In this document: one piece after another, positions 1 to 64,000 of the stretch
Layout: every line of letters starts with the position of its first letter
Position numbering within the stretch: position 1 is the first letter of the stretch
Position numbers and translations under genes: made by a program
Notes under the pieces: generated by a model
Seen by the model: only the letters and a program-made list of their open reading frames with translations
What the model was told of the DNA's origin: nothing
The model's database searches: none
Source of the DNA: Rhodobacteraceae bacterium Alg231-30
GTDB lineage: Bacteria; Pseudomonadota; Alphaproteobacteria; Rhodobacterales; Rhodobacteraceae
DNA length: 64,000 nucleotides
Reading direction: 5' to 3'
Assembly (NCBI GenBank): GCA_900143615.1
Contig: FREU01000001.1
Coordinates: forward strand, 272,767-336,766

Positions 1-255
1 ACTGCCTCATCAGCCGGGCGCGAACCTAGCACTGCTCGACCAGCATCCCTTATGCGTGTGCGGGTGCGTGATCGTTAGAAATTGTCATAAACACGCTTCG
101 TGTTCCGATTGTGGCAGGTGGTGGCAAAATCAGGGAATCATGTCGCAAAAATAAAGGCATGGTTAACGATGATTTTTGCAATGGGTCGCAAACCAAGGTG
201 TGCAAGCGCAGTGCTAGGTTGCGGATTCGATCCATCGACTTTCTGAACCAACAAC
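1..255. other. Intergenic stretch at window edge, no supported gene
   Basis: No convincing coding region is visible here. The possible short frames on either strand have no recognisable domain and no good ribosome binding site. The only clear element is the asd terminator at its right-hand end. The sequence may hold the promoter region of a gene outside the window. Confidence 0.5.
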
Positions 256-282
256 GAAAAAGGGCGCCCGTGCGGACGCCCC
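256..282 (-). terminator. Rho-independent terminator of asd
   Basis: Read on the minus strand, an 8-bp G/C-rich stem (GGGCGTCC and GGGCGCCC, with one G-T pair) around a GCAC loop is followed by five T residues. It lies 24 bp beyond the asd stop codon, the expected place for an intrinsic terminator. Confidence 0.85.
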
Positions 283-305
283 TCTCAAATTACTATGTGC
301 TTGGA

Positions 306-1328
306 TCAGCCCTTCTTCAGGACTTCACGACCCAGCGTTTCCGCAATCTGCACTGCGTTCAACGCTGCGCCCTTGCGCAGATTATCTGAAACACACCACA
401 GGTTCAGGCCGTTATCTAGTGTGCTGTCCTGACGGATCCGCGAAATGAAGGTGGCGAAATCGCCAACACATTCTTTGGGGGTGACGTAGCCACCGTCCTC
501 GCGTTTGTCGATCACCATGACACCTGGAGACTGACGCAGGATATCGCGGGCTTCGTCTTCATCAAGGAACTCTTCGAATTCGATGTTAAGCGCTTCGGAG
601 TGACCCACAAAGACCGGCACACGTACGCAGGTCGCAGTGACCTTGATCGATGTGTCGATGATCTTTTTGGTTTCCGCGACCATCTTCCACTCTTCTTTGG
701 TGGAGCCGTCTTCCATGAAAACGTCGATGTGCGGGATCACGTTAAACGCAATCTCCTTGGTGTAGGTTTTTGGCGGCACATCATTGATTGGGTTGTAGAC
801 CGATTTGGTCTGCTCCCACAGTTCATCCATGCCAGCTTTGCCCGATCCAGACACCGACTGATAGGTCGACACGACGACGCGTTTGATTTTTGCGCGATCA
901 TGTAGAGGTTTGAGCGCAACAACCATCTGCGCAGTTGAGCAGTTGGGGTTGGCGATGATGTTTTTCTTGGAATAGCCGTGGATTGCGTCGGCGTTGCACT
1001 CGGGCACGATTAGCGGCACGTCGGGATCGTAGCGGTAGAGCGAGCTGTTGTCGATCACAACACAGTTTGCCGCTGCGGCAATTGGAGCGTATTTTTTTGT
1101 CGCATCCGAACCGATCGCAAACAGAGCCATATCCCAGCCAGAGAAATCAAACGTGTCGATGTCCTGCGTCTTGAGCGTCTTGTCGCCAAAGCTTACTTCC
1201 GTACCAAGTGAACGGCGGCTGGCCAGAACGGCGAGCTCATCCACTGGGAACTGACGTTCCTCCAGAATGTTCAGCATTTCGCGGCCCACATTACCAGTGG
1301 CGCCAGCGACAACGACGCGATAACCCAT
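306..1328 (-). CDS. asd: Aspartate-semialdehyde dehydrogenase
   Basis: Reduces L-aspartyl-4-phosphate to L-aspartate 4-semialdehyde with NADPH, the branch step to lysine/diaminopimelate, threonine, methionine and isoleucine. The 340-residue cytosolic protein has the usual length. The N-terminal GATGNVG loop (residues 9-15) is the dinucleotide-binding motif. Cys130 in NPNCST is the expected nucleophile and His243 in RVPVFVGHSEA the expected acid/base. An intrinsic terminator follows the stop, and the gene appears monocistronic, with GGAG upstream of the ATG at 1328. Confidence 0.96.
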   Translation of the reverse strand: MGYRVVVAGATGNVGREMLNILEERQFPVDELAVLASRRSLGTEVSFGDKTLKTQDIDTFDFSGWDMALFAIGSDATKKYAPIAAAANCVVIDNSSLYRYDPDVPLIVPECNADAIHGYSKKNIIANPNCSTAQMVVALKPLHDRAKIKRVVVSTYQSVSGSGKAGMDELWEQTKSVYNPINDVPPKTYTKEIAFNVIPHIDVFMEDGSTKEEWKMVAETKKIIDTSIKVTATCVRVPVFVGHSEALNIEFEEFLDEDEARDILRQSPGVMVIDKREDGGYVTPKECVGDFATFISRIRQDSTLDNGLNLWCVSDNLRKGAALNAVQIAETLGREVLKKG

Positions 1329-1460
1329 CTCAGGTCTCCATATGTTTAGACGCGCCCTATTAGCCCTGATTGGCCAAAGAAAAAAGAGGGCAAGTCGCGC
1401 TTTTTAGTGAAGTGGCATATTTGCTGACGCGATGAATGGCCTTGAGCAAGTGCGCGCCAG

Positions 1461-2633
1461 TCAGTCCATGCGGTCTTGGGAGAAGCAATAGATCACTGCC
1501 CCGATCAGCACACAGGCGGCCATCACGCCAAAAAGCGTCTGATATGCCAATAGGGAGTTAGTTGGGGCGATGGCGCTATGCAGTTTGCCTGAACCAAATT
1601 GCATGACGCCAACTCCGCCAATACCAAAGAGGTTCATCAGGGTCACGCCACGTCCAGTCAGGTGGGGTGGGAAAAAGCTGCGCGCATGCGCGATGAGCAC
1701 AGGGAACGCCGCACCGCAAAATCCCACAATTGACATCATCAAGACCGATCGCACAGGGCTGGTGTCAGTGTACAAGGCAAGCCCCATCAAAGCCAAAGTG
1801 CCGGTTAGGCTGCCTGTGACGATCACCCATTTGCGGGTGCCAAAAATGCGATCAGATGGGCCATAGCAAAATGTTCCGATGATCATAGCGAGCCCCATCA
1901 CCAGCGTAGCGGTGCCAATCTGATTGGTGGACAAGGTGAAAACATCCGACAGATAGGGCCCGATCCAAAGACCTCGTATGCCAGCAGCGGGCATATAGTT
2001 TACAAACATGAGTGGGAACAGCAGCCAGAGTGCAGGGATTTTCAACAGATCCAGCAAAGAACCCTTTTCCTGTCCCTCAGGCTTCTCAGGGTCCTGTACC
2101 ATGGTCCAAAGACCTATCGCAATCGCGCTACTGAGGATTGCTAGAACCCAGAGTGTGCCGCGCCAGCCGATAGTCTCGGCGGCCAAGGCCGTGGGGTAGG
2201 CTGCGATCAAATTTCCAACTGAGCCGACACCCAACATAATTCCGGCAAGTGTGGCGAATCGAGCAGGGGGATAGGTGCGCGCAAAAATGAAGTAGCTTGC
2301 CATCAAGACTGGCGAGCAGCCAACGCCGATTAAGCCCATTGCCAAAGTGACGTGCAGAGGTGTGGTTGCTAAAGCAAACAGTGCTGCCCCGCCACCACCG
2401 CCAACCAGGAGCAACAGGCCGGATGTGCGTCGCGGTCCATAGTGATCCAATGCCGCGCCGACCGGAATTTGCATGGCTGCAAATATCAAGAACCAAAGCC
2501 CGGATGCATTTGCCAGTGTTTCAGCTGTGGCTCCGATGTCCGCTTCTAAAACCTGGGTTAGGACTGCCAAAAAGGCTCGGAAAAACTGACTTAGCACGTA
2601 GGCTAAGCACAGCAGTATCAGGTCTGCACGCAT
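1461..2633 (-). CDS. MFS transporter
   Basis: A 390-residue integral membrane protein with about 12 hydrophobic segments and the organisation of a major facilitator superfamily permease. The cytoplasmic A-like motif region around DHYGPRR follows the second helix. The start chosen is the ATG at 2633, with GGGAGAG upstream; an upstream in-frame start adds 20 hydrophilic residues and has no better ribosome binding site. It lies downstream of the Liv-type importer genes on the same strand with a gap of about 155 bp. The substrate cannot be read from the sequence. Confidence 0.85.
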   Translation of the reverse strand: MRADLILLCLAYVLSQFFRAFLAVLTQVLEADIGATAETLANASGLWFLIFAAMQIPVGAALDHYGPRRTSGLLLLVGGGGGAALFALATTPLHVTLAMGLIGVGCSPVLMASYFIFARTYPPARFATLAGIMLGVGSVGNLIAAYPTALAAETIGWRGTLWVLAILSSAIAIGLWTMVQDPEKPEGQEKGSLLDLLKIPALWLLFPLMFVNYMPAAGIRGLWIGPYLSDVFTLSTNQIGTATLVMGLAMIIGTFCYGPSDRIFGTRKWVIVTGSLTGTLALMGLALYTDTSPVRSVLMMSIVGFCGAAFPVLIAHARSFFPPHLTGRGVTLMNLFGIGGVGVMQFGSGKLHSAIAPTNSLLAYQTLFGVMAACVLIGAVIYCFSQDRMD

Positions 2634-2789
2634 GAATTGTCTCTCCCTCGTCGCGCGACTTGATCGCAAGCCTTCCGTAAACGCAATAGCCATTCCTCGC
2701 TCGTCGCGGTTTCAGGCACCCAAGGCGCATCGGCACTGTGCGCGGCCTGAAAAACGACAAGGGTGCCCGCGATTGGGTTGATTGACTGC

Positions 2790-3854
2790 CTAATTTCCCT
2801 TTCGCAAGCGGCCAACAATGCCAGTAGGGAAAAAATAGATCGACAAAATGAATAGAACTCCGAGCCATAGCAGCCAACGATCCGCGTTCAGGAGTTGCGG
2901 TAAAAGTGGAACATCGGCGACAGCTTGCCCCGCAACATTGAGCAGGTTTTGCAAGTAGTTTTGCGCCAGCACAAAGATGGTTGCACCTATGACAGCCCCA
3001 TACATTGTACCCATGCCGCCAATCACCACCATCAACAGGATGTCGATCATGAGCTCCATGGACAAAGTCGTATCAGGGCCGACATAGCGCAGCCAGATCG
3101 CATATAGCGCGCCAGCGAGCGCCGCGATGGCCGCCGACAGGCAGGTCGCTGCGACGCGGTAGTGCACCACGCGATAGCCAATCGCCTCGGCGCGAAAGTC
3201 ATTCTCGCGGATTGCCAGAAGCACACGGCCAAATGGCGAATGCACGATGCGCAACATCAGCAGGAACAAGATCAGACAGGAAAAGAACACAAGATAGTAT
3301 TTCAACAGTTTACCGTTCATCTTTACGCCAAACAGCTCAATGTCTGCGAATTTGAACGCAGGACCTAAAGCGCGCGGAATCTTGAAGCTAAGACCATCTT
3401 CACCGCCGGTTATACCCGACAGCTGGCTCACCAAGACTGCGACTGCCGAAGCGACCGCCAGCGTGATCATGGCAAAGAAAATCGCGCGCACGCGCAGTGA
3501 AAATAACCCGATCACCAGAGCCAGAAGAGCCGCAAGCAGAGCACCAGAAGCTGCGCCTATCGCCAGTGCATCAAAACCTGCGCCCATGTGCTTTGAGGAA
3601 AGTGCCACTCCATAGGCTCCCATGCCGAAGAACATGGTGTGGGCAAAGCTGACGATGCCGCCATATCCCAGCAGCAAATCATAAGACGCTACCAGCACGA
3701 TAAAGATGCAAATGCGGGCTGCGGTATCGACCGACCTCACGCCGGGAAAGATAAAAGGAGCCAGAGCAAGGCAGACCAGAATGGCGACCAGCATAGCCGC
3801 CAGCACTTTGGATCGCGGCAAATCGCCGGAAAGAATTGTGTTCAGCATGCTCAT
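2790..3854 (-). CDS. livM: Branched-chain amino acid type ABC transporter permease (LivM family)
   Basis: Second inner-membrane permease of a HAAT-family importer, about 354 residues with multiple hydrophobic helices. The family landmarks LLGYGGIVSFAHTMFFGMGAY near residue 60 and the EAA-like loop RAIRENDFRAEAIGY-type segment are present. The ATG at 3854 overlaps the livH stop by 4 nt (ATGA), so translation is probably coupled. It pairs with livH, livF, livG and the binding protein upstream. HAAT systems also carry urea, amides or aromatic acids, so leucine/isoleucine/valine is not proven as the substrate. Confidence 0.9.
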   Translation of the reverse strand: MSMLNTILSGDLPRSKVLAAMLVAILVCLALAPFIFPGVRSVDTAARICIFIVLVASYDLLLGYGGIVSFAHTMFFGMGAYGVALSSKHMGAGFDALAIGAASGALLAALLALVIGLFSLRVRAIFFAMITLAVASAVAVLVSQLSGITGGEDGLSFKIPRALGPAFKFADIELFGVKMNGKLLKYYLVFFSCLILFLLMLRIVHSPFGRVLLAIRENDFRAEAIGYRVVHYRVAATCLSAAIAALAGALYAIWLRYVGPDTTLSMELMIDILLMVVIGGMGTMYGAVIGATIFVLAQNYLQNLLNVAGQAVADVPLLPQLLNADRWLLWLGVLFILSIYFFPTGIVGRLRKGN

Positions 3855-4882
3855 TTCGCCTTCACCACCGGGATCATCCCCATCGGGCGCCACATCAGAA
3901 TCGCGACCATCAGGCCGATGTTGGAAATCAACGCGACCTTCGGTTCAAGAAACGCCACATAATTTTGCAGCAAGCCAACCATCAGTGCGCCGATAAAGCA
4001 GCCTTCGACTGAGCCAAGACCGCCGATGATCACCACGATGAAAACGAGGATCATGGTGTCATTCCCGATGTGTGCGGTGACAACTTCCTGATAAAGACCC
4101 CAAAGAACCCCGCCCAAACCTGCCAGAGCGGACCCAGCTAGAAATACGCCGATGAAAACGATGCGCAGGCGATAGCCCAAAGCTTCGACCATCTCGCCGT
4201 TTTCCACACCTGCACGCACGATCAAGCCAATTTTGGTGCGGCGCAGCACATAGCGCATACCTAAGAACACGATCAGCCCGATGGCTACGGCTACCAGCCG
4301 GTATTTCTCTAGAGCGGCCCCCAAGAAAGTGATCGATCCCTGAAGGGCTGCGGGACGCATAAGATAAATCTCTTCGGGCCCCCAGAACACGATGATCAAC
4401 TGCTCGACCACAATCAAACCACCCATCGTAACAAGGATTTGCTTGAGATGATGGCCATAGACGGGCTTCACAATCACCTTTTCAAAGGCCCAGCCCATTA
4501 CGGCTGTCGCGCCCATTGCTCCGATGATGGCGATGAACAGCGCCACAAGGTTCATTGCCAGAGACGGTGACCCCGACAAATGTTGCAGCGCCAAGATCAG
4601 CGATACGCCGACAAACGCCCCGACGGACACAAAGGCACCGTGGCCAAAGTTGATGACATCCATCAAGCCAAATACCAGCGTCATACCTGAGGCTATGATG
4701 AAGATCATCATGCCCATCGCAAGGCCTGACACAGTGAGTGTTAGCCAGCTGGAATTGGATGGAATGGCGAGAAAACCCAAAATGATAATGGCAATAATCA
4801 ACAGCACGGGCGCATATACGCTCAGCCGTTCTGACAGTGTCAGGCGCGCCATGGTTGGCGAATGATCCGGTGCGACACTCAT
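3851..4882 (-). CDS. livH: Branched-chain amino acid type ABC transporter permease (LivH family)
   Basis: First permease of the importer, 343 residues and highly hydrophobic. It carries the LivH landmark GLMDVINFGHGAFVSVGAF and the cytoplasmic segment AGVENGEMVEALGYRLR, which contacts the ATPases in this family. A strong AGGGGGG sits upstream of the ATG at 4882. A 61-bp gap to livF contains one copy of a repeated intergenic motif (4896-4918). The downstream livM overlaps by 4 nt. Confidence 0.92.
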   Translation of the reverse strand: MSVAPDHSPTMARLTLSERLSVYAPVLLIIAIIILGFLAIPSNSSWLTLTVSGLAMGMMIFIIASGMTLVFGLMDVINFGHGAFVSVGAFVGVSLILALQHLSGSPSLAMNLVALFIAIIGAMGATAVMGWAFEKVIVKPVYGHHLKQILVTMGGLIVVEQLIIVFWGPEEIYLMRPAALQGSITFLGAALEKYRLVAVAIGLIVFLGMRYVLRRTKIGLIVRAGVENGEMVEALGYRLRIVFIGVFLAGSALAGLGGVLWGLYQEVVTAHIGNDTMILVFIVVIIGGLGSVEGCFIGALMVGLLQNYVAFLEPKVALISNIGLMVAILMWRPMGMIPVVKAK

Positions 4883-4895
4883 GCGCTGCCCCCCT

Positions 4896-4918
4896 GCTTC
4901 TTCTCTGCAAAAATACTT
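4896..4918. repeat. Copy A of a dispersed intergenic motif
   Basis: The 23 bases in the livF-livH gap match 20 of 23 positions of the stretch at 15175-15197, between fahA and hmgA. Both copies begin GCTTCTTCTCTG and end AAATACTT, both sit between two minus-strand genes, and neither codes for protein. They look like members of a dispersed intergenic element; the function is unknown. Confidence 0.45.
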
Positions 4919-4943
4919 AAATGCATCTCTCTCAACGCCCGCA

Positions 4944-5666
4944 TCAATGGCTCTCCATACTCAGGCCCATCAGGCGTTCTTGTAACTCGAGGTCCGCGGC
5001 CAATTGCGCCATCGTGCCGGACCAACTCATGCGTCCGTCTTCCATCACATTGGCGCTGTCTCCCAAGGCTTTGGCGACCGAAAAGTTTTGTTCGACCAAC
5101 AGGATTGAGGCCCCTTGGTTCTTAAGGTCTCGTAGCGCGCGTGCCATCGTTGAGATGATTGCAGGTGCAAGGCCCTTCGTAGGCTCATCAATCAGATACA
5201 GTTTGCGCTCTTCGACCATCGCGCGGGCGATGGACAACATCTGTTTTTGACCACCTGATAGAGTGCCTGCGTCTTTTGCCCAGAATGTGCCAAGCGCAGG
5301 AAAGACCGAAAACAGCCAATCCAGTCGCGCGGAGTCAATGGGGCCGGACACGGCGGCCAGCGTCATGTTTTCTTGCACGGTAAGATCGGAAAAGATGCCC
5401 ATGTCCTCGGGCACAAATCCAACACCAAGGCGGGCAATTGCGGGGGTCGGCATTTGGGTGATGTCTTCTCCATCAAACATGACGCTGCCTTCATGCGCGC
5501 GCCAATGCCCGATGATGGTGCGCAGGGTGGTGGTCTTGCCGACACCGTTGCGGCCTAGCAGCATAGTGACTTCACCGCGGGGGACCTCCAGATCAACACC
5601 TTGCAGGATGTGGTATTGGGCGATGTTGGTTTTTACGCCAGAGAGCGTGAGAATGTTGTCAACCAT
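4944..5666 (-). CDS. livF: ABC transporter ATP-binding protein (LivF family)
   Basis: One of two ATPases energising the importer, about 240 residues. Walker A is GRNGVGKTT, the signature LSGGQKQML and Walker B LYLIDEPTKGLAP, the DEPTKGLAP form typical of LivF. The ATG at 5666 lies inside the end of livG (8-nt overlap) and gives a standard LivF N-terminus (VDNILTLSGV); the upstream in-frame start would add 15 residues unrelated to the family. Confidence 0.92.
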   Translation of the reverse strand: MVDNILTLSGVKTNIAQYHILQGVDLEVPRGEVTMLLGRNGVGKTTTLRTIIGHWRAHEGSVMFDGEDITQMPTPAIARLGVGFVPEDMGIFSDLTVQENMTLAAVSGPIDSARLDWLFSVFPALGTFWAKDAGTLSGGQKQMLSIARAMVEERKLYLIDEPTKGLAPAIISTMARALRDLKNQGASILLVEQNFSVAKALGDSANVMEDGRMSWSGTMAQLAADLELQERLMGLSMESH

Positions 5667-6429
5667 CGGCCAGCTCCAGATCACGGCCCATATAAGCCTC
5701 TTGCACAACATCAGAGGCCATCACCGTGGCAGGGTCACCGTCTGCTGCCAGCGCGCCGTTGTGCAAAACGATGATGCGGTCCGCCAAGGTGCGGATCACA
5801 TCCATCTTGTGCTCAACCAGCAGGATGGCACGGTCCGTGCGCGCCTTCAGTTCGGCGATTAATTCCAACACAATTGGGGCTTCGTCTACGGACATGCCCG
5901 CGGTGGGTTCATCAAACATATAGACCAGTGGATCGAGCGCGATGAGCAGCGCAACCTCCAGCTTCCTTTGATCGCCGTGTGAGAGTTCTGAGACAACCTG
6001 CTGCGTCTGATCGCCGAGCCGGACGCGTTCTACAATTTCCATTGCGGGCGCGGTGAGATCATCATGGCTTGAGGCCAATGAGAACATGTTAAAGCCGCGC
6101 TTGGCTTTAGACTGGATCACCAATCGCACGTTTTCCAACACGTTGAGATCGGGAAACAGGTTGGTCAGCTGAAATGCCCGCCCCAGGCCGCGATGGGTGC
6201 GTTGAGCGACGGACATGCGGGTGATGTCATGGCCATTCAACTGCACCGTACCTTCGGTGGCGCCGATCTGACCCGAGATCAAGTTAAAGTAGGTGGTCTT
6301 GCCAGCGCCGTTGGGGCCAACGATGGCAGTAAGTTCGCCTGCGTTGAAGCTGCAGGAAATGTGGTCGACCGCGACATGTCCGCCAAAGCGCACTGTCAGG
6401 TCACGGGTTTCAAGTAGAGGATGGGGCAT
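5659..6429 (-). CDS. livG: ABC transporter ATP-binding protein (LivG family)
   Basis: Second ATPase of the importer, 256 residues. Walker A is GPNGAGKTT, the signature is the LivG-type LSHGDQRKLEV rather than LSGGQ, and Walker B is VYMFDEPTAGM. The C-terminal MGRDLEL ending suits the family. It is the first cytoplasmic gene after the binding protein gene, separated from it by a strong hairpin (6464-6493) that probably lowers its expression relative to the binding protein. Confidence 0.93.
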   Translation of the reverse strand: MPHPLLETRDLTVRFGGHVAVDHISCSFNAGELTAIVGPNGAGKTTYFNLISGQIGATEGTVQLNGHDITRMSVAQRTHRGLGRAFQLTNLFPDLNVLENVRLVIQSKAKRGFNMFSLASSHDDLTAPAMEIVERVRLGDQTQQVVSELSHGDQRKLEVALLIALDPLVYMFDEPTAGMSVDEAPIVLELIAELKARTDRAILLVEHKMDVIRTLADRIIVLHNGALAADGDPATVMASDVVQEAYMGRDLELADG

Positions 6430-6463
6430 GTGTCAGGTTCCCTGAGCGGAGGAGGGAAAAACA

Positions 6464-6493
6464 AGCCCGGCGGCACCCATGCGCCGCCGGGCT
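6464..6493 (-). terminator. Attenuator-type hairpin between binding protein gene and livG
   Basis: An 11-bp perfect stem (AGCCCGGCGGC paired with GCCGCCGGGCT) is followed on the minus strand by TTGTTTTT. It sits between the binding-protein stop (6512) and the livG start (6429). A partial terminator here would let the periplasmic binding protein be made in excess over the membrane complex. Confidence 0.75.
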
Positions 6494-6511
6494 ATGTGAT
6501 GGTTCAGTTGT

Positions 6512-7684
6512 TTAGTTGCGCACCGGGATCGGCAGATCGTCGATTGTCAACTCGCGCACCAGTTCGGGGATTGCCCATTTAACGCCGTCTTCGACCTTGA
6601 TCTTGAAGTGATACATGGACTGCAGCGCCTGATGGTCCTCGGCGCGGAACATCATTTTGCCCTTGGGTGTCATCCACTCCATGCCTTCCATCGCGGTGAT
6701 CAGTTCTTCTGTGTCGGTGCTGCCAGCTTTCTTGATGGCTTCAACTACTGCGATACCAGCAGCCATTCCGCCTGCAGTGAAGAAATCTGGTGGCATGCCA
6801 AAACGCTCTTGGTGCTGTTCAACCAGCCAGTCGTTCACTTCGTTGTTGGGGTTTTCGTAATAATAGTAAGTTGCGCCTTCGAGGCCCGGGAACTGTTTAT
6901 AGGTCGCCAATGCGCCGAGGATGTTGCCGCCGGTGGCGATTTCAATGCCAAAGCGCGAAGGGTCCATGGCTTGGATCTTGCTCATCGGGTTGCCGCCGCC
7001 GGCCCAGATGATGAAGAGCTTTTTGTCGCCATCCAGATCTTTCATTGCATTAAAGATGCGCTCCGCCGCCGCTGTGAAATCGGTGGTGTCGGTGGGCACA
7101 TATTCTTCGTGGGTTATCTCTTGTCCTTGACTATCAAGCGCTTCGCGAAAGGCCGCGATGCCGTCGCGGCCAAAGGCGTAATCTTGTGCCAATGTTGCGA
7201 TATGAACTTCTTCACCAGCCAACGCGATGGCGTTGGCTACTGCGTCTTGCGAGCTGTTGCGGCCTGTGCGGAAGATATAGCGGTTATAGTTTTCGCCTGT
7301 GATGCTGTCGGCCACAGCGGGTTCGACGATCAGCAGTTTTTCATATTCTTCAGCCACCGGAAGCATCGCCAACGCGACGCCAGAGCTGACGGGACCAACG
7401 GCAAGGTCGACTTCGTCGTCACCATAAGCTTCTTCCAATAGCGCTTTGCCATTGTCGGGCTTAAGTTGTGTATCCTTTTCGATAACGACTATCTTCTCGC
7501 CGTTGATTTCCATAGTTCCGTCTGTGGCATATTCCAGCCCCAGCATCAGCCCATCGTGGGACTGTTTTGCATAGGCCTCATAGGGGCCAGTTTTGCCGTA
7601 AATGTGGGCAATTTTGATATCGGCCTGCACCGTTCCCGCCAGCGCAACAGCACAAACCATGCTCGTAAGCATCAGGTTCTTCAT
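6512..7684 (-). CDS. Liv-type ABC transporter substrate-binding protein
   Basis: Periplasmic type I binding protein of about 390 residues. Residues 1-21 (MKNLMLTSMVCAVALAGTVQA) form a Sec signal peptide with predicted cleavage after VQA. The mature part begins with the family strand IKIAHIYGKTGPYEAYAKQ. The ATG at 7684 has GGGAGGA just upstream; the longer in-frame start adds 22 residues that break the signal peptide. It is the first gene of the five-gene importer. The family includes leucine, amide, urea and aromatic-acid binders. The neighbouring aromatic decarboxylase and homogentisate genes make an aromatic amino acid or its derivative possible, but this is inference. Confidence 0.88.
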   Translation of the reverse strand: MKNLMLTSMVCAVALAGTVQADIKIAHIYGKTGPYEAYAKQSHDGLMLGLEYATDGTMEINGEKIVVIEKDTQLKPDNGKALLEEAYGDDEVDLAVGPVSSGVALAMLPVAEEYEKLLIVEPAVADSITGENYNRYIFRTGRNSSQDAVANAIALAGEEVHIATLAQDYAFGRDGIAAFREALDSQGQEITHEEYVPTDTTDFTAAAERIFNAMKDLDGDKKLFIIWAGGGNPMSKIQAMDPSRFGIEIATGGNILGALATYKQFPGLEGATYYYYENPNNEVNDWLVEQHQERFGMPPDFFTAGGMAAGIAVVEAIKKAGSTDTEELITAMEGMEWMTPKGKMMFRAEDHQALQSMYHFKIKVEDGVKWAIPELVRELTIDDLPIPVRN

Positions 7685-7701
7685 CGGTATTCCTCCCAAG
7701 A

Positions 7702-7734
7702 TCAGGTCATGTATTGGACCTGACAACAGGTCCA
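7702..7734 (-). promoter_or_regulatory. Two mutually exclusive hairpins in the binding-protein leader
   Basis: Three complementary arms lie immediately upstream of the ribosome binding site at about 7690-7697. Arms 7702-7708 and 7717-7723 form a 7-bp stem. Arms 7715-7722 and 7727-7734 form an 8-bp stem with loop ACAA. The middle arm can pair with only one partner at a time, the layout of a leader switch. No ligand or protein is implied by the sequence. Confidence 0.45.
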
Positions 7735-7764
7735 TATGAACTATCCCCATGGTATTTGGGAGCG

Positions 7765-7783
7765 CCGAATTTGGTCAATTCGG
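7765..7783. other. Intergenic inverted repeat 3' of the decarboxylase gene
   Basis: CCGAATT and AATTCGG form a 7-bp stem with a 5-nt loop, 20 bp beyond the decarboxylase stop as read on the minus strand. No T-run follows, so it is at best a weak terminator or an RNA-processing structure. Confidence 0.35.
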
Positions 7784-7802
7784 GGAAAATACGTAGGTGT
7801 TT

Positions 7803-9215
7803 TTACTGCAACTGAGCGGCGAGTTCCTCGATGACGTCCATAGCCACAAGAATATCCTCTCGCGTCGCTGAAACTTGCCCAGCCTGAAAACGAATGACCA
7901 ATTCTCCGTTTGTGCGGGTTTGGGTCAAATAGATCCGGCCATCGTCATTGATGAGCTCTACAAGCCGTTGATTTAGCGCGTCTAGATCTGTGGCTCCAGC
8001 GGGGGCAAAGCGGAAAGTAAACAGTGATAGCACAGGCTCAGTGATTATTTCAAAATCGGGACGTGCGCGGATTAATTCGCACAATTCGACACTCCACGAG
8101 ACGTGGTTGCGGATCATCTGTTGGAGGCCGACTAGCCCATAAGTTCGCAGAACAAACCAGATTTTGAGTGCGCGGAAGCGACGTCCCAGCGGCACAGACC
8201 ATTCGGAATAGTTGACGATGCCATCCTGTCCATGGGTTTTTAGATACTCGGGTTTGATCGCCAAGGTGCGCACAAGGTCTTCGGGCGCGCGCACAAAGTG
8301 GGCGGAACAGTCAAATTGTACGCCCAGCCATTTATGCGGGTTAAAGACAACACTGTCGGCGCGGTCTACGCCTGTCCAGAGGTGGCGGTATTCAGGGCAG
8401 ATCATCGCGGCTCCGGCCCATGCTGCGTCGACATGCACATAGAGGCCGTGGTTTTCGGCTACGTCACAAACGGCGTTGATATCATCGCAACCTCCTGTGC
8501 CTGTGCCACCGGTGCAGGCGATTATGCCCGCCGGGATCAGACCTGCGGCGCGGTCGGCGGCGATGGCGGCGTCAAGGGCTGCAGAATCCATGGCGCGGGT
8601 CGGACCCTGAGTGGGGATGCGCACCAAGTTGTCTTGGCCGATTCCAGATATCCAGATTGCGCGATCTACTGATGTGTGTACTTCGGCGGAACAATAAATG
8701 CGCAAGGGTGCCTGCCCTGTGAGGCCGTGATGGTTTCCCTGCCAGTTGAGCGCTTTTTCGCGCATGGTTAAAACGGCTGCCAGCGTCGCGCCAGAAGCAC
8801 TGTCTTGGATGACTCCTGAGAAGTGATCGGCCAGTCCCAGAGACTGTCGTAACCAGTCGATCATGCGGGTTTCCAATTCGGTCGCCGCAGGGGAGGTCTG
8901 CCACAACATACATTGCGGGGCGATCACTGTAGAAAGGTAGTCTGCGAGCATTGACGGTGGGGTTGCATTGGCAGGAAAATAGGCAAAAAATCTTGGGTGT
9001 TGCCAATGGGTTATGCCGGGCATGATGGTGGTTTCGAAATCCGAGAAAATCTCCTGCATGTCGGCGCCTGTGGCAGGGGGGGCAACAGGTAATGCGTTCA
9101 GAACGTCGCCTGGGGAAACTTGGGCTCTGACAGGGCGCTCGCGGATGGTCTCATGATAGGTTTTAGCCCACTGCGAAATGCGTGTGCCCCATTGAGCAAA
9201 ATCCGACCAATCCAT
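7803..9215 (-). CDS. PLP-dependent group II amino acid decarboxylase (aromatic-L-amino-acid decarboxylase-like)
   Basis: A 470-residue fold-type I PLP enzyme. His180 (SAEVHTS) should stack on the PLP ring, Asp263 (HVDAAWAG) should bind the pyridine nitrogen, and Lys295 in NPHKWLG should form the Schiff base. The order and spacing match DOPA/tryptophan/tyrosine decarboxylases. It should release CO2 from an aromatic amino acid to give an aryl-ethylamine. The ATG at 9215 follows CGGGAGG. It is divergent from the HpaR-type MarR gene and upstream of the importer, so it may act on an imported aromatic substrate. The exact substrate is unresolved. Confidence 0.88.
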   Translation of the reverse strand: MDWSDFAQWGTRISQWAKTYHETIRERPVRAQVSPGDVLNALPVAPPATGADMQEIFSDFETTIMPGITHWQHPRFFAYFPANATPPSMLADYLSTVIAPQCMLWQTSPAATELETRMIDWLRQSLGLADHFSGVIQDSASGATLAAVLTMREKALNWQGNHHGLTGQAPLRIYCSAEVHTSVDRAIWISGIGQDNLVRIPTQGPTRAMDSAALDAAIAADRAAGLIPAGIIACTGGTGTGGCDDINAVCDVAENHGLYVHVDAAWAGAAMICPEYRHLWTGVDRADSVVFNPHKWLGVQFDCSAHFVRAPEDLVRTLAIKPEYLKTHGQDGIVNYSEWSVPLGRRFRALKIWFVLRTYGLVGLQQMIRNHVSWSVELCELIRARPDFEIITEPVLSLFTFRFAPAGATDLDALNQRLVELINDDGRIYLTQTRTNGELVIRFQAGQVSATREDILVAMDVIEELAAQLQ

Positions 9216-9261
9216 GTCTGCCTCCCGTTAGTTTTCCTATCGGAGTAGCGCCGCATCGCTT

Positions 9262-9267
9262 ATTATA
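9262..9267 (-). promoter_or_regulatory. Candidate -10 box of the decarboxylase gene
   Basis: A perfect TATAAT is read on the minus strand 47 bp upstream of the decarboxylase ATG, inside the 99-bp divergent gap shared with the MarR gene. No good -35 sits at 17 bp, so the promoter could need activation. The position also suits control by the adjacent MarR regulator. Confidence 0.35.
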
Positions 9268-9314
9268 CAAGACAATCAATTTGCGTTTTTTAACTGTCCG
9301 GTGCATGAGGGCGC

Positions 9315-9755
9315 ATGACACAAACTAGTTCTCTCCCCGCTACATCCAAATCGTTACCAATTGCTCTTTTACGCTCTCGGGAAAAGGTCATGGGACCACT
9401 GCGCCTGATGCTGGCTGATGCCGGTGTCACCGAGCAGCAGTGGCGTGTCCTGCGTGTCCTGTCCGAAGAAGGCCCGATGGATCCGACCAGCATTTCAGAG
9501 CGCGCAGTTCTTTTGTTGCCAAGCCTGACACGTATTTTGCAGAAGCTGGATGAAAAAGCGTTCGTCACTCGAGCACGCGATGATAATGATCGCCGCCGCC
9601 AGGTAATTTCGATCACGGAAACCGGCGAAGCGTTGATTGAAGCCAATGTCACGGTCAGCCGAGAGATTTTGCAGGGGTTCTGTGATCGCTTGGGGCAGGA
9701 TAAATTTGATACGTTGCTGGGCCTGCTGAACGAGTTGCACGATCTGGAAGACTAA
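9315..9755 (+). CDS. MarR-family regulator, HpaR/HpcR type
   Basis: A 146-residue winged-helix dimeric regulator. The N-terminal block LPIALLRSREKVMGPLRLML followed by TEQQWRVLRVL is characteristic of the HpaR subgroup, which represses hydroxyphenylacetate/homoprotocatechuate degradation. The wing contains ARDDNDRRRQV, the usual DxRxR element. It is divergent from the decarboxylase gene and its stop overlaps the maiA stop tail-to-tail. Likely effectors are aromatic acids, and likely targets are the decarboxylase or the homogentisate genes. Confidence 0.82.
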   Translation: MTQTSSLPATSKSLPIALLRSREKVMGPLRLMLADAGVTEQQWRVLRVLSEEGPMDPTSISERAVLLLPSLTRILQKLDEKAFVTRARDDNDRRRQVISITETGEALIEANVTVSREILQGFCDRLGQDKFDTLLGLLNELHDLED

Positions 9756-10405
9756 TCCTGAAGGGGCAGCCTTTTGGGGTGATGTTGATCTGGGTGGGCG
9801 GCGGCGAAGGCCTTGTTGTTTAAACAGGCCGCTTCGGCGGCGCTGAGGCGCGGCAAGTTGCTAAAGTCCACCCCCCATCTGCGGGCATTGTAAAGCTGCG
9901 GTATCAGGCAGACATCAGCCAGCGTTGGCTGGCTGCCGCAGCAAAACGGTGTCTGGCTATACTCTGCCAACATGGTTTCAAAGGCGCGCAGACCCGGCAC
10001 GATAAATCGCTGCATCCAATCTTTTTTTGCCGACGGGTGGTCAGGACACAGCGAAGCCACATAATCGACCACTGACACATTGCACACCGGATGAACGTCT
10101 ACTGCCAGCATCTGCGCCAAGGCACGGGCGCGCGCGGCCTGCATCGGGTCTTGAGGCAGCAAACCAAGCCCGCGCGTTTCGTTAAGATAGTCCAAAATGG
10201 CTAGCGATTGTGTGAGGCGGTGCCCGTCGATATCCAGCACAGGCACCAACCCTTGAGGGCTGCGTGCCAAGTGATTGGGTGTGATCTGCTCCGCATTGAC
10301 TAAATCAACGGCAACGGAGTCATATGAAATACCGCCAAGGTTAAGTGCGATACGCACTCTGTAGCTGGCAGAAGAGCGCCAATACTCGTAAAGAACCGTC
10401 GCCAT
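9752..10405 (-). CDS. maiA: Maleylacetoacetate isomerase
   Basis: Zeta-class glutathione transferase of 217 residues that converts 4-maleylacetoacetate to 4-fumarylacetoacetate, the step between HmgA and FahA. The N-terminal YEYWRSSASYRVRIALNL holds the family SSxSxRVR glutathione-binding/catalytic motif. Later landmarks include GLVPVLDIDG and QSLAILDYL. The ATG at 10405 is chosen because upstream in-frame codons run into the preceding gene and lack homology. It is the last gene of the cluster. Confidence 0.93.
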   Translation of the reverse strand: MATVLYEYWRSSASYRVRIALNLGGISYDSVAVDLVNAEQITPNHLARSPQGLVPVLDIDGHRLTQSLAILDYLNETRGLGLLPQDPMQAARARALAQMLAVDVHPVCNVSVVDYVASLCPDHPSAKKDWMQRFIVPGLRAFETMLAEYSQTPFCCGSQPTLADVCLIPQLYNARRWGVDFSNLPRLSAAEAACLNNKAFAAAHPDQHHPKRLPLQD

Positions 10406-10415
10406 TTTCTGGAAG

Positions 10416-10616
10416 TTACGCGGGTTTGGATGTGGCGGCTGCAAGCGCTTGGGATAATATCTCGCTATCTCCAATGTGATTTGCCAAAATCAGCACCAAA
10501 CGGGCATTCAGAGCATCACTTTCCGTATGACTGCGCCCCTCATGTGCTTCCAGAAGGTCTGCATAAAAATCATCGGCATTTGCGATATTGGCGGTCAGGA
10601 TTAATTGATCAGGCAC
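10416..10616 (-). CDS. DUF2783 family small protein
   Basis: A 66-residue protein with ADDFYADLLEAHEG and DALNARLVLILANHIGD, matching the DUF2783 family that travels with homogentisate and aromatic catabolic genes. The function is unknown. Two GTG starts compete. The one at 10625 overlaps the FAD monooxygenase stop by 4 nt, but its AAGGA abuts the codon. The GTG at 10616 has AAGGAG about 8 nt upstream and is preferred. The maiA gene follows after about 10 bp. Confidence 0.75.
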   Translation of the reverse strand: MPDQLILTANIANADDFYADLLEAHEGRSHTESDALNARLVLILANHIGDSEILSQALAAATSKPA

Positions 10617-10621
10617 AAGGT

Positions 10622-12232
10622 TCACTCCTTACCCGTAGCGCGACGGATAGCCGCGCGGAATTGGCTTTCATCAAAGGTTTCGCGCCGCGCCGCAACGTGT
10701 TGATCCGGCCGGATCAGATAAACCGCGCTGTCTGCATCACCCAGATAACGCCGTTTCAGCGCCAGAGTGGGATCGTCACGCACCGATAGCGCTAGTCGCG
10801 TGACCGTTACGCCATCTTCTTCCAGCAGGTCAGGGGCATCGGCATCGATAGTCAGAAGGATGAAGCGATCCCCGAGCTTGTCCAGCAGGAAGTTCTCGCC
10901 CAGCGGCGCATCTACACACGGGGCGCCAGGGCGGGTGTCCGACGGCCCCTCGAGGGCGTCCGCAGAGGTGAGCGGGGACCCAACATAGCGGCAAGGCTTT
11001 GAAAGGCGGCCAGAATTGACCAAGGGGCGTGCAAATTCAAATTGCTCTGACAAGTCGAGAACTGCATCGCGGAACAGGCGGCTGACATCGGATTTTGGCG
11101 TGATGAAATCGGTGGATCGAGATGAATTGAGAATGTTTTCATCCGCGCCCTGTACCCGCTCATAATTGTAGCTGTCGAGCAAAGTGTCAGGGGCTTGGCC
11201 GTCTAGTACCAATTTAAGTTTCCACACAAGGTTGTCGGTATCCTGCACACCGGAGTTGGCACCTCGTGCGCCAAAGGGCGAAACCTGGTGCGCACTGTCG
11301 CCCGCGAATAGCACGCGACCATGGCGAAACTCCTCCATACGTCGGCATTGGAAGGTGTAGATCGAGACCCATTCAAGCTCAAAGTCGATCTCGTCGCCCA
11401 GCATCGCCTTGAGGCGGGGGATAACGTTCTCATGCTTGGTCTCGTGTTCTTTGTCGATGTCCCATCCGAGTTGCAAGTCGATCCGCCATACATCATCAGG
11501 CTGCTTGTGCAAAAGGGCGGATTGCCCCCGGTTGAATGGTGGATCAAACCAAAATCGGCGTTCTGACGGGAAGTCAGCTTGCATGATTACATCGGCAATT
11601 AGGAAGTTGTCTTCAAAGACACGCCCAACGAAGTCGATGCCCAGCATTTTACGTGTGGCCGAAGTTGCGCCATCGCAGGCCAGCAGCCAGTCTGCCTCAA
11701 GCGTGTAGGCACCTTCGGGGGTCTCAACCTCGAGTTTGACGTGGTCGTCATGGGTGCCGATAGCCTCGACCTTGTTGCGGCCACGAATTTCGATGGGTGC
11801 GCCTTGGTCCTGAAGTTCGCGCACGCGATCGATCAGAAACTTCTCAAAGTAGTATTGCTGCAGGTTGATGAAAGCCGGGCGACGGTGCCCATCTTCGGAA
11901 AGCAAGTTGAATTCGTAAACTTGACGGTCGTCAAAATAAACTTTGCCTACGTCCCATTCGACACCTTTGTCCACAAATGGTTGGCCACACCCAAGGCGGT
12001 CGAGGATCTCCAGTTGGCGTTTGGCAAAGCAAATCGCGCGGCTGCCAAAGCTGACCTTTTCATTGTCATCGACGACCAAGACTTCGACGCCTTGCTGTGC
12101 CAGATCAATTGCTGCGGCCAGGCCCACCGGGCCGGCACCAATCACGATGACCTTGTGACGCACCGGCATTGCGGCGTCCTGATCTGGGCTGCGAGAATAG
12201 GGGTAGAGCGGCTCTTGGAATATCTTGTTCAT
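10622..12232 (-). CDS. FAD-dependent aromatic monooxygenase (PHBH/MhpA fold)
   Basis: About 536 residues. The N-terminal VIVIGAGPVGLAAAIDL is the Rossmann GxGxxG that binds FAD ADP. LLACDGATSATRKMLGI is the DG motif and FAGDSAHQVSPFGARGANS the GD motif of class A flavoprotein hydroxylases. The C-terminal region resembles the thioredoxin-like tail of phenol hydroxylase relatives. AAGGAGG lies upstream of the ATG at 12232. Inside a homogentisate cluster, a hydroxyphenylacetate-to-homogentisate ring hydroxylation is a reasonable guess, but the substrate is not shown by sequence. Confidence 0.88.
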   Translation of the reverse strand: MNKIFQEPLYPYSRSPDQDAAMPVRHKVIVIGAGPVGLAAAIDLAQQGVEVLVVDDNEKVSFGSRAICFAKRQLEILDRLGCGQPFVDKGVEWDVGKVYFDDRQVYEFNLLSEDGHRRPAFINLQQYYFEKFLIDRVRELQDQGAPIEIRGRNKVEAIGTHDDHVKLEVETPEGAYTLEADWLLACDGATSATRKMLGIDFVGRVFEDNFLIADVIMQADFPSERRFWFDPPFNRGQSALLHKQPDDVWRIDLQLGWDIDKEHETKHENVIPRLKAMLGDEIDFELEWVSIYTFQCRRMEEFRHGRVLFAGDSAHQVSPFGARGANSGVQDTDNLVWKLKLVLDGQAPDTLLDSYNYERVQGADENILNSSRSTDFITPKSDVSRLFRDAVLDLSEQFEFARPLVNSGRLSKPCRYVGSPLTSADALEGPSDTRPGAPCVDAPLGENFLLDKLGDRFILLTIDADAPDLLEEDGVTVTRLALSVRDDPTLALKRRYLGDADSAVYLIRPDQHVAARRETFDESQFRAAIRRATGKE

Positions 12233-12264
12233 GGGCCCTCCTTGGAACTGGCCAAACGAGTGGG

Positions 12265-12290
12265 GACTGGGACGCAAGCTGCGTCCCGTC
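12265..12290 (-). other. Intercistronic hairpin upstream of the FAD monooxygenase gene
   Basis: GGGACGCA (12269-12276) and TGCGTCCC (12280-12287) form an 8-bp stem, extended by GAC/GTC across a one-base bulge. It lies in the 156-bp gap between the MBL-fold gene and the monooxygenase gene. No T-run follows, so mRNA processing or stabilisation is more likely than termination. Confidence 0.45.
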
Positions 12291-12388
12291 TAGGGGTTTA
12301 GTTTACAGCGCCAGCTCACCGAGAAAACGATCTGGATCAAAGACAGGCTGCTGGGCATTGCTCTGCCCAGAGCTCGAAGAGCTTTGCC

Positions 12389-13339
12389 TCACCCTTGAAG
12401 GGCTTCCCACATCTCCAAATCACGCTGAGCTGTCCAGATACGTGGTGTATCGATGCCGCGCGCTTCGTCAAATGCTCGGGCCACGTTAAACGGTAAGCAG
12501 TGCTCATAGATCGCATAATCACCAAATTTGGGGTCACATTCCGCACGAACCGCATCCCATGCTTCTTTGAGCGTGCCGCCACGCGCGGCGACTTTGGCCG
12601 CCGGACGATAAGTACTTTCCACAAAGTCGCGGGTGCTTTCTATGGCCGCATGAACCATTTCTTTGCCGATGAGTGCGTCGCCCCGGCCTGGTGCAATGGC
12701 GTCAACATCAAACGCGGCAATGTTGTCTAGTGTATCTCCCCAGTCGCCAAAATGGCCGTCACCGCAATAGCAAGCCGAGTGGTATTCAACGATGTCGCCT
12801 GTGAACATCACGTTCTGATCTGGCACCTGGATGACAATATCACCCGCCGTGTGCGCACGCCCCAGATGCATCAGATCCACACGCCGATTGCCGAGATAGA
12901 TGGTCATATCCTCGGAGAATGTGGTGGTTGGATAGGTCAGGCCGGGAATGCTTTCATGACCTTCAAATAGGCGTGGGAAGCGTTGGAATTCGCTGTCCCA
13001 GTCTTCCTGACCACGCTCGACAACCATGGCGCGCGCGGCGTCACCCATGATAATCTGATCTGCTCCATAGGCCGAGGCACCTAAAACACGCACAGCATGA
13101 TAGTGGGTCAGCACAACATGGCTGATCGGTTTGTCAGTCACTGTGCGCACACATTCGATGACCTTGTTGGCCAAACGGGGCGTGGCTTGCGCCTCTACAA
13201 TCATAACGCTGTCATCGCCAATGATTACGCCCGAGTTCGGATCGCCTTCCGCGGTAAAGGCGTACAGTCCATCACCAACCTCGGTGAAAGAGATGTTTTT
13301 CTCGCTCATGTCGCCCTGTGAGGCAAACGCTTTGGCCAT
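12389..13339 (-). CDS. Metallo-beta-lactamase-fold hydrolase with degenerate metal motif
   Basis: A 316-residue MBL-fold protein. The canonical HxHxDH is replaced by HYHAVR: His79 and His81 remain but Val83-Arg84 stand where Asp-His should be. His163 (GRAHTAGD) and Asp182 (MFTGDIVEY) occupy the later metal-ligand positions. One metal site may survive, or the chemistry has changed. The ATG at 13339 is 4 bp from the upstream RibD-like gene, so it belongs to the homogentisate operon. A ring- or thioester-related hydrolysis is possible but unsupported. Confidence 0.85.
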   Translation of the reverse strand: MAKAFASQGDMSEKNISFTEVGDGLYAFTAEGDPNSGVIIGDDSVMIVEAQATPRLANKVIECVRTVTDKPISHVVLTHYHAVRVLGASAYGADQIIMGDAARAMVVERGQEDWDSEFQRFPRLFEGHESIPGLTYPTTTFSEDMTIYLGNRRVDLMHLGRAHTAGDIVIQVPDQNVMFTGDIVEYHSACYCGDGHFGDWGDTLDNIAAFDVDAIAPGRGDALIGKEMVHAAIESTRDFVESTYRPAAKVAARGGTLKEAWDAVRAECDPKFGDYAIYEHCLPFNVARAFDEARGIDTPRIWTAQRDLEMWEALQG

Positions 13340-13343
13340 GGTG

Positions 13344-13880
13344 TTAGTCCTTGAATGAATAGTCGAGTTGCAGAATGCCGCCTTCGCGTTGATGCGTTGC
13401 GATCAGTGTTAGATTGCGTTGCACACCGGGGGCGAAACACGGAAGGCCGCGCCCCAATAGTGTTGGCATGATGAAGAGACTGAGGTCGTCAAACATATGT
13501 GCGTCCAGTGCGGCGCGTTGGGTTTTACCGCCGCCCATGATCCAGACACGGTGATGGCCGTTTGTCTCAATTGCCTCTTTGAGCGCATCGATCGGACCTG
13601 CGGTGGTCACGTTGTCGCCTTTGAAATCACGTCTCTGAGTTAACACATAACCCGCGCGACTTTCATAGGGCCATCCCCAGCCCATGACTTGTTGATAGGT
13701 CGTGCGCCCCATCAAAACAGCATCCACTTCAGCGATAAAGTTGCCATATCCGCCGTCGCCGCCATCCGCAGCCAAGGCGTCGTTGAACGGATCCAGCCAA
13801 CCAATGCCGCCGTCAGAGTCAGCAATAAACCCGTCCAGGCTCATCGCGACGAAACCAACGTATTTTGGTGTGCTGTTCAT
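13344..13880 (-). CDS. RibD C-terminal/dihydrofolate reductase-fold protein
   Basis: A 178-residue single-domain protein beginning YVGFVAMSLDGFIAD, the hallmark of the RibD_C/YyaP reductase family, with GRTTYQQVMGW and WIMGGGKT loops for NADPH binding. It is probably a cytosolic NADPH-dependent reductase of unknown substrate. It overlaps the fahA stop by 4 nt (ATGA) and is followed 4 bp later by the MBL-fold gene, so it is co-transcribed with homogentisate degradation. A role in that pathway is not established. Confidence 0.85.
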   Translation of the reverse strand: MNSTPKYVGFVAMSLDGFIADSDGGIGWLDPFNDALAADGGDGGYGNFIAEVDAVLMGRTTYQQVMGWGWPYESRAGYVLTQRRDFKGDNVTTAGPIDALKEAIETNGHHRVWIMGGGKTQRAALDAHMFDDLSLFIMPTLLGRGLPCFAPGVQRNLTLIATHQREGGILQLDYSFKD

Positions 13881-15142
13881 GACGGCTGTCTCTTAAACGG
13901 GTCCTTGAAAGCAGGCAGCAAGGTTCCAGTGCACTTGCCAAAGCCAATTTGGAAACCATCTCCCTTAGCCGTTCCACTCAGGGTCAATGTGTCTCCGTCT
14001 TCAATAAAGGTCCGGGTATCGCCACTGTCCAATGTCAACGGCTCCTTGCCACCCCAGCTTAGTTCTAAAAGACTGCCACGGTTTGCTCTTTCGGGGCCAG
14101 AAATCGTTCCCGACCCTAAAAGGTCGCCAACATTCATCGGGCAGCCTGATGTCGAATGATGCGCCAGTTGCTGGGCGGCTGAATAGTACATTTCGTTGTA
14201 GTTCGTACGGGTGATCGTGGTGGCTGGTTTGCCTTGAGGTGCCATCGTTACGTCAAGGTCGATGTTATAAAGCATCGGACCGACGTCTTTGAGATGGTCC
14301 AGCAATTCAAACTCGCGAGCTGGTGTGTCGCATCGAAAGGGTTCAAGCGCGGCTTTGGTGACAATCCACGGGCTGATGGAGGTGGCAGTAGCCTTGGCTT
14401 GAAACGGCCCCAAGGGCTGATATTCCCACGCCTGAATGTCGCGCGCGGACCAGTCATTGAGCAACACATAGCCAAAAATAGCATCATCCGCCTCTTGGAC
14501 GGTGAGCGGCCACTCAGAAGCAGCGCCAACAATCGCGCCCATTTCCAATTCGATGTCAAAGCGACGCGAGGGCAAAAACGCAGGCAGATCATGCTCCGGA
14601 GACTTCAGCTGCCCCCAAGGACGGCGCACATCTGTACCAGAAACCACAACAGACGATGCCCGGCCGTTATAACCTATCGGAATGTGTAACCAATTGGGCG
14701 GCAGAGCGTTTTCTGGCCCGCGAAACATCGTGCCGACGTTTTGTGCATGATGGCGACCTGCGTAGAAATCGGTGTATTCGCTGATAGCGATCGGCATATG
14801 CAGGCTCGCGCTTGCCATTGGGATCAAAAGCTGGGCGACAGCCTCCTGGTCGTCACTCCCTTCTGAAAGTAGTTCAATTAAACGTGCGCGCAGTGTTTCC
14901 CAAATAGCGCCACCCAAATCTATAAAGTCGTTCCAATACGGCACGTCAAAAACAGGCGTGCTAGCTATGGACACAAGGCCTGTTTCCTCAGCGGCGGCAA
15001 TATCCAAGATCATATCACCAATGGCCACACCGCAACGCTCTTCACCACCCACAGTCGAGAACACGCCATAGGGGAGGTTGTTGAGAGGGAAAGGGCAGTC
15101 CGGCGCGTTGGCGCTCTCAACCCAGCTTTTCATCAATGGCAT
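13877..15142 (-). CDS. fahA: Fumarylacetoacetase
   Basis: Hydrolyses 4-fumarylacetoacetate to fumarate and acetoacetate, the last step of homogentisate degradation. The 421-residue length is typical. Asp125 and His132 in EYTDFYAGRHHA have the 7-residue spacing of the metal-ligand Asp and catalytic His in mammalian FAH. The acidic FDIELEMGAIVG supplies the metal-binding glutamates. The ATG at 15142 has AAGGAA upstream. It overlaps the RibD-like gene by 4 nt and lies 106 bp after hmgA. Confidence 0.95.
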   Translation of the reverse strand: MPLMKSWVESANAPDCPFPLNNLPYGVFSTVGGEERCGVAIGDMILDIAAAEETGLVSIASTPVFDVPYWNDFIDLGGAIWETLRARLIELLSEGSDDQEAVAQLLIPMASASLHMPIAISEYTDFYAGRHHAQNVGTMFRGPENALPPNWLHIPIGYNGRASSVVVSGTDVRRPWGQLKSPEHDLPAFLPSRRFDIELEMGAIVGAASEWPLTVQEADDAIFGYVLLNDWSARDIQAWEYQPLGPFQAKATATSISPWIVTKAALEPFRCDTPAREFELLDHLKDVGPMLYNIDLDVTMAPQGKPATTITRTNYNEMYYSAAQQLAHHSTSGCPMNVGDLLGSGTISGPERANRGSLLELSWGGKEPLTLDSGDTRTFIEDGDTLTLSGTAKGDGFQIGFGKCTGTLLPAFKDPFKRQPS

Positions 15143-15174
15143 CGCGTTTCCTTGGTCATAGGCACAGGCCTTTG

Positions 15175-15197
15175 GCTTCTTCTCTGTTCAAATACTT
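15175..15197. repeat. Copy B of a dispersed intergenic motif
   Basis: Matches 20 of 23 bases of the copy at 4896-4918, with the same GCTTCTTCTCTG start and AAATACTT end. Here it is continued by CGGGGGAG. It lies in the hmgA-fahA gap next to a perfect hairpin at 15206-15227. Confidence 0.45.
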
Positions 15198-15205
15198 CGG
15201 GGGAG

Positions 15206-15227
15206 GCGCACAAAATTGTTTGTGCGC
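15206..15227 (-). other. Perfect hairpin in the hmgA-fahA gap
   Basis: GCGCACAAA and TTTGTGCGC form a 9-bp perfect stem around ATTG. No T-run follows on the minus strand. It may protect the 3' end of hmgA mRNA or give partial termination between hmgA and the rest of the operon. Confidence 0.5.
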
Positions 15228-15248
15228 AGTGGGGCTGGCCCCCTCACT

Positions 15249-16610
15249 TCACTTCTTCCCCGGTGTGCCGTCGAATTTTTTCTCGATATCGGCCCAACAG
15301 TCGATGTAGTCATCTTGCAACGGCGCTTCCCGTCCTGCAAATGCGGTCAAATGCTGCGGGAAACGGGTTTCAAACATAAAGCTCATCGTATTATCCAGCT
15401 TTTCGGCGTCCAGCTTGGCGTTGGACGCACCTTCAAAGGCGTTTTTGTCCGGTCCATGCGGGATCATCATGTTGTGGAGGCTCATTCCGCCCGGCACAAA
15501 GCCTTTGGGTTTAGCGTCATATTGGCCGTAAATATTGCCCATCAGCTCGCTCATAATGTTCTTGTGATACCATGGCGGACGGAAAGTATCCTCGGCGACC
15601 ATCCAGCGTTCGCGGAATAGCACAAAATCTATATTGGCTGTGCCTGGTTGGCCTGAAGGTGCCGTCAGAACGGTAAAGATCGACGGGTCAGGGTGATCAA
15701 ATAGGATGGATCCAACAGGGCAATAGGTGCGCAGGTCATATTTTACTGGTGCATAGTTACCGTGCCATGCCACGACATCCAGCGGGCTATGTCCAATTTT
15801 GGTTTCGTGAAACTGGCCACACCATTTGATGGTCACAGTTGAAGGTGCGTCGCGATCTTCAAAAGCCGCCACAGGGGCTTTGAAATCTCGGCGGTTGGCC
15901 ATGCAATTAGCACCGATGGGGCCCCGTCCAGGAAGCTCGAATTTCTGACCATAGTTTTCGCAAACAAATCCGCGCGCTGGGCCTTCAAGCACTTCAACGC
16001 GATACAGCAGGCCGCGTGGAATGATGGCGATTTCCTTGGGTTCCAGATCGATGATGCCCAATTCCGTCGAGAATCGCAGGATGCCCTCTTGCGGTACCAC
16101 CAGAAGTTCGCTGTCAGCCGAGAAGAAATACTCATCTTGCATTGAGCTGTTGACCAAATAGACATGTGTGGCCATGCCGACTTGGGTGTTTACATCACCA
16201 GCAGTGGTCATGGTGCGCATGCCGCTGATCCACGTAAGCGGCGCGTCAGTGTGAGGCAGCGGATCCCAACGATATTGCCCCAAGGACGTGACATACGGCT
16301 CCACGTTGGGTGCGGATTTCCAATACGGAACATCAACTTTTTCGTAGCGATGTGAGTGTTTTACACTTGGTCGGATACGGTAACACCATGTGCGTTCATT
16401 TTGATGAGATGGGGCGGTAAAGGCAGTGCCGGTCAATTGTTCGCCATACAGGCCGTAGTTGCACTTCTGTGGGCTGTTCATGCCTTGGGGTAGCGCATCC
16501 GGCAGGGCCTCAGTCTCATAATCATTGCCAAAACCTGGCATATATCCCTGATGTGGACCGGGGAGAGAGGGGGCCATCTGCATGCGGGTCGGGACGGAAT
16601 GTTTGGTCAT
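15249..16610 (-). CDS. hmgA: Homogentisate 1,2-dioxygenase
   Basis: Opens the ring of homogentisate with O2 to give 4-maleylacetoacetate. The 453-residue cupin-type enzyme carries the three iron ligands at His349 (PPWYHKN), Glu355 (MSELMG) and His385 (MIPHGPD), with the same 6- and 36-residue spacing as the mammalian enzyme. It is the first gene of the minus-strand cluster. The divergent gap of 75 bp to a MarR gene contains a candidate operator. GGAG precedes the ATG at 16610. Confidence 0.96.
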
Positions 16611-16630
16611 GATTACGCTCCAGCTTGAAT

Positions 16631-16665
16631 TTAGTTGCTTTGGTAATAGTTGATTTTGTAACTAA
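16631..16665. promoter_or_regulatory. Candidate MarR operator in the hmgA divergent gap
   Basis: TTAGTTGC (16631-16638) and GTAACTAA (16658-16665) form an inverted repeat with one mismatch. A second TAGTT at 16648-16652 faces AACTA at 16660-16664. Such overlapping half-sites in a short divergent region fit binding by the adjacent MarR-family protein. Confidence 0.4.
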
Positions 16666-16685
16666 CAAGGGGGAGAGGTGTAAAA

Positions 16686-17123
16686 ATGTCCAAAGATGAT
16701 TCCTTCGATGTGCAGGACTTCCTGCCCTATTTGCTCAATCAGGCCGCGGAAGAGGGCAGTCTGGGATTTCAGACCGTTTATAAAGAGCGCTACGGACTTT
16801 TGCGCACGGAATGGCGCGTGCTCTTTCATCTCGGAATCTATGGGCAAATGACGGCAACTGAAATCGGCACACGGGCCAGAATTCATAAGACAAAAGTCAG
16901 CCGCGCAGTCCAAAAGCTAAACGACAGAAGATTTGTCGAACGGTCACGCAGTGATTCGGATCGCCGTGTAGAGTGGCTGCACCTGACCGCGGCGGGTATG
17001 AGTGCCTACAACGATCTAAGTGCGATAGCTCAATCTTACGACGCAGCTTTACAAGCGCGATTTTGCGAAGCCGATATTGTGGTTTTTAAGCGTGTTTTGC
17101 GACATTTGGCGCGGTTGGATTGA
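16686..17123 (+). CDS. MarR-family regulator beside hmgA
   Basis: A 145-residue winged-helix protein. The segment LLRTEWRVLFHLGIYGQMTATEIGTRARIHKTKVSRAVQ holds the DNA-recognition helix, and SRSDSDRRVEWLHLT is the wing. It is divergent from hmgA with a 75-bp gap, so it is the likely local regulator of the homogentisate operon, responding to a pathway intermediate. A strong GGGGGAGAGG precedes the ATG at 16686. It is clearly distinct in sequence from the HpaR-type MarR at the other end of the cluster. Confidence 0.85.
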   Translation: MSKDDSFDVQDFLPYLLNQAAEEGSLGFQTVYKERYGLLRTEWRVLFHLGIYGQMTATEIGTRARIHKTKVSRAVQKLNDRRFVERSRSDSDRRVEWLHLTAAGMSAYNDLSAIAQSYDAALQARFCEADIVVFKRVLRHLARLD

Positions 17124-17335
17124 GGTGAGGTGAAAGGCTGCGAATCGCTTTGAAGAGATGACGCTACTTGCGTTTAAGTAAATTTATGCACAGTTTGGCA
17201 ACTATAGCGTGAACTGTTCTCCATTTCGAAACGAGCGGCGTGGCGACTCCAGGAATGCGGCTAAAACATGGCGCAGAGATTGCCAGGTGCGGTTCAATTT
17301 GAGATAGTGTTAAGAGAATTTTATAGGGGATTGAT

Positions 17336-17602
17336 ATGAAAATTTTATCAAAGCTCAAGTTTATGTCCGGATCAACGATTTTGCTGGCCCTGACTTCCAC
17401 AAGCGCAATGGCCCAAGACGTTGACGGCTGGTGGCGTAGGTGGAGAGATGGACGTAGAGGCAACGGTGGCGGAGGCGGCGATTATAATGCGGTCCCTGAA
17501 ATCGATGCGGGTGCAGGCTTGTTGGCGATCGCTGCCGTTCTTGCAACGCTTGCTTTGGTCTATGAATTGCGTCGCAGACATCGCGCCAAAAACGCGGACT
17601 GA
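17336..17602 (+). CDS. VPEID-CTERM sorting-domain protein (exosortase E substrate)
   Basis: An 88-residue precursor. Residues 1-26 form a Sec signal peptide ending AMA before Gln27. The mature N-terminal part is only about 26 residues, rich in Trp, Arg and Gly (GWWRRWRDGRRGNGGGGG). Residues 53-57 are VPEID, followed by a transmembrane segment (about 58-76) and the basic tail RRRHR, the tripartite layout of exosortase sorting signals. The gene runs tail-to-tail into the exosortase E gene, leaving 8 bp. AGGGG precedes the ATG. The protein is presumably exported, then cleaved and transferred at VPEID. What the tiny mature part does is unknown. Confidence 0.88.
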   Translation: MKILSKLKFMSGSTILLALTSTSAMAQDVDGWWRRWRDGRRGNGGGGGDYNAVPEIDAGAGLLAIAAVLATLALVYELRRRHRAKNAD

Positions 17603-17610
17603 TTTGATAG

Positions 17611-19200
17611 TTATATCAGCGCCCAACTGGCGCTGATAACAGCCCAAGCAGCAATGATTGCATTGGCGCTCGTATGTGCGACGACGGCAGACGCAAGCCC
17701 TCCCGCGCGCAGATAGATTCCCGCAAATACAATTCCGGATAGAGTGCCCGCGACGAAGCGGTCGTGCATAAGGCCGAAAAGCAGGCTGGAGACGGCTACG
17801 GCACAAATCAGTCCAGCGGTTTTGCCAAAGTTGAGGCGGCTTAATAGATAGCGGCGGAACAGAAGCTCTTCGATCAGTGGAACAAGCGCCACTGTTCCGA
17901 AAACTCTAAATACTATCCAACTAAAGTTCGCGGGGGCAGGAACGACGTCTGCTTGCGGTGCGGTGACGAGCCAGAGCACTGCCACAAGCAAGCCGGCACC
18001 TAGCGCCAAAGGCCAACCACGGTTCATCGTCGGCATAACCCACATGGCCAATATGGAGCGGCGAAAAAACAACAGAGTTGCAAACATGATCGCAACGCGG
18101 AATGGGTAGGCCGTTTCTGGAGCTGGCCAAAAGGCGGCGGTTACAACGCCTGACAGCATCATCACAATGAAGGGGACGATAAGTGCGATGACGTCATCTT
18201 CAGCCCATGACTGCGGGGTTGTTTGCGCCGTTTGTGGTGAAACGTGCAGCCAGCGCGCGCGATGGGCGATAACCACTACCCCAAGAGCGAGCGCGGTGAA
18301 AAGCAGCCATCCGGCGTAAGAGTGAAACCCATTTAACGCGTGCTCTGGTGAAACATGCGCACCAATCAGGATTAAAAGCGCGATCCGGGCGATATTGAAG
18401 AGCCAACTTACAAAGACGGCAAGAGGAAAGAGTACGAGCCAATATCTTTGCTGTCTGATGTCGCCGCGCATCAGAAACGCATAAATCCCCATAAAGATTG
18501 TAATTAAGGCGATGCCCTCAACTCCTGAGCACTGGCTTGCAACTTGCACATAAAAGTCGTCGACACCAATTACTTGAATTTCAGGCTCGACGCCCACATT
18601 TACGCCAAACGCGACAAGCACTACGTAGACTAAGAAGAAAGTTAGGTCCGAAAGGCTCGCCCAATTCCAGACCGGCTGAATCAGGTTGGCAAGATCGGGG
18701 ACCAGGAAGGCGCCGAAGATTGCCATCAGTAGCAGGTAGCCGTCCTGACGTAACCAGTCCCGCCAGACCCTTGTTGGGGTCACCCAGAATATGGCTCCAA
18801 ATGCTGCAAGGAGCCCGCCGAAAGCCATGAGGGTTAAAGCTGTCCCAAAGGACGCTGCCATCCCCGTAGGACCAAATGTCAAAAGTGGCGTGAATATGGT
18901 TGCAACACCAACAATGTGAACGACGCCCCAAAACGGGTGCCCCGGAGTTGAGGCCACAAGGCTTTGCAAATGGGTGTAGGCCTTCGGGCGTAGCCAAAAA
19001 AAGATCGCCAAAATAGTCATCACGGCCATGCCGCGCGCGGTCATGGAGCGCAAGGCGCGGCATGCGAGCCACATTTCGGTTTGCTGGCATTCAAAGGACG
19101 CCAGCAGCTGATAGGCAATGATGATCGACAGCAACTCGAAAAGAGCAATCGCTGCCATGAAAATAAGGCGCGTTGCGCGCAGATTGCCTGTCAATTGCAT
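17611..19200 (-). CDS. Exosortase E fused to a CPBP intramembrane protease (VPEID-CTERM system)
   Basis: A 529-residue polytopic inner-membrane protein with two catalytic modules. The exosortase module carries Cys224 (ASQCSGVEG), Arg272 (NIARIALL) and His293 (GFHSYAG), the exosortase triad. The C-terminal module carries Glu444-Glu445 (EELLFRR), His479 (FGLMHD), and His509 and Asn513 (VVAHTSANA), the motifs of CPBP/CAAX-type intramembrane proteases. The fusion matches the described exosortase E/protease class that pairs with VPEID-CTERM proteins, and one such protein is encoded convergently next door. GAGGAGC precedes the ATG at 19200. mipZ ends 24 bp upstream on the same strand, so the two may be co-transcribed. 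Confidence 0.92.
   Translation of the reverse strand: MQLTGNLRATRLIFMAAIALFELLSIIIAYQLLASFECQQTEMWLACRALRSMTARGMAVMTILAIFFWLRPKAYTHLQSLVASTPGHPFWGVVHIVGVATIFTPLLTFGPTGMAASFGTALTLMAFGGLLAAFGAIFWVTPTRVWRDWLRQDGYLLLMAIFGAFLVPDLANLIQPVWNWASLSDLTFFLVYVVLVAFGVNVGVEPEIQVIGVDDFYVQVASQCSGVEGIALITIFMGIYAFLMRGDIRQQRYWLVLFPLAVFVSWLFNIARIALLILIGAHVSPEHALNGFHSYAGWLLFTALALGVVVIAHRARWLHVSPQTAQTTPQSWAEDDVIALIVPFIVMMLSGVVTAAFWPAPETAYPFRVAIMFATLLFFRRSILAMWVMPTMNRGWPLALGAGLLVAVLWLVTAPQADVVPAPANFSWIVFRVFGTVALVPLIEELLFRRYLLSRLNFGKTAGLICAVAVSSLLFGLMHDRFVAGTLSGIVFAGIYLRAGGLASAVVAHTSANAIIAAWAVISASWALI
17614..17638. other. Hairpin at the convergent ends of the VPEID and exosortase genes
   Basis: TATCAGCGCC and GGCGCTGATA form a perfect 10-bp stem around CAACT. 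It begins just inside the exosortase stop codon and 12 bp beyond the VPEID gene stop, so both transcripts would carry it. No T-run is present on either strand. It may protect or separate the two converging messages. Confidence 0.55.
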
Positions 19201-19224
19201 CCGCAGCGCTCCTCACCGTCTGCC

Positions 19225-20034
19225 TTAAAAGTCTACCTCGACATTGGGCAGGTTCAGCGATTTAACCAGTTCGCGCAACTCTTGTCGTGCCGCGACGTTG
19301 GAAATATTAAGTTGTTTGACCCCGACATCGCGCAGATCAAGCAAGGTTAGACCACGCGGAAAGAGTTCTCGAAAGACAACACGTTCGCTAAAGCCAGGGG
19401 CGACACGAAAGCCAATGCGTTTAGAGAGCGCATCAAGCGCCTTGCCCATTTTCTCTTTGTTGACCATCTGTTGAGCGCCCATACGGTTGCGCATGACAAT
19501 CCAATCAATGGGCTTCAAGCCAGCTTGGGCACGTAATTGCCGCGCGTTCCAGACCATTTCGGAATAGACTGATGGCCCAAGGATTTTCTCGCCGTCGCCA
19601 TCGACATGTGCCAACAAATCAAAGTCGACAAAGCTATCGTTTAACGGTGTGACCAAAGTGTCAGCCAGAGAGTGGGCAACTTGGCTGAGACGCGTGTGCG
19701 ATCCCGGACAGTCGATCAGGATGAAATCATTTTCCGGTTCAAGCGCGGCGATGGCCGCAGATAGGCGTAAATCATAGATGTTTTCCCCTTCTTGCAGCGT
19801 TGCCGGGTCAACTTCGGGCAGATCGTGATATTTTGGACTGGGCAGATCGAGGCCAGTTTCGGCCAAAAACTCAGCACGATTTTGAACGTAGCGGCTAAAG
19901 CTTTTCTGGCGCAAATCCAAATCTAGGACGCCGACGCGCTTGCCTAATCGTGATAGCGCAGTGCCGATGTGCATCGACAATGTCGATTTACCTGCGCCGC
20001 CTTTTTCGTTCCCCACAACGATAATATGTGCCAT
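19225..20034 (-). CDS. mipZ: MipZ-type division-plane positioning ATPase
   Basis: A ParA/MinD-superfamily P-loop ATPase of about 269 residues. The deviant Walker A NEKGGAGKSTLS (Lys11 and Lys16) opens the protein, and FILIDCPGSHTRLS is the switch II region. The C-terminal half (FRVAPGFSERVVFRELFPRGLTLLDL) is characteristic of alphaproteobacterial MipZ, which forms polar gradients with ParB and inhibits FtsZ away from midcell. The ATG at 20034 places Walker A at the usual distance from the N-terminus; an ATG 9 nt upstream is also possible. It is followed 24 bp later by the exosortase gene. Confidence 0.9.
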   Translation of the reverse strand: MAHIIVVGNEKGGAGKSTLSMHIGTALSRLGKRVGVLDLDLRQKSFSRYVQNRAEFLAETGLDLPSPKYHDLPEVDPATLQEGENIYDLRLSAAIAALEPENDFILIDCPGSHTRLSQVAHSLADTLVTPLNDSFVDFDLLAHVDGDGEKILGPSVYSEMVWNARQLRAQAGLKPIDWIVMRNRMGAQQMVNKEKMGKALDALSKRIGFRVAPGFSERVVFRELFPRGLTLLDLRDVGVKQLNISNVAARQELRELVKSLNLPNVEVDF

Positions 20035-20141
20035 GCCCGTCATCCCCGCCGTTTGTGGCTGCTTTTTGCCCGCATAGGGCGCGAAGTTGCTGCTGTCCAC
20101 AACATGTCTGGATTTGCATGCAAAAACGTTGGGACTGGCAC

Positions 20142-20690
20142 TTAGATGTCGCGCCATTTTCCCGAGGCAAGATCGCCCAAAGACCAGATACCTATGCTCG
20201 AACGGATCAGTCGTAGTGTCGGAAATCCAACCGCTGCGGTCATTCGGCGCACTTGGCGGTTGCGGCCTTCACGGATGGTCAGTTGCAACCAGCAGTCAGG
20301 CACGGACTTACGAAACCGCACTGGAGGTGTGCGAGGCCAAAGCGCTTTGGGCGGATCAATTAGCTTGGCATCGGCTGGTTTGGTCAGCCCGTCCTTGAGA
20401 GTCACACCCTTGCGAAGCGCTCCAAGCGCGGCGGCGTCAGGCAGACCTTCGACCTGTACCCAATAGGTTTTGGGCATCTTGTGTTTTGGGTTGGCGATTT
20501 GAGCCTGAAGCTTGCCATCATCGGTCAGCACCATCAGTCCTTCGCTGTCTCGATCGAGCCTTCCAGCAGGGTAAACCTTTGGAATATCAATGAAATCCGA
20601 CAGAGTACGACGTGAGCTGCCCTCGGTTCCCTTGTCGGTGAACTGAGACAAAACATCGAAGGGTTTGTTGAAAAGGATCGTGCGGGCCAT
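20142..20690 (-). CDS. rRNA pseudouridine synthase (RluE-like, RsuA family)
   Basis: A 182-residue short member of the RsuA/RluE family lacking an N-terminal S4 domain. The catalytic Asp46 lies in [28 protein letters not shown] and [12 protein letters not shown] are the other family motifs. It should isomerise one uridine of 23S rRNA to pseudouridine (position 2457 if truly RluE). AGGA precedes the ATG at 20690. The 107-bp gap to mipZ leaves open whether they share a transcript. Confidence 0.9.
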
Positions 20691-20776
20691 GTCGCAGTCC
20701 TACACGTCAGGGGAGGGGGCTTGCAAGTTTGTTGGCTCTGCGTTCAGGTGTGGGCGGATTGATGGAGGGTGGACCG

Positions 20777-21919
20777 ATGGACGCGAAAGATATGCAGCCA
20801 GAGACTTTGCTGGCGCAGGCTGGTGGGGCAATTGACCTTGCCAGTGGTGGGGTTGTTCCGCCGATTCAACCCTCGACGACTTTTGCGCGGGGCGAAGATT
20901 ATCAACCAATCAATCCGGCCAATACCTATGCGCGCGATCACAATGATGCGGTGCGCCAAGCCGAAGCCGTCCTGAGCCAACTGGAAGGTGGCGAGGCGGC
21001 CTTGTTATTCCCCACGGGCATGGCTGCGATTGCGGCTTTGTTTCGCACCGTGCCCAACGGTGGGCGGGTGATTGTTCAGTCCGGAATTTACTGGGGCGCG
21101 ACCAAGTGGATTCGCGATTTTTGCGAACGACGTCAGGTGGTTATGGATGAAGTGGATGCCAGTGATAGCGCCGCTCTGAGAGCCGCCTGTGAGGCAGGTC
21201 CGGCGCAGATTGTTTGGGTGGAAACTCCGTCCAATCCTTGGTTGCGAATCACGGATATTGCAGCCGCTGCGGAGGCTGCGAAACAGGCCGGAGCCCTATT
21301 GGCCGTGGACAGCACGGCGGCCTCGCCTTTGTTGTCTAACCCTCTGAAATTAGGCGCAGATGTGGTGATGCATTCGACCACCAAAGTGATTAATGGCCAT
21401 TCTGATGTTCTGGGCGGCGTATTGGTCACACGTGAGCGGACACCCGTGTGGGAAGAGATTGCCATTGATCGCGCAAGCGCAGGCGCGGTGATGGGGCCGT
21501 TTGAAGCATGGCTGTTGTTGCGTGGCATGCGCACTCTGCCGGTTCGCGTAGAGCGTATGGTGGATAACGCCATGAAAATAAGCGAGTTTCTGAAGGATCA
21601 CCCGCGAGTTGAGGCCGTGCTTTATCCCGGTGTGAAGAGCCATCCACAGCATGAACTGGCGACGAAACAGATGCCACAGGGCTATGGGTTTTTGATGTCT
21701 TTTCTTGTGAAAGGTACACGTGAAGATGCGCTCCGCGTGGCGGGGAAGCTGAAGCTGTTTCATAGCGCCACGTCGCTGGGCGGGGTCGAAAGTCTGGTCG
21801 AACATCGCCATACAATTGAGCCGCATACGGGTATTCCCGAGAGCCTGCTCCGGCTCTCAATTGGCGTCGAAAAAGCCGAAGATTTGATCGCGGATTTGGG
21901 GCAGGCCTTGGGGCAATAA
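20777..21919 (+). CDS. Cys/Met-metabolism PLP-dependent enzyme (trans-sulfuration family)
   Basis: A 380-residue fold-type I PLP enzyme of the cystathionine gamma-synthase/beta-lyase family. LFPTGMAAI binds the cofactor phosphate, VDSTAASP provides the aspartate, and Lys203 in MHSTTKVINGHSD is the Schiff-base lysine. C-terminal ATSLGGVESLVEHRHT is the family substrate loop. The ATG at 20777 has GGAGG upstream and gives a usual N-terminus; two upstream in-frame starts are less likely. Whether it is a synthase or lyase cannot be decided from sequence. It is monocistronic. Confidence 0.88.
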   Translation: MDAKDMQPETLLAQAGGAIDLASGGVVPPIQPSTTFARGEDYQPINPANTYARDHNDAVRQAEAVLSQLEGGEAALLFPTGMAAIAALFRTVPNGGRVIVQSGIYWGATKWIRDFCERRQVVMDEVDASDSAALRAACEAGPAQIVWVETPSNPWLRITDIAAAAEAAKQAGALLAVDSTAASPLLSNPLKLGADVVMHSTTKVINGHSDVLGGVLVTRERTPVWEEIAIDRASAGAVMGPFEAWLLLRGMRTLPVRVERMVDNAMKISEFLKDHPRVEAVLYPGVKSHPQHELATKQMPQGYGFLMSFLVKGTREDALRVAGKLKLFHSATSLGGVESLVEHRHTIEPHTGIPESLLRLSIGVEKAEDLIADLGQALGQ

Positions 21920-21936
21920 ACCCTCAAAATGGAACG

Positions 21937-21979
21937 TCGGTATTGCGTCGGTATCGCGACTGTATTGCGACGGTGATAG
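21937..21979 (+). repeat. Four-unit imperfect 11-bp tandem repeat
   Basis: Units TCGGTATTGCG, TCGGTATCGCG, ACTGTATTGCG and ACGGTGATAG lie head to tail just beyond the PLP enzyme stop and about 125 bp upstream of the unrecognised gene at 22103. An 11-bp period places each unit on nearly the same face of the helix, as in cooperative protein-binding arrays. The binding partner is unknown. Confidence 0.5.
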
Positions 21980-22102
21980 TTTTGAGAGACTCGATGTGTG
22001 TTGTTTCCGCCTGCGTGCGGAGGTGCACATAGGAAAATCGGGAATTTTGGGCGTGTTTTGAGGTCCCCTGCGACAATATTGCAAATGAATTGTTAAGGCG
22101 AA

Positions 22103-22633
22103 TTGGCCAATATCGCGATGCACGACTTAAACTATCGGAACACGACTTTGAAGAAACGTATCAACCCAGCCTTGATCACACCAGCCTATGAAGACAGCGG
22201 GTTGTTCAAAAAGCCCCCGACGGAACTTGTGGTGAGTTTAATCCCGAAATTTGGAACAAACTCCCGCCAAGATATCCTGATCAAAGGGCTAATGAAGAAC
22301 AATGTAGAAATCGATGTCATTTTTGCCGGACGCAGGAAGTATCAGGCCGTTGAATTGGTGAATCTGTTGAAGCGCAAATGGGCGGCGGCCTGTGCGCGTG
22401 TCCCTAATGGCGGGCTGCATCCCCCACGTCGGGACGTGCGCGTGCCGACCCGTGTTCAGGGGGCCTGGCGCATGCGCGTCTTTGAGGAAGAAGAAGAGCA
22501 GAATCTGGTCAGTAAAGAATACCAGCTCATTGCAGCGCGGTGGGGATACAAATCGGAAACAGGCGAGTCCGTGAGTTTTGGCGAACCTCCCGTTGTGGAG
22601 AAGAAAACGAAGTATGTAGGAAACGCGGACTGA
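22103..22633 (+). CDS. Unrecognised 176-residue protein
   Basis: No family is recognised. The protein is soluble-looking, basic in the middle, with no signal peptide or membrane span. It contains GTNSRQDILIKGLMKNNVEI and GRRKYQAVELVNLLKRKWA near residues 50-95, then an acidic run EEEEEQN near 130. The TTG at 22103 has AAGGCG 5 nt upstream and is preferred over the ATG at 22118, which lacks one. It is preceded by a 183-bp gap with an 11-bp tandem repeat. Codon-position bias looks like the neighbouring genes, so it is probably real. Confidence 0.6.
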   Translation: MANIAMHDLNYRNTTLKKRINPALITPAYEDSGLFKKPPTELVVSLIPKFGTNSRQDILIKGLMKNNVEIDVIFAGRRKYQAVELVNLLKRKWAAACARVPNGGLHPPRRDVRVPTRVQGAWRMRVFEEEEEQNLVSKEYQLIAARWGYKSETGESVSFGEPPVVEKKTKYVGNAD

Positions 22634-22745
22634 GCATAAATGGCCGGTTGCGTGTCGCAGACAGATTTGTCGTGTCTTCGGCTTGATTTCACAAGGTGAT
22701 GGCGTCTCTATGTGAGGCACATCATCCTTGAGCCGGAGCCGACAT

Positions 22746-23171
22746 ATGAAACTCGAATTCCACCACATCAATTTTGTCTCGCATGATGTGGATCGGCTGC
22801 ATGACTTTTACACCAAGGTGCTTGGTCTGGGGGACATCCCACAGGATGAGTTTCCGCGTACCGAGGCGGATGGGGACCGCGGCTATGATGGGAAGATCCG
22901 GTTCGCCACGGATGGGGATATGCAGATGCATCTGGCCGAGCGGCGGCTAGATGTGGCTTTTGTAAATGGGCAGGTGATCAACCCTGTGGATCGCGGCCAT
23001 ATCGCCTTTCGCACAGATGATCTCGGGGCTTTTCTGAAAGTGCTGGATGAGAACAACGTGCCCTATTCCGATTATGGCACGGCCTTTGCCAAGGAATGGC
23101 ATCAGGTGTTTTTCCACGACCCCGAAGGCAATGTGATCGAGGTGCACCAACAGGTGGGTGACATTGGTTGA
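22746..23171 (+). CDS. VOC/glyoxalase-family protein
   Basis: A 141-residue protein with paired beta-alpha-beta-beta-beta modules. KLEFHHINFVSHDVDRLHDFYTKVLGL opens the first module, with a candidate metal-binding His, and GHIAFRTDD and DPEGNVIEVHQ lie in the second. These sites are those of glyoxalase I, dioxygenases and fosfomycin-resistance proteins, so the reaction cannot be named. GGAG precedes the ATG at 22746. Short gap to the MFS gene downstream. Confidence 0.85.
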   Translation: MKLEFHHINFVSHDVDRLHDFYTKVLGLGDIPQDEFPRTEADGDRGYDGKIRFATDGDMQMHLAERRLDVAFVNGQVINPVDRGHIAFRTDDLGAFLKVLDENNVPYSDYGTAFAKEWHQVFFHDPEGNVIEVHQQVGDIG

Positions 23172-23235
23172 TGGCGCCGCGCGTGGCGCAAAACTGGCAC
23201 TATACAGACGCGGTCTAGCCCCCTAGCGTCGCTGC

Positions 23236-24459
23236 ATGACTGACCACGAAATTCTTGATAGCCGATACAGCTGGACCCGTCTGGGCATCACGCTTGCGAT
23301 TGCGGTGGTGGCCAATGTGGGCATGTGGGCGGTGATTGTGGTGATGCCTGCGGTCCAGGCCGAGTTTGGCGTGTCACGCGCAGATGCGTCGTTGCCCTAT
23401 ACGCTGACCATGGTGGGTTTTGCGTTGGGCAATTTTTTCATCGGGCGCGCGGTGGACCGTTGGGGTGTGACGCTGTCGTTGATCGGGGCTGCGGTTTTGA
23501 GCGCCTTGGCCTTTGGGGCGGCGGCATTGTCGCCAACCGTGTTTATCCTGTCGTTGGTGCATTTCTTTCTGGGGTTTGGTACGGCCGTTGGGTTTGGCCC
23601 GTTGTTGGCTGATATCTCAATGTGGTTTCAACGCCGACGCGGCATTGCGGTGGCGATCGCGGCGAGTGGAAATTACCTATCCGGCGCCATTTGGCCTGTG
23701 ATGTTGAACGGAGTTCTCGCGGATTACGGTTGGCGGGCGGTGTTTCTGGTGCTGGCGGTTTTGACGCTGGCGGTGGTGGTTCCGTTGTCGCTGTTGCTAC
23801 GCCCTCGGGTGCCGATGGAGGCTTTGGCAGCTCAAGAGAGCGCAGCGGTCGCACGCCAAGGCACCGCGGCGTTCCGACCAGTGGTGTTGATGTGGATGTT
23901 AGGGATCGCAGGCATCGGCTGTTGCGTGGCGATGTCGATGCCGCAGGTGCATATCGTGTCGTTCTGTGTGGATTTGGGATTTGGCGCAGCGGTGGGTGCA
24001 GAAATGCTATCGCTGATGCTCTTGGGCGGTGTGGCGTCGCGGCTGTTTTCAGGATGGCTGTCTGACAAGCTGGGGGGCTTGCTGACCTTGATGCTGGGCG
24101 GGGCTGCGCAATGTCTGGCGCTGTTTTTGTTCCTGCCGTTTGACGGGTTGGTGCCGCTCTATCTGGTGAGTTTGATCTTTGGTCTGAGCCAAGGTGGCAT
24201 TGTGCCAGCTTATGCCGTGGTGGTGCGGGAATTTATGCCCGCGCGCGAAGCCGGTGCGCGGGTGGGATTTGTGATGATGGCGACCATTCTGGGCATGGCG
24301 TTGGGCGGTTGGATGTCGGGCTGGATCTACGACATCAGCGGCAGTTACGAGTGGGCGTTCTTGAACGGTATCGCGTGGAATTTCCTCAATATCGGTATCC
24401 TGTTGGTGATCGTTTTGCGCACCCGAGGCGGTGGCCAAAGATCTATGGCGGTGGTGTGA
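23236..24459 (+). CDS. MFS transporter (monocarboxylate/OFA-like)
   Basis: A 407-residue permease with about 12 membrane segments. The N-terminal half carries ADASLPYTLTMVGFALGNFFIGRAVDRWG, including the loop 2-3 motif with DRWG, and LSDKLGG is the matching loop in the second half. It resembles monocarboxylate or oxalate:formate-type antiporters. The stop overlaps the start of the GFA gene by 1 nt (TGATG), so the two are co-transcribed. The substrate is unknown. Confidence 0.87.
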   Translation: MTDHEILDSRYSWTRLGITLAIAVVANVGMWAVIVVMPAVQAEFGVSRADASLPYTLTMVGFALGNFFIGRAVDRWGVTLSLIGAAVLSALAFGAAALSPTVFILSLVHFFLGFGTAVGFGPLLADISMWFQRRRGIAVAIAASGNYLSGAIWPVMLNGVLADYGWRAVFLVLAVLTLAVVVPLSLLLRPRVPMEALAAQESAAVARQGTAAFRPVVLMWMLGIAGIGCCVAMSMPQVHIVSFCVDLGFGAAVGAEMLSLMLLGGVASRLFSGWLSDKLGGLLTLMLGGAAQCLALFLFLPFDGLVPLYLVSLIFGLSQGGIVPAYAVVVREFMPAREAGARVGFVMMATILGMALGGWMSGWIYDISGSYEWAFLNGIAWNFLNIGILLVIVLRTRGGGQRSMAVV

Positions 24460-24887
24460 TGGCAGAGGTTATCTATAGGGGAAAGTGCCTGTGTGGTGCG
24501 GTGCGCTATGAAGCCACGGGCGCGCCTGTGATTGTTGCGCAGTGCCATTGCGAAGAGTGTCGACGGCTGAGCGGGACGGGGCATACTGTGGGGGCGATGT
24601 TTCGTGCGGATGCGGTTTCTTTGAAGGGACCGCTGCGCAATTACAGCTATGTCTCGAGTAAGTCCTCCGACGTGACCAAGGCGTTCTGTGGTGCCTGTGG
24701 CAGTCCGATCTATGGGACAAACTCACGATCCCCAGAGTTTCTGACCTTGACGCTCGGCTCGATGGATGATGCCGGCAGCTTGGGCGTGCAAGTTGTCATT
24801 TTTGAGCGCGACAAGCCGCATTGGGATCAGTTGGATGAGGGCGTGGTGTCGTTTGATACTCAGCCTGACTGGACGCCGGAGCAATAA
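24459..24887 (+). CDS. GFA-family (glutathione-dependent formaldehyde-activating-like) zinc protein
   Basis: A 142-residue protein with the GFA cysteine pattern: Cys10/Cys12 (KCLCGAVRY), Cys29/Cys31/Cys34 (CHCEECRRLSG) and Cys77/Cys80 (FCGACGSPIY), for zinc-binding sites. The family includes Gfa and CENP-V-like proteins, and most members have no proven activity. The start overlaps the upstream MFS stop by 1 nt. Confidence 0.9.
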   Translation: MAEVIYRGKCLCGAVRYEATGAPVIVAQCHCEECRRLSGTGHTVGAMFRADAVSLKGPLRNYSYVSSKSSDVTKAFCGACGSPIYGTNSRSPEFLTLTLGSMDDAGSLGVQVVIFERDKPHWDQLDEGVVSFDTQPDWTPEQ

Positions 24888-24895
24888 CATCAGCC

Positions 24896-24929
24896 CAACA
24901 AAAAACGCCGCCTCGAGGGAGACGGCGTT
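24896..24929 (-). terminator. Intrinsic terminator of rpmE
   Basis: On the minus strand, AACGCCG and CGGCGTT with further pairs (CTC/GAG) form a stem interrupted by one mismatch, followed by six T residues. It lies about 25 bp beyond the rpmE stop, between the convergent rpmE and GFA genes. Confidence 0.85.
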
Positions 24930-24954
24930 CTTCGAAAAAACAAAAAAGCTGTGC

Positions 24955-25176
24955 TTAGAAGCCCAGACCTTCGTATTTCTTTTTGAATTTGGAGACACGG
25001 CCGCCAGCATCCATCAAGCGGGTGTTGCCGCCGTTCCATGCAGGGTGCACGGAGGGGTCAACGTCCAGCGCCAATGTGGTGCCTTCGGAACCGTATGTGG
25101 AACGCATCTGTACGATGGTGCCATCGGTCATTTTTACATCGATCAGGTGGTAATCGGGATGGGTGTCTTTTTTCAT
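24955..25176 (-). CDS. rpmE: 50S ribosomal protein L31
   Basis: A 73-residue ribosomal protein beginning [19 protein letters not shown] and ending [12 protein letters not shown], both typical. It lacks the CxxC zinc ligands, so it is the C-minus form. It is 11 bp downstream of rplS, forming an rplS-rpmE pair that ends at the terminator. Confidence 0.97.
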
Positions 25177-25187
25177 GATACCGCTCC

Positions 25188-25562
25188 TTAAGCTTTTTTG
25201 GGCTTGTAGTTGCTGTCTTCAGCAATACGAGCCGATTTACCGCGACGTGCGCGCAGGTAGTACAGCTTGGCGCGACGGACGCGGCCACGACGTACAACTG
25301 TGATCGATTCGATGTTGGTCGAGTGCAGCGGGAACACACGTTCTACGCCTTCGCCAAACGAAATTTTGCGGACAGTGAAAGAACCCGCGATGCCTGCGCC
25401 GTTTTTACGGCTGATGCAGACGCCTTCGTAGTTCTGTACACGAGAGCGCGAGCCCTCGGTCACTTTAAAGCCTACGCGAATGGTATCGCCGGCTTTGAAA
25501 TCGGGGATGTCTTTCCCCAGGGCGGCAACTTGTTCCGCCTCTAGTTGTGCGATCAGATCCAT
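25188..25562 (-). CDS. rplS: 50S ribosomal protein L19
   Basis: A 124-residue protein with the L19 core [26 protein letters not shown] and [19 protein letters not shown], and a basic tail ending KPKKA. It sits at the 30S-50S interface. TAGGAG precedes the ATG at 25562. In many bacteria rplS follows trmD directly; here two plus-strand genes intervene, so rplS-rpmE needs its own promoter in the 25563-25968 gap. Confidence 0.97.
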
Positions 25563-25968
25563 CTGATGCTCCTACTATTGCTCGTGGTTTTTCCACGAAG
25601 GTTTGCTGCGCCTCAGAGCTCTTGGTCTTCTTCCGGGTCCCGCACAAGATGCAGCCCGCCAGAGGTCAGGTCGTCTGTTTCTTAAGATCTTGAGAAACGC
25701 GCCGAAGGTATGAACGAAGAAGCCCAAAGCGGCAGATGCGAAACCCAAAAAGGCCCGGAGCCCCTAAAAAGCGATTCCAGACAGGGGGTCTCTAAGGAGA
25801 TTCAGTGACAGGATCAAGGGTGATTCCGCGCGCGGTCTTAAAAAAACAGGGAACTGGCTGCACACAAACCTGCGATATGCTCATTGGACGTGTTGCCAAA
25901 GCGAAGGGTCCTGCGTCTAATCCGAATAGGCCCGATGAGCAGCGGGTCGTATTGGTTTGGTGATTGTA
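25563..25968. other. 406-bp leader/intergenic region upstream of rplS
   Basis: No recognised gene. It must hold the promoter of rplS-rpmE (minus strand) and that of the lysozyme gene (plus strand). On the minus strand a 57-codon open frame from a TTG at 25748 to a stop at 25575 has a hydrophobic start (GFASAALGFFVHTFGAFLKI) and an Arg-rich tail; its stop touches the rplS ribosome binding site. No known family matches, so it is not called as a gene. Confidence 0.45.
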
Positions 25969-26778
25969 ATGGTGCGCGTATTTCTGGCAGCTTTTTTATG
26001 TTTAACGGTTTTGGTTTCATGCGGGCGGCGGCCACATGTGCCCGAGCCTGCGACCGCCGAAGGGGCGGGGGGCGAGGTGGTGGTGCCTCAGCTGAAGGCT
26101 TATCCCAAGTTTGGTGATGCAGACCCGCATGAGTGGGAACGTCGCAAGCCCACCAGCTATCCGGTGCATGGCATTGATGTGTCTCGCTGGCAGGGGGACA
26201 TCGACTGGCGTGTGGCGCGGCGTGCTGGCGTGAGTTTTGCCTTTATCAAAGCCACCGAAGGCGGGGATGTGTTTGATCCCAAGTTTGATTTGCATCGGCG
26301 CGGCGCACAGGCGGCGGGCGTGCCGTGGGGGGCGTATCACTACTATTATTTCTGCCGCACGGCGGCCGAGCAGGCGCGCTGGTTCATCAAAAATGTGCCC
26401 CAAGGCGCGGATCTGCCGCATGTTTTGGATATGGAGTGGACCCCAAAATCACGCACGTGTCGATTGCGGCCAAGTGGTCATGACGTCAGATCAGAGGCGC
26501 GCAAGTTCCTCAACATCCTCGAGGCGCATTACGGACGCAGGCCGATCATCTATACCACGGTGGATTTCTATCGCGACACCGGCATTGGCAATCTGGGCGG
26601 CACCGAATTCTGGCTGCGCTCGGTCGCGGGGCATCCGCAACAGGTTTACCCCGGGGCCTATTGGACGTTCTGGCAGTATACCGGCACCGGATTGGTGCCA
26701 GGTATTGAGGGTGAGGTTGATATCAACGTGTTCCGAGGCACGCCGCAGGCTTATGGTATGTGGCTGGCTGGTGGCTGA
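25969..26778 (+). CDS. GH25 lysozyme (muramidase) lipoprotein
   Basis: A glycoside hydrolase family 25 muramidase of 269 residues. Residues 1-17 are a lipoprotein signal with lipobox VLVSC at Cys18. The catalytic domain runs from YPVHGIDVSRWQGDIDW (Asp70) through FAFIKATEGGD, and HVLDMEW supplies Asp154/Glu156, to the end. It should cleave between MurNAc and GlcNAc, anchored in the outer or inner membrane facing the periplasm. The ATG at 25969 gives a clean signal; the upstream TTG adds four residues only. It faces a cupin-like gene on the same strand. Confidence 0.9.
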   Translation: MVRVFLAAFLCLTVLVSCGRRPHVPEPATAEGAGGEVVVPQLKAYPKFGDADPHEWERRKPTSYPVHGIDVSRWQGDIDWRVARRAGVSFAFIKATEGGDVFDPKFDLHRRGAQAAGVPWGAYHYYYFCRTAAEQARWFIKNVPQGADLPHVLDMEWTPKSRTCRLRPSGHDVRSEARKFLNILEAHYGRRPIIYTTVDFYRDTGIGNLGGTEFWLRSVAGHPQQVYPGAYWTFWQYTGTGLVPGIEGEVDINVFRGTPQAYGMWLAGG

Positions 26779-26856
26779 GGTCGGTTGCGCGCTTGACGGT
26801 TTAAAGGATTGGTTGGACACTGGTTGCCAATTGCCGTTGTCAGAGGGGATACCCAA

Positions 26857-27231
26857 ATGCCCGAAGCTATCCCGTGCGTGCGCCTGTTTGCCGACTCTGC
26901 CGGAGACAGCCATTTTGAGGATATTTCCTATAACATGACTTCGGTGCAATATGCGCCGCCAGCGCCGGCGCTGGAAATATCTACACCCACTTCGGCCCAA
27001 AATTTCTTCTGGCTGCGCTTCCCGAAAGACTGGCATGATGCCGCCCACCCGTCACCGCGGCGGCAGCTGTTTGTGGTGCTGGAAGGTCAGGTCGAGGGCT
27101 GGACCAGTTCCGGGGACAGCCGGATATTTGCGCCCGGAGACCGGCTGCTGATGGAAGACACCACCGGTGGCGGGCACGGCGCGCGACCGCTGTACGGGGA
27201 AGCGGTGGCGCTGGTGATCGCGCTTGAATGA
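26857..27231 (+). CDS. Small cupin-like protein
   Basis: A 124-residue protein resembling a single-domain cupin: RRQLFVVLEGQVEGW and SRIFAPGDRLLMED are the two barrel halves, but the metal-binding histidines of catalytic cupins are sparse. AGAGGGG precedes the ATG at 26857. It ends 6 bp from the trmD stop, tail-to-tail. The function is unknown. Confidence 0.78.
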   Translation: MPEAIPCVRLFADSAGDSHFEDISYNMTSVQYAPPAPALEISTPTSAQNFFWLRFPKDWHDAAHPSPRRQLFVVLEGQVEGWTSSGDSRIFAPGDRLLMEDTTGGGHGARPLYGEAVALVIALE

Positions 27232-27237
27232 GGGGGG

Positions 27238-28041
27238 CTAGTCTTTGTTGCGGTTGCGCGCTTCAAAGGCGTCCCACATATCGGGGCGTCGCTCGCGCGT
27301 GAGGCGCTCGCTCATCTCGCGGCGCCATTTTTCGACGTTGCCGTGATGGCCCGACATTAGCACATCGGGAATGGCGCGGCCTTTCCATTCGGCGGGGCGG
27401 GTGTATTGCGGATGCTCCAGAAGGCCGTTGGAATGGCTTTCTTCCTCAATAGACTCCTCATTGCCCAGAACATCCGGCAGCAGGCGCACAGTGGCATCAA
27501 TCATCGCTTGGGCGGCTATTTCGCCCCCCGTGAGCACAAAGTCTCCAAGTGAGACTTCCATGATGTTGTAGTGATCCAGAACACGTTGATCGACGCCTTC
27601 AAAGCGGCCACAGAGCATGGTGATGCCGTCGGCCTTGGACCAAGCGCGTGCCATGGATTGATCAAAGCGACGCCCGCGCGGGGACAGATAGACCAGAGGC
27701 CAATTGCCGCGTGTGCCTTGCATGGCGTGTTCAATCGCGTTGCCCAACACGTCGGGGCGTAGAACCATGCCTGCGCCGCCGCCTGCGGGTGTTTCGTCCA
27801 CATTGCGATGTTTGGTGACACCAAAGTCGCGCAAATTGGTGGTGTGCAGCTGCCACTTGCCGTCCTTGAGGGCTTTGCCCGTCAGACTTTCGCCCAACAC
27901 ACCGGGGAAGGCTTGGGGAAACAGGGTGATGATCTGTGCGGTCCAGACACCAGCAAGACGGGCGTTGGGGTCCATCAGTTCGCGCGGTTTGAACGTCGCG
28001 CTGATTGATTTTCGGCCATATGATTTGGGTTGGTCACTCAC
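27238..28041 (-). CDS. trmD: tRNA (guanine-N1)-methyltransferase
   Basis: SPOUT-fold methyltransferase making m1G37 in tRNAs with G36, which prevents frameshifting. The 267-residue protein has the trefoil-knot motifs YLSPRGRRFDQ, LCGRFEGVDQRVL and SLGDFVLTGGEIAA. An N-terminal extension of about 35 residues precedes the core IITLFPQAFPGVLGESL. It closes the long minus-strand block that starts at ffh and lies 85 bp after the sulfotransferase-like gene. Confidence 0.95.
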   Translation of the reverse strand: MSDQPKSYGRKSISATFKPRELMDPNARLAGVWTAQIITLFPQAFPGVLGESLTGKALKDGKWQLHTTNLRDFGVTKHRNVDETPAGGGAGMVLRPDVLGNAIEHAMQGTRGNWPLVYLSPRGRRFDQSMARAWSKADGITMLCGRFEGVDQRVLDHYNIMEVSLGDFVLTGGEIAAQAMIDATVRLLPDVLGNEESIEEESHSNGLLEHPQYTRPAEWKGRAIPDVLMSGHHGNVEKWRREMSERLTRERRPDMWDAFEARNRNKD

Positions 28042-28126
28042 GGGTCACATCCTTTGGGCTGTGCCGCGTTCTGTCGCGCAGTTTGGCGCGAAGGTCCAGC
28101 ATTTCTTGTCGCAGCAAAGGCTGAGG

Positions 28127-28918
28127 TTATTCCTTGAAGTAGATTTTGCGGGCTTCGGCTTTGGCTTGGGCGACGGTCTGGTCATCAAGGCTTGAGCGGT
28201 TGATCTGTAAGAATGCGGCTTGCAACTCGGGCGGCAAAGAGGTGTTTGCGGGCGGCAGTTTGGTGATTTTCCGGCGCAACTCGCGGGGAAACTCAAGGGT
28301 ATCCAGAATCGGTGCGAGGGGGCCAAGCCCGCGAGTGGCGCAGTCCTCAAGGGCGTGTGAGACGACAGCATGTGGGGCAACGGCAGCGCGGACGCCGGTG
28401 ACAATTGCCTCAAGATCCGCGCTTTCAGCGTGACGTTTGGCGTAGGTTTCAAAATCGACTTTGACACGTACTGCGCGTAGATGTTGGGCGTAGCAGCTGC
28501 GCAGCCATGGCTCGCCTGCGCGGGTGGAAAAGAAAAAGATCAGCGGCGGAGGTGTTGGCCAAACCATCTTGGCGGTTTCGGCAATAGTGCGCATCAAAAG
28601 CGGCGCGGCATCATATTTGGTCTGGTTGTTGCGCCCGGGCATGAAGCCTGAGAGATCTTCTGAACTGATGATTGCTGGGCGCGGGTCCTCTGGCGTCAAG
28701 CTTTCAAACAAGGTTCCGATTTCGGTGGCAAAGGCGAGCAGATCAGAGGCCTTGCGCGAGGCGGAGTAGGTGCGGGCGGCTTCACAGGTGGCGACCATGC
28801 GGGCGCGGGTGAACACCCGCAAGTGAGGCTTGAGATCACGGCGGCTTTTTTCCAGCATCTTTTGAACACTTGTGGTGCCAGTCTTGTGGAAACCTGCATG
28901 TATCAAAAGCGGGGCCAT
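28127..28918 (-). CDS. Sulfotransferase-like protein
   Basis: A 263-residue protein whose N-terminus HAGFHKTGTTSVQKML resembles the 5'-phosphosulfate-binding loop (KxGTT) of PAPS-dependent sulfotransferases. An IISSEDLSG segment near residue 90 fits the second part of such sites. No signal peptide. The ATG at 28918 is chosen because the motif then starts at residue 7. It is 7 bp after the membrane-protein gene inside the rimM-trmD interval. The acceptor is unknown. Confidence 0.75.
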   Translation of the reverse strand: MAPLLIHAGFHKTGTTSVQKMLEKSRRDLKPHLRVFTRARMVATCEAARTYSASRKASDLLAFATEIGTLFESLTPEDPRPAIISSEDLSGFMPGRNNQTKYDAAPLLMRTIAETAKMVWPTPPPLIFFFSTRAGEPWLRSCYAQHLRAVRVKVDFETYAKRHAESADLEAIVTGVRAAVAPHAVVSHALEDCATRGLGPLAPILDTLEFPRELRRKITKLPPANTSLPPELQAAFLQINRSSLDDQTVAQAKAEARKIYFKE

Positions 28919-28925
28919 CACCGGA

Positions 28926-29336
28926 TCAGTCCTCTTGGTCGTTTTGCAGCCTATCAAGCGCATCAGAGACAGAGGCGTCAATCTGCGATAAATTCCGGTA
29001 GCGCCACGCGCCATAAACGCTGGCCAGTCCGGTCATGGTGATGGGAAGCCACAATGGGATGGGTTGTGGACCGATGACCAGCGAGAGGGCCGTGCCGATG
29101 TAGTAACACAGCGAGACCAACGCGAACTGGATCAGTGTGGTGAACACAAAACCGGCCCAATCAGAGGCGGACGACAGTTTGAGGCCGCGGGTGGCCACCA
29201 CGTAAAACAGGAAGAACACCGCAAACAGCGTCAGCGATTCCAGATTGGCCGAGCTGAGACCCGCAAGGGCGGGTCCTGCGTAAAGTGGCACCGCAAAGAC
29301 CGCGATGCCCAGAGGGCTGAGCGGTGCTATCGCCAT
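28926..29336 (-). CDS. Small polytopic membrane protein
   Basis: A 136-residue protein with about four hydrophobic segments and a polar C-terminal tail (SQIDASVSDALDRLQNDQED). No family recognised. The ATG at 29336 directly abuts the rimM stop with no gap, so it is translationally linked to rimM, and the sulfotransferase-like gene follows after 7 bp. Confidence 0.72.
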   Translation of the reverse strand: MAIAPLSPLGIAVFAVPLYAGPALAGLSSANLESLTLFAVFFLFYVVATRGLKLSSASDWAGFVFTTLIQFALVSLCYYIGTALSLVIGPQPIPLWLPITMTGLASVYGAWRYRNLSQIDASVSDALDRLQNDQED

Positions 29337-29840
29337 CTAGAACAACCCTTCCGGCGGGTCCGCAATGATGCGCCCGCCCGCCATGTCCACGGTCGGGACC
29401 ACAGCGTGGGTGAATGGCAGAAGGACGGTGTTTTCCTGACCTTGCGCGATGATTTCCAACAGATCGGTGGCACCGTGATTTTGCACCGACTTCACGCGAC
29501 CCAACACGGTGCCGCCAGTGTCACGCACTTCCAGCCCGACAAGATCGGTGTAGTAGTATTCGTCCTCATCCGGCTCGGGCAAGCGATCACGCGGCACATA
29601 GAGTTTGATCCCCTTGAGGGCATCGGCGTCTTCTTTGGTGCTGACACCAGAGAGGCGCGCGGCGAGGCCGTTTTTGATGACGTGGGTCAAGGTGATGGAA
29701 AAACTGTGGGTGCCGTCCTCGGATGTGAGGGGCGCATAGTCGACAATAGCTTCGGCGTCAGCTGTGAAGCTTTTCAGGCGCACTTCGCCACGGACGCCAT
29801 AGGCGCCTGCGATGGCTCCGACACAGACGAGGTCATTCAT
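29337..29840 (-). CDS. rimM: Ribosome maturation factor RimM
   Basis: Assists maturation of the 30S head and binds S19. About 167 residues: the N-terminal RimM domain opens [21 protein letters not shown], and the C-terminal PRC-barrel spans [25 protein letters not shown] onward. The ATG at 29840 gives the normal N-terminus; the upstream in-frame start adds 20 unrelated residues. It lies 69 bp after bluB. Confidence 0.94.
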
Positions 29841-29909
29841 GGCGTCGCTTTCTTTATTGTCGTTCACAGTGGTTTTCCCCGATCCAAGAGCGGATCGCAA
29901 CCCATTGGC

Positions 29910-30551
29910 TTAGACAGAGCGCACCGGAAGCGTGCCACGGCGGTTTTCCCACCCTGCATTGATCAATTCCGGCGTATTTGACGTCGTTTCGGGCCATCCG
30001 ACACATAGATAAGCCACCAACGCCCAATTCTCAGGCGTCTTAAGGTCGCGGTTGAGCTGTTTCGGGTCCAGAATCGATACCCATCCGACACCCAAGCCGT
30101 GCGTGCGGGCGGTCAGCCAGAATTGAGTGATGGCAGCGACCACCGAATAGCGGCGCATCTCGGGCATGGTGGTTGCACCAAGCTGCTGGCCTTTGTCGGT
30201 GGTCTCGTCGCAGTAGATTGCCAATTGCACGGGGGCGTCGGACATTCCGGACAGCTTGAGCCCCGCATAGATGGTGGCGCGATCACCTGCATACCCTTCA
30301 AGGGCTCGGGCATTGGCGGCTTTGAAATTCTCAAGGGCGGCGGTGCGGGCCGCGTCGCTTTGGACGCGCACAACGCGCCAAGGTTCTGACAGGCCCACAG
30401 AAGGGGCCAGCAGAATTGCGTCGAGGCACTCGGTTAAGAGTGCCTCGTCCACGGGATCGGTGCAAAAGCGGCGCACATCGCGCCGCCATTGCATCAATTG
30501 CGTCAGCTGGTCCCGGAATTCGGGGGAAAACTCGGGTGAGGTTTCGGCCAT
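29910..30551 (-). CDS. bluB: 5,6-dimethylbenzimidazole synthase (BluB)
   Basis: A flavin-destructase of the nitroreductase fold that cleaves reduced FMN to form the lower ligand of vitamin B12. About 213 residues from the ATG at 30551. WRRDVRRFCTDPVDEALL, APSVGLSEPWRVV and THGLGVGWVSILDPKQL are BluB-type motifs, and the C-terminus has LVAYLCVGWPE. The upstream in-frame start would run into rpsP. It is 16 bp after rpsP, an unusual place for a cobalamin gene. Confidence 0.9.
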   Translation of the reverse strand: MAETSPEFSPEFRDQLTQLMQWRRDVRRFCTDPVDEALLTECLDAILLAPSVGLSEPWRVVRVQSDAARTAALENFKAANARALEGYAGDRATIYAGLKLSGMSDAPVQLAIYCDETTDKGQQLGATTMPEMRRYSVVAAITQFWLTARTHGLGVGWVSILDPKQLNRDLKTPENWALVAYLCVGWPETTSNTPELINAGWENRRGTLPVRSV

Positions 30552-30567
30552 TCCGGGGAGTTCCAAC

Positions 30568-30933
30568 TTACTCTTCAGCAGCAGCTTCGGAAGCGTCAGC
30601 AGCTTTTGCAGCTTTTTCTTCAGCGCGGGCTTTGGCTTTGTCGCCTGCTTCGCCTTTTTTCGGGTTGTTGCGCTCTTTCTTAGCAACAACACCAGCAGCT
30701 TCTAGGAAGCGCGATACACGGTCGGTTGGCTGAGCGCCTTGGTCGAGCCAGTACTGAACGCGTTCCATGTTCAGTTTTACGCGCTCTTCGCTGTCTTTGG
30801 CGAGCAGTGGGTTGTATGTGCCCAGTTTCTCGATGAAGCGACCGTCGCGTGGCATGCGGCTGTCAGCAGCAACTACGCGGTAAAAAGGACGTTTCTTAGA
30901 GCCACCACGGGCAAGACGGATTTTCATAGCCAT
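30568..30933 (-). CDS. rpsP: 30S ribosomal protein S16
   Basis: The core [19 protein letters not shown] to about residue 82 is canonical S16. A lysine/alanine/glutamate-rich tail extends it to 121 residues, as in other alphaproteobacteria. It is followed 16 bp later by bluB and preceded 58 bp upstream by the chorismate mutase gene. Confidence 0.97.
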
Positions 30934-30991
30934 TGTTTGATCTCCTTAAAATGGCGGGGGAGGCATATGCCTCTAACTTTAGTGTCCAGGC

Positions 30992-31300
30992 TTATTCCTG
31001 GTGTTTCTTATGGTGCTGAATGACTTCAGCGATGATGAAGTTCAGAAACTTCTTGGCGAACTCAGGGTCTAAATTGGCCTGCTCCGCTAGGTCTTCAAGA
31101 CGTGCGATCTGTTTTGCCTCGCGGGCGGGATCGGACGGGGGAAGGTCGTGTTCAGCCTTAAGATGGCCGACGGCTTGGGTGTGCTTGAAGCGCTCGCCCA
31201 GCGTGTAGACAAGGATTGCATCCAAACGGTCAATGCTCTCGCGGTGGCTCTTGAGCACTTCGGCGGCACGTGTCACGGCATTTTGGGCGGCATCAGTCAA
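30992..31300 (-). CDS. Chorismate mutase (AroQ type)
   Basis: A 102-residue all-helical AroQ-type mutase that rearranges chorismate to prephenate for phenylalanine and tyrosine. SIDRLDAILVYTLGERF and QAVGHLKAEHDLPP are the signature segments, with Arg and Lys residues for chorismate. No ATG fits; a TTG at 31300 with GAAAGG about 8 nt upstream is the best start, and it overlaps the preceding GNAT stop by 8 nt. It lies between the GNAT genes and rpsP. Confidence 0.85.
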   Translation of the reverse strand: MTDAAQNAVTRAAEVLKSHRESIDRLDAILVYTLGERFKHTQAVGHLKAEHDLPPSDPAREAKQIARLEDLAEQANLDPEFAKKFLNFIIAEVIQHHKKHQE

Positions 31301-31898
31301 TTGCGTAACCTTTCGGCTGGAATTTGGGATCGGCGTAGTGGCTGATTTCCATCTCGATTGCGTCGGCAATCTGAGAGGAGCGCAAAACTTCGGGGCTGGG
31401 GTGGCGATAGACCACATCGTTGCCATCCACAGAAGCTGCGTCGTGGTCTTTGGTCGCGCCCAGACGTTCGGCCAGCCGGATGCTGTCGAGGTTTTTGGGG
31501 TCGATGTAGCTGACGGCACCTGTCCAGCCGAGCTGGTCGTAGAAATATTTGCGTGCCGCGTGGGTGGCTTCCAGGGCGTAGCCGTGGCCTGCCTTTTCGG
31601 GCCAGATGATCCAGGCGAGTTCCTGTTCAGGCCATTGCGCAGGGAACCAGCCACCGGCCATGCCCAGCGTTTCGTCGGTGATCTTGTCGTGGATCATCCA
31701 CATGCCAAATCCGCGAATGTTCCAGTGACCGATTTCGGCCGCATAAAGCATCCAAGTCTCGTAAGCGTTCAAAGGCCCGCCCATGAAGCGCGAACGATAT
31801 GAGGCGAATGTGGCTTTGAAGTTCGGATAATCCTCAGGCTCTGGTCCGCGCAGGATCAAGCGTTTGGTTTCCAGCACCGGAATGTTCGCAGTGGCCAT
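31293..31898 (-). CDS. GNAT acetyltransferase (tandem copy 4)
   Basis: A 201-residue RimJ/RimL-type N-acetyltransferase, last of four tandem copies. AcCoA motif A is present in a divergent form, KAGHGYALEATHAARKYF, followed by LDSIRLAERLGATKD, shared with its neighbours. The ATG at 31898 overlaps the stop of copy 3 by 1 nt (TGATG). The acceptor is unknown. Confidence 0.87.
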   Translation of the reverse strand: MATANIPVLETKRLILRGPEPEDYPNFKATFASYRSRFMGGPLNAYETWMLYAAEIGHWNIRGFGMWMIHDKITDETLGMAGGWFPAQWPEQELAWIIWPEKAGHGYALEATHAARKYFYDQLGWTGAVSYIDPKNLDSIRLAERLGATKDHDAASVDGNDVVYRHPSPEVLRSSQIADAIEMEISHYADPKFQPKGYAID

Positions 31899-32419
31899 CA
31901 GTTCACCTCCACTTTCGGGTGGCGGTAGACGTGGCAAGCGTGACCGATCACTTCGCCGTCCCTCTCGTATGTCGCGCCAAGGCGTTTGGCGAGCGCGACG
32001 GAGCGAGTGTTCTTCGGGTCGATGTGGCTGATTGGGGCCGTGATACCGAAGTTTTGCGCCGCATAGGTGCGAGCAGCCAAAGCTGCCTCGTAAGCTATGC
32101 CTTTCCCCTCGAAGCCGTCGTAGAGATGCCAGCCGAGTTCCGGCTCGGCCCAGCCTTCGTGGTGGATGATACCGACGCCACCGGCCTGCTTTCCGCTGGC
32201 CTTTTCCTCAATGATCCAAAGGCCGTAACCACGCAAGGCCCAGTGACCGATGATGCCGATGACAACGCGCCAGCTTTCGTGACGGTTTTTCGGGCCGCCG
32301 ATCCAGTGGCTGCGTTCGGTTTGGTTAAAGGCAAACACCGCGTCCAGATCGTTTTCGCGATAGTTCCGCAGGATCAGGCGTTCGGTTTCGACAGTGGGGA
32401 TGTTCAAGGTCAAGCTCAT
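31898..32419 (-). CDS. GNAT acetyltransferase (tandem copy 3)
   Basis: A 173-residue RimJ/RimL-type acetyltransferase. It starts TLNIPTVETERLILRNYREND, and motif A is DGFEGKGIAYEAALAART followed by NTRSVALAKRLGATYERDG. It overlaps copy 2 by 4 nt (ATGA) and copy 4 by 1 nt. The C-terminus ends CHVYRHPKVEVN. Substrate unknown. Confidence 0.9.
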   Translation of the reverse strand: MSLTLNIPTVETERLILRNYRENDLDAVFAFNQTERSHWIGGPKNRHESWRVVIGIIGHWALRGYGLWIIEEKASGKQAGGVGIIHHEGWAEPELGWHLYDGFEGKGIAYEAALAARTYAAQNFGITAPISHIDPKNTRSVALAKRLGATYERDGEVIGHACHVYRHPKVEVN

Positions 32420-32970
32420 GCGTAGGCCTCCACCGATCCGTCGCCGTCCAGTGCATCAGGCGCAGGGTGGCGATAGAGCATGTCCTCGCCCATGTGCACA
32501 TTCACATAAGTGCGTTCATAGGTGGCACCAAGGCGTTCTGCCAAAGTCACGGAACGGGTGTTGCCCGGCACGATGTTGGAGGTCAGCGTGGTGAAGCCAA
32601 GCACATCATAGGCCCATTCGCGGGCGCGCAGAGCTGCCTCAAAGGCGAATCCTTTGCCCTCAAAACCATCAAACATCACCCAGCCGAGTTCCGGCTCGGG
32701 CCAACCTTCGGGGTTCCAGATGCCGACCAGACCAATAGGGGTGCCGTCTTTGAGGGTGACAGTGAAATAGCCGTAGCCGTGCAGATGCCAGTGACCAAGG
32801 TTGAGCGCAAACCAGCGCCAAGCCTCGCTGCGGCTTTCGGCATGGCCAAAACCTTCGGCGCGCTCTTTGTTAAGTAGAAACGCGATCACAGCTTCGCCGT
32901 CGCTTGCTTGTGGCAGGCGCAGGGTCAGGCGATCAGAGCCGATAGGTTTGGGAGCTGTGAAAGCAGTCAT
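32416..32970 (-). CDS. GNAT acetyltransferase (tandem copy 2)
   Basis: A 184-residue RimJ/RimL-type acetyltransferase. Motif A is DGFEGKGFAFEAALRAREWA followed by NTRSVTLAERLGATYERTY. It overlaps copies 1 and 3 by 4 nt at each end, so it is translationally coupled in both directions. The C-terminal DMLYRHP segment is shared by the set. Substrate unknown. Confidence 0.9.
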   Translation of the reverse strand: MTAFTAPKPIGSDRLTLRLPQASDGEAVIAFLLNKERAEGFGHAESRSEAWRWFALNLGHWHLHGYGYFTVTLKDGTPIGLVGIWNPEGWPEPELGWVMFDGFEGKGFAFEAALRAREWAYDVLGFTTLTSNIVPGNTRSVTLAERLGATYERTYVNVHMGEDMLYRHPAPDALDGDGSVEAYA

Positions 32971-33488
32971 GCAAACACCTCGTCGCGGTCGTGGCGGAAC
33001 ACCAAGCAGGGTTTGCTTGGGTCGGGCTGCGCGGCGTCGATATCGCGCTTGGCGCCTAGCTTTTGAGCCAAAGCAATCGAGCGTGCATTTTCTGGTGCGA
33101 TGTAGCTGACAATGCTGTCCCAGTTCAGCACATCATAGGCATGTTTAAGAGTGGCACGGGCGGCCTCAAAAGCGATGCCGCGCCCTTCGGCGCCTTCAAA
33201 CAGAACCCAGCCGATTTCTTTTTCGGGACGACCATCCGGATAGTAGGGACCGACAAGCCCCAAGGCTGTGTCGTCGCCCTTGGTGGTGACGGCCCAGAGA
33301 CCGTAGTTGTGCACCTGCCAATGGCCCAACATGGCCACAGCGTTGGACCATGCTTTAGCGCGCGGCACAAAGCCACCCGCATATTGCGACCGCTTTGACA
33401 CATAGAAATCGGTCAAGGCCGGCACATCCCCAGAATTGGGGCGGCGCAGCACGAGCCGATTGGTCGATATGGTGGTCGCGTCAGTCAC
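32967..33488 (-). CDS. GNAT acetyltransferase (tandem copy 1)
   Basis: A 173-residue RimJ/RimL-type acetyltransferase, first of four tandem copies. Motif A is EGAEGRGIAFEAARATLKHA followed by ENARSIALAQKLGAKRD. It starts 3 bp after the ffh stop and overlaps copy 2 by 4 nt. Substrate unknown; placement directly after ffh suggests a ribosomal or secretory-protein target, but this is only inference. Confidence 0.9.
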   Translation of the reverse strand: MTDATTISTNRLVLRRPNSGDVPALTDFYVSKRSQYAGGFVPRAKAWSNAVAMLGHWQVHNYGLWAVTTKGDDTALGLVGPYYPDGRPEKEIGWVLFEGAEGRGIAFEAARATLKHAYDVLNWDSIVSYIAPENARSIALAQKLGAKRDIDAAQPDPSKPCLVFRHDRDEVFA

Positions 33489-33491
33489 GAT

Positions 33492-34997
33492 TTATTTCTT
33501 CTTCCCAAAGCCGGACAGGCCGGGGGGCAGAGCGCCGCCGCCAAGACCTGGCAAGCCGCCGCGTCCGCCCATTGCTTTGGCGGCTGCTTCAAGGGCTTTG
33601 GGGTCCATACCTGCGGCCATCTCATCGGGGGACGGGCCGCCTTTGCCCATCATACCCTTCATGGCTTGTTTCAGCATGCCGCCTTTGCCCATCTTGCCCA
33701 TCTTCTTCATCATGTCGCCCATCTGGCGCTGCATTTTGAGAAGTTTGTTCAGGTCAGACACTTCCATGCCCGCACCTTTGGCGATGCGCTTTTTGCGGCT
33801 GGCTTGCAAAATCTGCGGGTTGGCGCGTTCTTTCTTGGTCATCGACTGGATCAAGGCGATCTGGCGCACAATCGTGCGATCATCAAAGCCCGAATCCTGA
33901 ACCTGTTTGGCCATCTTGCCCATGCCCGGCATCATGCCCATGACGCCTTCCATGCCACCCATTTTTTGCATCTGCTCCAGCTGCGATTTCAGATCGTTCA
34001 TGTTGAAGCGGCCTTTGGCAAAGCGCTTCATCATGCGCTCGGCCTGCTCAACCTCGATGGTTTCCTGAGCTTTTTCAACCAGCGCAACAATGTCGCCCAT
34101 GCCCAGAATACGGCCTGCAATTCGGTCGGGCTCGAATGTCTCAAGCGCGTCCATCTTCTCGCCCAGACCGACGTATTTGATCGGCTTGCCGGTGACTGCA
34201 CGCATCGAGAGCGCCGCACCGCCGCGACCGTCACCGTCCATACGGGTGAGGACCACGCCGGAAATGCCGATCTTGCCGTCGAATTCTTCAGCAACTTCAA
34301 CCGCAACCTGACCCGTCAGACCGTCAACAACCAAGAGTGTTTCGCGTGGGTTGACCGCGTCGCGCACATCTTCGACCTCTTGCATGAGGGTCTCGTCGAT
34401 CTGCAAGCGGCCAGCGGTGTCCAGCATATAGACGTCATAGCCACCCAAGGTAGCCTGTTGCTTGGCGCGTTTGGCGATCTGAACGGCGCTCTCACCGGCC
34501 ACGATCGGCAGGGTGTCCACGCCAATTTGTGTGCCCAAGATGGCCAACTGTTGCATCGCGGCGGGGCGGTAGATGTCGAGCGAGGCCATCAGCACACGCT
34601 TGCCGTCTTTTTCCGTCAGACGTTTGGCAAGTTTACCTGTGGTGGTGGTTTTACCAGAACCTTGCAGACCCACCATCAGGACGGGGGCAGGCGGGTTGTC
34701 GATTTTCAGCGTGCCGAGGTCTTTTTCGTCGTCGCCCGCAAGAACATGTTTGAGCTCGTCATGCACAATCTTGACGACCTGCTGACCGGGGGTGATCGAC
34801 TTGGTAACGGCCTGTCCGGTGGCTTTGGCTTGCACTGCTTTGACAAAGTCGCGCGCCACAGGCAGCGAAACGTCGGCCTCAAGCAGGGCAACACGGACTT
34901 CGCGCAGGGCGGTTTTGACGTCGTCTTCTGACAGCGCACCCTGTTTGGTCAGACGGTCAAAGACCCCAGAGAGGCGTTCGCTTAGATTCTCAAACAT
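33492..34997 (-). CDS. ffh: Signal recognition particle protein Ffh (SRP54)
   Basis: GTPase of the signal recognition particle that targets inner-membrane proteins with 4.5S RNA and FtsY. About 501 residues: N domain, then the G domain with GLQGSGKTTTTGKLA (G1), DIYRPAAMQQL, DTAGRLQ and TRMDGDGRGGAAL, then the methionine-rich M domain with GMMPGMGKMAKQ and GDMMKKMGKMGKGGML. AAGGAG precedes the ATG at 34997. It leads the block of GNAT, chorismate mutase and ribosomal genes. Confidence 0.97.
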   Translation of the reverse strand: MFENLSERLSGVFDRLTKQGALSEDDVKTALREVRVALLEADVSLPVARDFVKAVQAKATGQAVTKSITPGQQVVKIVHDELKHVLAGDDEKDLGTLKIDNPPAPVLMVGLQGSGKTTTTGKLAKRLTEKDGKRVLMASLDIYRPAAMQQLAILGTQIGVDTLPIVAGESAVQIAKRAKQQATLGGYDVYMLDTAGRLQIDETLMQEVEDVRDAVNPRETLLVVDGLTGQVAVEVAEEFDGKIGISGVVLTRMDGDGRGGAALSMRAVTGKPIKYVGLGEKMDALETFEPDRIAGRILGMGDIVALVEKAQETIEVEQAERMMKRFAKGRFNMNDLKSQLEQMQKMGGMEGVMGMMPGMGKMAKQVQDSGFDDRTIVRQIALIQSMTKKERANPQILQASRKKRIAKGAGMEVSDLNKLLKMQRQMGDMMKKMGKMGKGGMLKQAMKGMMGKGGPSPDEMAAGMDPKALEAAAKAMGGRGGLPGLGGGALPPGLSGFGKKK

Positions 34998-35124
34998 CGC
35001 TACCGGCTCCTTATCGCCCGTTATCACTTTGGCCCGCAATATAGGTGCGAACCGCCCAAACGCCAATGTCCCCCATGGGCGCGACGCGCTGATGGGGGGC
35101 GATCCCGGCACTGTGGCCAAGGGA

Positions 35125-35147
35125 CCGGAAGTTTGACGGACTTCCGG
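35125..35147. other. Perfect hairpin between the OYE-family gene and ffh
   Basis: CCGGAAGT and ACTTCCGG form an 8-bp stem around a 7-nt loop in the 186-bp gap 3' of the flavin oxidoreductase gene and upstream of ffh. No T-run follows on either strand. It could stop read-through into ffh by a factor-dependent route. Confidence 0.4.
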
Positions 35148-35183
35148 AAGTTCAGGCGCGTTTACGCCCGTCGTTGAACAGAG

Positions 35184-36488
35184 TCAAGCTTGTGAGGATT
35201 GCGCGCGCCGTGCGGCGGGTTTGCGGCGCAGGGCGCGATAGGTGCTCTTGCCCAGATAACCCGCCATCAGCCCCAAAGCATTGGCAGAGGTTTTGCTCGA
35301 TGGCTCTTGGGCAGCGGCCATTCGATCCATTTGCCATACGTAGTATTCGACCCGCGCTACGGTGTTCACCAAATTGATCAACCAGTTTTGCGCATTGATC
35401 CCCCACGAGCCTGTGCCAAGCGTGAGGCCATCCTCGATGATCCCGATCTTGTCAGTTGATCCGTCCAACAGATGCGCAGCACCGTCGGGATGCACACAGA
35501 GCGGGCGCGCAAGCCCGATCATATCGATGCCATCCTCGGTTAATGCCTGCTCCATTGCGGCGGCGCTGCGAAATCCCCCTGTGACCATCAATGGCAGGTT
35601 GACAACCTGCCGAATTTCACGGGCGTATTCCAAAAAGAAAGCCTCGCGTTTCTGCGTGCTTTCCCGCTGCGGTTCATCCGAAGTTGCTGTTGCAAAGCTC
35701 ATCTTTTCGTAGGTGCCGCCAGATATTTCCAACAGGTCGATACCGTCTTCTTGCAGCCATTTGGCCACTTGTTTGCAGTCCTGCAGCGTGAAGCCGCCTT
35801 TTTGAAAATCAGCTGAGTTAAGTTTGACACCAATGGGATACGCGGGGCCAACGGCTGTGCGCACCGATTGGACGACGGCGCGCAACAATCGCGCGCGGTT
35901 TTCCAAAGAGCCGCCCCAATCGTCGGATCGGTGGTTCGTGGTTGGCGAGAGAAACTGGCTGATCAGATAGCCATGTGCCCCATGGATTTGCACCCCGTCA
36001 AAACCTGCTTTTTGCACAATCCGCGCGGTTTTGCCAAAGCGGTGAATAACGTCTTGGATATCTTCCGTAGTCATCTCGCGGGGCTTGGCAAACAGACCCA
36101 GCATTTTGAGCTTTTGCGTAGAAGGGGACAATGGGCGGGCATTGACGATCATCGGGCATTGCCGCCCGGGATGGCTGATTTGCACCCAAGCTTGTGCCCC
36201 GCCGGATTTGGCGGCTGTCGCCCATTGCTGCAACGCGGGCATTTGGGTTTCATCTTCAACGACGACATTGCCCGGGCGTTCCAGATATCGTCTGTCGATC
36301 ATCACATTGCCAGTTGTCTGCAAGGCCAAACCACCGCGTGACCAGCGGCGATAGAGGTTGAAATGTTTTTGTGTCGGGGCATCAAATTTGTCAGCCATTG
36401 CCTCAGTCATGGCGCTGCGGGACAGTCGGTTGGCCAGAACCGTTCCATTGGGAAGCGTGATGGGGCGGGCAAGCGGGCTTGGGGACAT
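35184..36488 (-). CDS. NADH:flavin oxidoreductase (Old Yellow Enzyme family)
   Basis: A 434-residue FMN-dependent TIM-barrel oxidoreductase. LPNGTVLANRLSRSAMTEAMAD opens the barrel, WVQISHPGRQ and AGFDGVQIHGAHGYLISQFLSP hold the FMN and substrate residues, and NHRSDDWGGSLENRARL and VTGGFRS follow as usual. The family reduces activated C=C bonds or demethylates substrates. A C-terminal tail (residues 370-434) extends past the barrel. It is monocistronic, with the acceptor unknown. Confidence 0.9.
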   Translation of the reverse strand: MSPSPLARPITLPNGTVLANRLSRSAMTEAMADKFDAPTQKHFNLYRRWSRGGLALQTTGNVMIDRRYLERPGNVVVEDETQMPALQQWATAAKSGGAQAWVQISHPGRQCPMIVNARPLSPSTQKLKMLGLFAKPREMTTEDIQDVIHRFGKTARIVQKAGFDGVQIHGAHGYLISQFLSPTTNHRSDDWGGSLENRARLLRAVVQSVRTAVGPAYPIGVKLNSADFQKGGFTLQDCKQVAKWLQEDGIDLLEISGGTYEKMSFATATSDEPQRESTQKREAFFLEYAREIRQVVNLPLMVTGGFRSAAAMEQALTEDGIDMIGLARPLCVHPDGAAHLLDGSTDKIGIIEDGLTLGTGSWGINAQNWLINLVNTVARVEYYVWQMDRMAAAQEPSSKTSANALGLMAGYLGKSTYRALRRKPAARRAQSSQA

Positions 36489-36645
36489 ATAAAGGGCCGA
36501 ACTTTTTAAGAGGCGCGAGGCGTTTCTTGGACCGTAGCAGATCAGTTTCTAATTACGCCAAAAAACTGAAGAAACCGGCGGCGGCCTCTTGTGGTGGTCG
36601 TCAGCAGGCGGCAGAAGTGGAGCCATACGCATTAGGAGACAGGCC

Positions 36646-37182
36646 ATGGATGCATCCTCTAGGTTTCAAGGCAGCTTGCCAGTAAGTTCAGATGCGTTGT
36701 TGGCGCAGTTGACCGAGTGGGGGCTGGCGTATGAGTTGTATGAACATGCACCGCTGCGCACGGTGGAGGACGCTAAGTCGGTAGAAGCGGCGATGGTGGT
36801 GGCCGGTGAGGCAGCCTTTCGCATCAAGAATTTGTATCTACGCGACAAGAAAAAGCGCAATTATCTGGTCACACTAGAGCAGGATCGCGAGATCGATTTG
36901 AAATCACTAGGCGCCAAGCTTGGGGTTGGGAACCTGTCGTTTGGGTCCGCGGATCGATTGCTTGAGAATTTGGGGGTGCGGCCCGGTGCGGTGACCCCGT
37001 TGTCCATGGTTACGGGGGCCACCAAGGGCGTACAGTTTATTCTGGACGCCAGCGCCCAGCAGGCAGAAGTGATCTACATGCATCCTCTGGTCAATGACCG
37101 GACCATCGCCATGCGAATGGATGATTTTCATGCGTTCTTGAACCGTATCAACACCACACCGCAATGGATCGACTTGTCCTGA
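36646..37182 (+). CDS. YbaK/ProX-type aminoacyl-tRNA deacylase
   Basis: A 178-residue single-domain protein of the ProRS-INS superfamily that clears mischarged tRNA-Pro. ELYEHAPLRTVEDAKSVEAA, KNLYLRDKKKRNYLVTL and LGAKLGVGNLSFGSADRLLENLGVRPGAVTPL follow the family pattern, the lysine in KNLYLRDKK being the usual catalytic site. AGGAGA precedes the ATG at 36646. It stands alone on the plus strand. The exact amino acid is not known from sequence. Confidence 0.9.
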   Translation: MDASSRFQGSLPVSSDALLAQLTEWGLAYELYEHAPLRTVEDAKSVEAAMVVAGEAAFRIKNLYLRDKKKRNYLVTLEQDREIDLKSLGAKLGVGNLSFGSADRLLENLGVRPGAVTPLSMVTGATKGVQFILDASAQQAEVIYMHPLVNDRTIAMRMDDFHAFLNRINTTPQWIDLS

Positions 37183-37480
37183 GGCGTCCCCTTGCCCAAA
37201 ATCCCGAGCGCCGGAGCGCTGTCAGGTCGTTGGCTGTGGGCTGAACCATCGGCAACAAGGTGCAAATGGCAGGCCTTGCATAGATGACGATCCGCCCTTT
37301 GCCAAACTTCTGTCGCGGACACGGAAAACGGCATTCGACCCCGTAACAGGAGGTCGATCTATGTTGGCACCGTAACACAGATCAGGCAGGCATGATCTGC
37401 AGGAACACGATACGGAACAAAAGAGATTGTTCCTACCCTAGGCGAGGCGCGACAGGCGACGAAGGTTTTGGGAGCCGAGA
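37183..37480. other. 298-bp intergenic region with two inverted repeats
   Basis: No gene is supported; minus-strand frames show no recognised domain. Two inverted repeats lie close together: CAGATCA/TGATCTG (37378-37384 and 37393-37399, 8-nt loop) and AGGAACA/TGTTCCT (37401-37407 and 37428-37434). They sit beyond the iolJ stop as read on the minus strand and beyond the deacylase stop on the plus strand. Confidence 0.4.
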
Positions 37481-38326
37481 TCAATTCGACCTTTTGTGAG
37501 CTGCTCCAAATGCGCGGATCACATTTCGTGCGGCTGTTTCCACTGGGTCAATCGTTTCCTTCAAGATCGTAACGCGGTCGAAACGGTCCGGATCGCGATT
37601 GACCGCTTCGCGCATGGCAGCGCCGAAGGCCATGCGCAATTCTGTTCCTATGTTGTATTTGCAGACTGCTGTGTTGCGCGCGAGTTCTTGGCGTTGTTTG
37701 AAAGGCACGCCAGACCCTCCGTGGATTACCAGAGGTATGTTTGTCACCGCCTCGATTGCAGAGATGCGGGCTTCGTCCAGCCCGCCTTCCTGCTTTTCTT
37801 GCAAGTGCGTGTTTCCAACCGAAATGGCCATCGCATCAACGCCTGTTTCGCGGGCAAAGATCGCGGCCTCTTCAGGGTCGGTTCCATGGGATCCCTCGCC
37901 ACCGGAGTAGCCAACAAACCCGATCTCGCCTTCGCAAGAAATGCCTGCAGCATGGGCCATCGCTACAATGGCTGCGGTTTCGTCGATATTTTGCTGAAGC
38001 GGCTTGCGGGATCCGTCAAACATGAGGGAGGTAAAGCCGCTGTCGAGGGCTTCCTGGCATTCGTCAAAGGTATAGCCATGGTCCAGATGGGCGACGACCG
38101 GAACGCTCGCGTTTTCGGCTAAATGGCGAAACATCTTGCCCAATATCGGCAATGGGGTGTGCTCACGGCAAGACGGTCCTGCCTGCAGGATAACCGGGGC
38201 GTTTTCGGCCTCGGCAGCCGCAACATAGGCGCGCATGTCTTCCCAGCCGAGCGTGACCAGACCCGCTACGGCATAGCCTTGTTTATATGCGGGCTGTAAA
38301 ACGTCCCGTAATGTAGCAAGCGTCAT
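37481..38326 (-). CDS. iolJ: Class II aldolase, probable IolJ (2-deoxy-5-keto-gluconate-6-phosphate aldolase)
   Basis: A 281-residue class II aldolase that should split 2-deoxy-5-keto-gluconate 6-phosphate into dihydroxyacetone phosphate and malonate semialdehyde. VAHLDHGYTFDECQEALDSG, CEGEIGFVG, GNTHLQEKQEGGLDEARIS and PLVIHGGSGVP provide zinc-binding histidines and substrate loops. By sequence alone it could be a fructose-bisphosphate aldolase. The iolB-iolC-iolD context supports IolJ. Its ATG overlaps the iolB stop by 4 nt. Confidence 0.87.
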   Translation of the reverse strand: MTLATLRDVLQPAYKQGYAVAGLVTLGWEDMRAYVAAAEAENAPVILQAGPSCREHTPLPILGKMFRHLAENASVPVVAHLDHGYTFDECQEALDSGFTSLMFDGSRKPLQQNIDETAAIVAMAHAAGISCEGEIGFVGYSGGEGSHGTDPEEAAIFARETGVDAMAISVGNTHLQEKQEGGLDEARISAIEAVTNIPLVIHGGSGVPFKQRQELARNTAVCKYNIGTELRMAFGAAMREAVNRDPDRFDRVTILKETIDPVETAARNVIRAFGAAHKRSN

Positions 38327-39159
38327 TTGAATTTCGCAATCATGTCTTTGATGCCGGGAATGGTTTCGATCTGATAGGCATGTGTGGGTTGGAAATACTG
38401 CACCAGACTGCGCTGGGTCAGCCCTCCGAGGATGGTGAAGTAGTACATTTCATACCCCGGCAACACGGCGCAGGGGTGGTACCCATTGTCGATGCAAATC
38501 GTGGAGCCATCGACGATGTGATAGGCGTCTCCGGGTTTGCCATCCTCGCGTTGGAGCATTTGCATGCCTGATCCCCAATTCGGTTTGAACCGAAAATTAT
38601 AGGTTTCATCGTGCCGCGTCTCATCGGGCAGGCGATTGGTGTCGTGCTTGTGTGAAGGGAACCCCGACCAGCCACCTTGACCGACAGTGAACAACTCGCT
38701 CACCAGAAGACGGCCCACTTTATCGTGTTGTTTCTGGCCAAGGATATGCTTGATCTTGCGGTGGGTCTTGGTGTCATCGGAGCCATATTGCACAAGGTCG
38801 TGTTCGCGTACGTCGAAAGGATCCAGCACCTTGTCATAGCGCGCACCGGCAATGAACGTTTCGGTCTCCTCAGACACGCACACCAGTGTCACTTTCGCCC
38901 CGACAGGTACATAGACACCTTCGGGATCACCGTCCCAGACATCTTCTCCCCGATTGCCCAAGGCATCAAACTTTACGCCTTCGATCTCGACATCCACGGT
39001 GCCCGTGGCAGGCACGATACAGGTTTCATATCCGGGAACCTGATATTCAAAAGCGTCCCCGCGCTTTAGTTTGACAATGTTGAAATAGTTCAGCGGCACC
39101 TTGGGGTTGTCGATGTCGACGATGGGTTTGTTCTGGTTGTCAAACGGAGAGATATGCAT
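38323..39159 (-). CDS. iolB: 5-deoxy-glucuronate isomerase
   Basis: Converts 5-deoxy-D-glucuronate to 2-deoxy-5-keto-D-gluconate in the inositol pathway. The 278-residue bicupin starts MHISPFDNQNKP. WSGFPSHKHDTNRLPDETRH and VDGSTICIDNGYHPC supply metal-binding histidines. It lies 11 bp after iolC and overlaps iolJ by 4 nt. Confidence 0.94.
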   Translation of the reverse strand: MHISPFDNQNKPIVDIDNPKVPLNYFNIVKLKRGDAFEYQVPGYETCIVPATGTVDVEIEGVKFDALGNRGEDVWDGDPEGVYVPVGAKVTLVCVSEETETFIAGARYDKVLDPFDVREHDLVQYGSDDTKTHRKIKHILGQKQHDKVGRLLVSELFTVGQGGWSGFPSHKHDTNRLPDETRHDETYNFRFKPNWGSGMQMLQREDGKPGDAYHIVDGSTICIDNGYHPCAVLPGYEMYYFTILGGLTQRSLVQYFQPTHAYQIETIPGIKDMIAKFK

Positions 39160-39170
39160 GTGGCGTCCTT

Positions 39171-40151
39171 TCAGGCCTCAGTTGGACCCGGGTGTGTGCT
39201 GAGGAAAGTATCAAGTTGGGTAGGTGTAGGCATTGCAGGGGCGCACCCCGGTTGGCTGACGACGATTGAGGCACAGGCGGAGCCGCGCAGCACTGCTTCG
39301 CGCAGGGCGTAACCATCCGCGATAGAGGACAAAAGTCCGGCCATGAAGCTGTCGCCTGCGCCATTGGGTTTTACCGCCGTGACAGGGTAAATCCCTGTGC
39401 GGATTTCCTGACCATCGGCAAACGTCACGGCGCCGCCTTCGCCCATCTTGTAGATCACCATCTTGCCTTTGGCGGCCAGTTCGCGGGCCTTATCCAATCC
39501 ACGTTCGATGCCGCCAGCCATGAAACCGAACTCTTCGTCATTGCCGACGATGAGATCGCTCTCTTCGCCTGCGCGCGAAAGGACGTCAGCGGCCACATCC
39601 GGCGATGGCCAGCTGTAGGGACGGTAGTCAATGTCAAAGATGACCGGCAGGGCGGCCTTTCGTGCGTTTTCAAAGGCGCGAAATGTGGCGCTGCGCGAAG
39701 GTTCAGACGCAAAAACGGTGCCCGCAGTGACGAGGGCGCTGAAGCGCGTGTAATCGACCAGATCCATGTCGTCTTCGGTCACTTGGAAATCGACCGCTCC
39801 ATTGCGGTAGATCACGTTTTGAAAATCATCAATGCAGCTTTCATAGACGGCCAAGGACAGGCGGTACTCCCCGCCCAGAACCCGAATAAACGATGTATCG
39901 ACGCCGTAGTGTGCCAGCCGGTTCAAGGCAAATCGCCCAACCGCGTCATCCGAAACAGACGTTATTAAAGATGCGGTGCTGCCCAGTTTGACCAAGCCGG
40001 CGCAAATATTCGCAGAAGAACCGCCCAGATCGGCGCGAAAGGTCTCGGCCTGTTCGGCTTTCGTGCCCGCAGGGTCCGCAAACATGTCCATACCGGCGCG
40101 GCCAAAGACCGCAAAGCGGTTACCCTTGATGCCCTCTAGGAGCGCCGACAT
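39171..40151 (-). CDS. iolC: 5-dehydro-2-deoxygluconokinase
   Basis: Phosphorylates 2-deoxy-5-keto-D-gluconate. A 326-residue PfkB-family sugar kinase: FRADLGGSSANICAGLVKLGS near the N-terminus is PfkB signature 1, and VKPNGAGDSFMAGLL holds the catalytic aspartate of signature 2. The ATG at 40151 overlaps the iolD stop by 1 nt (TGATG). The upstream in-frame start lies inside iolD and is rejected. Confidence 0.93.
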   Translation of the reverse strand: MSALLEGIKGNRFAVFGRAGMDMFADPAGTKAEQAETFRADLGGSSANICAGLVKLGSTASLITSVSDDAVGRFALNRLAHYGVDTSFIRVLGGEYRLSLAVYESCIDDFQNVIYRNGAVDFQVTEDDMDLVDYTRFSALVTAGTVFASEPSRSATFRAFENARKAALPVIFDIDYRPYSWPSPDVAADVLSRAGEESDLIVGNDEEFGFMAGGIERGLDKARELAAKGKMVIYKMGEGGAVTFADGQEIRTGIYPVTAVKPNGAGDSFMAGLLSSIADGYALREAVLRGSACASIVVSQPGCAPAMPTPTQLDTFLSTHPGPTEA

Positions 40152-42019
40152 CAGACGCCCCTGCGCTGTTTGGAGCGGCTTGATTCCTGCTCGACATGCG
40201 CGTTGCGCACCTTGTCGTTGGCGGTGACATGGGGGGTGCCGACCTCCCACCAGGTATGGCCCTCGGTCGTCCAACCCTCGAAGGGGTCCACCTTCATCAC
40301 GATTACAGTTGTCCTGTCCGCGCGTTTGGCACGTTTGAAAGCTTCGGCCAATTCGGCAGGGTTAGCGACGGTTTCGGCGATTGCGCCCTGTGATGCTGCA
40401 TGGGCTTCAAAATCCACAGAAAACGCCTCGGGGATGGTCGGGGCGTCCTTGAGCAAGTTGTTAAAGCTTTCGTTGCCGGTGTTGTTTTGCAGCTTGTTGA
40501 TGACGGCAAAGCCGCCGTTGTCCAGCACCAGCAGGATCAGTTTCTTGCCGGTCAGGACGGAGGAATAGATATCCGAGTTCAGCATCAGATAAGACCCATC
40601 GCCACAGAAGCTGATCGTATCTTGTTCGGGCTCTCGTTCAGATTGAGCGATCCGCGCACCCCATGCGCCTGCGATCTCATAGCCCATGCAGGAAAAGCCG
40701 AACTCTACATCCACAGTGCTGATATCCAGCGTTCGCCAGTTGGCAGTGACCTCGGCCGGCAAACCGCCGGCGGCGGCGACAACGCGGTCGCGACTGTCGC
40801 AAAGTGCGTTCACTACGCCGATTGCTTGGGCATAAGAATTGGGTCGGTTGTCACTATAAGATACGTTGTCGGCCACATAGGCGTCCCATTTTTCGCGGTG
40901 CTGTTGTGCGCTTGAAAGCCATTCAGGGGCCGCTTTTTGACTGCCTAAGGCTGTGTCTAAAGCCGAAAGGGAAAGCTTGGCGTCCCCAACAACTGGTAGC
41001 GACATGTGTTTGCCAGCATCGTGACGCGCTGCATTGATCGAAATGAAGCGTGCATCCTTGTCAAACGCCGTCCACGAACCGGTGGTGAAATCCTGCAACC
41101 GTGTGCCCACGGCGAGGATCACATCTGCCTGCTCTGCTATTGCATTGGCGCTGTCGGATCCGGTCACACCAATCGGGCCGATGTTGAGCGAGTGGTCGTT
41201 TAGCATATTGGCGCGGCCCGCGATCGTTTCCACCACAGGAATTTGATGGGTTTCGGCGAAGGACGTCAGTTCTGCCACGGCCCGCGAATATTGCACGCCG
41301 CCGCCTGCGATGATCATCGGGCGTTCAGCAGATTTTAGCAAAGCTGCCGCATCAGCGATCTCGTCCCGATCCGGTGTCTGGCGGCGAATTCGGTGAACTT
41401 TCTTTTCAAAGAAAATTTCGGGGTATTCAAAAGTCCAGCCCTGCACGTCTTGTGGCAGTCCAAGGAACGCCGGTCCGCAGTCCCCCGGATCAAGCAAAGT
41501 GGCAATTGCTGCGGGCAACGACTGGATAATCTGCGCCGGATGGGTGATCCGGTCCCAATAGCGGGTGATTGGTTTGAACGCGTCATTGGCGCCAAAGGTG
41601 GGATCGTAGAAATTTTCCATCTGCTGCAATACTGGGTCGGGCAGACGTGTCAGGAATGTATCGCCACATAGCATCAGCATCGGGAGACGGTTGGCGTGCG
41701 CCAAAGCGGATGCCGTCACCAGATTGAGGGTGCCGGGCCCCGCGCTGGCAGTGCAGAACATGAAGCGTTGGCGCAGCCACTGTTTGGCGTAACCCGCTGC
41801 AGCGAATCCCATGCTTTGTTCGTTTTGCCCGCGATACAGGGGAAGCTCTTCGCGGTGGTCGTAAAGCGCTTCGCCCAAACACGTGACATTGCCATGCCCG
41901 AAGATGCCAAAGCCCCCACCACAAAGCCGCCATTCGGTGCCGTCAATCTCAATATACTGATTGGCCAGCCAACGGATGATGGCTTGCGCGGTGGTCAGCG
42001 TTACGGTCTTTTCTGCCAC
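40151..42019 (-). CDS. iolD: 3D-(3,5/4)-trihydroxycyclohexane-1,2-dione hydrolase
   Basis: ThDP-dependent enzyme that hydrolyses the ring of trihydroxycyclohexane-1,2-dione to 5-deoxy-glucuronate. LYRGQNEQSMGFAAAGYA supplies the catalytic glutamate region, and GDGSYLMLNSD with LLVLDNGGFAVIN is the ThDP-Mg motif. The GTG at 42019 is preferred: GGAG lies 8 nt upstream and a usual N-terminus (EKTVTLTTAQAIIRWLANQY) follows. An ATG at 42046 adds nine residues. It begins the iolDCBJ operon, divergent from a dehydrogenase gene across an operator. Confidence 0.95.
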   Translation of the reverse strand: MAEKTVTLTTAQAIIRWLANQYIEIDGTEWRLCGGGFGIFGHGNVTCLGEALYDHREELPLYRGQNEQSMGFAAAGYAKQWLRQRFMFCTASAGPGTLNLVTASALAHANRLPMLMLCGDTFLTRLPDPVLQQMENFYDPTFGANDAFKPITRYWDRITHPAQIIQSLPAAIATLLDPGDCGPAFLGLPQDVQGWTFEYPEIFFEKKVHRIRRQTPDRDEIADAAALLKSAERPMIIAGGGVQYSRAVAELTSFAETHQIPVVETIAGRANMLNDHSLNIGPIGVTGSDSANAIAEQADVILAVGTRLQDFTTGSWTAFDKDARFISINAARHDAGKHMSLPVVGDAKLSLSALDTALGSQKAAPEWLSSAQQHREKWDAYVADNVSYSDNRPNSYAQAIGVVNALCDSRDRVVAAAGGLPAEVTANWRTLDISTVDVEFGFSCMGYEIAGAWGARIAQSEREPEQDTISFCGDGSYLMLNSDIYSSVLTGKKLILLVLDNGGFAVINKLQNNTGNESFNNLLKDAPTIPEAFSVDFEAHAASQGAIAETVANPAELAEAFKRAKRADRTTVIVMKVDPFEGWTTEGHTWWEVGTPHVTANDKVRNAHVEQESSRSKQRRGV

Positions 42020-42099
42020 TTGGTCACTCCTGCCAGAACACTTCAAAAGCGCGGTTTGCGAATTGTCGCTTGCACGCTTTCGCAGCCTACGTTACAGAT

Positions 42100-42117
42100 T
42101 TTGCAATCGGTTGCAAA
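42100..42117. promoter_or_regulatory. LacI-type operator in the iolD/Gfo-Idh divergent gap
   Basis: The palindrome TTTGCAATCGGTTGCAAA lies centrally in the 127-bp gap. The same core recurs at 51950-51971. TATAAA at 42118-42123 overlaps its edge, so the site fits between a plus-strand -35 and -10, the usual place for a repressor. The nearby LacI-family gene is the probable binder, by analogy with LacI/GalR-family sites having a central CG. Confidence 0.75.
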
Positions 42118-42146
42118 TATAAACCTCACGGAAAAAAGGTAGCGCT

Positions 42147-43250
42147 GTGGACAAGTTCGGGATCGGCATTGTTGGTGGTGGCTACATGGGCAAAGCGCAC
42201 TCTGTCGCTATGTCCTCGGTCGGGGCGATTTTTGATACAGAACTTCGACCATCGCTCGAGATGATTGCCGCTTCCTCGAAGGAAAGTGCGCAGCATTACC
42301 GCCAGAAATTCGGCTTCGCTCGCGCGGCGGATGATTGGCAGATGCTGGTTGAGGATCCGAAAGTTGAAGCGATTGTCATCGCGTCGCCTCAAGCCACACA
42401 CCGCGCCATTGCGGAGGCTGCGATGGCACTTGGAAAGCCTGTTTTTTGCGAGAAACCCTTGGCTGACACGATTGATGATGCGCGTGCAATGGTTGCGGCG
42501 GCAGAGGCTTCTGGTGTGATTAATATGATTGGTTTCAACTACATCCGCACGCCCGCCAGCCAGTTTGTCCGCACATTGTTGGCTGACGGCGCGATTGGGG
42601 ATGTCACATGGTTTCGCGGCGAGCATACAGAGGATTTTCTGGCCAATCCGCGTGAACCGCATAACTGGCGTTGTGATGGCATGGCCAACGGAAATATGGG
42701 TGATCTGGCACCGCACCCGATCAACGCGGCGCTCGCTCTTATGGGGCCAATTGCCGAGGTTATGGCCGAGGTGGAAACCGTCCATCGCGAACGGCCAGGA
42801 GGCGCGGTGACAAATGACGATCACGCCCAGATCATGTGTCGCTTTGCCAGCGGCGTGAAGGGCCATATTTATTCCAGCCGCGTCGCGACAGGGCGCAAAA
42901 TGGGCTATGCCTATGAAATACACGGCACCAAGGGTGCGATCCGCTTTGATCAGGAAGACCAGAATGCCGTTTGGCTTTACCGTGCAGAAGGCGCTGAGGC
43001 CACGCGCGGCTTTACCAAGATTCTGACAGGACCGACACATCCTGACTATGAACCTTTCTGCCTCGGGCCGGGCCACGGAACAGGCTATCAGGATCAGATC
43101 ATCATCGAAGCCAAGGATTTCTTGACCGCTATCGCATCTGGCCAATCCATCTGGCCAACATTCCGCGACGGTCTGGCTGTGGCAGAGGTGGTTGAGGCTG
43201 TATTAGCGTCCGCGCAAAACGGGGCATGGACTCCGGTTGTGCAGGTTTAG
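42147..43250 (+). CDS. Gfo/Idh/MocA oxidoreductase, first of three in the inositol cluster
   Basis: A 367-residue NAD(P)-dependent dehydrogenase: GIVGGGYMGKAHS is the Rossmann loop, CEKPLADTIDDA carries the catalytic EKP lysine, and GDLAPHPINAAL holds the substrate-binding histidine. The GTG at 42147 has AAGG upstream. It begins a three-gene plus-strand operon, divergent from iolD across the operator. Oxidation of an inositol isomer is likely; which isomer is unknown. Confidence 0.87.
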   Translation: MDKFGIGIVGGGYMGKAHSVAMSSVGAIFDTELRPSLEMIAASSKESAQHYRQKFGFARAADDWQMLVEDPKVEAIVIASPQATHRAIAEAAMALGKPVFCEKPLADTIDDARAMVAAAEASGVINMIGFNYIRTPASQFVRTLLADGAIGDVTWFRGEHTEDFLANPREPHNWRCDGMANGNMGDLAPHPINAALALMGPIAEVMAEVETVHRERPGGAVTNDDHAQIMCRFASGVKGHIYSSRVATGRKMGYAYEIHGTKGAIRFDQEDQNAVWLYRAEGAEATRGFTKILTGPTHPDYEPFCLGPGHGTGYQDQIIIEAKDFLTAIASGQSIWPTFRDGLAVAEVVEAVLASAQNGAWTPVVQV

Positions 43251-43263
43251 GAGATAAATCGAC

Positions 43264-44157
43264 ATGACTATTCGCATCGGAAATGCCCCCTGTTCATGGG
43301 GTGTCGAGTTCGCAGATGACCCTCGCAACCCGACATGGCGCACCGTCCTTAAGGAGTGCTCCGAAGCAGGGTATAAGGGGATTGAGCTGGGACCAGTCGG
43401 GTTCATGCCCGAAGATCCGGCCGTGCTGAGTGACGCGTTGGATGAGTTCGGTCTCGAGTTGATTGGCGGTGTTGTTTTCCGCGCCTTTCACGACCCCGCC
43501 CAGTGGTATGATGTTCTGGATGGGGCGAAGCGCACCTGTGAAGCGCTAAAGGCGCATGGTGCAAAGCATTTCGTTCTGATCGACAGTATATCGCCGCGTC
43601 GGGCTCCAACCGCAGGCCGTGCTGCCGAGGCCGAGCAGATGGATGATGCTGAGTGGACGGCGTATCGCGACCGGATTGTTACGGTCGCCAAGATGGGTGC
43701 CGAGGACTATGGGCTGATCCCAGAATTGCATCCGCATGCGGGCGGTTTCATGGATTTTGAACCTGAGGTTGAGCGGTTTCTGTCAGAGGTGGATGACGCG
43801 ACCGTGAAGCTTTGCATTGATACTGGCCATTGTACTTATGCGGGCTTTGATCCGGTCGCTTTCATGCAACGTCACATGGACCGCATCACCTATGTTCATT
43901 TCAAGTCGACAAGCGCGAAAGTAAAAGCCGAGGCAATTGCAAACCGTACAGGTTTCTATGACGCATGTGGCCAAGGGATTTTCTGCAACCTGTCAGATGG
44001 CGAGGTCGATTTTCCGGCGGTGCGCCAGTTGCTGTTGGAGAGCGGATTTGAAGGCTGGTGCACTATTGAGCAAGATTGTGATCCGACGCTTGACGGCTCA
44101 CCTGTCGACGATGCGCGCATCAACAGAGAATACTTGGAAAGAATCGGCTTCACGTAA
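43264..44157 (+). CDS. TIM-barrel sugar isomerase/epimerase, IolE/IolH type
   Basis: A 297-residue AP-endonuclease-2-fold barrel. IPELHPHAGG, LCIDTGHCTYAG, YVHFKSTS and CTIEQD supply the Glu, Asp, His and Glu ligands of the divalent metal. It may dehydrate inosose as IolE or isomerise it. The N-terminus (RIGNAPCSWGVEF) is not the commonest IolE form, so no symbol is given. It lies 13 bp after the first dehydrogenase gene and 12 bp before the second. Confidence 0.82.
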   Translation: MTIRIGNAPCSWGVEFADDPRNPTWRTVLKECSEAGYKGIELGPVGFMPEDPAVLSDALDEFGLELIGGVVFRAFHDPAQWYDVLDGAKRTCEALKAHGAKHFVLIDSISPRRAPTAGRAAEAEQMDDAEWTAYRDRIVTVAKMGAEDYGLIPELHPHAGGFMDFEPEVERFLSEVDDATVKLCIDTGHCTYAGFDPVAFMQRHMDRITYVHFKSTSAKVKAEAIANRTGFYDACGQGIFCNLSDGEVDFPAVRQLLLESGFEGWCTIEQDCDPTLDGSPVDDARINREYLERIGFT

Positions 44158-44169
44158 GGACGTAAGAGC

Positions 44170-45303
44170 ATGACAAAACTCAAATGGGGTATGATCGGTG
44201 GCGGCGAAGGGAGCCAGATTGGTCCGGCGCACCGCCTTGGTGCACAGGCGGATGGCTTGTTTGAATTCACCGCCGGCGCGTTAGATCACCGTCCCGAGGC
44301 GGGCCGTGCTTATGCGCGACAGCTAGGTATTGCGGCGGATCGCGCTTATGGCGATTGGCAAGAGATGCTGGCAGGCGAAACGCAACGGGATGACCGGGTT
44401 GACCTCGTGACTATTGCCACGCCGAACGCGACGCATTTCGAAATCACCAAGGCCTTCCTTGAAGCCGGATTTAATGTCCTGTGTGAAAAGCCTATGACGA
44501 TGACCGTCCAAGAGGGCGAAGAGATTGTGCGTGTGGCAGAAAAGACGGGCAAGGTGATGGCCGTCAACTATGCCTATTCTGCCTATCCTATGGTGCGTCA
44601 GGCGCGCGCGATGGTCCGCGCAGGCGAAATCGGGAAGGTCCGTCTTGTTGTTACCAATTTCAGTCATGGACATCATGGAGACGCGGGGGATGCCGACAAT
44701 CCGCGCGTCCGTTGGCGCTATGATCCGGCCATGGCAGGCGTGTCCGGCCAATTCGCAGATTGCGGTATCCACGCCATGCACATGGCCAGCTTTATCTGCG
44801 ATGACGAAGTGGAAAGCCTTTCAGCCGATTTTGCCTCAACCATCGCAAGCCGCGAGTTGGAAGATGACGCGATGGTCAATTTCCGCATGTCTGGTGGAAC
44901 GGTTGGGCGATTGTGGACGTCGTCGGTGGCCATCGGCCGCCAGCATGGTTTTGAAATCCAGATATTTGGCGAAACCGGTGGTCTGAAGTGGCATGCCGAG
45001 CAGCCGAACCAACTCATCTACACCCCGCTCGGCGGGCGTACCCAGATCATAGAAAAGGGCGAAGGCGGGCTTTTTGAAGACGCACAACGTCTGTCACGGG
45101 TGGCCATCGCGCATCCGGAGGGGTTTCCGCTGGCTGTGGCCAATATCTATTGTGAGCTTGCCGATCTGATCCGAGGAGAAACTCGCGACGGGATGCCTGG
45201 GGCTGCTGCGGGTGTTCGGTCGATGGCGGCTGTACATGCGGCTGTGGCGTCTGCTCGCGGGGGCGGGGATTGGGTGGACGCGAGGCCACCGATGTTTCGA
45301 TAA
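44170..45303 (+). CDS. Gfo/Idh/MocA oxidoreductase, second of three
   Basis: A 377-residue NAD(P)-dependent dehydrogenase: GMIGGGEGSQIGPAHRLG is an atypical glycine-rich loop, CEKPMTMTVQEG carries the EKP motif, and SGQFADCGIHAMHMASF the His-containing catalytic segment. AAGGA precedes the ATG. Similar proteins act on scyllo-inositol, inosose or sugar acids. It ends 10 bp from the convergent LacI gene. Confidence 0.88.
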   Translation: MTKLKWGMIGGGEGSQIGPAHRLGAQADGLFEFTAGALDHRPEAGRAYARQLGIAADRAYGDWQEMLAGETQRDDRVDLVTIATPNATHFEITKAFLEAGFNVLCEKPMTMTVQEGEEIVRVAEKTGKVMAVNYAYSAYPMVRQARAMVRAGEIGKVRLVVTNFSHGHHGDAGDADNPRVRWRYDPAMAGVSGQFADCGIHAMHMASFICDDEVESLSADFASTIASRELEDDAMVNFRMSGGTVGRLWTSSVAIGRQHGFEIQIFGETGGLKWHAEQPNQLIYTPLGGRTQIIEKGEGGLFEDAQRLSRVAIAHPEGFPLAVANIYCELADLIRGETRDGMPGAAAGVRSMAAVHAAVASARGGGDWVDARPPMFR

Positions 45304-45313
45304 AGCGAGTTTG

Positions 45314-46312
45314 TCAGTCTTTGGGCCGTAAAGTGCCGCGTTCTATCACGCGGCAGGGGAATACCCGTGCCTCGGGCGCTTGTTCAGGACCACTTAATGC
45401 GCTCGTGACCTTTTCGATGGAGGCCTCAATAATTTCGTCAATAGGTTGTTGAATGGTGGTCAGGTTGATGTTTTCCCAGCGCGCCATTTCCATATCGTTG
45501 AGGCCAATGATGCCAATGTCATCTGGCACGGATAGCCCTGCATCGGAAATGGCCGAAAGAGCCCCGATTGACAGAACGTCATCGCCGCAGAAGTAGGCTT
45601 CGGCAGGACGCGTCTGCAACAGCGTTTGCATCTGCGCGCGACCGGCGTCAAATGTATAGCCTTCGGCAAATGAATAGCTGACCGATACGTCATCTTGGTC
45701 GGCCAGCGCCTCCAGAAAACCGCTTAAACGGTCTTGGGTTGATGTGGCATTCTCAGGTCCGCCCAAGAAAGCGACCGAGCGGTACCCACGTTCCAGCAAA
45801 GTTCGGGCTGCGATGCGACCGCATTCGATATTGTTGATACCGACCATGTCCACATGCGGCGTCTCTGAATAGCGTCCAAAACTGTGCACTACAGGCATGT
45901 TTGCATCGCGAAACGCTCGGGAAAACCCAGGTGGCAGTGTCGAAGACGCCACGATGACCCCGTCAACCGAATAGGCCCGCAACATGCGGACAGAATTGCA
46001 CGGATCGGTTTGATCTGTCAGGTTCACCAGCAAGGGGCGCAACCCCCGTTCTTGTAGTCCTTTTGTAAATAAATCAAAAACTTCAAGAAAGAACGGGTTG
46101 TGGAAGTTGTTGGAGACAAGACCGATCATCTTGGTTCGGCCTGTTGTCAGGGATGATGCCAGCGCATTGGGGTGATACCCCAGATCAGCAGCGGCTTTTT
46201 CAACCCGTTCGCGCATCTTGCGCGACACCGAAGCGCCCGGGGTAAAGGCGCGTGACACCGCAGATCGGGATACTCCTGCGCGCTCGGCCACTTCTTTCAA
46301 GGTGATTGCCAT
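45314..46312 (-). CDS. LacI-family transcriptional regulator
   Basis: A 332-residue repressor. The N-terminal ITLKEVAERAGVSRSAVSRAFT is the helix-turn-helix, GYHPNALASSLTTGRTKMIGL is the hinge, and the remainder is a periplasmic-binding-protein-like effector domain. It sits in the middle of the inositol cluster and likely binds an inositol-derived effector. Two near-identical palindromes, at 42100-42117 and 51950-51971, are its probable operators. AAGAGAG precedes the ATG. Confidence 0.92.
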   Translation of the reverse strand: MAITLKEVAERAGVSRSAVSRAFTPGASVSRKMRERVEKAAADLGYHPNALASSLTTGRTKMIGLVSNNFHNPFFLEVFDLFTKGLQERGLRPLLVNLTDQTDPCNSVRMLRAYSVDGVIVASSTLPPGFSRAFRDANMPVVHSFGRYSETPHVDMVGINNIECGRIAARTLLERGYRSVAFLGGPENATSTQDRLSGFLEALADQDDVSVSYSFAEGYTFDAGRAQMQTLLQTRPAEAYFCGDDVLSIGALSAISDAGLSVPDDIGIIGLNDMEMARWENINLTTIQQPIDEIIEASIEKVTSALSGPEQAPEARVFPCRVIERGTLRPKD

Positions 46313-46465
46313 ATTTGCTCTCTTCTTGCCTGCACATCGTTTTTATCAGGCGCGGTACATCGCGAATAGTCGTTTCGCTTGCAAAGGGAAAGCGGGTCCT
46401 TACGTTGGTCGGGCGTTCGGTGCATTTTTGCCCCCGATAAGTTTGGAGAAAGCCTCTCTGTTTGC

Positions 46466-47608
46466 TCAGGGTAACCGTCTGGTATGGTTTTCAGTCAGGG
46501 CGGTTTTAAAGTCTGCTTCGCTCATGCCTTCATCCAGCGCCCGCGCCAAGAGCTCTGCCTGACTTTCGGAAGCCAAACCACCGATGGGAGGGTCGGTATC
46601 AAGGTTGGTGGGGAAGGGATATCCTTCGGAGGCCGCGGCGATCGAAGCGGCGCGCCTCTGCCCCGTCATGGCAAGATCCCGAAGCGCGGGAAATAGTGCG
46701 TGGGTCATAGCTGTACGGTCTATGCGTTCCAGAGTGCGGCCCATTGGGGATCCGATTTGCATGAGGTTTGCCATGCGTTGGATGTTTTGCGACCGGTTAT
46801 CGCCAGCGGCATGAAAGAGCGCCGGATTAAAGAAAAGCCCGTCGCCCTTTTGCAGCGGTGTCTGAACAAAGCGGTCTTCAAACAGATCACGGAACTCGGG
46901 CAACTGCATTGCGATATATCCTGGCCCATAGCGCTGTGAATTCGGCAGCAATTTGGTTGGGCCGCTTTCGATCGGCATGTCGCAATGGGCAATCGCCCCT
47001 TGAAGGGTCAATGCTGGCGAGAGGTGGTGGGCATGGATGGGAAACGATTGTGCCTGAGCTTGTGTCATGAAGCCAAGGTGATAGTCGCGGTGGCAAACCT
47101 GTGCCTTGCCGCCGGGGCGGACGACATTTATCTGCGTGGTCATCTGATAAAAGGGACCGAGCCACGCCTCGCTGACCGCTGCGACCGGCGGGGAGGCAAA
47201 GTAACGTGCAAAAACATCGGGCGCGCGCAGGCACAGTTTTTGTAAAGAGTTCCATATGCGATCATTTGCGCCACGTTCGCCGAAATGATCCCCACCGCAG
47301 TTGGCGAGGCGTTCGTCTTTGATGATTTGTTCAAAGACAGCTGTGGCCTGATCAACGGCGTCCAAATCCGCGACTGCGCCTTTCACAACGATGACGCCGG
47401 ACAAATCACGAAAAATCCGCGCCCATTCCGCCATCAAGGCCGATCTGTCGTCAGGCTTGCTCAGCGCGGCTGTGGTGTCGGCGGCTGAGTAGATGGGAAC
47501 GTTGTTAATAATCTCTGAGGTGAACCGAAGTTCGGAGGCATCCAATTGGTCGGAAATGAGCGCTTTAAACTCTGCGATCCGGCAATCATCTTGCGTGAAG
47601 TATCCCAT
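46466..47608 (-). CDS. Phytanoyl-CoA dioxygenase (PhyH) family protein
   Basis: A 380-residue Fe(II)/2-oxoglutarate dioxygenase candidate. QVCHRDYHLG supplies the H-x-D pair of the facial triad, and LFFNPALFHAAGDNRS the distal histidine with the 2-oxoglutarate-binding arginine. It starts 9 bp after an iolG-type gene, in the importer operon. Hydroxylation of, or demethylation from, an inositol derivative (for example a methylated inositol) would explain its place here, but the substrate is unproven. Confidence 0.8.
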   Translation of the reverse strand: MGYFTQDDCRIAEFKALISDQLDASELRFTSEIINNVPIYSAADTTAALSKPDDRSALMAEWARIFRDLSGVIVVKGAVADLDAVDQATAVFEQIIKDERLANCGGDHFGERGANDRIWNSLQKLCLRAPDVFARYFASPPVAAVSEAWLGPFYQMTTQINVVRPGGKAQVCHRDYHLGFMTQAQAQSFPIHAHHLSPALTLQGAIAHCDMPIESGPTKLLPNSQRYGPGYIAMQLPEFRDLFEDRFVQTPLQKGDGLFFNPALFHAAGDNRSQNIQRMANLMQIGSPMGRTLERIDRTAMTHALFPALRDLAMTGQRRAASIAAASEGYPFPTNLDTDPPIGGLASESQAELLARALDEGMSEADFKTALTENHTRRLP

Positions 47609-47617
47609 GTAACAATC

Positions 47618-48613
47618 CTATTCTCCGGGCTGCATCGCCTTTCCGGTTTGAACCGATTTCAACGCAGTCTCAGCCAACTCAAGCGCTTTCAATCCATCTC
47701 GCCCTGTTGTGGGCATCGCTGTTCCTTCGGCCAAAGCCTGTACAAATGCAGCGATCTCGTTTGCGTAGGCAGCGACATATCGGCTCATGAAGAAGTTCAG
47801 CAGGGGCGGGCGGTGATACCCAAATCTATCGGCGATCTCGATGTTTGCCTCATGCTGGTTATGTGCTGTGACTGAACCGGTGGAGCCATGCACTTCAATC
47901 CGCTGGTCGTAGCCATATGAGGCACGGCGTGCGTTGTTGATCGTGCATTGCTTGCCCGAAGCGGTTGTCAGGATGACATTGACGCTGTCAAAGTCACCCA
48001 GATTGCCGATCTCCGGATCTGTCAAGACCGATGCCGCGGCATAAACGGACGTCACCTCTTCGCCCAGAAGCCATCGTGCTACGTCGAAATCATGGATCGT
48101 CATGTCCCGAAAAATGCCGCCACTGCGCGCGATGTAGTCATTCGGCGGCGGGGCAGGATCTCGGGAGGTGAGCGTGATCATTTCGACATCACCAATTTTA
48201 CCCTCATCAATCGCGGCCTTCAGCGCCATAAAGTCGGGATCAAACCTGCGATTGAACCCCACCATCAGATCACCGCCTGCCGCCTCGACCTTGGCCAAGC
48301 AATTGCGAACACGCTCCAGATCAAGGTCAATGGGCTTTTCGCAAAAGACGGCTTTGCCAGCTTCCGTAAATTTCTCGATCAGATCAGCATGGGTATCTGT
48401 TGGCGTGCATATGATCACGGCATCGATGTCGCTGGATGCGGCAATCTCCTCTATCTCGCGGATGTCACAGCCGTATTGGGCGCGCATCTGTTCGGCTACT
48501 TCGGTAAATGGTTCCGCCATTGCGACAAGCTCTGCCCCGGGGACGGATGCGACCGCTCGGGCATGTACCTGGCCAATTCGTCCCGCCCCAAGTATCGCAA
48601 TTCTCAAGGGCAT
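47618..48613 (-). CDS. iolG: Inositol 2-dehydrogenase
   Basis: Oxidises myo-inositol to 2-keto-myo-inositol (scyllo-inosose) with NAD+. The 331-residue Gfo/Idh/MocA protein has AILGAGRIGQVHARAVA, FCEKPIDLDLERV and GGIFRDMTIHDFDVARWLLG, the last being the catalytic Asp/His segment typical of IolG. GFNRRFDPDF is another iolG mark. The ATG at 48613 overlaps the ATPase stop by 1 nt. It is the best match to classical IolG of the three dehydrogenases here. Confidence 0.9.
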   Translation of the reverse strand: MPLRIAILGAGRIGQVHARAVASVPGAELVAMAEPFTEVAEQMRAQYGCDIREIEEIAASSDIDAVIICTPTDTHADLIEKFTEAGKAVFCEKPIDLDLERVRNCLAKVEAAGGDLMVGFNRRFDPDFMALKAAIDEGKIGDVEMITLTSRDPAPPPNDYIARSGGIFRDMTIHDFDVARWLLGEEVTSVYAAASVLTDPEIGNLGDFDSVNVILTTASGKQCTINNARRASYGYDQRIEVHGSTGSVTAHNQHEANIEIADRFGYHRPPLLNFFMSRYVAAYANEIAAFVQALAEGTAMPTTGRDGLKALELAETALKSVQTGKAMQPGE

Positions 48614-49395
48614 CAAGTTGCTGTGTCCATGTACTCTTCGCCGGTCTTTGCTCCGGTGATGTAGGACACGACATCTTCGCCAGTATATTTGTCATTCTTG
48701 ATATCAAGATTGGCGCAGATCCGACCTCTGCGGAACACAACGATACGGTCGACCAGATCAAACACCTGTCGCATGTTGTGAGACACGAGGATCAAAGGTT
48801 CACCGGCCTCTTTTAGCGTGCGAATGATGTTTTCCACTTGCGCCGTCTCCTGCACACCTAACGCGGCCGTGGGTTCGTCCATAATCGTCAGCTTGGAACT
48901 GAACGATGCCGTGCGGGCAATCGCGACACATTGGCGTTGGCCGCCGGACATGCGTTCGATTGTATTGCGGATGTTGGGGATCTTGACCCCCGTGCGCTCA
49001 AGAGCATCCAGCGTATCTTTGCGCATCGCCTTGTAGTCCAGGAGGCGGAAGGGGCCGAGCCAGTCCCACTTGGTCTTCTCCCGTCCGAGGAACAGGTTGT
49101 CGGGTACGTCAAGGTGATCGGCCAGAGCGAGCGTTTGGAACACAGTTTCGATCCCGGCTTCTCGTGCGTCCAGCGGGCCGACGAAATCAACTTTTTCGCC
49201 ATATAGCCAGACTTTGCCACGGGTGCGCTGTTCGACGCCGGTGATCTGTCGCACAAAGGTGGATTTCCCCGCGCCATTATCGCCCATGATGGCAACATGC
49301 TCACCACGTTTCAGTTCGAAATGTGCCCCTTCCAGTGCGTGAACGCCGCCATAGTGTTTTGTCAGGTCTTCTGTTTTCAGAACAATGTCATTCAT
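48613..49395 (-). CDS. Sugar ABC transporter ATP-binding protein
   Basis: A 260-residue single-domain ATPase of the ribose/fructose (FrcA-like) type, rather than the double-domain RbsA type. Walker A is GDNGAGKST, the signature MSGGQRQCVAIARTA and Walker B LTIMDEPTAALG. GAGGAG precedes the ATG at 49395. It lies 11 bp after the permease gene and overlaps iolG by 1 nt, linking uptake to oxidation. Confidence 0.92.
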   Translation of the reverse strand: MNDIVLKTEDLTKHYGGVHALEGAHFELKRGEHVAIMGDNGAGKSTFVRQITGVEQRTRGKVWLYGEKVDFVGPLDAREAGIETVFQTLALADHLDVPDNLFLGREKTKWDWLGPFRLLDYKAMRKDTLDALERTGVKIPNIRNTIERMSGGQRQCVAIARTASFSSKLTIMDEPTAALGVQETAQVENIIRTLKEAGEPLILVSHNMRQVFDLVDRIVVFRRGRICANLDIKNDKYTGEDVVSYITGAKTGEEYMDTAT

Positions 49396-49406
49396 GGCAG
49401 GTCTCC

Positions 49407-50480
49407 TCAAACTCGATTTCGTTGTCGGAACTGGTCGAGAACGACCGCGGCGATGATGATGCCGCCCATTGCCATAAGCTGATAGGAGCCATCCAGTTTG
49501 ATGTAGGTGAAACCGGATCTGATCACGCCCAAAACCATCGCACCCAGAACTGTTCCGATGATTGAACCACGTCCGCCTTGCAGACTGATCCCACCGATCA
49601 CCGCCATCGCGATTGCGAAAAGCTCGTAGAACTCGCCCATGCCGGCCTGCGCTGTTGAGGCTTTGGAGCTGAGTACGATACCGGCAAAGGCCGCCAGCAT
49701 TGCCGCGATCATATAAACCATCAGCTTGTGACGCTTGACGTTGATCCCTGACATGCGGGCCGCTTCTTCGTTCGATCCGATTGCGTAGGTGTGTTTTCCG
49801 TAGACCGTATAGCTCATAATCAGTTGAAAAATGACGGCCAATGAAATGAACCAGACAACAGGCATCATGCCTGAGCCAAGGGCTGAGAATTGTTCTGTTG
49901 GGAAGGAGACCGGATTACCTCCTGACCACCACAGAGCGATTCCCCGACAAATCAGGAACATTCCCAATGTCGCGATGAAGGGTGGAATACGCAGATAGGC
50001 GATGAAAAAACCATTTACCATCCCTATGAAGGCGCCAAAGGTCAAACCAATCACCACGGGTATCATGACCGGCAGATCCATGGCCCAAGCACCGAAAAGG
50101 GCTTTGGGGTTCGGTTGTCCGTTCACAAATTCAGTTTGTGCAAAACTCATTGCGATCATGGCCGTTGCCGCGACCAGCGGACCGGAAGACAGGTCGATGC
50201 CTGCTGTTATGATCACTTGGGTCACGCCCAGCGCGATGATGCCGATTATGGCGACCTGCAGAATGATGATCTGCAAGCGAGCTTCGTTGAAAATGCTGTC
50301 AAAGCGGTCTTTCGTGTCGAACAAGAAGCTTTGGCCGCGCATGTAAGGGGCTGTCTGACCGATAATCTCAAAGACGACGATGATGATCACCAATGCCAGC
50401 AGAATGTTCAGCTCATTCGGCCAAGATCGTTTGGATTTGTCGAAAGTTAGACCGCCGGTGCCGTGGCTTGTATCTGCCAT
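49407..50480 (-). CDS. Sugar ABC transporter permease (RbsC-like)
   Basis: A 357-residue membrane protein with about 9-10 hydrophobic segments. GIDLSSGPLVAATAMIAM, FIATLGMFLICRGIALW and AIGSNEEAARMSGINV are RbsC family marks, the last being the ATPase-contact loop. It follows the binding-protein gene after a gap holding two near-identical hairpins. Inositol is the likely cargo by context. Confidence 0.93.
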   Translation of the reverse strand: MADTSHGTGGLTFDKSKRSWPNELNILLALVIIIVVFEIIGQTAPYMRGQSFLFDTKDRFDSIFNEARLQIIILQVAIIGIIALGVTQVIITAGIDLSSGPLVAATAMIAMSFAQTEFVNGQPNPKALFGAWAMDLPVMIPVVIGLTFGAFIGMVNGFFIAYLRIPPFIATLGMFLICRGIALWWSGGNPVSFPTEQFSALGSGMMPVVWFISLAVIFQLIMSYTVYGKHTYAIGSNEEAARMSGINVKRHKLMVYMIAAMLAAFAGIVLSSKASTAQAGMGEFYELFAIAMAVIGGISLQGGRGSIIGTVLGAMVLGVIRSGFTYIKLDGSYQLMAMGGIIIAAVVLDQFRQRNRV

Positions 50481-50510
50481 GCTCGTCTCTCGTTTTTATG
50501 AAATTGTTGA

Positions 50511-50553
50511 GCGGTGCCGTGTGGCACCGCCCAGTTCAGTGCCGTGTGGCACT
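50511..50553 (-). other. Two near-identical tandem hairpins 3' of the sugar binding-protein gene
   Basis: GCGGTGCC-GTGT-GGCACCGC (50511-50530) is an 8-bp stem. AGTGCC-GTGT-GGCACT (50538-50553) repeats its core, including the loop, 27 bp away and reaches the stop codon. There is no T-run. They are likely to stabilise the binding-protein message against 3' exonucleases, and could pair with each other. Confidence 0.7.
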
Positions 50554-51491
50554 TAGTTTTTGTCGAGGAAGTCACCCATGTTCGCAGGCGTAACCAGAAC
50601 GAATGGAATGTAGACTTTGCTTTGCACGTCTTCACCATTGATCAACTTCAAAGCAGCGTCGATGGAGCCGGTGCCCTGACCCACGGAATCCTGGAACACT
50701 GTCACGTCATAATCGCCCGCAGACATCACAACCAATGCGTCTTGGGATGCGTCCACGCCACCGACTTGAACGTCAGCCATGTCCATACCGGCGGCCTTCA
50801 TGGCCTGAATGGCACCGATCGCCATTTCGTCATTGTTGGCCAGAACAAAGTCAAATGGCTCACCCGATGACATCCAGTTGGTCATAAGGTCCTGAGCTTC
50901 GTCGCGTGACCAGTTTGCTGGCTGCTCGTCGATGATCTCCATGAAATTGCACATGTCCATACCAATAACGTCATGGACGTCTTTTGACCGTTGAACCGCC
51001 GCCTGGTTGGACAGTTGACCGTTCATCAGATAGCCGCGTGCGCCATTGCCTTTGCCCGCAGCGCGCAGGTTCTTACAAACCTCAAATGCCGACAGGGTAC
51101 CGGATTCGATTTCGTTTGAGGCGACGAAAGCCTGAGTGGGCGGCAGATCGTTCACATTGTCCGGCTCGCGGTTAACATAGACCAGCGGCACGTTGCCTGC
51201 AGCGGCAGAAACAGCAGCGCCAGCAGATGTATCAACGATGTTCACGATGATCGCGTCCGCCCCATTGGCGACGAAATCCTTTACTTGGTCGATTTGCTTG
51301 GCAAGATCGTCTGTGGCATCGACCTGTTGGTAGGACAGGCCATCAATGGTGCCAGCATATTCTGTCATACCGTTGCGTAAAACAGTCAGCCAGTTGTCGT
51401 CGAACCGTGAAAAGGTTGCGCCGATTTCCTGAGCCATGGCACCTGTCGCGGTCATCGCGACAAGGCTTGCAGCAATAAAGTTCTTTTTCAT
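50553..51491 (-). CDS. Sugar (probable inositol) ABC transporter substrate-binding protein
   Basis: A 312-residue periplasmic protein of the ribose/galactose-binding family. Residues 1-21 are a signal peptide ending AMA. EIGATFSRFDDNWLTVLRNGM starts the mature protein, and FVLANNDEMAIGAIQAMKAAG and VGGVDASQDALVVM are family marks. GGGAGGA precedes the ATG at 51491. It leads the importer-iolG-PhyH operon, with a long 641-bp gap upstream holding a LacI-type palindrome. Confidence 0.92.
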   Translation of the reverse strand: MKKNFIAASLVAMTATGAMAQEIGATFSRFDDNWLTVLRNGMTEYAGTIDGLSYQQVDATDDLAKQIDQVKDFVANGADAIIVNIVDTSAGAAVSAAAGNVPLVYVNREPDNVNDLPPTQAFVASNEIESGTLSAFEVCKNLRAAGKGNGARGYLMNGQLSNQAAVQRSKDVHDVIGMDMCNFMEIIDEQPANWSRDEAQDLMTNWMSSGEPFDFVLANNDEMAIGAIQAMKAAGMDMADVQVGGVDASQDALVVMSAGDYDVTVFQDSVGQGTGSIDAALKLINGEDVQSKVYIPFVLVTPANMGDFLDKN

Positions 51492-51906
51492 TTTGTTTCC
51501 TCCCAAGGTTGGTGTCCGGTCCACCCGTTTACTCTCCGGTTCGCCCCTATGTGGGGCTGTTCATCCAAGCTCTGCAGCCACGTCCTCCTGCAAATGCGAG
51601 GAAATTGAATTCATTGAAGTCGACTGTCTCTTGCAAGGACAATGACAGCTGTCTGCGTATGTCAGGAGCGATGTGCGGAAAGGTACCGCCAGTTTGATCG
51701 CCTTGGAAACGAGGCCCCTTGGCGTGATTGGCGAAGATCCATTCACTAAGATCGTTGAACGGCGTGACGCCAAGCTTGTCCCATCGCGGCGCAGCATTGA
51801 TGCAGCGCCCAATGGCGCGCAGGCTGTTTTTGCATGGATCAAACCAAAGCCGTGCATGTCTCTCCCTGTCTCTCCAGTGCTCGCGGCTCTCCCCCCACGA
51901 GTCTGT

Positions 51907-51925
51907 AACGCACTCAGAGTGCGTT
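51907..51925. promoter_or_regulatory. Perfect 19-bp palindrome
   Basis: AACGCACTC and GAGTGCGTT are complementary 9-base arms around a central A. It is 25 bp from the LacI-type palindrome. It could be an operator for a second regulator or, as RNA, a very tight hairpin. No T-run follows. Confidence 0.6.
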
Positions 51926-51949
51926 TATCCCATCGGTCACGTCAATAGA

Positions 51950-51971
51950 TTTTTGCAATCGGTTGCAAAAA
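51950..51971. promoter_or_regulatory. LacI-type operator, second copy
   Basis: Arms TTTTTGCAA and TTGCAAAAA (9 bp, perfect) flank TCGG. The central 18 bp, from TTTGCAATC to GGTTGCAAA, are the same as in the site at 42100-42117. It lies about 160 bp before the dehydratase ATG and about 460 bp from the binding-protein ATG, so it may act on either gene. Confidence 0.75.
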
Positions 51972-52132
51972 TGTGGACGCGCGTCAAAAAACCGAAACTC
52001 CCAGAGGTGCCAATTTTGAATTGTTCGATCTGATTGATCGGGGACGTCGTTGTCAAATTGTGCGCCGCGATATGTCGGACTAGACCCGTGATCTACTATC
52101 CGGCAGAGTTACGCCAACCTCGGAGGTGCTAA

Positions 52133-53866
52133 ATGCAGCAACGTAAACCTGAAGATCTGCGCTCGGCGAGGTGGTTCGCTCCAGACGATTTACGCTCGAT
52201 GGGACATCGTTCGCGGGCGCGTCAAATGGGACTTGGGGAAGAAGATTGGGACGGCAAGCCTGTGATCGCCATTCTCAACACTTGGTCGGACCTTTCCCCG
52301 TGCCATCATCACTTGCGTGATCGGGCGGAGTGGGTAAAGCGAGGCGTGTTACAGGCTGGGGGCATGCCAGTCGAGTTGCCGGTGATGGATTTTGCAGAGC
52401 AATTTTTGAAACCCACCGCGATGCTATATCGCAACCTCGGTGCGATGGAAGTGGAAGAGACGTTGCGCGCGCATCCCGTGGATGGGGTCGTGCTGATGGG
52501 GGGATGTGACAAGTCCACGCCGGCACTGGTTATGGGGGCTGTCAGCATGGGGCTGCCTTTTATTTTTCTGCCTGCGGGCGCGATGTTGCGCGGCAACTAC
52601 GCCGGTAAGAAGCTGGGGTCGGGAACCGATACTTGGAAATACTGGGATGAACGCCGCGCCGGCAAAATCTCGGCTGAGGATTGGAAAGGTGTCGAAGGCG
52701 GTATTGCACGCAGCTATGGCACCTGCATGACGATGGGCACCGCGGCCACGATGATGTCGATCGCAGATGGCTGGGGGTTGACCTTACCCGGTGCGTCTTC
52801 GATCCCTGCACCGGATGCAGGCCACAAACGCATGGCTGCAGCGTGCGGGCGCCGCGTGGTCGACATGGTGTGGGAGGATTTGACACCGGACAAGGTGATG
52901 ACACAGGCCAGTACCCGCAATGCGGCAACCGTGGCTATGGCAACGGGTTGCTCAACCAATGCCATCATCCACATTATTGCCATGGCACGCCGCGCGGGAG
53001 TGGAGTTGACCCTTGAGGATCTGGACGAAGTTGGCCGCAGCACGCCCGTCATCGCAAATATTCGCCCCTCGGGGTCCGACTATCTGATGGAGGATTTCTA
53101 CTACGCCGGAGGGCTTCCTGCGCTGATGAACGAATTGGGCGACAAGTTGGACAGATCTGTCATCACGGTCACCGGCGAAACCCTTGGTGCGTGCATCAAA
53201 GGTGCTGAGACTCATCATCCCGATGTGATCCGCCCGCTCTCAAACCCAGTTTATCACGAAGGCTCCCTTGCTGTGCTCAAAGGCAATTTGGCTCCGGATG
53301 GTGCCATAATTAAACCCGCCGCGATGGACCCGAAGTTTATGACGCATTCCGGACCTGCGATCGTTGCTGACAGCTATCCAGAACTGAAAGCGATCATTGA
53401 AGACCCGGATTATCCAATCTCCCCGGATCATGTGCTGATCTTGCGAAATGCCGGACCGCAAGGTGGACCGGGTATGCCGGAATGGGGGATGATTCCGATG
53501 CCCCAGGCGCTAATAAATAAGGGCCATCGCGACATGTTGCGCCTATCAGATGCCCGTATGTCAGGGACATCCTATGGCGCCTGCATTTTGCATGTCGCTC
53601 CAGAGGCGTTTGTCGGCGGTCCACTCGCCTTGGTGGAGAACGGCGATGTCATTTCAGTGGACATCTTGAACCGCAGCCTAAATTTGGCGGTCACCGACGA
53701 AGAGCTAGCGCGCCGTCGCGCTGCATGGATTTGCCCAGAACCACGGTTTGAGCGAGGGTATGGGTGGGTTTTCAACAAACACGTCGAACAGGCCGACAAA
53801 GGATGCGATTTCGATTTCCTGAAAACAGACTTTGGCGCGCCAGTCCCCGATCCGGAAATCTATTGA
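52133..53866 (+). CDS. IlvD/Edd-family dehydratase (L-arabonate dehydratase-like)
   Basis: A 577-residue dehydratase of aldonic acids. Cys57 (DLSPCHHH), Cys125 (MGGCDKST) and Cys198 (YGTCMTMG) are the likely Fe-S cluster ligands, Lys127 lies at the carbamylated-lysine position, and Ser477 (ARMSGTSYG) is the candidate catalytic serine. RSARWFAPDDLRSMGHRSR at the N-terminus is characteristic of the arabonate/xylonate dehydratase group rather than of IlvD itself. TCGGAGG precedes the ATG. It is probably under the adjacent LacI-type operator. Possible substrates are L-arabonate or another sugar acid. Confidence 0.88.
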   Translation: MQQRKPEDLRSARWFAPDDLRSMGHRSRARQMGLGEEDWDGKPVIAILNTWSDLSPCHHHLRDRAEWVKRGVLQAGGMPVELPVMDFAEQFLKPTAMLYRNLGAMEVEETLRAHPVDGVVLMGGCDKSTPALVMGAVSMGLPFIFLPAGAMLRGNYAGKKLGSGTDTWKYWDERRAGKISAEDWKGVEGGIARSYGTCMTMGTAATMMSIADGWGLTLPGASSIPAPDAGHKRMAAACGRRVVDMVWEDLTPDKVMTQASTRNAATVAMATGCSTNAIIHIIAMARRAGVELTLEDLDEVGRSTPVIANIRPSGSDYLMEDFYYAGGLPALMNELGDKLDRSVITVTGETLGACIKGAETHHPDVIRPLSNPVYHEGSLAVLKGNLAPDGAIIKPAAMDPKFMTHSGPAIVADSYPELKAIIEDPDYPISPDHVLILRNAGPQGGPGMPEWGMIPMPQALINKGHRDMLRLSDARMSGTSYGACILHVAPEAFVGGPLALVENGDVISVDILNRSLNLAVTDEELARRRAAWICPEPRFERGYGWVFNKHVEQADKGCDFDFLKTDFGAPVPDPEIY

Positions 53867-54223
53867 ATGTTTCCATCTCGGAAGCAGTTGGAGACCTTTG
53901 ACATGCTCCCGTGTTGGACTGTTGAGACGGGGTGCAATGAATGGTCAATATGAAGCGTTCGCAACCCGAAACGGAATTCAGTTAAGACGAAGACCTCATT
54001 TGTTACGAACCTGCACTGTGGAAACGATGGGGGTACTAAAATCTGATGCGGTAACACGTGAAAGTCGCGCTTGGAGAAGACATCGCCAAGCGCGACCTTT
54101 TAAAGAAATGATAGGCGCATGTCATTTGCGGTCGGCGGTGGTCCAGATATTGAGATGTGGTTCCGGTAGGACGGCATGCAACTTCACCATGAAGTGTAGG
54201 GTGCTGATGAAGGGTTTCGTTGG
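53867..54223. other. 357-bp intergenic region
   Basis: Separates two tail-to-tail transcription units. Apart from the strong hairpin at 54064-54101, nothing is recognised. A frame on the plus strand that starts inside the dehydratase gene has no recognisable domain and was not accepted. Confidence 0.45.
54064..54101. terminator. Bidirectional terminator between dehydratase and DoxX genes
   Basis: GTCGCGCTTGG and CCAAGCGCGAC form an 11-bp perfect stem with an 11-nt loop. CTTTTA follows on the plus strand and TTTC on the minus strand. It lies in the gap between two convergent genes, so it can serve both. Confidence 0.65.
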
Positions 54224-54565
54224 CTAGGTAAGCTGATCCCGATGCGCCCACAAAACCACAGCGGCCAACGCGCCAAGCACGATGGCAGGCAGTGCTGAGG
54301 GGCCGAGGATCAGCAGATGGGCCAAAACAGCCCCAACCATTGTACAGACCAAAAGGGCTGCACCGATGGCCTGGCGACCAGGCACCCACAGTAAAACAGC
54401 GGCGCCGATTTCAAGAGCGCCTGCCACGACGCGAAACCATTGGCCTGCGCCGAGGGCTTCAAAACTGGCGATCATCATTTCGTGGCCGGTCAGCTTGAAG
54501 AAGCCTGCGGCGACAAAGGCGAGTGTCAAAAGAGCTTTGACGGCAATAAGGATGTATTTTTGCAT
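54224..54565 (-). CDS. DoxX-family membrane protein
   Basis: A 113-residue protein with four hydrophobic segments. FVAAGFFKLTGHEMMIASFEALG is the usual first DoxX segment. Family members are associated with quinol oxidation or stress responses. GGAG precedes the ATG. It follows the azoreductase gene by 25 bp on the same strand, so both are probably in one redox-stress operon. Confidence 0.87.
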   Translation of the reverse strand: MQKYILIAVKALLTLAFVAAGFFKLTGHEMMIASFEALGAGQWFRVVAGALEIGAAVLLWVPGRQAIGAALLVCTMVGAVLAHLLILGPSALPAIVLGALAAVVLWAHRDQLT

Positions 54566-54590
54566 GGTTTTGCTCCGCAGATCGCTTTGA

Positions 54591-55130
54591 TCAGGCGGCT
54601 TTAGCGTCGATGGTGTTGCCGTCTTTGTCCAGAATGGTCACATCGGTGATGCCGACAAATCCCAGCGCGAAGCGCAGATAGTCAGAGGCAAAATCAAAAT
54701 CTGACCCAATGGGCGTACCGCCAGAAGCGATTGTGATGATCGCCTTCTTGCCTTCCAGCAGGCCTTTGGGGCCGGTGTCGGTATAGGCAAAGGTCACGCC
54801 AGCGCGGGCGATTTGGTCGATCCATGCTTTCAGCACAGCCGGGATTGAGAAGTTATACATCGCAGAGCCGATGACAATTGTGTCTGCAGCTTGCAATTCT
54901 GCAACCAACTCATCGGAGAGCGCGAGGGCGGCGTTTTGCGCGTCGGTGCGATCCGCAGGGGGCGTGAAGGTCGCAATTGTGAAGGTTTCATCCAGAAAGG
55001 GCAGGCCCTCGGCGAGATCGCGGCGGATCACGGTTTGGGCGGATTGATCGCTCACCAAAGCGGCGGAAGCTTTGCGAGACACAGACCCTGCGATGCGGGC
55101 TGAGGCGTCGATATGCAATAAAGTGGTCAT
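54591..55130 (-). CDS. azoR: FMN-dependent NADH-azoreductase
   Basis: A 179-residue flavodoxin-like oxidoreductase that reduces azo dyes or quinones. HIDASARIAGSVSRKASAAL (residues 6-25) binds the FMN phosphate, and GSAMYNFSIPAVLKAWIDQIAR is the AzoR family segment. The ATG at 55130 is preferred; far-upstream starts on the same frame would cross the LysR gene. AGGAGA is 11 nt upstream. It is divergent from a LysR gene with a 132-bp gap. Confidence 0.9.
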   Translation of the reverse strand: MTTLLHIDASARIAGSVSRKASAALVSDQSAQTVIRRDLAEGLPFLDETFTIATFTPPADRTDAQNAALALSDELVAELQAADTIVIGSAMYNFSIPAVLKAWIDQIARAGVTFAYTDTGPKGLLEGKKAIITIASGGTPIGSDFDFASDYLRFALGFVGITDVTILDKDGNTIDAKAA

Positions 55131-55262
55131 TGGAAGAAGTCTCCTGTTTGGAACTGTGACAGAACGCTGCCGTTGTCCCATAACTTGAGCATTGCAAAAA
55201 ATCACGCAACCTGAGAAATTGCGCATAGTCTGTTTGGATTTGCACATACTGGGTGGGGGATC

Positions 55263-56144
55263 ATGGACAACTGGGATGAGATACGGACGGCATATCATGT
55301 CGCGCAACGCGGCACTGTCAGTGGCGCAGCGGACACGCTCGGCGTGCATCATGCGACGGTGATCCGCCACATTGATGCCTTGGAGGCCCGTCTTGGAGTT
55401 AAGTTGTTTCAGCGCCATGCGCGCGGCTACACGGCCACCGAGGCGGGCGAGGATCTGATGCGGGTGGCGCAGGCGACCGATGATCAACTTAGCCAGCTTG
55501 AGGGGCGTATCAAAGGCCGCGGCAATGATGTTTCCGGTGAATTGGTGGTGACATCCTTGGGAGGGTTTTCACGGTTTCTCACGCCGATTCTTACTGATTT
55601 CCAGCTGGAACACCCTGATTTGACGGTCCGTTTTCTAACAGGAGACCGCGTGTTTCGTCTGGAATATGGCGAGGCACATGTGGCCATCCGCGCGGGCAGC
55701 TCGCCTGAGCAGCCTGACAATGTCGAGCAAGTTCTGTCGCCGATGAAAGTCGCGCTTTATGCCTCTAGGTCATACATCGAACGGCATGGCAAACCTGACA
55801 GCGAGGCAGATTTAGTCAACCACCGCTTTGTGGCGCATGACAATGCGGATAGTCGCGCGCCGTTTTATGGTTGGCTCAAGGATGCAGTGCCACGCGAAAA
55901 CGTGGTGTTTCGCTCGACGTCGGATCGGGCCATCAACAGCGCCATCCGCCGCGGTGCGGGGTTGGGCTTTGTGACGCTGCATTATGCGAGAGAATATCCC
56001 GAGCTAGAGATGATCTTACCACCGCGAGAGGAATGGTCGGTGCATCTGCGGCTTGTGACACATGTCGATCTGCATCGCACAACCAAGGTTCAGGCCTTCC
56101 TGAAATTCCTCAAAGAGCGCGCCAAACTCTGGCCCGGAACGTGA
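55263..56144 (+). CDS. LysR-family regulator beside azoR
   Basis: A 293-residue LTTR. GTVSGAADTLGVHHATVIRHIDALEARLG (residues 18-46) is the winged helix-turn-helix, and the rest is the effector domain. It is divergent from azoR, the usual arrangement for an LTTR and its target, so azoR-doxX is the likely regulon. GGGGGA precedes the ATG. The next gene begins 9 bp on, in the same direction. Confidence 0.9.
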   Translation: MDNWDEIRTAYHVAQRGTVSGAADTLGVHHATVIRHIDALEARLGVKLFQRHARGYTATEAGEDLMRVAQATDDQLSQLEGRIKGRGNDVSGELVVTSLGGFSRFLTPILTDFQLEHPDLTVRFLTGDRVFRLEYGEAHVAIRAGSSPEQPDNVEQVLSPMKVALYASRSYIERHGKPDSEADLVNHRFVAHDNADSRAPFYGWLKDAVPRENVVFRSTSDRAINSAIRRGAGLGFVTLHYAREYPELEMILPPREEWSVHLRLVTHVDLHRTTKVQAFLKFLKERAKLWPGT

Positions 56145-56153
56145 GTTGAACCG

Positions 56154-57035
56154 ATGAACATGCAACTTCGTGGCCATCTGGCCATGCTTCTGTTTTCCGC
56201 GCTGGTGGCAGGGTCTTTCTCGCTGGGCAGTCTCGCAGCCAATGAAATTGCGCCATCGGCGTTGAATGCGGTGCGGTTTTTGATCGCAGGGGTGGTGATC
56301 GGAACTGCGGCGTTGATGACCAAAGGGTTTAGGCGCAGCGACTTTGTGGCTCCTTGGCGCTACCTTATTTTGGGCGGGCTGTTTGCCATCTATTTTGTAT
56401 TGATGTTCGAAGGGTTGAAAACTGCGCCTCCGGTCAGCACCGCAGCTGTCTTTACGCTGACCCCGATTATGTCTGCTGGCTTTGGCTGGTTGCTGATGCG
56501 CCAGCGCACCACGCCGCGCATGGCGCTGGCGCTGGGCATTGGCGGGGTCGGAGCGCTGTGGGTGATTTTTAGAGGTGAGTTCTCGGCGCTTCTGGGGCTT
56601 GAGGTCGGTCGCGGAGAACTCATCTATTTTCTAGGCTGCGTCGCACATGCGATCTACACACCTATGGTGCCTAAGCTGAACCGAGGTGAAGCGCCTGTAG
56701 TATTTTCGTTTGGCATGTTGGTTGCCGGCTTTGGCATTCTGACAATTTTTGGCTGGCCCGAGATTGTGACGACGGATTGGGCGGCCTTGCCGACAATCGT
56801 GTGGGGGACCATCCTATACACTGCCATTTTTGCAAGTGCTGCGACCTTTGTGTTGTTGCAGTTTGCCGCGTTGCATCTGCCCAGTGCCAAAGTCATGGCC
56901 TATACCTATCTGGTGCCCAGCTGGGTGGCTGTTTGGGAGCTCATGCTGGGCAACGGGGTGCCCAATGTGTTGGTGCTGGTCGGGGTGGCGATGACGGTAC
57001 TGGCCTTGGTCATGTTGCTGAAACAGGACAGTTGA
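56154..57035 (+). CDS. EamA/DMT-family transporter
   Basis: A 293-residue permease with ten hydrophobic segments arranged as two five-helix EamA repeats. It begins LAMLLFSALVAGSFSLGSLAANEIAPSALNAVRFLIAG. The family exports amino acids and small metabolites. Close linkage (9 bp) to the LysR gene upstream suggests a common transcript. The substrate is unknown. Confidence 0.88.
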   Translation: MNMQLRGHLAMLLFSALVAGSFSLGSLAANEIAPSALNAVRFLIAGVVIGTAALMTKGFRRSDFVAPWRYLILGGLFAIYFVLMFEGLKTAPPVSTAAVFTLTPIMSAGFGWLLMRQRTTPRMALALGIGGVGALWVIFRGEFSALLGLEVGRGELIYFLGCVAHAIYTPMVPKLNRGEAPVVFSFGMLVAGFGILTIFGWPEIVTTDWAALPTIVWGTILYTAIFASAATFVLLQFAALHLPSAKVMAYTYLVPSWVAVWELMLGNGVPNVLVLVGVAMTVLALVMLLKQDS

Positions 57036-57211
57036 GGAGTTGCCTGTTAGGCAAGCCACAGTGGGTTCGATCAAGGCTTGGTTGCGTGCGCGTCAACCGG
57101 GCTGGCGCAGCCACTCCAGCGGGTGCGTTGATCGGCGATTTTACACAGGCGTGCTTGAGGGTTGAGACGCCGCAGACACAAGGCACTCGATTGTTTTCAA
57201 AGACGTAGGGT

Positions 57212-58369
57212 TTACTCAAAAACAACAGAGATTGGCACGCCGACAATCAATTCGCCCAGATTGGTCGGTTCCCCTTCTTTGTCAAAGTGGTCGTGACGCA
57301 TGACGCCATGTCCAAGGAGCTGAACGACTTCCGGAGAGCCCGCAAATTTCGAATGACTTCCCGAAGATGAATCGTGGATTTCTGTCAGATCAATCGCAAT
57401 GACTCCGAGGTGGGCAAGGTCTGCGGCATCTGACGCACCGACCCGAGGAACACCGCCGGCTAGTGCTTTTGAGACACTTAGTGCGCTGTCGTCTTGGGAC
57501 AACAAAACATAGATCGGCATTTTTTTGGTATCCAGATGTGCCATCTGGATGCGGAAGAGATCGAGGTCGATATCAGGTGATGCCAAAACGATGGTGTGTA
57601 GCTTTCCTGTGTTTTCCATCGTGCCCTTCTGGGCTGCAGCGACCAGGGATTCCATTGTCAGGAAGGTTCCCATGGAATGTGCAAACACGTCGTAGCTTTG
57701 GGTTTTTGTGCGGCCCAAAATCTCGCCTACTTCTTCCAGATTTGCGCGCGCGATCAGGGCGCTGTTGAGGTCGTATACATAGCGCGTCAGCTTGTCTGCG
57801 GAGGCCCAATCAAACAGAACGGGCACGCCTGTATAGCCCGTGTCATGCACAAATTGCGCCAAACGCAGCACCGCGTCGCTGGTGCTGTTGTTGTACCCAT
57901 GCACAAAGAGCAGGATGTTGCGGTCCTTTAGGGGACGCTGGGCCAGTTGGGCGTTGATAGCATTTATGAAGGCCTGATCCGCCGCATAGGCCACGGGGTT
58001 CACCACTGCGAACTCTTTTCTTGGGTCGGGCGGCAAGGATTTGGGGCGTTTTATGGTGCCCGTTTTATGGCCAGGTGGCACGGAAACATCCACCGAGACC
58101 AATCCGAGATGTTGCGCACGCGCGCCTGAGTAAAGCGCGCCGGTTGCGTCTGTTGGCTCCCGCGTGGAGGCGATAAACACACGATGAACCGTCGCGGTCT
58201 CGATGGATTCTGCTGGAACGAGCGGATTGTCGACGCCAATGAGGGCTGGGGGTGGGGCACAGGCCGCGAGAAGCCACCATGAGACAGCGAGCAGATAGAA
58301 AAAAGAATGCTTTGGGGTTTTGCAGGCATGTGACCTTTGCAGACCTCTGCCTAAAGTTCGGCTCAGCAT
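57212..58369 (-). CDS. Alpha/beta-hydrolase lipoprotein (DUF900 family)
   Basis: A 385-residue secreted hydrolase. A hydrophobic segment (FFYLLAVSWWLLAAC) ends at lipobox Cys37. LLFVHGYNNSTSDAVLRLAQ forms the oxyanion loop region, and Ser232 in FAHSMGTFL is the nucleophile. LASPDIDLDLF and GHGVMRHDHF contribute later catalytic Asp/His candidates. The start is uncertain because only a distant ATG (58369) is available, which leaves a long N-region. Substrate unknown. Confidence 0.83.
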   Translation of the reverse strand: MLSRTLGRGLQRSHACKTPKHSFFYLLAVSWWLLAACAPPPALIGVDNPLVPAESIETATVHRVFIASTREPTDATGALYSGARAQHLGLVSVDVSVPPGHKTGTIKRPKSLPPDPRKEFAVVNPVAYAADQAFINAINAQLAQRPLKDRNILLFVHGYNNSTSDAVLRLAQFVHDTGYTGVPVLFDWASADKLTRYVYDLNSALIARANLEEVGEILGRTKTQSYDVFAHSMGTFLTMESLVAAAQKGTMENTGKLHTIVLASPDIDLDLFRIQMAHLDTKKMPIYVLLSQDDSALSVSKALAGGVPRVGASDAADLAHLGVIAIDLTEIHDSSSGSHSKFAGSPEVVQLLGHGVMRHDHFDKEGEPTNLGELIVGVPISVVFE

Positions 58370-58568
58370 TCGCTGTGATCTCCCGTCATCCCCGTGGCGT
58401 TTTTGCCGGGCGATCTGGAGCGAAAATCCGGCAGGTTCGGCGGGACTGAATGGGTTTTGGCCGCGCTTGTCTATATCGCAGGTATGTCAATTTTTATGTT
58501 TTGCAGGAGGTGTTTAACCTACATCTGATTTGCGGGATTTACTGCTGGGAACATGGTCTAACGCCGAC

Positions 58569-58907
58569 TTAGAGCGGTGTTGGTGGATCGGCTAATTCTT
58601 CTTCGAGAAATCTCTCAAAGGCGTCCAGATTAACCGGCTCGAACTGGCCAAAGCTTTGCATCCAGACAGAGGCCTGTTTGAGCGCGTCGGGTTCCAGCTT
58701 GCACCATTTCACACGGCCGCGTTTTTCCTGAGAGATCAATCCGGCACGGGTGAGGATAACAAGATGTTTGGAAATTGCGGCAAGCGAGATGTCAAATGGC
58801 TCGGCGACGTCTGTGACAGCCATGTCGTCTTCCAGCAGCATCGACAGAATCGCGCGGCGGGTTGGGTCTGCAAGGGCAGCAAAGACGGTATCAAGAGCAT
58901 CAGCCAT
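58569..58907 (-). CDS. ArsR-family regulator
   Basis: A 112-residue winged helix protein. VFAALADPTRRAILSMLLEDD followed by ISLAAISKHLVILTRAGLI is the ArsR DNA-binding fold. No ELCVCDL-type metal motif is seen, so it is of the non-metal type that often acts with START/SRPBCC partners. It is isolated by about 200 bp from the gene downstream. Its targets are unknown. Confidence 0.88.
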   Translation of the reverse strand: MADALDTVFAALADPTRRAILSMLLEDDMAVTDVAEPFDISLAAISKHLVILTRAGLISQEKRGRVKWCKLEPDALKQASVWMQSFGQFEPVNLDAFERFLEEELADPPTPL

Positions 58908-58945
58908 AAGTGCTCTTACCGCGTAGGAATAGATTGGGAAAGGGA

Positions 58946-59170
58946 TCAGAACCCGCGGTGGTGCCAGCTTTGGCTTGGCAGACGCAGTTCGTGCAGGGCC
59001 TGTTCGGTGGAGGAAAGACCGATGTCGCGCGCGAAGCGGTCTCCGCTTGGCAAGGCACCTTGCGATCTATTGGACGTGCGAAATCGGCGCAACTGTTTGC
59101 GATTTAGAGATTTGATGTGTGAGAAAATCTCATGAAATGGCGACGGCTTTCTTGTTGCGACGATTGGCAT
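58946..59170 (-). CDS. Small basic protein, DUF1127-like
   Basis: A 74-residue protein, basic overall (PIVATRKPSPFHEIFSHIKSLNRKQ), with FARDIGLSSTEQ resembling the C-terminal DUF1127 pattern (RDIGLS). GGAGG lies 5 nt before the ATG at 59170, preferred over the ATG at 59182. It is divergent from a LysR gene. Such proteins have roles in RNA or phosphate control in alphaproteobacteria, but this one is unproven. Confidence 0.6.
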   Translation of the reverse strand: MPIVATRKPSPFHEIFSHIKSLNRKQLRRFRTSNRSQGALPSGDRFARDIGLSSTEQALHELRLPSQSWHHRGF

Positions 59171-59245
59171 AATGGCCTCCATGTGACGGTATAGTATCAG
59201 AATACGCGGGAGGCATGGACGTTGAAACAACAGCTTCTTGACACC

Positions 59246-59268
59246 ACATGTGCAAAAAATGCACATGT
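59246..59268. promoter_or_regulatory. Perfect inverted repeat upstream of LysR
   Basis: ACATGTGCA and TGCACATGT are complementary 9-base arms around AAAAA. It lies immediately before the likely LysR start (59274) and about 75 bp from the divergent small gene. This is a likely autoregulatory operator. Confidence 0.6.
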
Positions 59269-59273
59269 TTAGA

Positions 59274-60158
59274 ATGATGCAACGTTCTTTGCCGCCCTTG
59301 AATGCTCTGCGTGCCTTTGAGGCTGCGGGGCGTCATCAAAGCTTTAGTCGCGCCGCAGAGGAGCTGGGAGTGAGCCATTCCGCAATCAGCCGTCACGTGC
59401 GGGGATTGGAGGATCGTCTGGGGGTGTCGCTGTTTCGCGATTTGCCGCGCGGCATTAAGCTGAGCCGGGATGGGCGGGCTTATCTTGGGCAAGTGACGGC
59501 GGCGCTGGATCTGATCGCAGAAGCGACCGAGGGGCTGGGCGGATCAGCCGAAGGGGTTGTGGTGGTGAGTTGTGAGCCATTGTTTGCGCGCAAGGTGCTC
59601 CTCCCGATGCTGGATCGGTTCCATTCACAGTATCCGCGGGTAGAGGTGCGTCTTGAGGCGAGCAAGGCGTTGGCCGATGTGAACCGCTATGAAGCTGATC
59701 TGGCGATCCGCTTTGCCCATACTGGTGTCTTGCAGGTGGCTTCGGATTTGATTAGCGACACGCCTCTTTATGTCTACGCAGCTCCAGAATTACGTCCGGA
59801 AGGCTGGCAGTCGCCAAAGGATGTTCTAGAGTATGCGCGATTGCGAGAGCGGGACGCAAACCTTTGGCCGCGATGGGCTGAGCTTCAGGGATTGGAGGCG
59901 GCGCCCTTTGAGGCGCATGGCTGGCGGATAAGTGCAGATTTGGCGCTTGAGGCAGCGGTCTGCGGGCAGGGCGTCTATCTTGGGTCTCGGGATTGTGCAC
60001 AAATGGATTGTGATGCCGGCCGGCTTGTGAGGTGTTTTGATCAAGGGGTGCGCGACGGGGCAATGCGATTGGTTCAAGCGGATCGCGCCAGTCGTAACCG
60101 TGCGGCACGCGTCTTTCGTGGGTGGCTGTTGGAGGAAACCGCAGATCTGCGTGGTTGA
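59274..60158 (+). CDS. LysR-family regulator (GcvA-like)
   Basis: About 295 residues. LPPLNALRAFEAAGRHQSFSRAAEELGVSHSAISRHVRGLE is a GcvA/AmpR-type winged helix. The C-terminal half is the effector domain. The ATG at 59274, after the perfect palindrome, gives the usual N-terminus; upstream starts would place the palindrome inside the gene. Targets are unknown; the divergent small protein is the nearest candidate. Confidence 0.87.
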   Translation: MMQRSLPPLNALRAFEAAGRHQSFSRAAEELGVSHSAISRHVRGLEDRLGVSLFRDLPRGIKLSRDGRAYLGQVTAALDLIAEATEGLGGSAEGVVVVSCEPLFARKVLLPMLDRFHSQYPRVEVRLEASKALADVNRYEADLAIRFAHTGVLQVASDLISDTPLYVYAAPELRPEGWQSPKDVLEYARLRERDANLWPRWAELQGLEAAPFEAHGWRISADLALEAAVCGQGVYLGSRDCAQMDCDAGRLVRCFDQGVRDGAMRLVQADRASRNRAARVFRGWLLEETADLRG

Positions 60159-60181
60159 GACGTACGGCGGCATTTTCTTAA

Positions 60182-60197
60182 TCAACCAAATGGTTGA
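60182..60197. promoter_or_regulatory. Inverted repeat in the LysR-atpI gap
   Basis: TCAACCA and TGGTTGA (7-bp arms, 2-nt centre) lie 24 bp beyond the LysR stop and 125 bp upstream of the likely atp promoter. It may be an operator or a weak terminator; no T-run follows. Confidence 0.3.
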
Positions 60198-60322
60198 ATT
60201 TGAAGTATGGCTCGAAAATGCCAAATTTCGGACTGTCGTTGCGAGTGTGGTGAAATCATGCATGACATAATATTATTTTAAAACAATAGTTTAAGTCATG
60301 TCTGTGGCGTGAAATCATTTCA

Positions 60323-60351
60323 TTGACTCGGGCCGTGCTGCACCGTAGCAA
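60323..60351 (+). promoter_or_regulatory. Probable promoter of the atp (F0) operon
   Basis: TTGACT (60323-60328) and TAGCAA (60346-60351) are separated by 17 bp, matching sigma-70 spacing, 32 bp upstream of the atpI start. Nothing else in the gap from the LysR gene fits better. Confidence 0.5.
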
Positions 60352-60382
60352 TGCGCCAACGTTAGCGAGGGGTAATTTGCGC

Positions 60383-60712
60383 GTGACCGAGCCGGACCAT
60401 AAGGACAGCATGAAGCGTCTTGAGGAGCGGATCGAGAAGGTTCGCAGAACCCAGGACCCAAAACCCCGTGTTGACGAGCACTATTCGGCGGCCAATCTGG
60501 CCTGGCGCATGGTGATAGAGTTAGTTGCCGGTCTTGGGATCGGCTTTGGCATCGGATACGGGCTGGACAGCCTGTTCGGGACAATCCCGATCTTTCTGGT
60601 GCTGTTCACAATGCTCGGTCTTGCTGCAGGCATCCAGACGATGCTGCGCAGCGCCAAAGAGATCGAGGCGGAGAAATTGGCCGAAGAGGCCAGTAAAGAC
60701 GAGAGGGATTGA
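60383..60712 (+). CDS. atpI: ATP synthase protein I
   Basis: A 109-residue membrane protein, a likely assembly factor of the c-ring. [29 protein letters not shown] and [21 protein letters not shown] are two hydrophobic hairpins of the AtpI/AtpR type, and the termini are charged. A GTG at 60383 with GAGGGG upstream is the preferred start; an ATG at 60410 is possible. It begins the F0 operon and its stop lies 2 bp before the atpB GTG. Confidence 0.88.
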
Positions 60713-60714
60713 AC

Positions 60715-61473
60715 GTGGCAAGCGAAGCACACGGCGCAGAGACCGGCGGTCTGGTATTCCACCCAATGGATCAATTCATCGTCAAGCCGTTGTTTGGCGG
60801 TGACGTGATCAACTGGTACACACCCACCAATGTCACCTTGTGGCTGGCGATTGCAATTGTGTGTGTGGTTGCCCTGATGGTTGTCGGCACACGCCGCCGC
60901 GCCATCGTGCCAAGCCGCAGCCAGTCGGTTGGCGAGCTGGCATATGGCTTTGTTTACAAAATGGTTGAAGATGTCGCTGGCAAAGATGCCATCAAGTTCT
61001 TCCCATATATCATGACGCTGTTCATGTTCATCGTGTTCGCCAACTTTCTTGGCATGGTGCCGATGGCCTTTACCACCACATCGCATTTTGCTGTCACCGT
61101 TGTGCTGGCGCTGTTGGTCTTTGTGACCGTGACTGTGGTTGGTTTTGCGAAAAACGGCGCGGCTTTCTTGGGGTTGTTCTGGGTGAAATCGGCACCGCTG
61201 CCGCTGCGTCCGGTTCTGGCCATCATCGAAGTCATTTCCTACTTTGTGCGCCCTGTCAGCCACAGCATTCGTCTTGCTGGTAACGTGATGGCAGGCCACG
61301 CGGTGATCAAAGTGTTCGCAGGCTTCGCCGCGATCGCTGTTGTCAGCCCGCTGTCGGTTGTCGCAATCACCGCGATGTACGGTTTGGAGGTCCTTGTGTC
61401 CTTTATCCAAGCCTACGTCTTTACCATTCTGACCTGTGTTTATCTTAAGGACGCTCTGCATCCATCGCACTAA
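60715..61473 (+). CDS. atpB: F0F1 ATP synthase subunit a
   Basis: Forms the half-channels for protons beside the c-ring. About 252 residues and five or six membrane helices. [20 protein letters not shown] contains the essential arginine. [25 protein letters not shown] is the final helix pair. The GTG at 60715, with GAGAGGG upstream, is preferred to the TTG at 60709. Confidence 0.95.
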
Positions 61474-61559
61474 GACGGCATGCGGGGCAGATGTCCCGCT
61501 GTCTCACAGGTTCGTAACTTCACTTTGAATTCTAACTTCCAACGTAAGGAGATACACTC

Positions 61560-61784
61560 ATGGAAGGTCAACTCGCACACATCGGCGCAGGTCTCGCAGC
61601 AATCGGTTCCGGCGCAGCCGCGATCGGTGTTGGTAACGTTGCAGGCAACTTCCTTGCCGGCGCACTTCGCAACCCTTCGGCTGCTGCTTCGCAGACAGCT
61701 ACTCTGTTCATCGGTATCGCATTTGCGGAAGCACTGGGCATCTTCTCGTTCCTGGTTGCGCTTCTGCTGATGTTCGCCGTCTAA
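61560..61784 (+). CDS. atpE: F0F1 ATP synthase subunit c
   Basis: A 74-residue double-helix proteolipid of the proton-driven c-ring. Glu57 ([13 protein letters not shown]) is the proton carrier. GAALRNPSA-like residues form the polar loop. A strong ribosome binding site (AAGGAG) and a stabilising hairpin downstream suit the high c:a stoichiometry required. Confidence 0.97.
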
Positions 61785-61808
61785 TCTGAACGGAAACATC
61801 CTTACGTG

Positions 61809-61839
61809 CGGGTGCGGGCGCCGCTGAGTGCCCCACCCG
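61809..61839 (+). other. Hairpin between atpE and atpF'
   Basis: CGGGTG and CACCCG with GGGC/GCCC pairs around a single bulge form a stem of about 10 bp with a 10-nt loop. It lies in the 85-bp gap after atpE. Such structures may stabilise the atpE message for high c-subunit output. No T-run. Confidence 0.5.
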
Positions 61840-61869
61840 TAATCACACGGAAGTTCCCAGGAGGACGAC

Positions 61870-62412
61870 ATGGCGACCGAAACACACGACGCCGCGGGTC
61901 ACGCCGCAGAGGCTGCCTCTGCTCCCGGCATGCCACAGCTCGATTTCTCGAACTGGGGTAACCAGATTTTCTGGCTTTTGATCACATTGGTTGTGATCTA
62001 TTTCGTCCTGTCGCGTATCGCGCTGCCGCGCATTGCGGCTGTTCTGGCTGAGCGCCAGGGGACAATTACGAATGACATCGCTGCAGCTGAAGAGCTGAAA
62101 GCGAAGGCCCTTGAGGCCGAAGATGCTTATAACCAAGCTCTGGCTGATGCCCGCGTTGAAGCGCAGCGCATCGTTGCTGAAGCCAAGGTCGAGATCCAAG
62201 CGGATCTGGACGTGGCGATCGCTAAAGCAGACGCCGAGATTGCAGCCAAGGCCGCAGAATCGGAAAAAGCTATTGCCGAGATCCGCGCCGGAGCATTGGA
62301 AAGCGTTGTAGAAGTGGCCAATGATACGGCTGCTGAGCTTGTCGCCGCATTGGGTGGTACAGCAGATGAGGCGGATGTCTCGGCTGCCATCGATGCGCGG
62401 ATGAAAGGGTAA
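61870..62412 (+). CDS. atpF': F0F1 ATP synthase subunit b'
   Basis: A 180-residue peripheral stalk subunit. [25 protein letters not shown] is the single membrane helix, then a long Ala/Glu/Lys-rich coiled coil. AGGAGG precedes the ATG. b and b' form a heterodimer in photosynthetic and many alphaproteobacterial ATP synthases; atpF follows after 1 bp. Confidence 0.94.
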
Positions 62413-62413
62413 G

Positions 62414-62986
62414 ATGATGCGGATATTCACCACACTCGCTGCCCTGACAGCCGCAAGCCTGAGCGCCGCACCTGCATTCGCTGCAAGTGGTCCGTTCTTC
62501 TCGCTGGGCAACACAGATTTTATTGTTCTGCTTGGTTTCCTGCTGTTTATCGGCGTTTTGTTCTACTTCAAAGTTCCGGCCATGCTTGGCGGAATGCTGG
62601 ACAAGCGTGCGGACGGCATCAAGTCCGAGTTGGACGAAGCCCGTGCGCTGCGTGAAGAAGCTCAGACTGTTCTGGCCTCTTATGAGCGCAAGCAACAAGA
62701 AGTCAAAGAACAGGCAGCTCGGATTGTTGAGCACGCCAAGAGCGAAGCTGAAAATGCTGCTGAGTTGGCCAAGGACGACCTGAAAAAATCCATCGCACGC
62801 CGTTTGGCCGCGGCGGAAGATCAGATTGTGTCGGCTCAGGCTGCTGCAGTTAAAGAAGTCCGTGATCAGGCAATTGTGGTGGCCATTGGGGCCGCGCGCG
62901 ATGTTGTGGCCAAGCAGATGACTGCTGCCAGCGCCAACAAGCTGATCGATGCGGGTATCGCAGAAGTTGACGCAAAGCTGCACTAA
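62414..62986 (+). CDS. atpF: F0F1 ATP synthase subunit b with signal-like N-terminus
   Basis: A 190-residue peripheral stalk subunit. Residues 1-23 (MRIFTTLAALTAASLSAAPAFA after Met1) resemble a Sec signal ending AFA. The membrane helix FIVLLGFLLFIGVLFYFKVP and a long coiled coil (AEEQ/K-rich) follow. The N-terminal extension is known in Rhodobacterales and may be cleaved. The intrinsic terminator at 63013-63037 ends the operon. Confidence 0.94.
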   Translation: MMRIFTTLAALTAASLSAAPAFAASGPFFSLGNTDFIVLLGFLLFIGVLFYFKVPAMLGGMLDKRADGIKSELDEARALREEAQTVLASYERKQQEVKEQAARIVEHAKSEAENAAELAKDDLKKSIARRLAAAEDQIVSAQAAAVKEVRDQAIVVAIGAARDVVAKQMTAASANKLIDAGIAEVDAKLH

Positions 62987-63012
62987 GCAGGTTGTGCTAA
63001 GAATTTAAAAAG

Positions 63013-63037
63013 CCCGGCCAATTTGGCCGGGTTTTTT
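63013..63037 (+). terminator. Intrinsic terminator of the atp operon
   Basis: CCCGGCC and GGCCGGG form a 7-bp stem (extendable through AA/TT) followed by TTTTTT on the plus strand. It lies 26 bp after the atpF stop. The A-run in front makes it usable from the other strand too. Confidence 0.9.
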
Positions 63038-63109
63038 CGTTTTCGCCTGAATGATGCCAAATTGACATGCCACACCCCGCCAAAAGCATGGGCATTTGGA
63101 GGTCGGAAT

Positions 63110-63496
63110 ATGCTGAAAATTGGAACGATGATGGCAGGTTTCGTTGTTTTGGTGGCGTGCGGTGCGGGGTCGACGGCTGTCACAACAACCGCGATCAACC
63201 CAAGCACGGAAGACGTGTTTTGGGCCAAGAACCAGATTGCTGAGAAAACCGACAATCCTGCTCAGGCGCGATTTGCTCCACTGACTGTCATGGCGCTGAG
63301 TAATGGGGATCGGGTGTACTGCGGAGAAATGAGCCGTGCTGCGCAAGGCGGCGACAGCGGTGCCTTCGTGCCGTTTTACATGCGCGCCACAGGGCGGCAA
63401 GTGCAAGCGGTCAACTGGACATCGTCGAGCGCTGAGTTTTCGAGCCGCAAATGTGCCGAAGCCAAGAGCGGTCGCTTTCGTATCGACAACCTCTAA
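63110..63496 (+). CDS. Small lipoprotein, unrecognised
   Basis: A 128-residue exported lipoprotein: MLKIGTMMAGFVVLVACG ends in lipobox VLVAC. Mature DVFWAKNQIAEKTDNPAQARFAPLTVMALSNGD and VYCGEMSRAAQGGDSGAFVPFYMRATGRQ are typical of soluble secreted proteins, with two later cysteines (VYCGE, RKCAEA). No family is named. GGAGG precedes the ATG. It ends in a 4-nt overlap with the stop of the opposite RNase T2 gene. Confidence 0.8.
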   Translation: MLKIGTMMAGFVVLVACGAGSTAVTTTAINPSTEDVFWAKNQIAEKTDNPAQARFAPLTVMALSNGDRVYCGEMSRAAQGGDSGAFVPFYMRATGRQVQAVNWTSSSAEFSSRKCAEAKSGRFRIDNL

Positions 63497-64000
63497 CGCA
63501 CCGGATCAAAGCGTGCATCAGACATGGTGCAATCGCGGATCACGTCGCGGCCACAGGGTACCGGATCAAGCGTTTTTGACAGGCAGATGCGCGCCTCCTG
63601 GATGAAACCGTCGCGGCAGGTGATAGTGACCATGTCCGCGTCAAGCCTTGGGTTTGCTTCAAGAAAGGCCTGTTCCACCACCGCGGCAGGCAGCTTGATC
63701 GAGTTGTCCAATTTGCGAAACACCGGCGGGCGCGTCACACTGTCATAGGCGCGCCGCGCGGTTTCAAAATAGTCTTCACCTGACAGGCCCGAGCAGGTGC
63801 CATGTTTTTTCCATTGATACCAAGCAAGACCCGAGGTGCCCATGATGTCGGACATGGTGCTGGTGAGGCTCCGGGGCGGATTGCGGTGCGGTGTGCGGCA
63901 GTTCGCAGGCCATCCACGATGATACTGGGGCCATAGGCCGTGCAGGATCCAGCCGTGATCTTCGTTGGCATCACATTGGGGGGAATTACGAGCGTCACCT
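63493..64000 (-). CDS. Ribonuclease T2 family protein (3' part; 5' end outside the window)
   Basis: The open frame runs past the end of the window, so the N-terminus and any signal peptide are missing. HGWILHGLWPQY is conserved active-site segment 1, with its catalytic histidine, and WYQWKKHGTCS is segment 2, with the second histidine. Cysteines around them fit disulfides of a secreted RNase. It cleaves single-stranded RNA in the periplasm in its family. It is convergent with the small lipoprotein gene. Confidence 0.93.
   Translation of the reverse strand, partial: GDARNSPQCDANEDHGWILHGLWPQYHRGWPANCRTPHRNPPRSLTSTMSDIMGTSGLAWYQWKKHGTCSGLSGEDYFETARRAYDSVTRPPVFRKLDNSIKLPAAVVEQAFLEANPRLDADMVTITCRDGFIQEARICLSKTLDPVPCGRDVIRDCTMSDARFDPVR

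Follow-up and report, generated by a model that had tools for sequence, protein, structure and literature searches.

A two-gene exosortase E/VPEID-CTERM unit with one tiny target in Rhodobacterales and its possible role in peptide display

The window, which is the whole 64,000-nucleotide stretch of DNA analysed here, from the marine Rhodobacteraceae bacterium Alg231-30, contains a pair of genes flanked by marR and mipZ, the 3′ ends of which both point towards the pair. The plus-strand gene encodes an 88-residue protein with a C-terminal sorting signal, and the minus-strand gene, xrtE, encodes an exosortase fused to a CPBP intramembrane protease. The two genes lie tail-to-tail and, according to the open reading frames (ORFs) of the window, are separated by 8 bp (17603–17610). 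The locus has the following features.

17336–17602, plus strand: gene of the VPEID-CTERM substrate, 88 residues; TIGR04161, 45.2 bits, cut-off 33; sole copy in the genome
17336–17413, plus strand: putative signal peptide, 26 residues, assigned by eye with the cut after AMA
17414–17491, plus strand: passenger QDVDGWWRRWRDGRRGNGGGGGDYNA, 26 residues, a Trp/Arg-rich head followed by a Gly-rich tether
17492–17599, plus strand: sorting signal consisting of the VPEID motif, a hydrophobic helix and a basic tail; TIGR04161 covers residues 53–83
17611–19200, minus strand: xrtE, exosortase fused to a CPBP intramembrane protease, 529 residues; TIGR04162, 555.4 bits
18262–19080, minus strand: exosortase domain (Pfam match, PF09721) with catalytic Cys224, Arg272 and His293
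17656–17922, minus strand: CPBP (Rce1-like) protease domain (PF02517) with E444 E445 R449, H479, and H509 N513
17124–19224, strand not given: entire unit, bounded by the 3′ ends of marR and mipZ, 2.1 kb
17614–17638: hairpin with a 10-bp stem within the last codons of xrtE, directly past the substrate gene; z −2.65 and −3.40

A sequence-only reading of the window had placed the two ORFs, their tail-to-tail layout and the 8-bp gap as they are found here, and had assigned the pair to the exosortase E/VPEID-CTERM family. The assignment is borne out by both partners. XrtE scores 555.4 bits against the TIGR04162 cut-off of 150 and covers model positions 4–516 of 516, and the C-terminal TIGR04161 match of the substrate, also above its cut-off, covers model positions 1–31 of 31. 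The pair is therefore a member of a family that has already been catalogued (exosortase E/protease, VPEID-CTERM), and nothing was found that excludes its membership. Residues 41–313 of XrtE match PF09721 with 72.1 bits (cut-off 25.7), residues 427–515 match PF02517 with 53.4 bits (cut-off 22.4), and the C-terminal half just passes the cut-off of TIGR03008 (82.3 bits against 81.05). Among the named XrtE of the genome collection, those from Shimia are nearest, with 55–56% identity. The N-terminus of the substrate resembles a signal peptide, as judged by eye.

The genome, 4.54 Mb in 10 contigs, encodes one XrtE and one VPEID-CTERM protein above the cut-offs. The next best TIGR04161 match in it reaches 12.6 bits, and a wider sorting-tail model, built in the present analysis from 43 relatives and run on 13 genomes only, returned no convincing further target in this genome (next best E value 0.056); by both models, the substrate is the only one of its kind there. 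No other exosortase was found in the genome. The system is dedicated in the sense that the single target in the genome adjoins its enzyme. The single tiny substrate proposed in the sequence-only reading holds for this genome; such a substrate is usual but not universal, because XrtE is accompanied by six longer VPEV-type targets, mostly clustered near xrtE, in genome G379 and by three tiny targets of 55–57 residues in genome G440.

The pairing extends across the order, of which 390 genomes from 139 genera were sampled. XrtE is present in 44 of the genomes, in one copy each, and in 31 of the genera. Matches to TIGR04161, counted at E ≤ 0.001, were found in 43 genomes, one in each, and 34 of them exceed the curated cut-off. 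Such a match occurs in 41 of the 44 genomes with XrtE and in 2 of the 346 without it (Fisher test, 2e-49, with kinship between genomes ignored). The partners are within 200 bp of each other in 39 of the 41 pairs, and in the remaining two the substrate is on another contig. In G272 and G303, tiny substrates located just upstream of xrtE were missed by TIGR04161, recognized by eye and confirmed by the wider model. All 44 genomes with XrtE have a VPEID-like target, which is single in 43 of them, with distant extra targets possible because the wider model was run on 13 genomes only. The two genomes with a substrate and no XrtE are G178, in which no exosortase was found, and G353, which has an exosortase of another type. 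Across the class, 4 of 347 genomes encode XrtE: that of the window, two more from its family, and G440 from a different family. Locus L173 contains two VPEID-type ORFs in tandem, approximately 250 and 520 bases upstream of the xrtE match, with near-identical tails. One adjacent target per genome, as in the window, is the usual pattern of the system in the order, and this tight one-to-one pairing is a new result of the present analysis.

In a tree of the 44 XrtE sequences, the 25 convergent pairs constitute one clade (98/92). In 14 genomes outside this clade, the substrate gene is co-directional with xrtE, located just upstream of it, and its motif is usually VPEIS. The XrtE of G272, which has a long branch and a co-directional target, groups with the convergent side of the tree. 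A second set consists of named relatives, of which 52 of 72 loci were read; the others (L192–L211) have matches that start at query residue 338 at the least. A VPEID-like ORF is located nearby in 42 of the 52 loci, and in the other ten there is none within 3 kb. The arrangement is convergent in 30 of the 42, co-directional in 10, divergent in one (Citreimonas), and convergent with a VPEIS motif in one (Ruegeria spongiae).

The exosortase residues Cys224, Arg272 and His293 and the protease motifs EExxxR, FxxxH and HxxxN, which in the window are E444 E445…R449, F475…H479 and H509…N513, are where the sequence-only reading put them, and they are identical in all 44 XrtE. The invariance of both active sites indicates that selection keeps both halves of the enzyme. 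Cys47, which is outside the catalytic site, is also invariant in the 44 sequences. The enzyme of G123, which has one in-frame stop outside the catalytic residues, looks damaged or misassembled. The AlphaFold model of XrtE, calculated from an alignment of 43 rows from which G123 was left out, has a pLDDT of 90.5; a Foldseek comparison of the model with solved structures gave no match at E ≤ 0.001.

The single targets are composed of a signal peptide, a passenger of 7–46 residues, and the sorting signal, in which the Pro and Glu of the VPEID motif are invariant in all 43 aligned tails. Passengers were compared in 43 relatives after the signal peptides had been cut by eye, with the signal-less G123 and G140 (2 of the 25 convergent genomes) left out. 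The 23 convergent passengers are 10–46 residues long, with a median of 30. Trp is present in 20 of them and makes up 11.5% of their residues, whereas Gly, Ser, Thr, Pro and Asn together account for 61.5%. The aromatic residues are concentrated in the first half of the passenger (85 of 322 residues, versus 16 of 333 in the second half), and none of 5000 within-passenger shuffles was as extreme; since the passengers are related by descent, these composition counts are not independent. Cysteines come in twos, with two in 10 of the 43 passengers and none in the other 33. Lys is nearly absent from the passengers, with four among 884 residues, all in G288, versus 33 Arg; its scarcity might stop the cargo from serving as an amine acceptor. 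The design of a Trp-rich head on a Gly/Ser/Thr tether, recognized in the present analysis, recurs in most passengers of the window's lineage.

Of the 30 convergent named loci, 11 have no signal peptide yet keep the Trp-rich head, as judged by eye. The proteins of these 11 loci (L145, L148, L150, L152, L154–L157, L160, L169 and L185) have approximately 50–60 residues and start with Met followed by the Trp-rich head, and the same organization was recognized by eye in G123 and G140. The main argument for the head as the functional part of the protein is that it is retained in forms without a signal peptide. The substrate of G123 was considered as a decayed form because of its missing signal peptide, and this was rejected, because signal-less forms recur. 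Among six genomes of the genus (15 pairs), identity averages 0.86 in the sorting tail, against 0.66 in XrtE and 0.64 in the passenger, and is lowest in the signal peptide (0.45). The passengers of the closest pair differ by nine synonymous and two nonsynonymous codon changes. From these small counts, the passenger seems to be more than a free spacer. Swapping of substrate alleles was considered for a close pair in which its synonymous change seemed to exceed that of XrtE; it was rejected on the basis of a divergence profile, in which a stretch of low divergence extends through xrtE and mipZ.

It is quite possible, at somewhat less than an even chance, that the pair is a self-contained cassette for peptide display, by which a Trp-rich peptide is shown on the cell envelope. 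The tiny precursor would be exported and would remain in the inner membrane through the helix at its C-terminus, with the basic tail inside. The exosortase half would then attack the VPEID site through Cys224, assisted by Arg272 and His293, as the two protein families suggest. The peptide, bound as an acyl-enzyme, may be transferred to an amine of a lipid or of some other envelope molecule, the acceptor being a guess. The product would be a tethered peptide of approximately 26–31 residues, with the Trp/Arg-rich head at the free end and the Gly-rich segment as a tether. The fused CPBP protease would most likely clear the leftover helix, as the sequence-only reading had proposed, or help to open the substrate, with the order of its action being a guess, and the head would probably contact surfaces, matrix or other membranes, a role that is likewise guessed. 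This display reading is favored by the strict pairing, the window's genome having a single exosortase and a single target, and by the invariant catalytic residues of both halves. It is also favored by the Trp-containing head on a flexible tether, which is kept in the absence of a signal peptide, by the occurrence of Cys in twos, and by the within-genus identity of the passenger, which is similar to that of XrtE and above that of the signal peptide. A further argument is the model proposed for archaeosortase A, in which an acyl-enzyme is resolved by a lipid amine, as given in the available text of PMC7157517. Several observations count against display: the six longer targets of G379, the substrate of G178 that is kept with no exosortase found, and the 20 passengers from outside the convergent group, mainly those of the sister lineage, which have 7–20 residues (median 11) and no Trp. 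The three convergent passengers without Trp also count against it, as do several named relatives with passengers rich in Arg, His or Gly/Ser instead, the single Cys in the passenger of one named relative (L153, Pseudodonghicola), and the six synonymous and seven nonsynonymous codon differences between the passengers of the next close pair.

The peptide could alternatively be released instead of anchored, as a short secreted signal or an antibacterial peptide cut by two proteases joined in one enzyme. Such a system would resemble that of Staphylococcus, in which AgrB and MroQ act on AgrD. The passengers are short and variable, some with a pair of Cys, and the CPBP half of XrtE has a weak MroQ-like match, at 25.2 bits far below the cut-off of 270. 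However, no gene for a receptor, immunity protein or regulator stays with the pair across the neighbourhoods, the exosortase half belongs to the transferring type, and the heads are near-identical between close species, with no sign of signal specificity. A released peptide is considered unlikely.

Another possibility is that the tiny protein is an accessory, such as an anchor, assembly or retention factor, for a different surface structure, and the sister lineage offers a candidate. Its co-directional substrate genes adjoin a gene for a large protein with SdrD_B repeats and no evident signal peptide (by eye), in four of four loci scanned. An example of this adhesin family (L064:3940–6777, plus strand) has SdrD_B repeats, a C-terminal thioester-type domain, and CxC near its end. 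The last approximately 215 residues have an invariant Cys, the motif Q..[IV]W, a distal QP[FL] and, close to the terminus, CxC; all 16 sequences compared agree in this. The AlphaFold model of the domain has a pLDDT of 91.2, and its six best Foldseek matches are four chains named thioester domain and two chains of the streptococcal adhesin FNE (TM-score 0.50–0.54); three of the six have E ≤ 0.001. Pfam TED is over its cut-off in one of four scanned adhesins, just under it in another, and not listed in two. The domain thus has the motifs and the predicted fold of a thioester domain (TED), with a putative thioester bond. The Gln of Q..[IV]W was considered for the bond and rejected, because the thioester Gln is the distal one according to the available text of PMC4450167; here it is probably that of QP[FL]. 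In the Gram-positive proteins covered by that text, the thioester domain nearly always sits at the N-terminus and LPXTG at the opposite end, whereas the domain of the Rhodobacterales adhesin is C-terminal.

The distribution of the adhesin both favors and disfavors an accessory role. Its profile was found in 26 of the 390 genomes. These include all 18 with a sister-type target found by the model (14 co-directional, two unlinked and two lacking XrtE) and 8 of the 347 others, but not one of the 25 convergent genomes. In named sister-type loci, the adhesin adjoins the substrate in 10 of 11, with L173 as the exception. It remains with the substrate even if XrtE is flipped, as in Ruegeria, unlinked, as in G311 and G262, or not found, as in G178 and G353. 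By contrast, the profile was not found in G272 and G303, which have co-directional targets identified by eye, nor in G379 or the window's own genome; for the window's lineage, an accessory role would call for a structure encoded at an unlinked site. Furthermore, no VPEID-like ORF was found downstream of the adhesin in the five of the eight other genomes that were read, or downstream of the second copy in G308. In one lineage the adhesin family accompanies the substrate gene, a link that is new in the present analysis, and elsewhere it is free-standing. An accessory role for the tiny protein is likewise regarded as improbable, to a similar degree as release.

It is more doubtful still, and rather remote, that the CPBP half does the cutting, as myxosortase does on MYXO-CTERM, and that the exosortase half has another task, for example joining. 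By itself, a CPBP protease is able to cleave a sorting tag at the C-terminus (PMC11980579, as far as its available text goes), and the CPBP motifs are invariant in all 44 XrtE; however, the exosortase triad is equally invariant, and the sorting motif is of the exosortase type (Pro-Glu) and lacks the Cys of MYXO-CTERM. The idea that a larger ancestral cargo has been reduced to the present substrate, now nearly neutral, might be suggested by the short and variable ORF and by the longer targets still present in G379, but it is very hard to reconcile with the strict co-occurrence, the invariant Pro-Glu, the recurring layout, and the excess of synonymous differences in the closest pair.

The display reading may be extended to the whole family, although this wider form is rather doubtful. 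The XrtE/VPEID-CTERM system would then be a device for display and not for protein sorting: a two-gene cassette of Rhodobacterales by which one peptide of 7–46 residues is hung on the cell envelope, often as a flexible tether with a head that is rich in Trp or looped by a disulfide. In the sister lineage, display would be coupled to a Gram-negative thioester adhesin in a three-gene attachment operon. If this operon works as it looks, it would join thioester-based covalent adhesion, which has been described for Gram-positives, to an exosortase system. The window's pair, with one exosortase and one 88-residue substrate, the mature form of which would have approximately 26–31 residues, is near the smallest test case for attachment by an exosortase; its product should be directly readable by mass spectrometry, and the two halves of the enzyme can be inactivated independently.

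Several known systems resemble the pair in part. MrtJ/JDVT-CTERM is likewise a two-gene unit of a CPBP protease and a dedicated single target (PMC11980579, available text); unlike XrtE, MrtJ and the myxosortase MrtX have no exosortase half, and the MrtJ model gives 29.5 bits on XrtE, below its cut-off of 75. Rhombosortase/GlyGly-CTERM also has a single target adjoining the enzyme, for which the accessible part of PMC3237569 uses the term dedicated system, but the enzyme is an unrelated rhomboid serine protease. The catalytic module of archaeosortase A is related to that of XrtE; however, archaeosortase A/PGF-CTERM has large S-layer cargo and archaeal lipids, and the available text of PMC7157517 mentions no fused protease. 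The targets of PEP-CTERM/EpsH share the tripartite signal and are divergent between their ends (PMC12188702, available text), but they are usually many, larger, and accompanied by polysaccharide genes, whereas the window has one tiny target. Among 12 flanking proteins and 20 other large ORFs scanned, which include small flanking genes and 27 of the window's 32 ORFs of at least 300 residues, none was named as a polysaccharide gene, in agreement with the earlier view of a self-contained pair. In the open literature searched there was no mention of VPEID-CTERM; searches for VPEID, exosortase E and XrtE gave no work on the system by title, and the best matches for exosortases in Rhodobacterales or Roseobacter contained nothing on it. 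Nor did the titles of the best literature matches include thioester or SdrD B-like adhesins in Rhodobacteraceae or Paracoccus.

For relatives of XrtE, the statement about polysaccharide genes has to be qualified. All 12 plasmid records with a match are already annotated as xrtE, exosortase E/protease, VPEID-CTERM system, and in two of them the enzyme lies among polysaccharide genes. On a Leisingera plasmid, the substrate is two genes downstream of xrtE and adjoins a sugar transferase and a tyrosine autokinase. On a Rhodovulum plasmid, the neighbours of xrtE include a flippase and a glycosyltransferase; 10 kb of sequence from this locus contained no VPEID-like ORF.

Neighbouring genes were called by codon scoring, as earlier longest-ORF calls included likely antisense ORFs (clusters 8 and 11). 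MipZ, the gene of which shares the strand of xrtE and lies 24 bp upstream of it, was considered as a partner and rejected; it adjoins xrtE in 9 of the 44 XrtE genomes. Nine genomes carry the pair at the marR/mipZ site, and other groups have other neighbours. Because the same neighbours persist without the pair, and other lineages have other neighbours, marR and mipZ mark a shared site and are not partners. The strong hairpin at 17614–17638 is a possible two-way stop for both genes; it has no T run and was not called by the terminator scan, and the promoter and terminator scans gave few more hits than expected by chance (4 versus a mean of 2.8, and 7 versus 4.5). In the same-genus genome G196, which lacks the pair, the 3′ ends of marR and mipZ are approximately 20 bp apart; the pair is a clean 2.1-kb unit that is missing at the same site. 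In G255, also of the same genus and without the pair, the slot is occupied by a cyclase-like gene, as judged by eye (L221:6235–7543), and the site seems to take different inserts.
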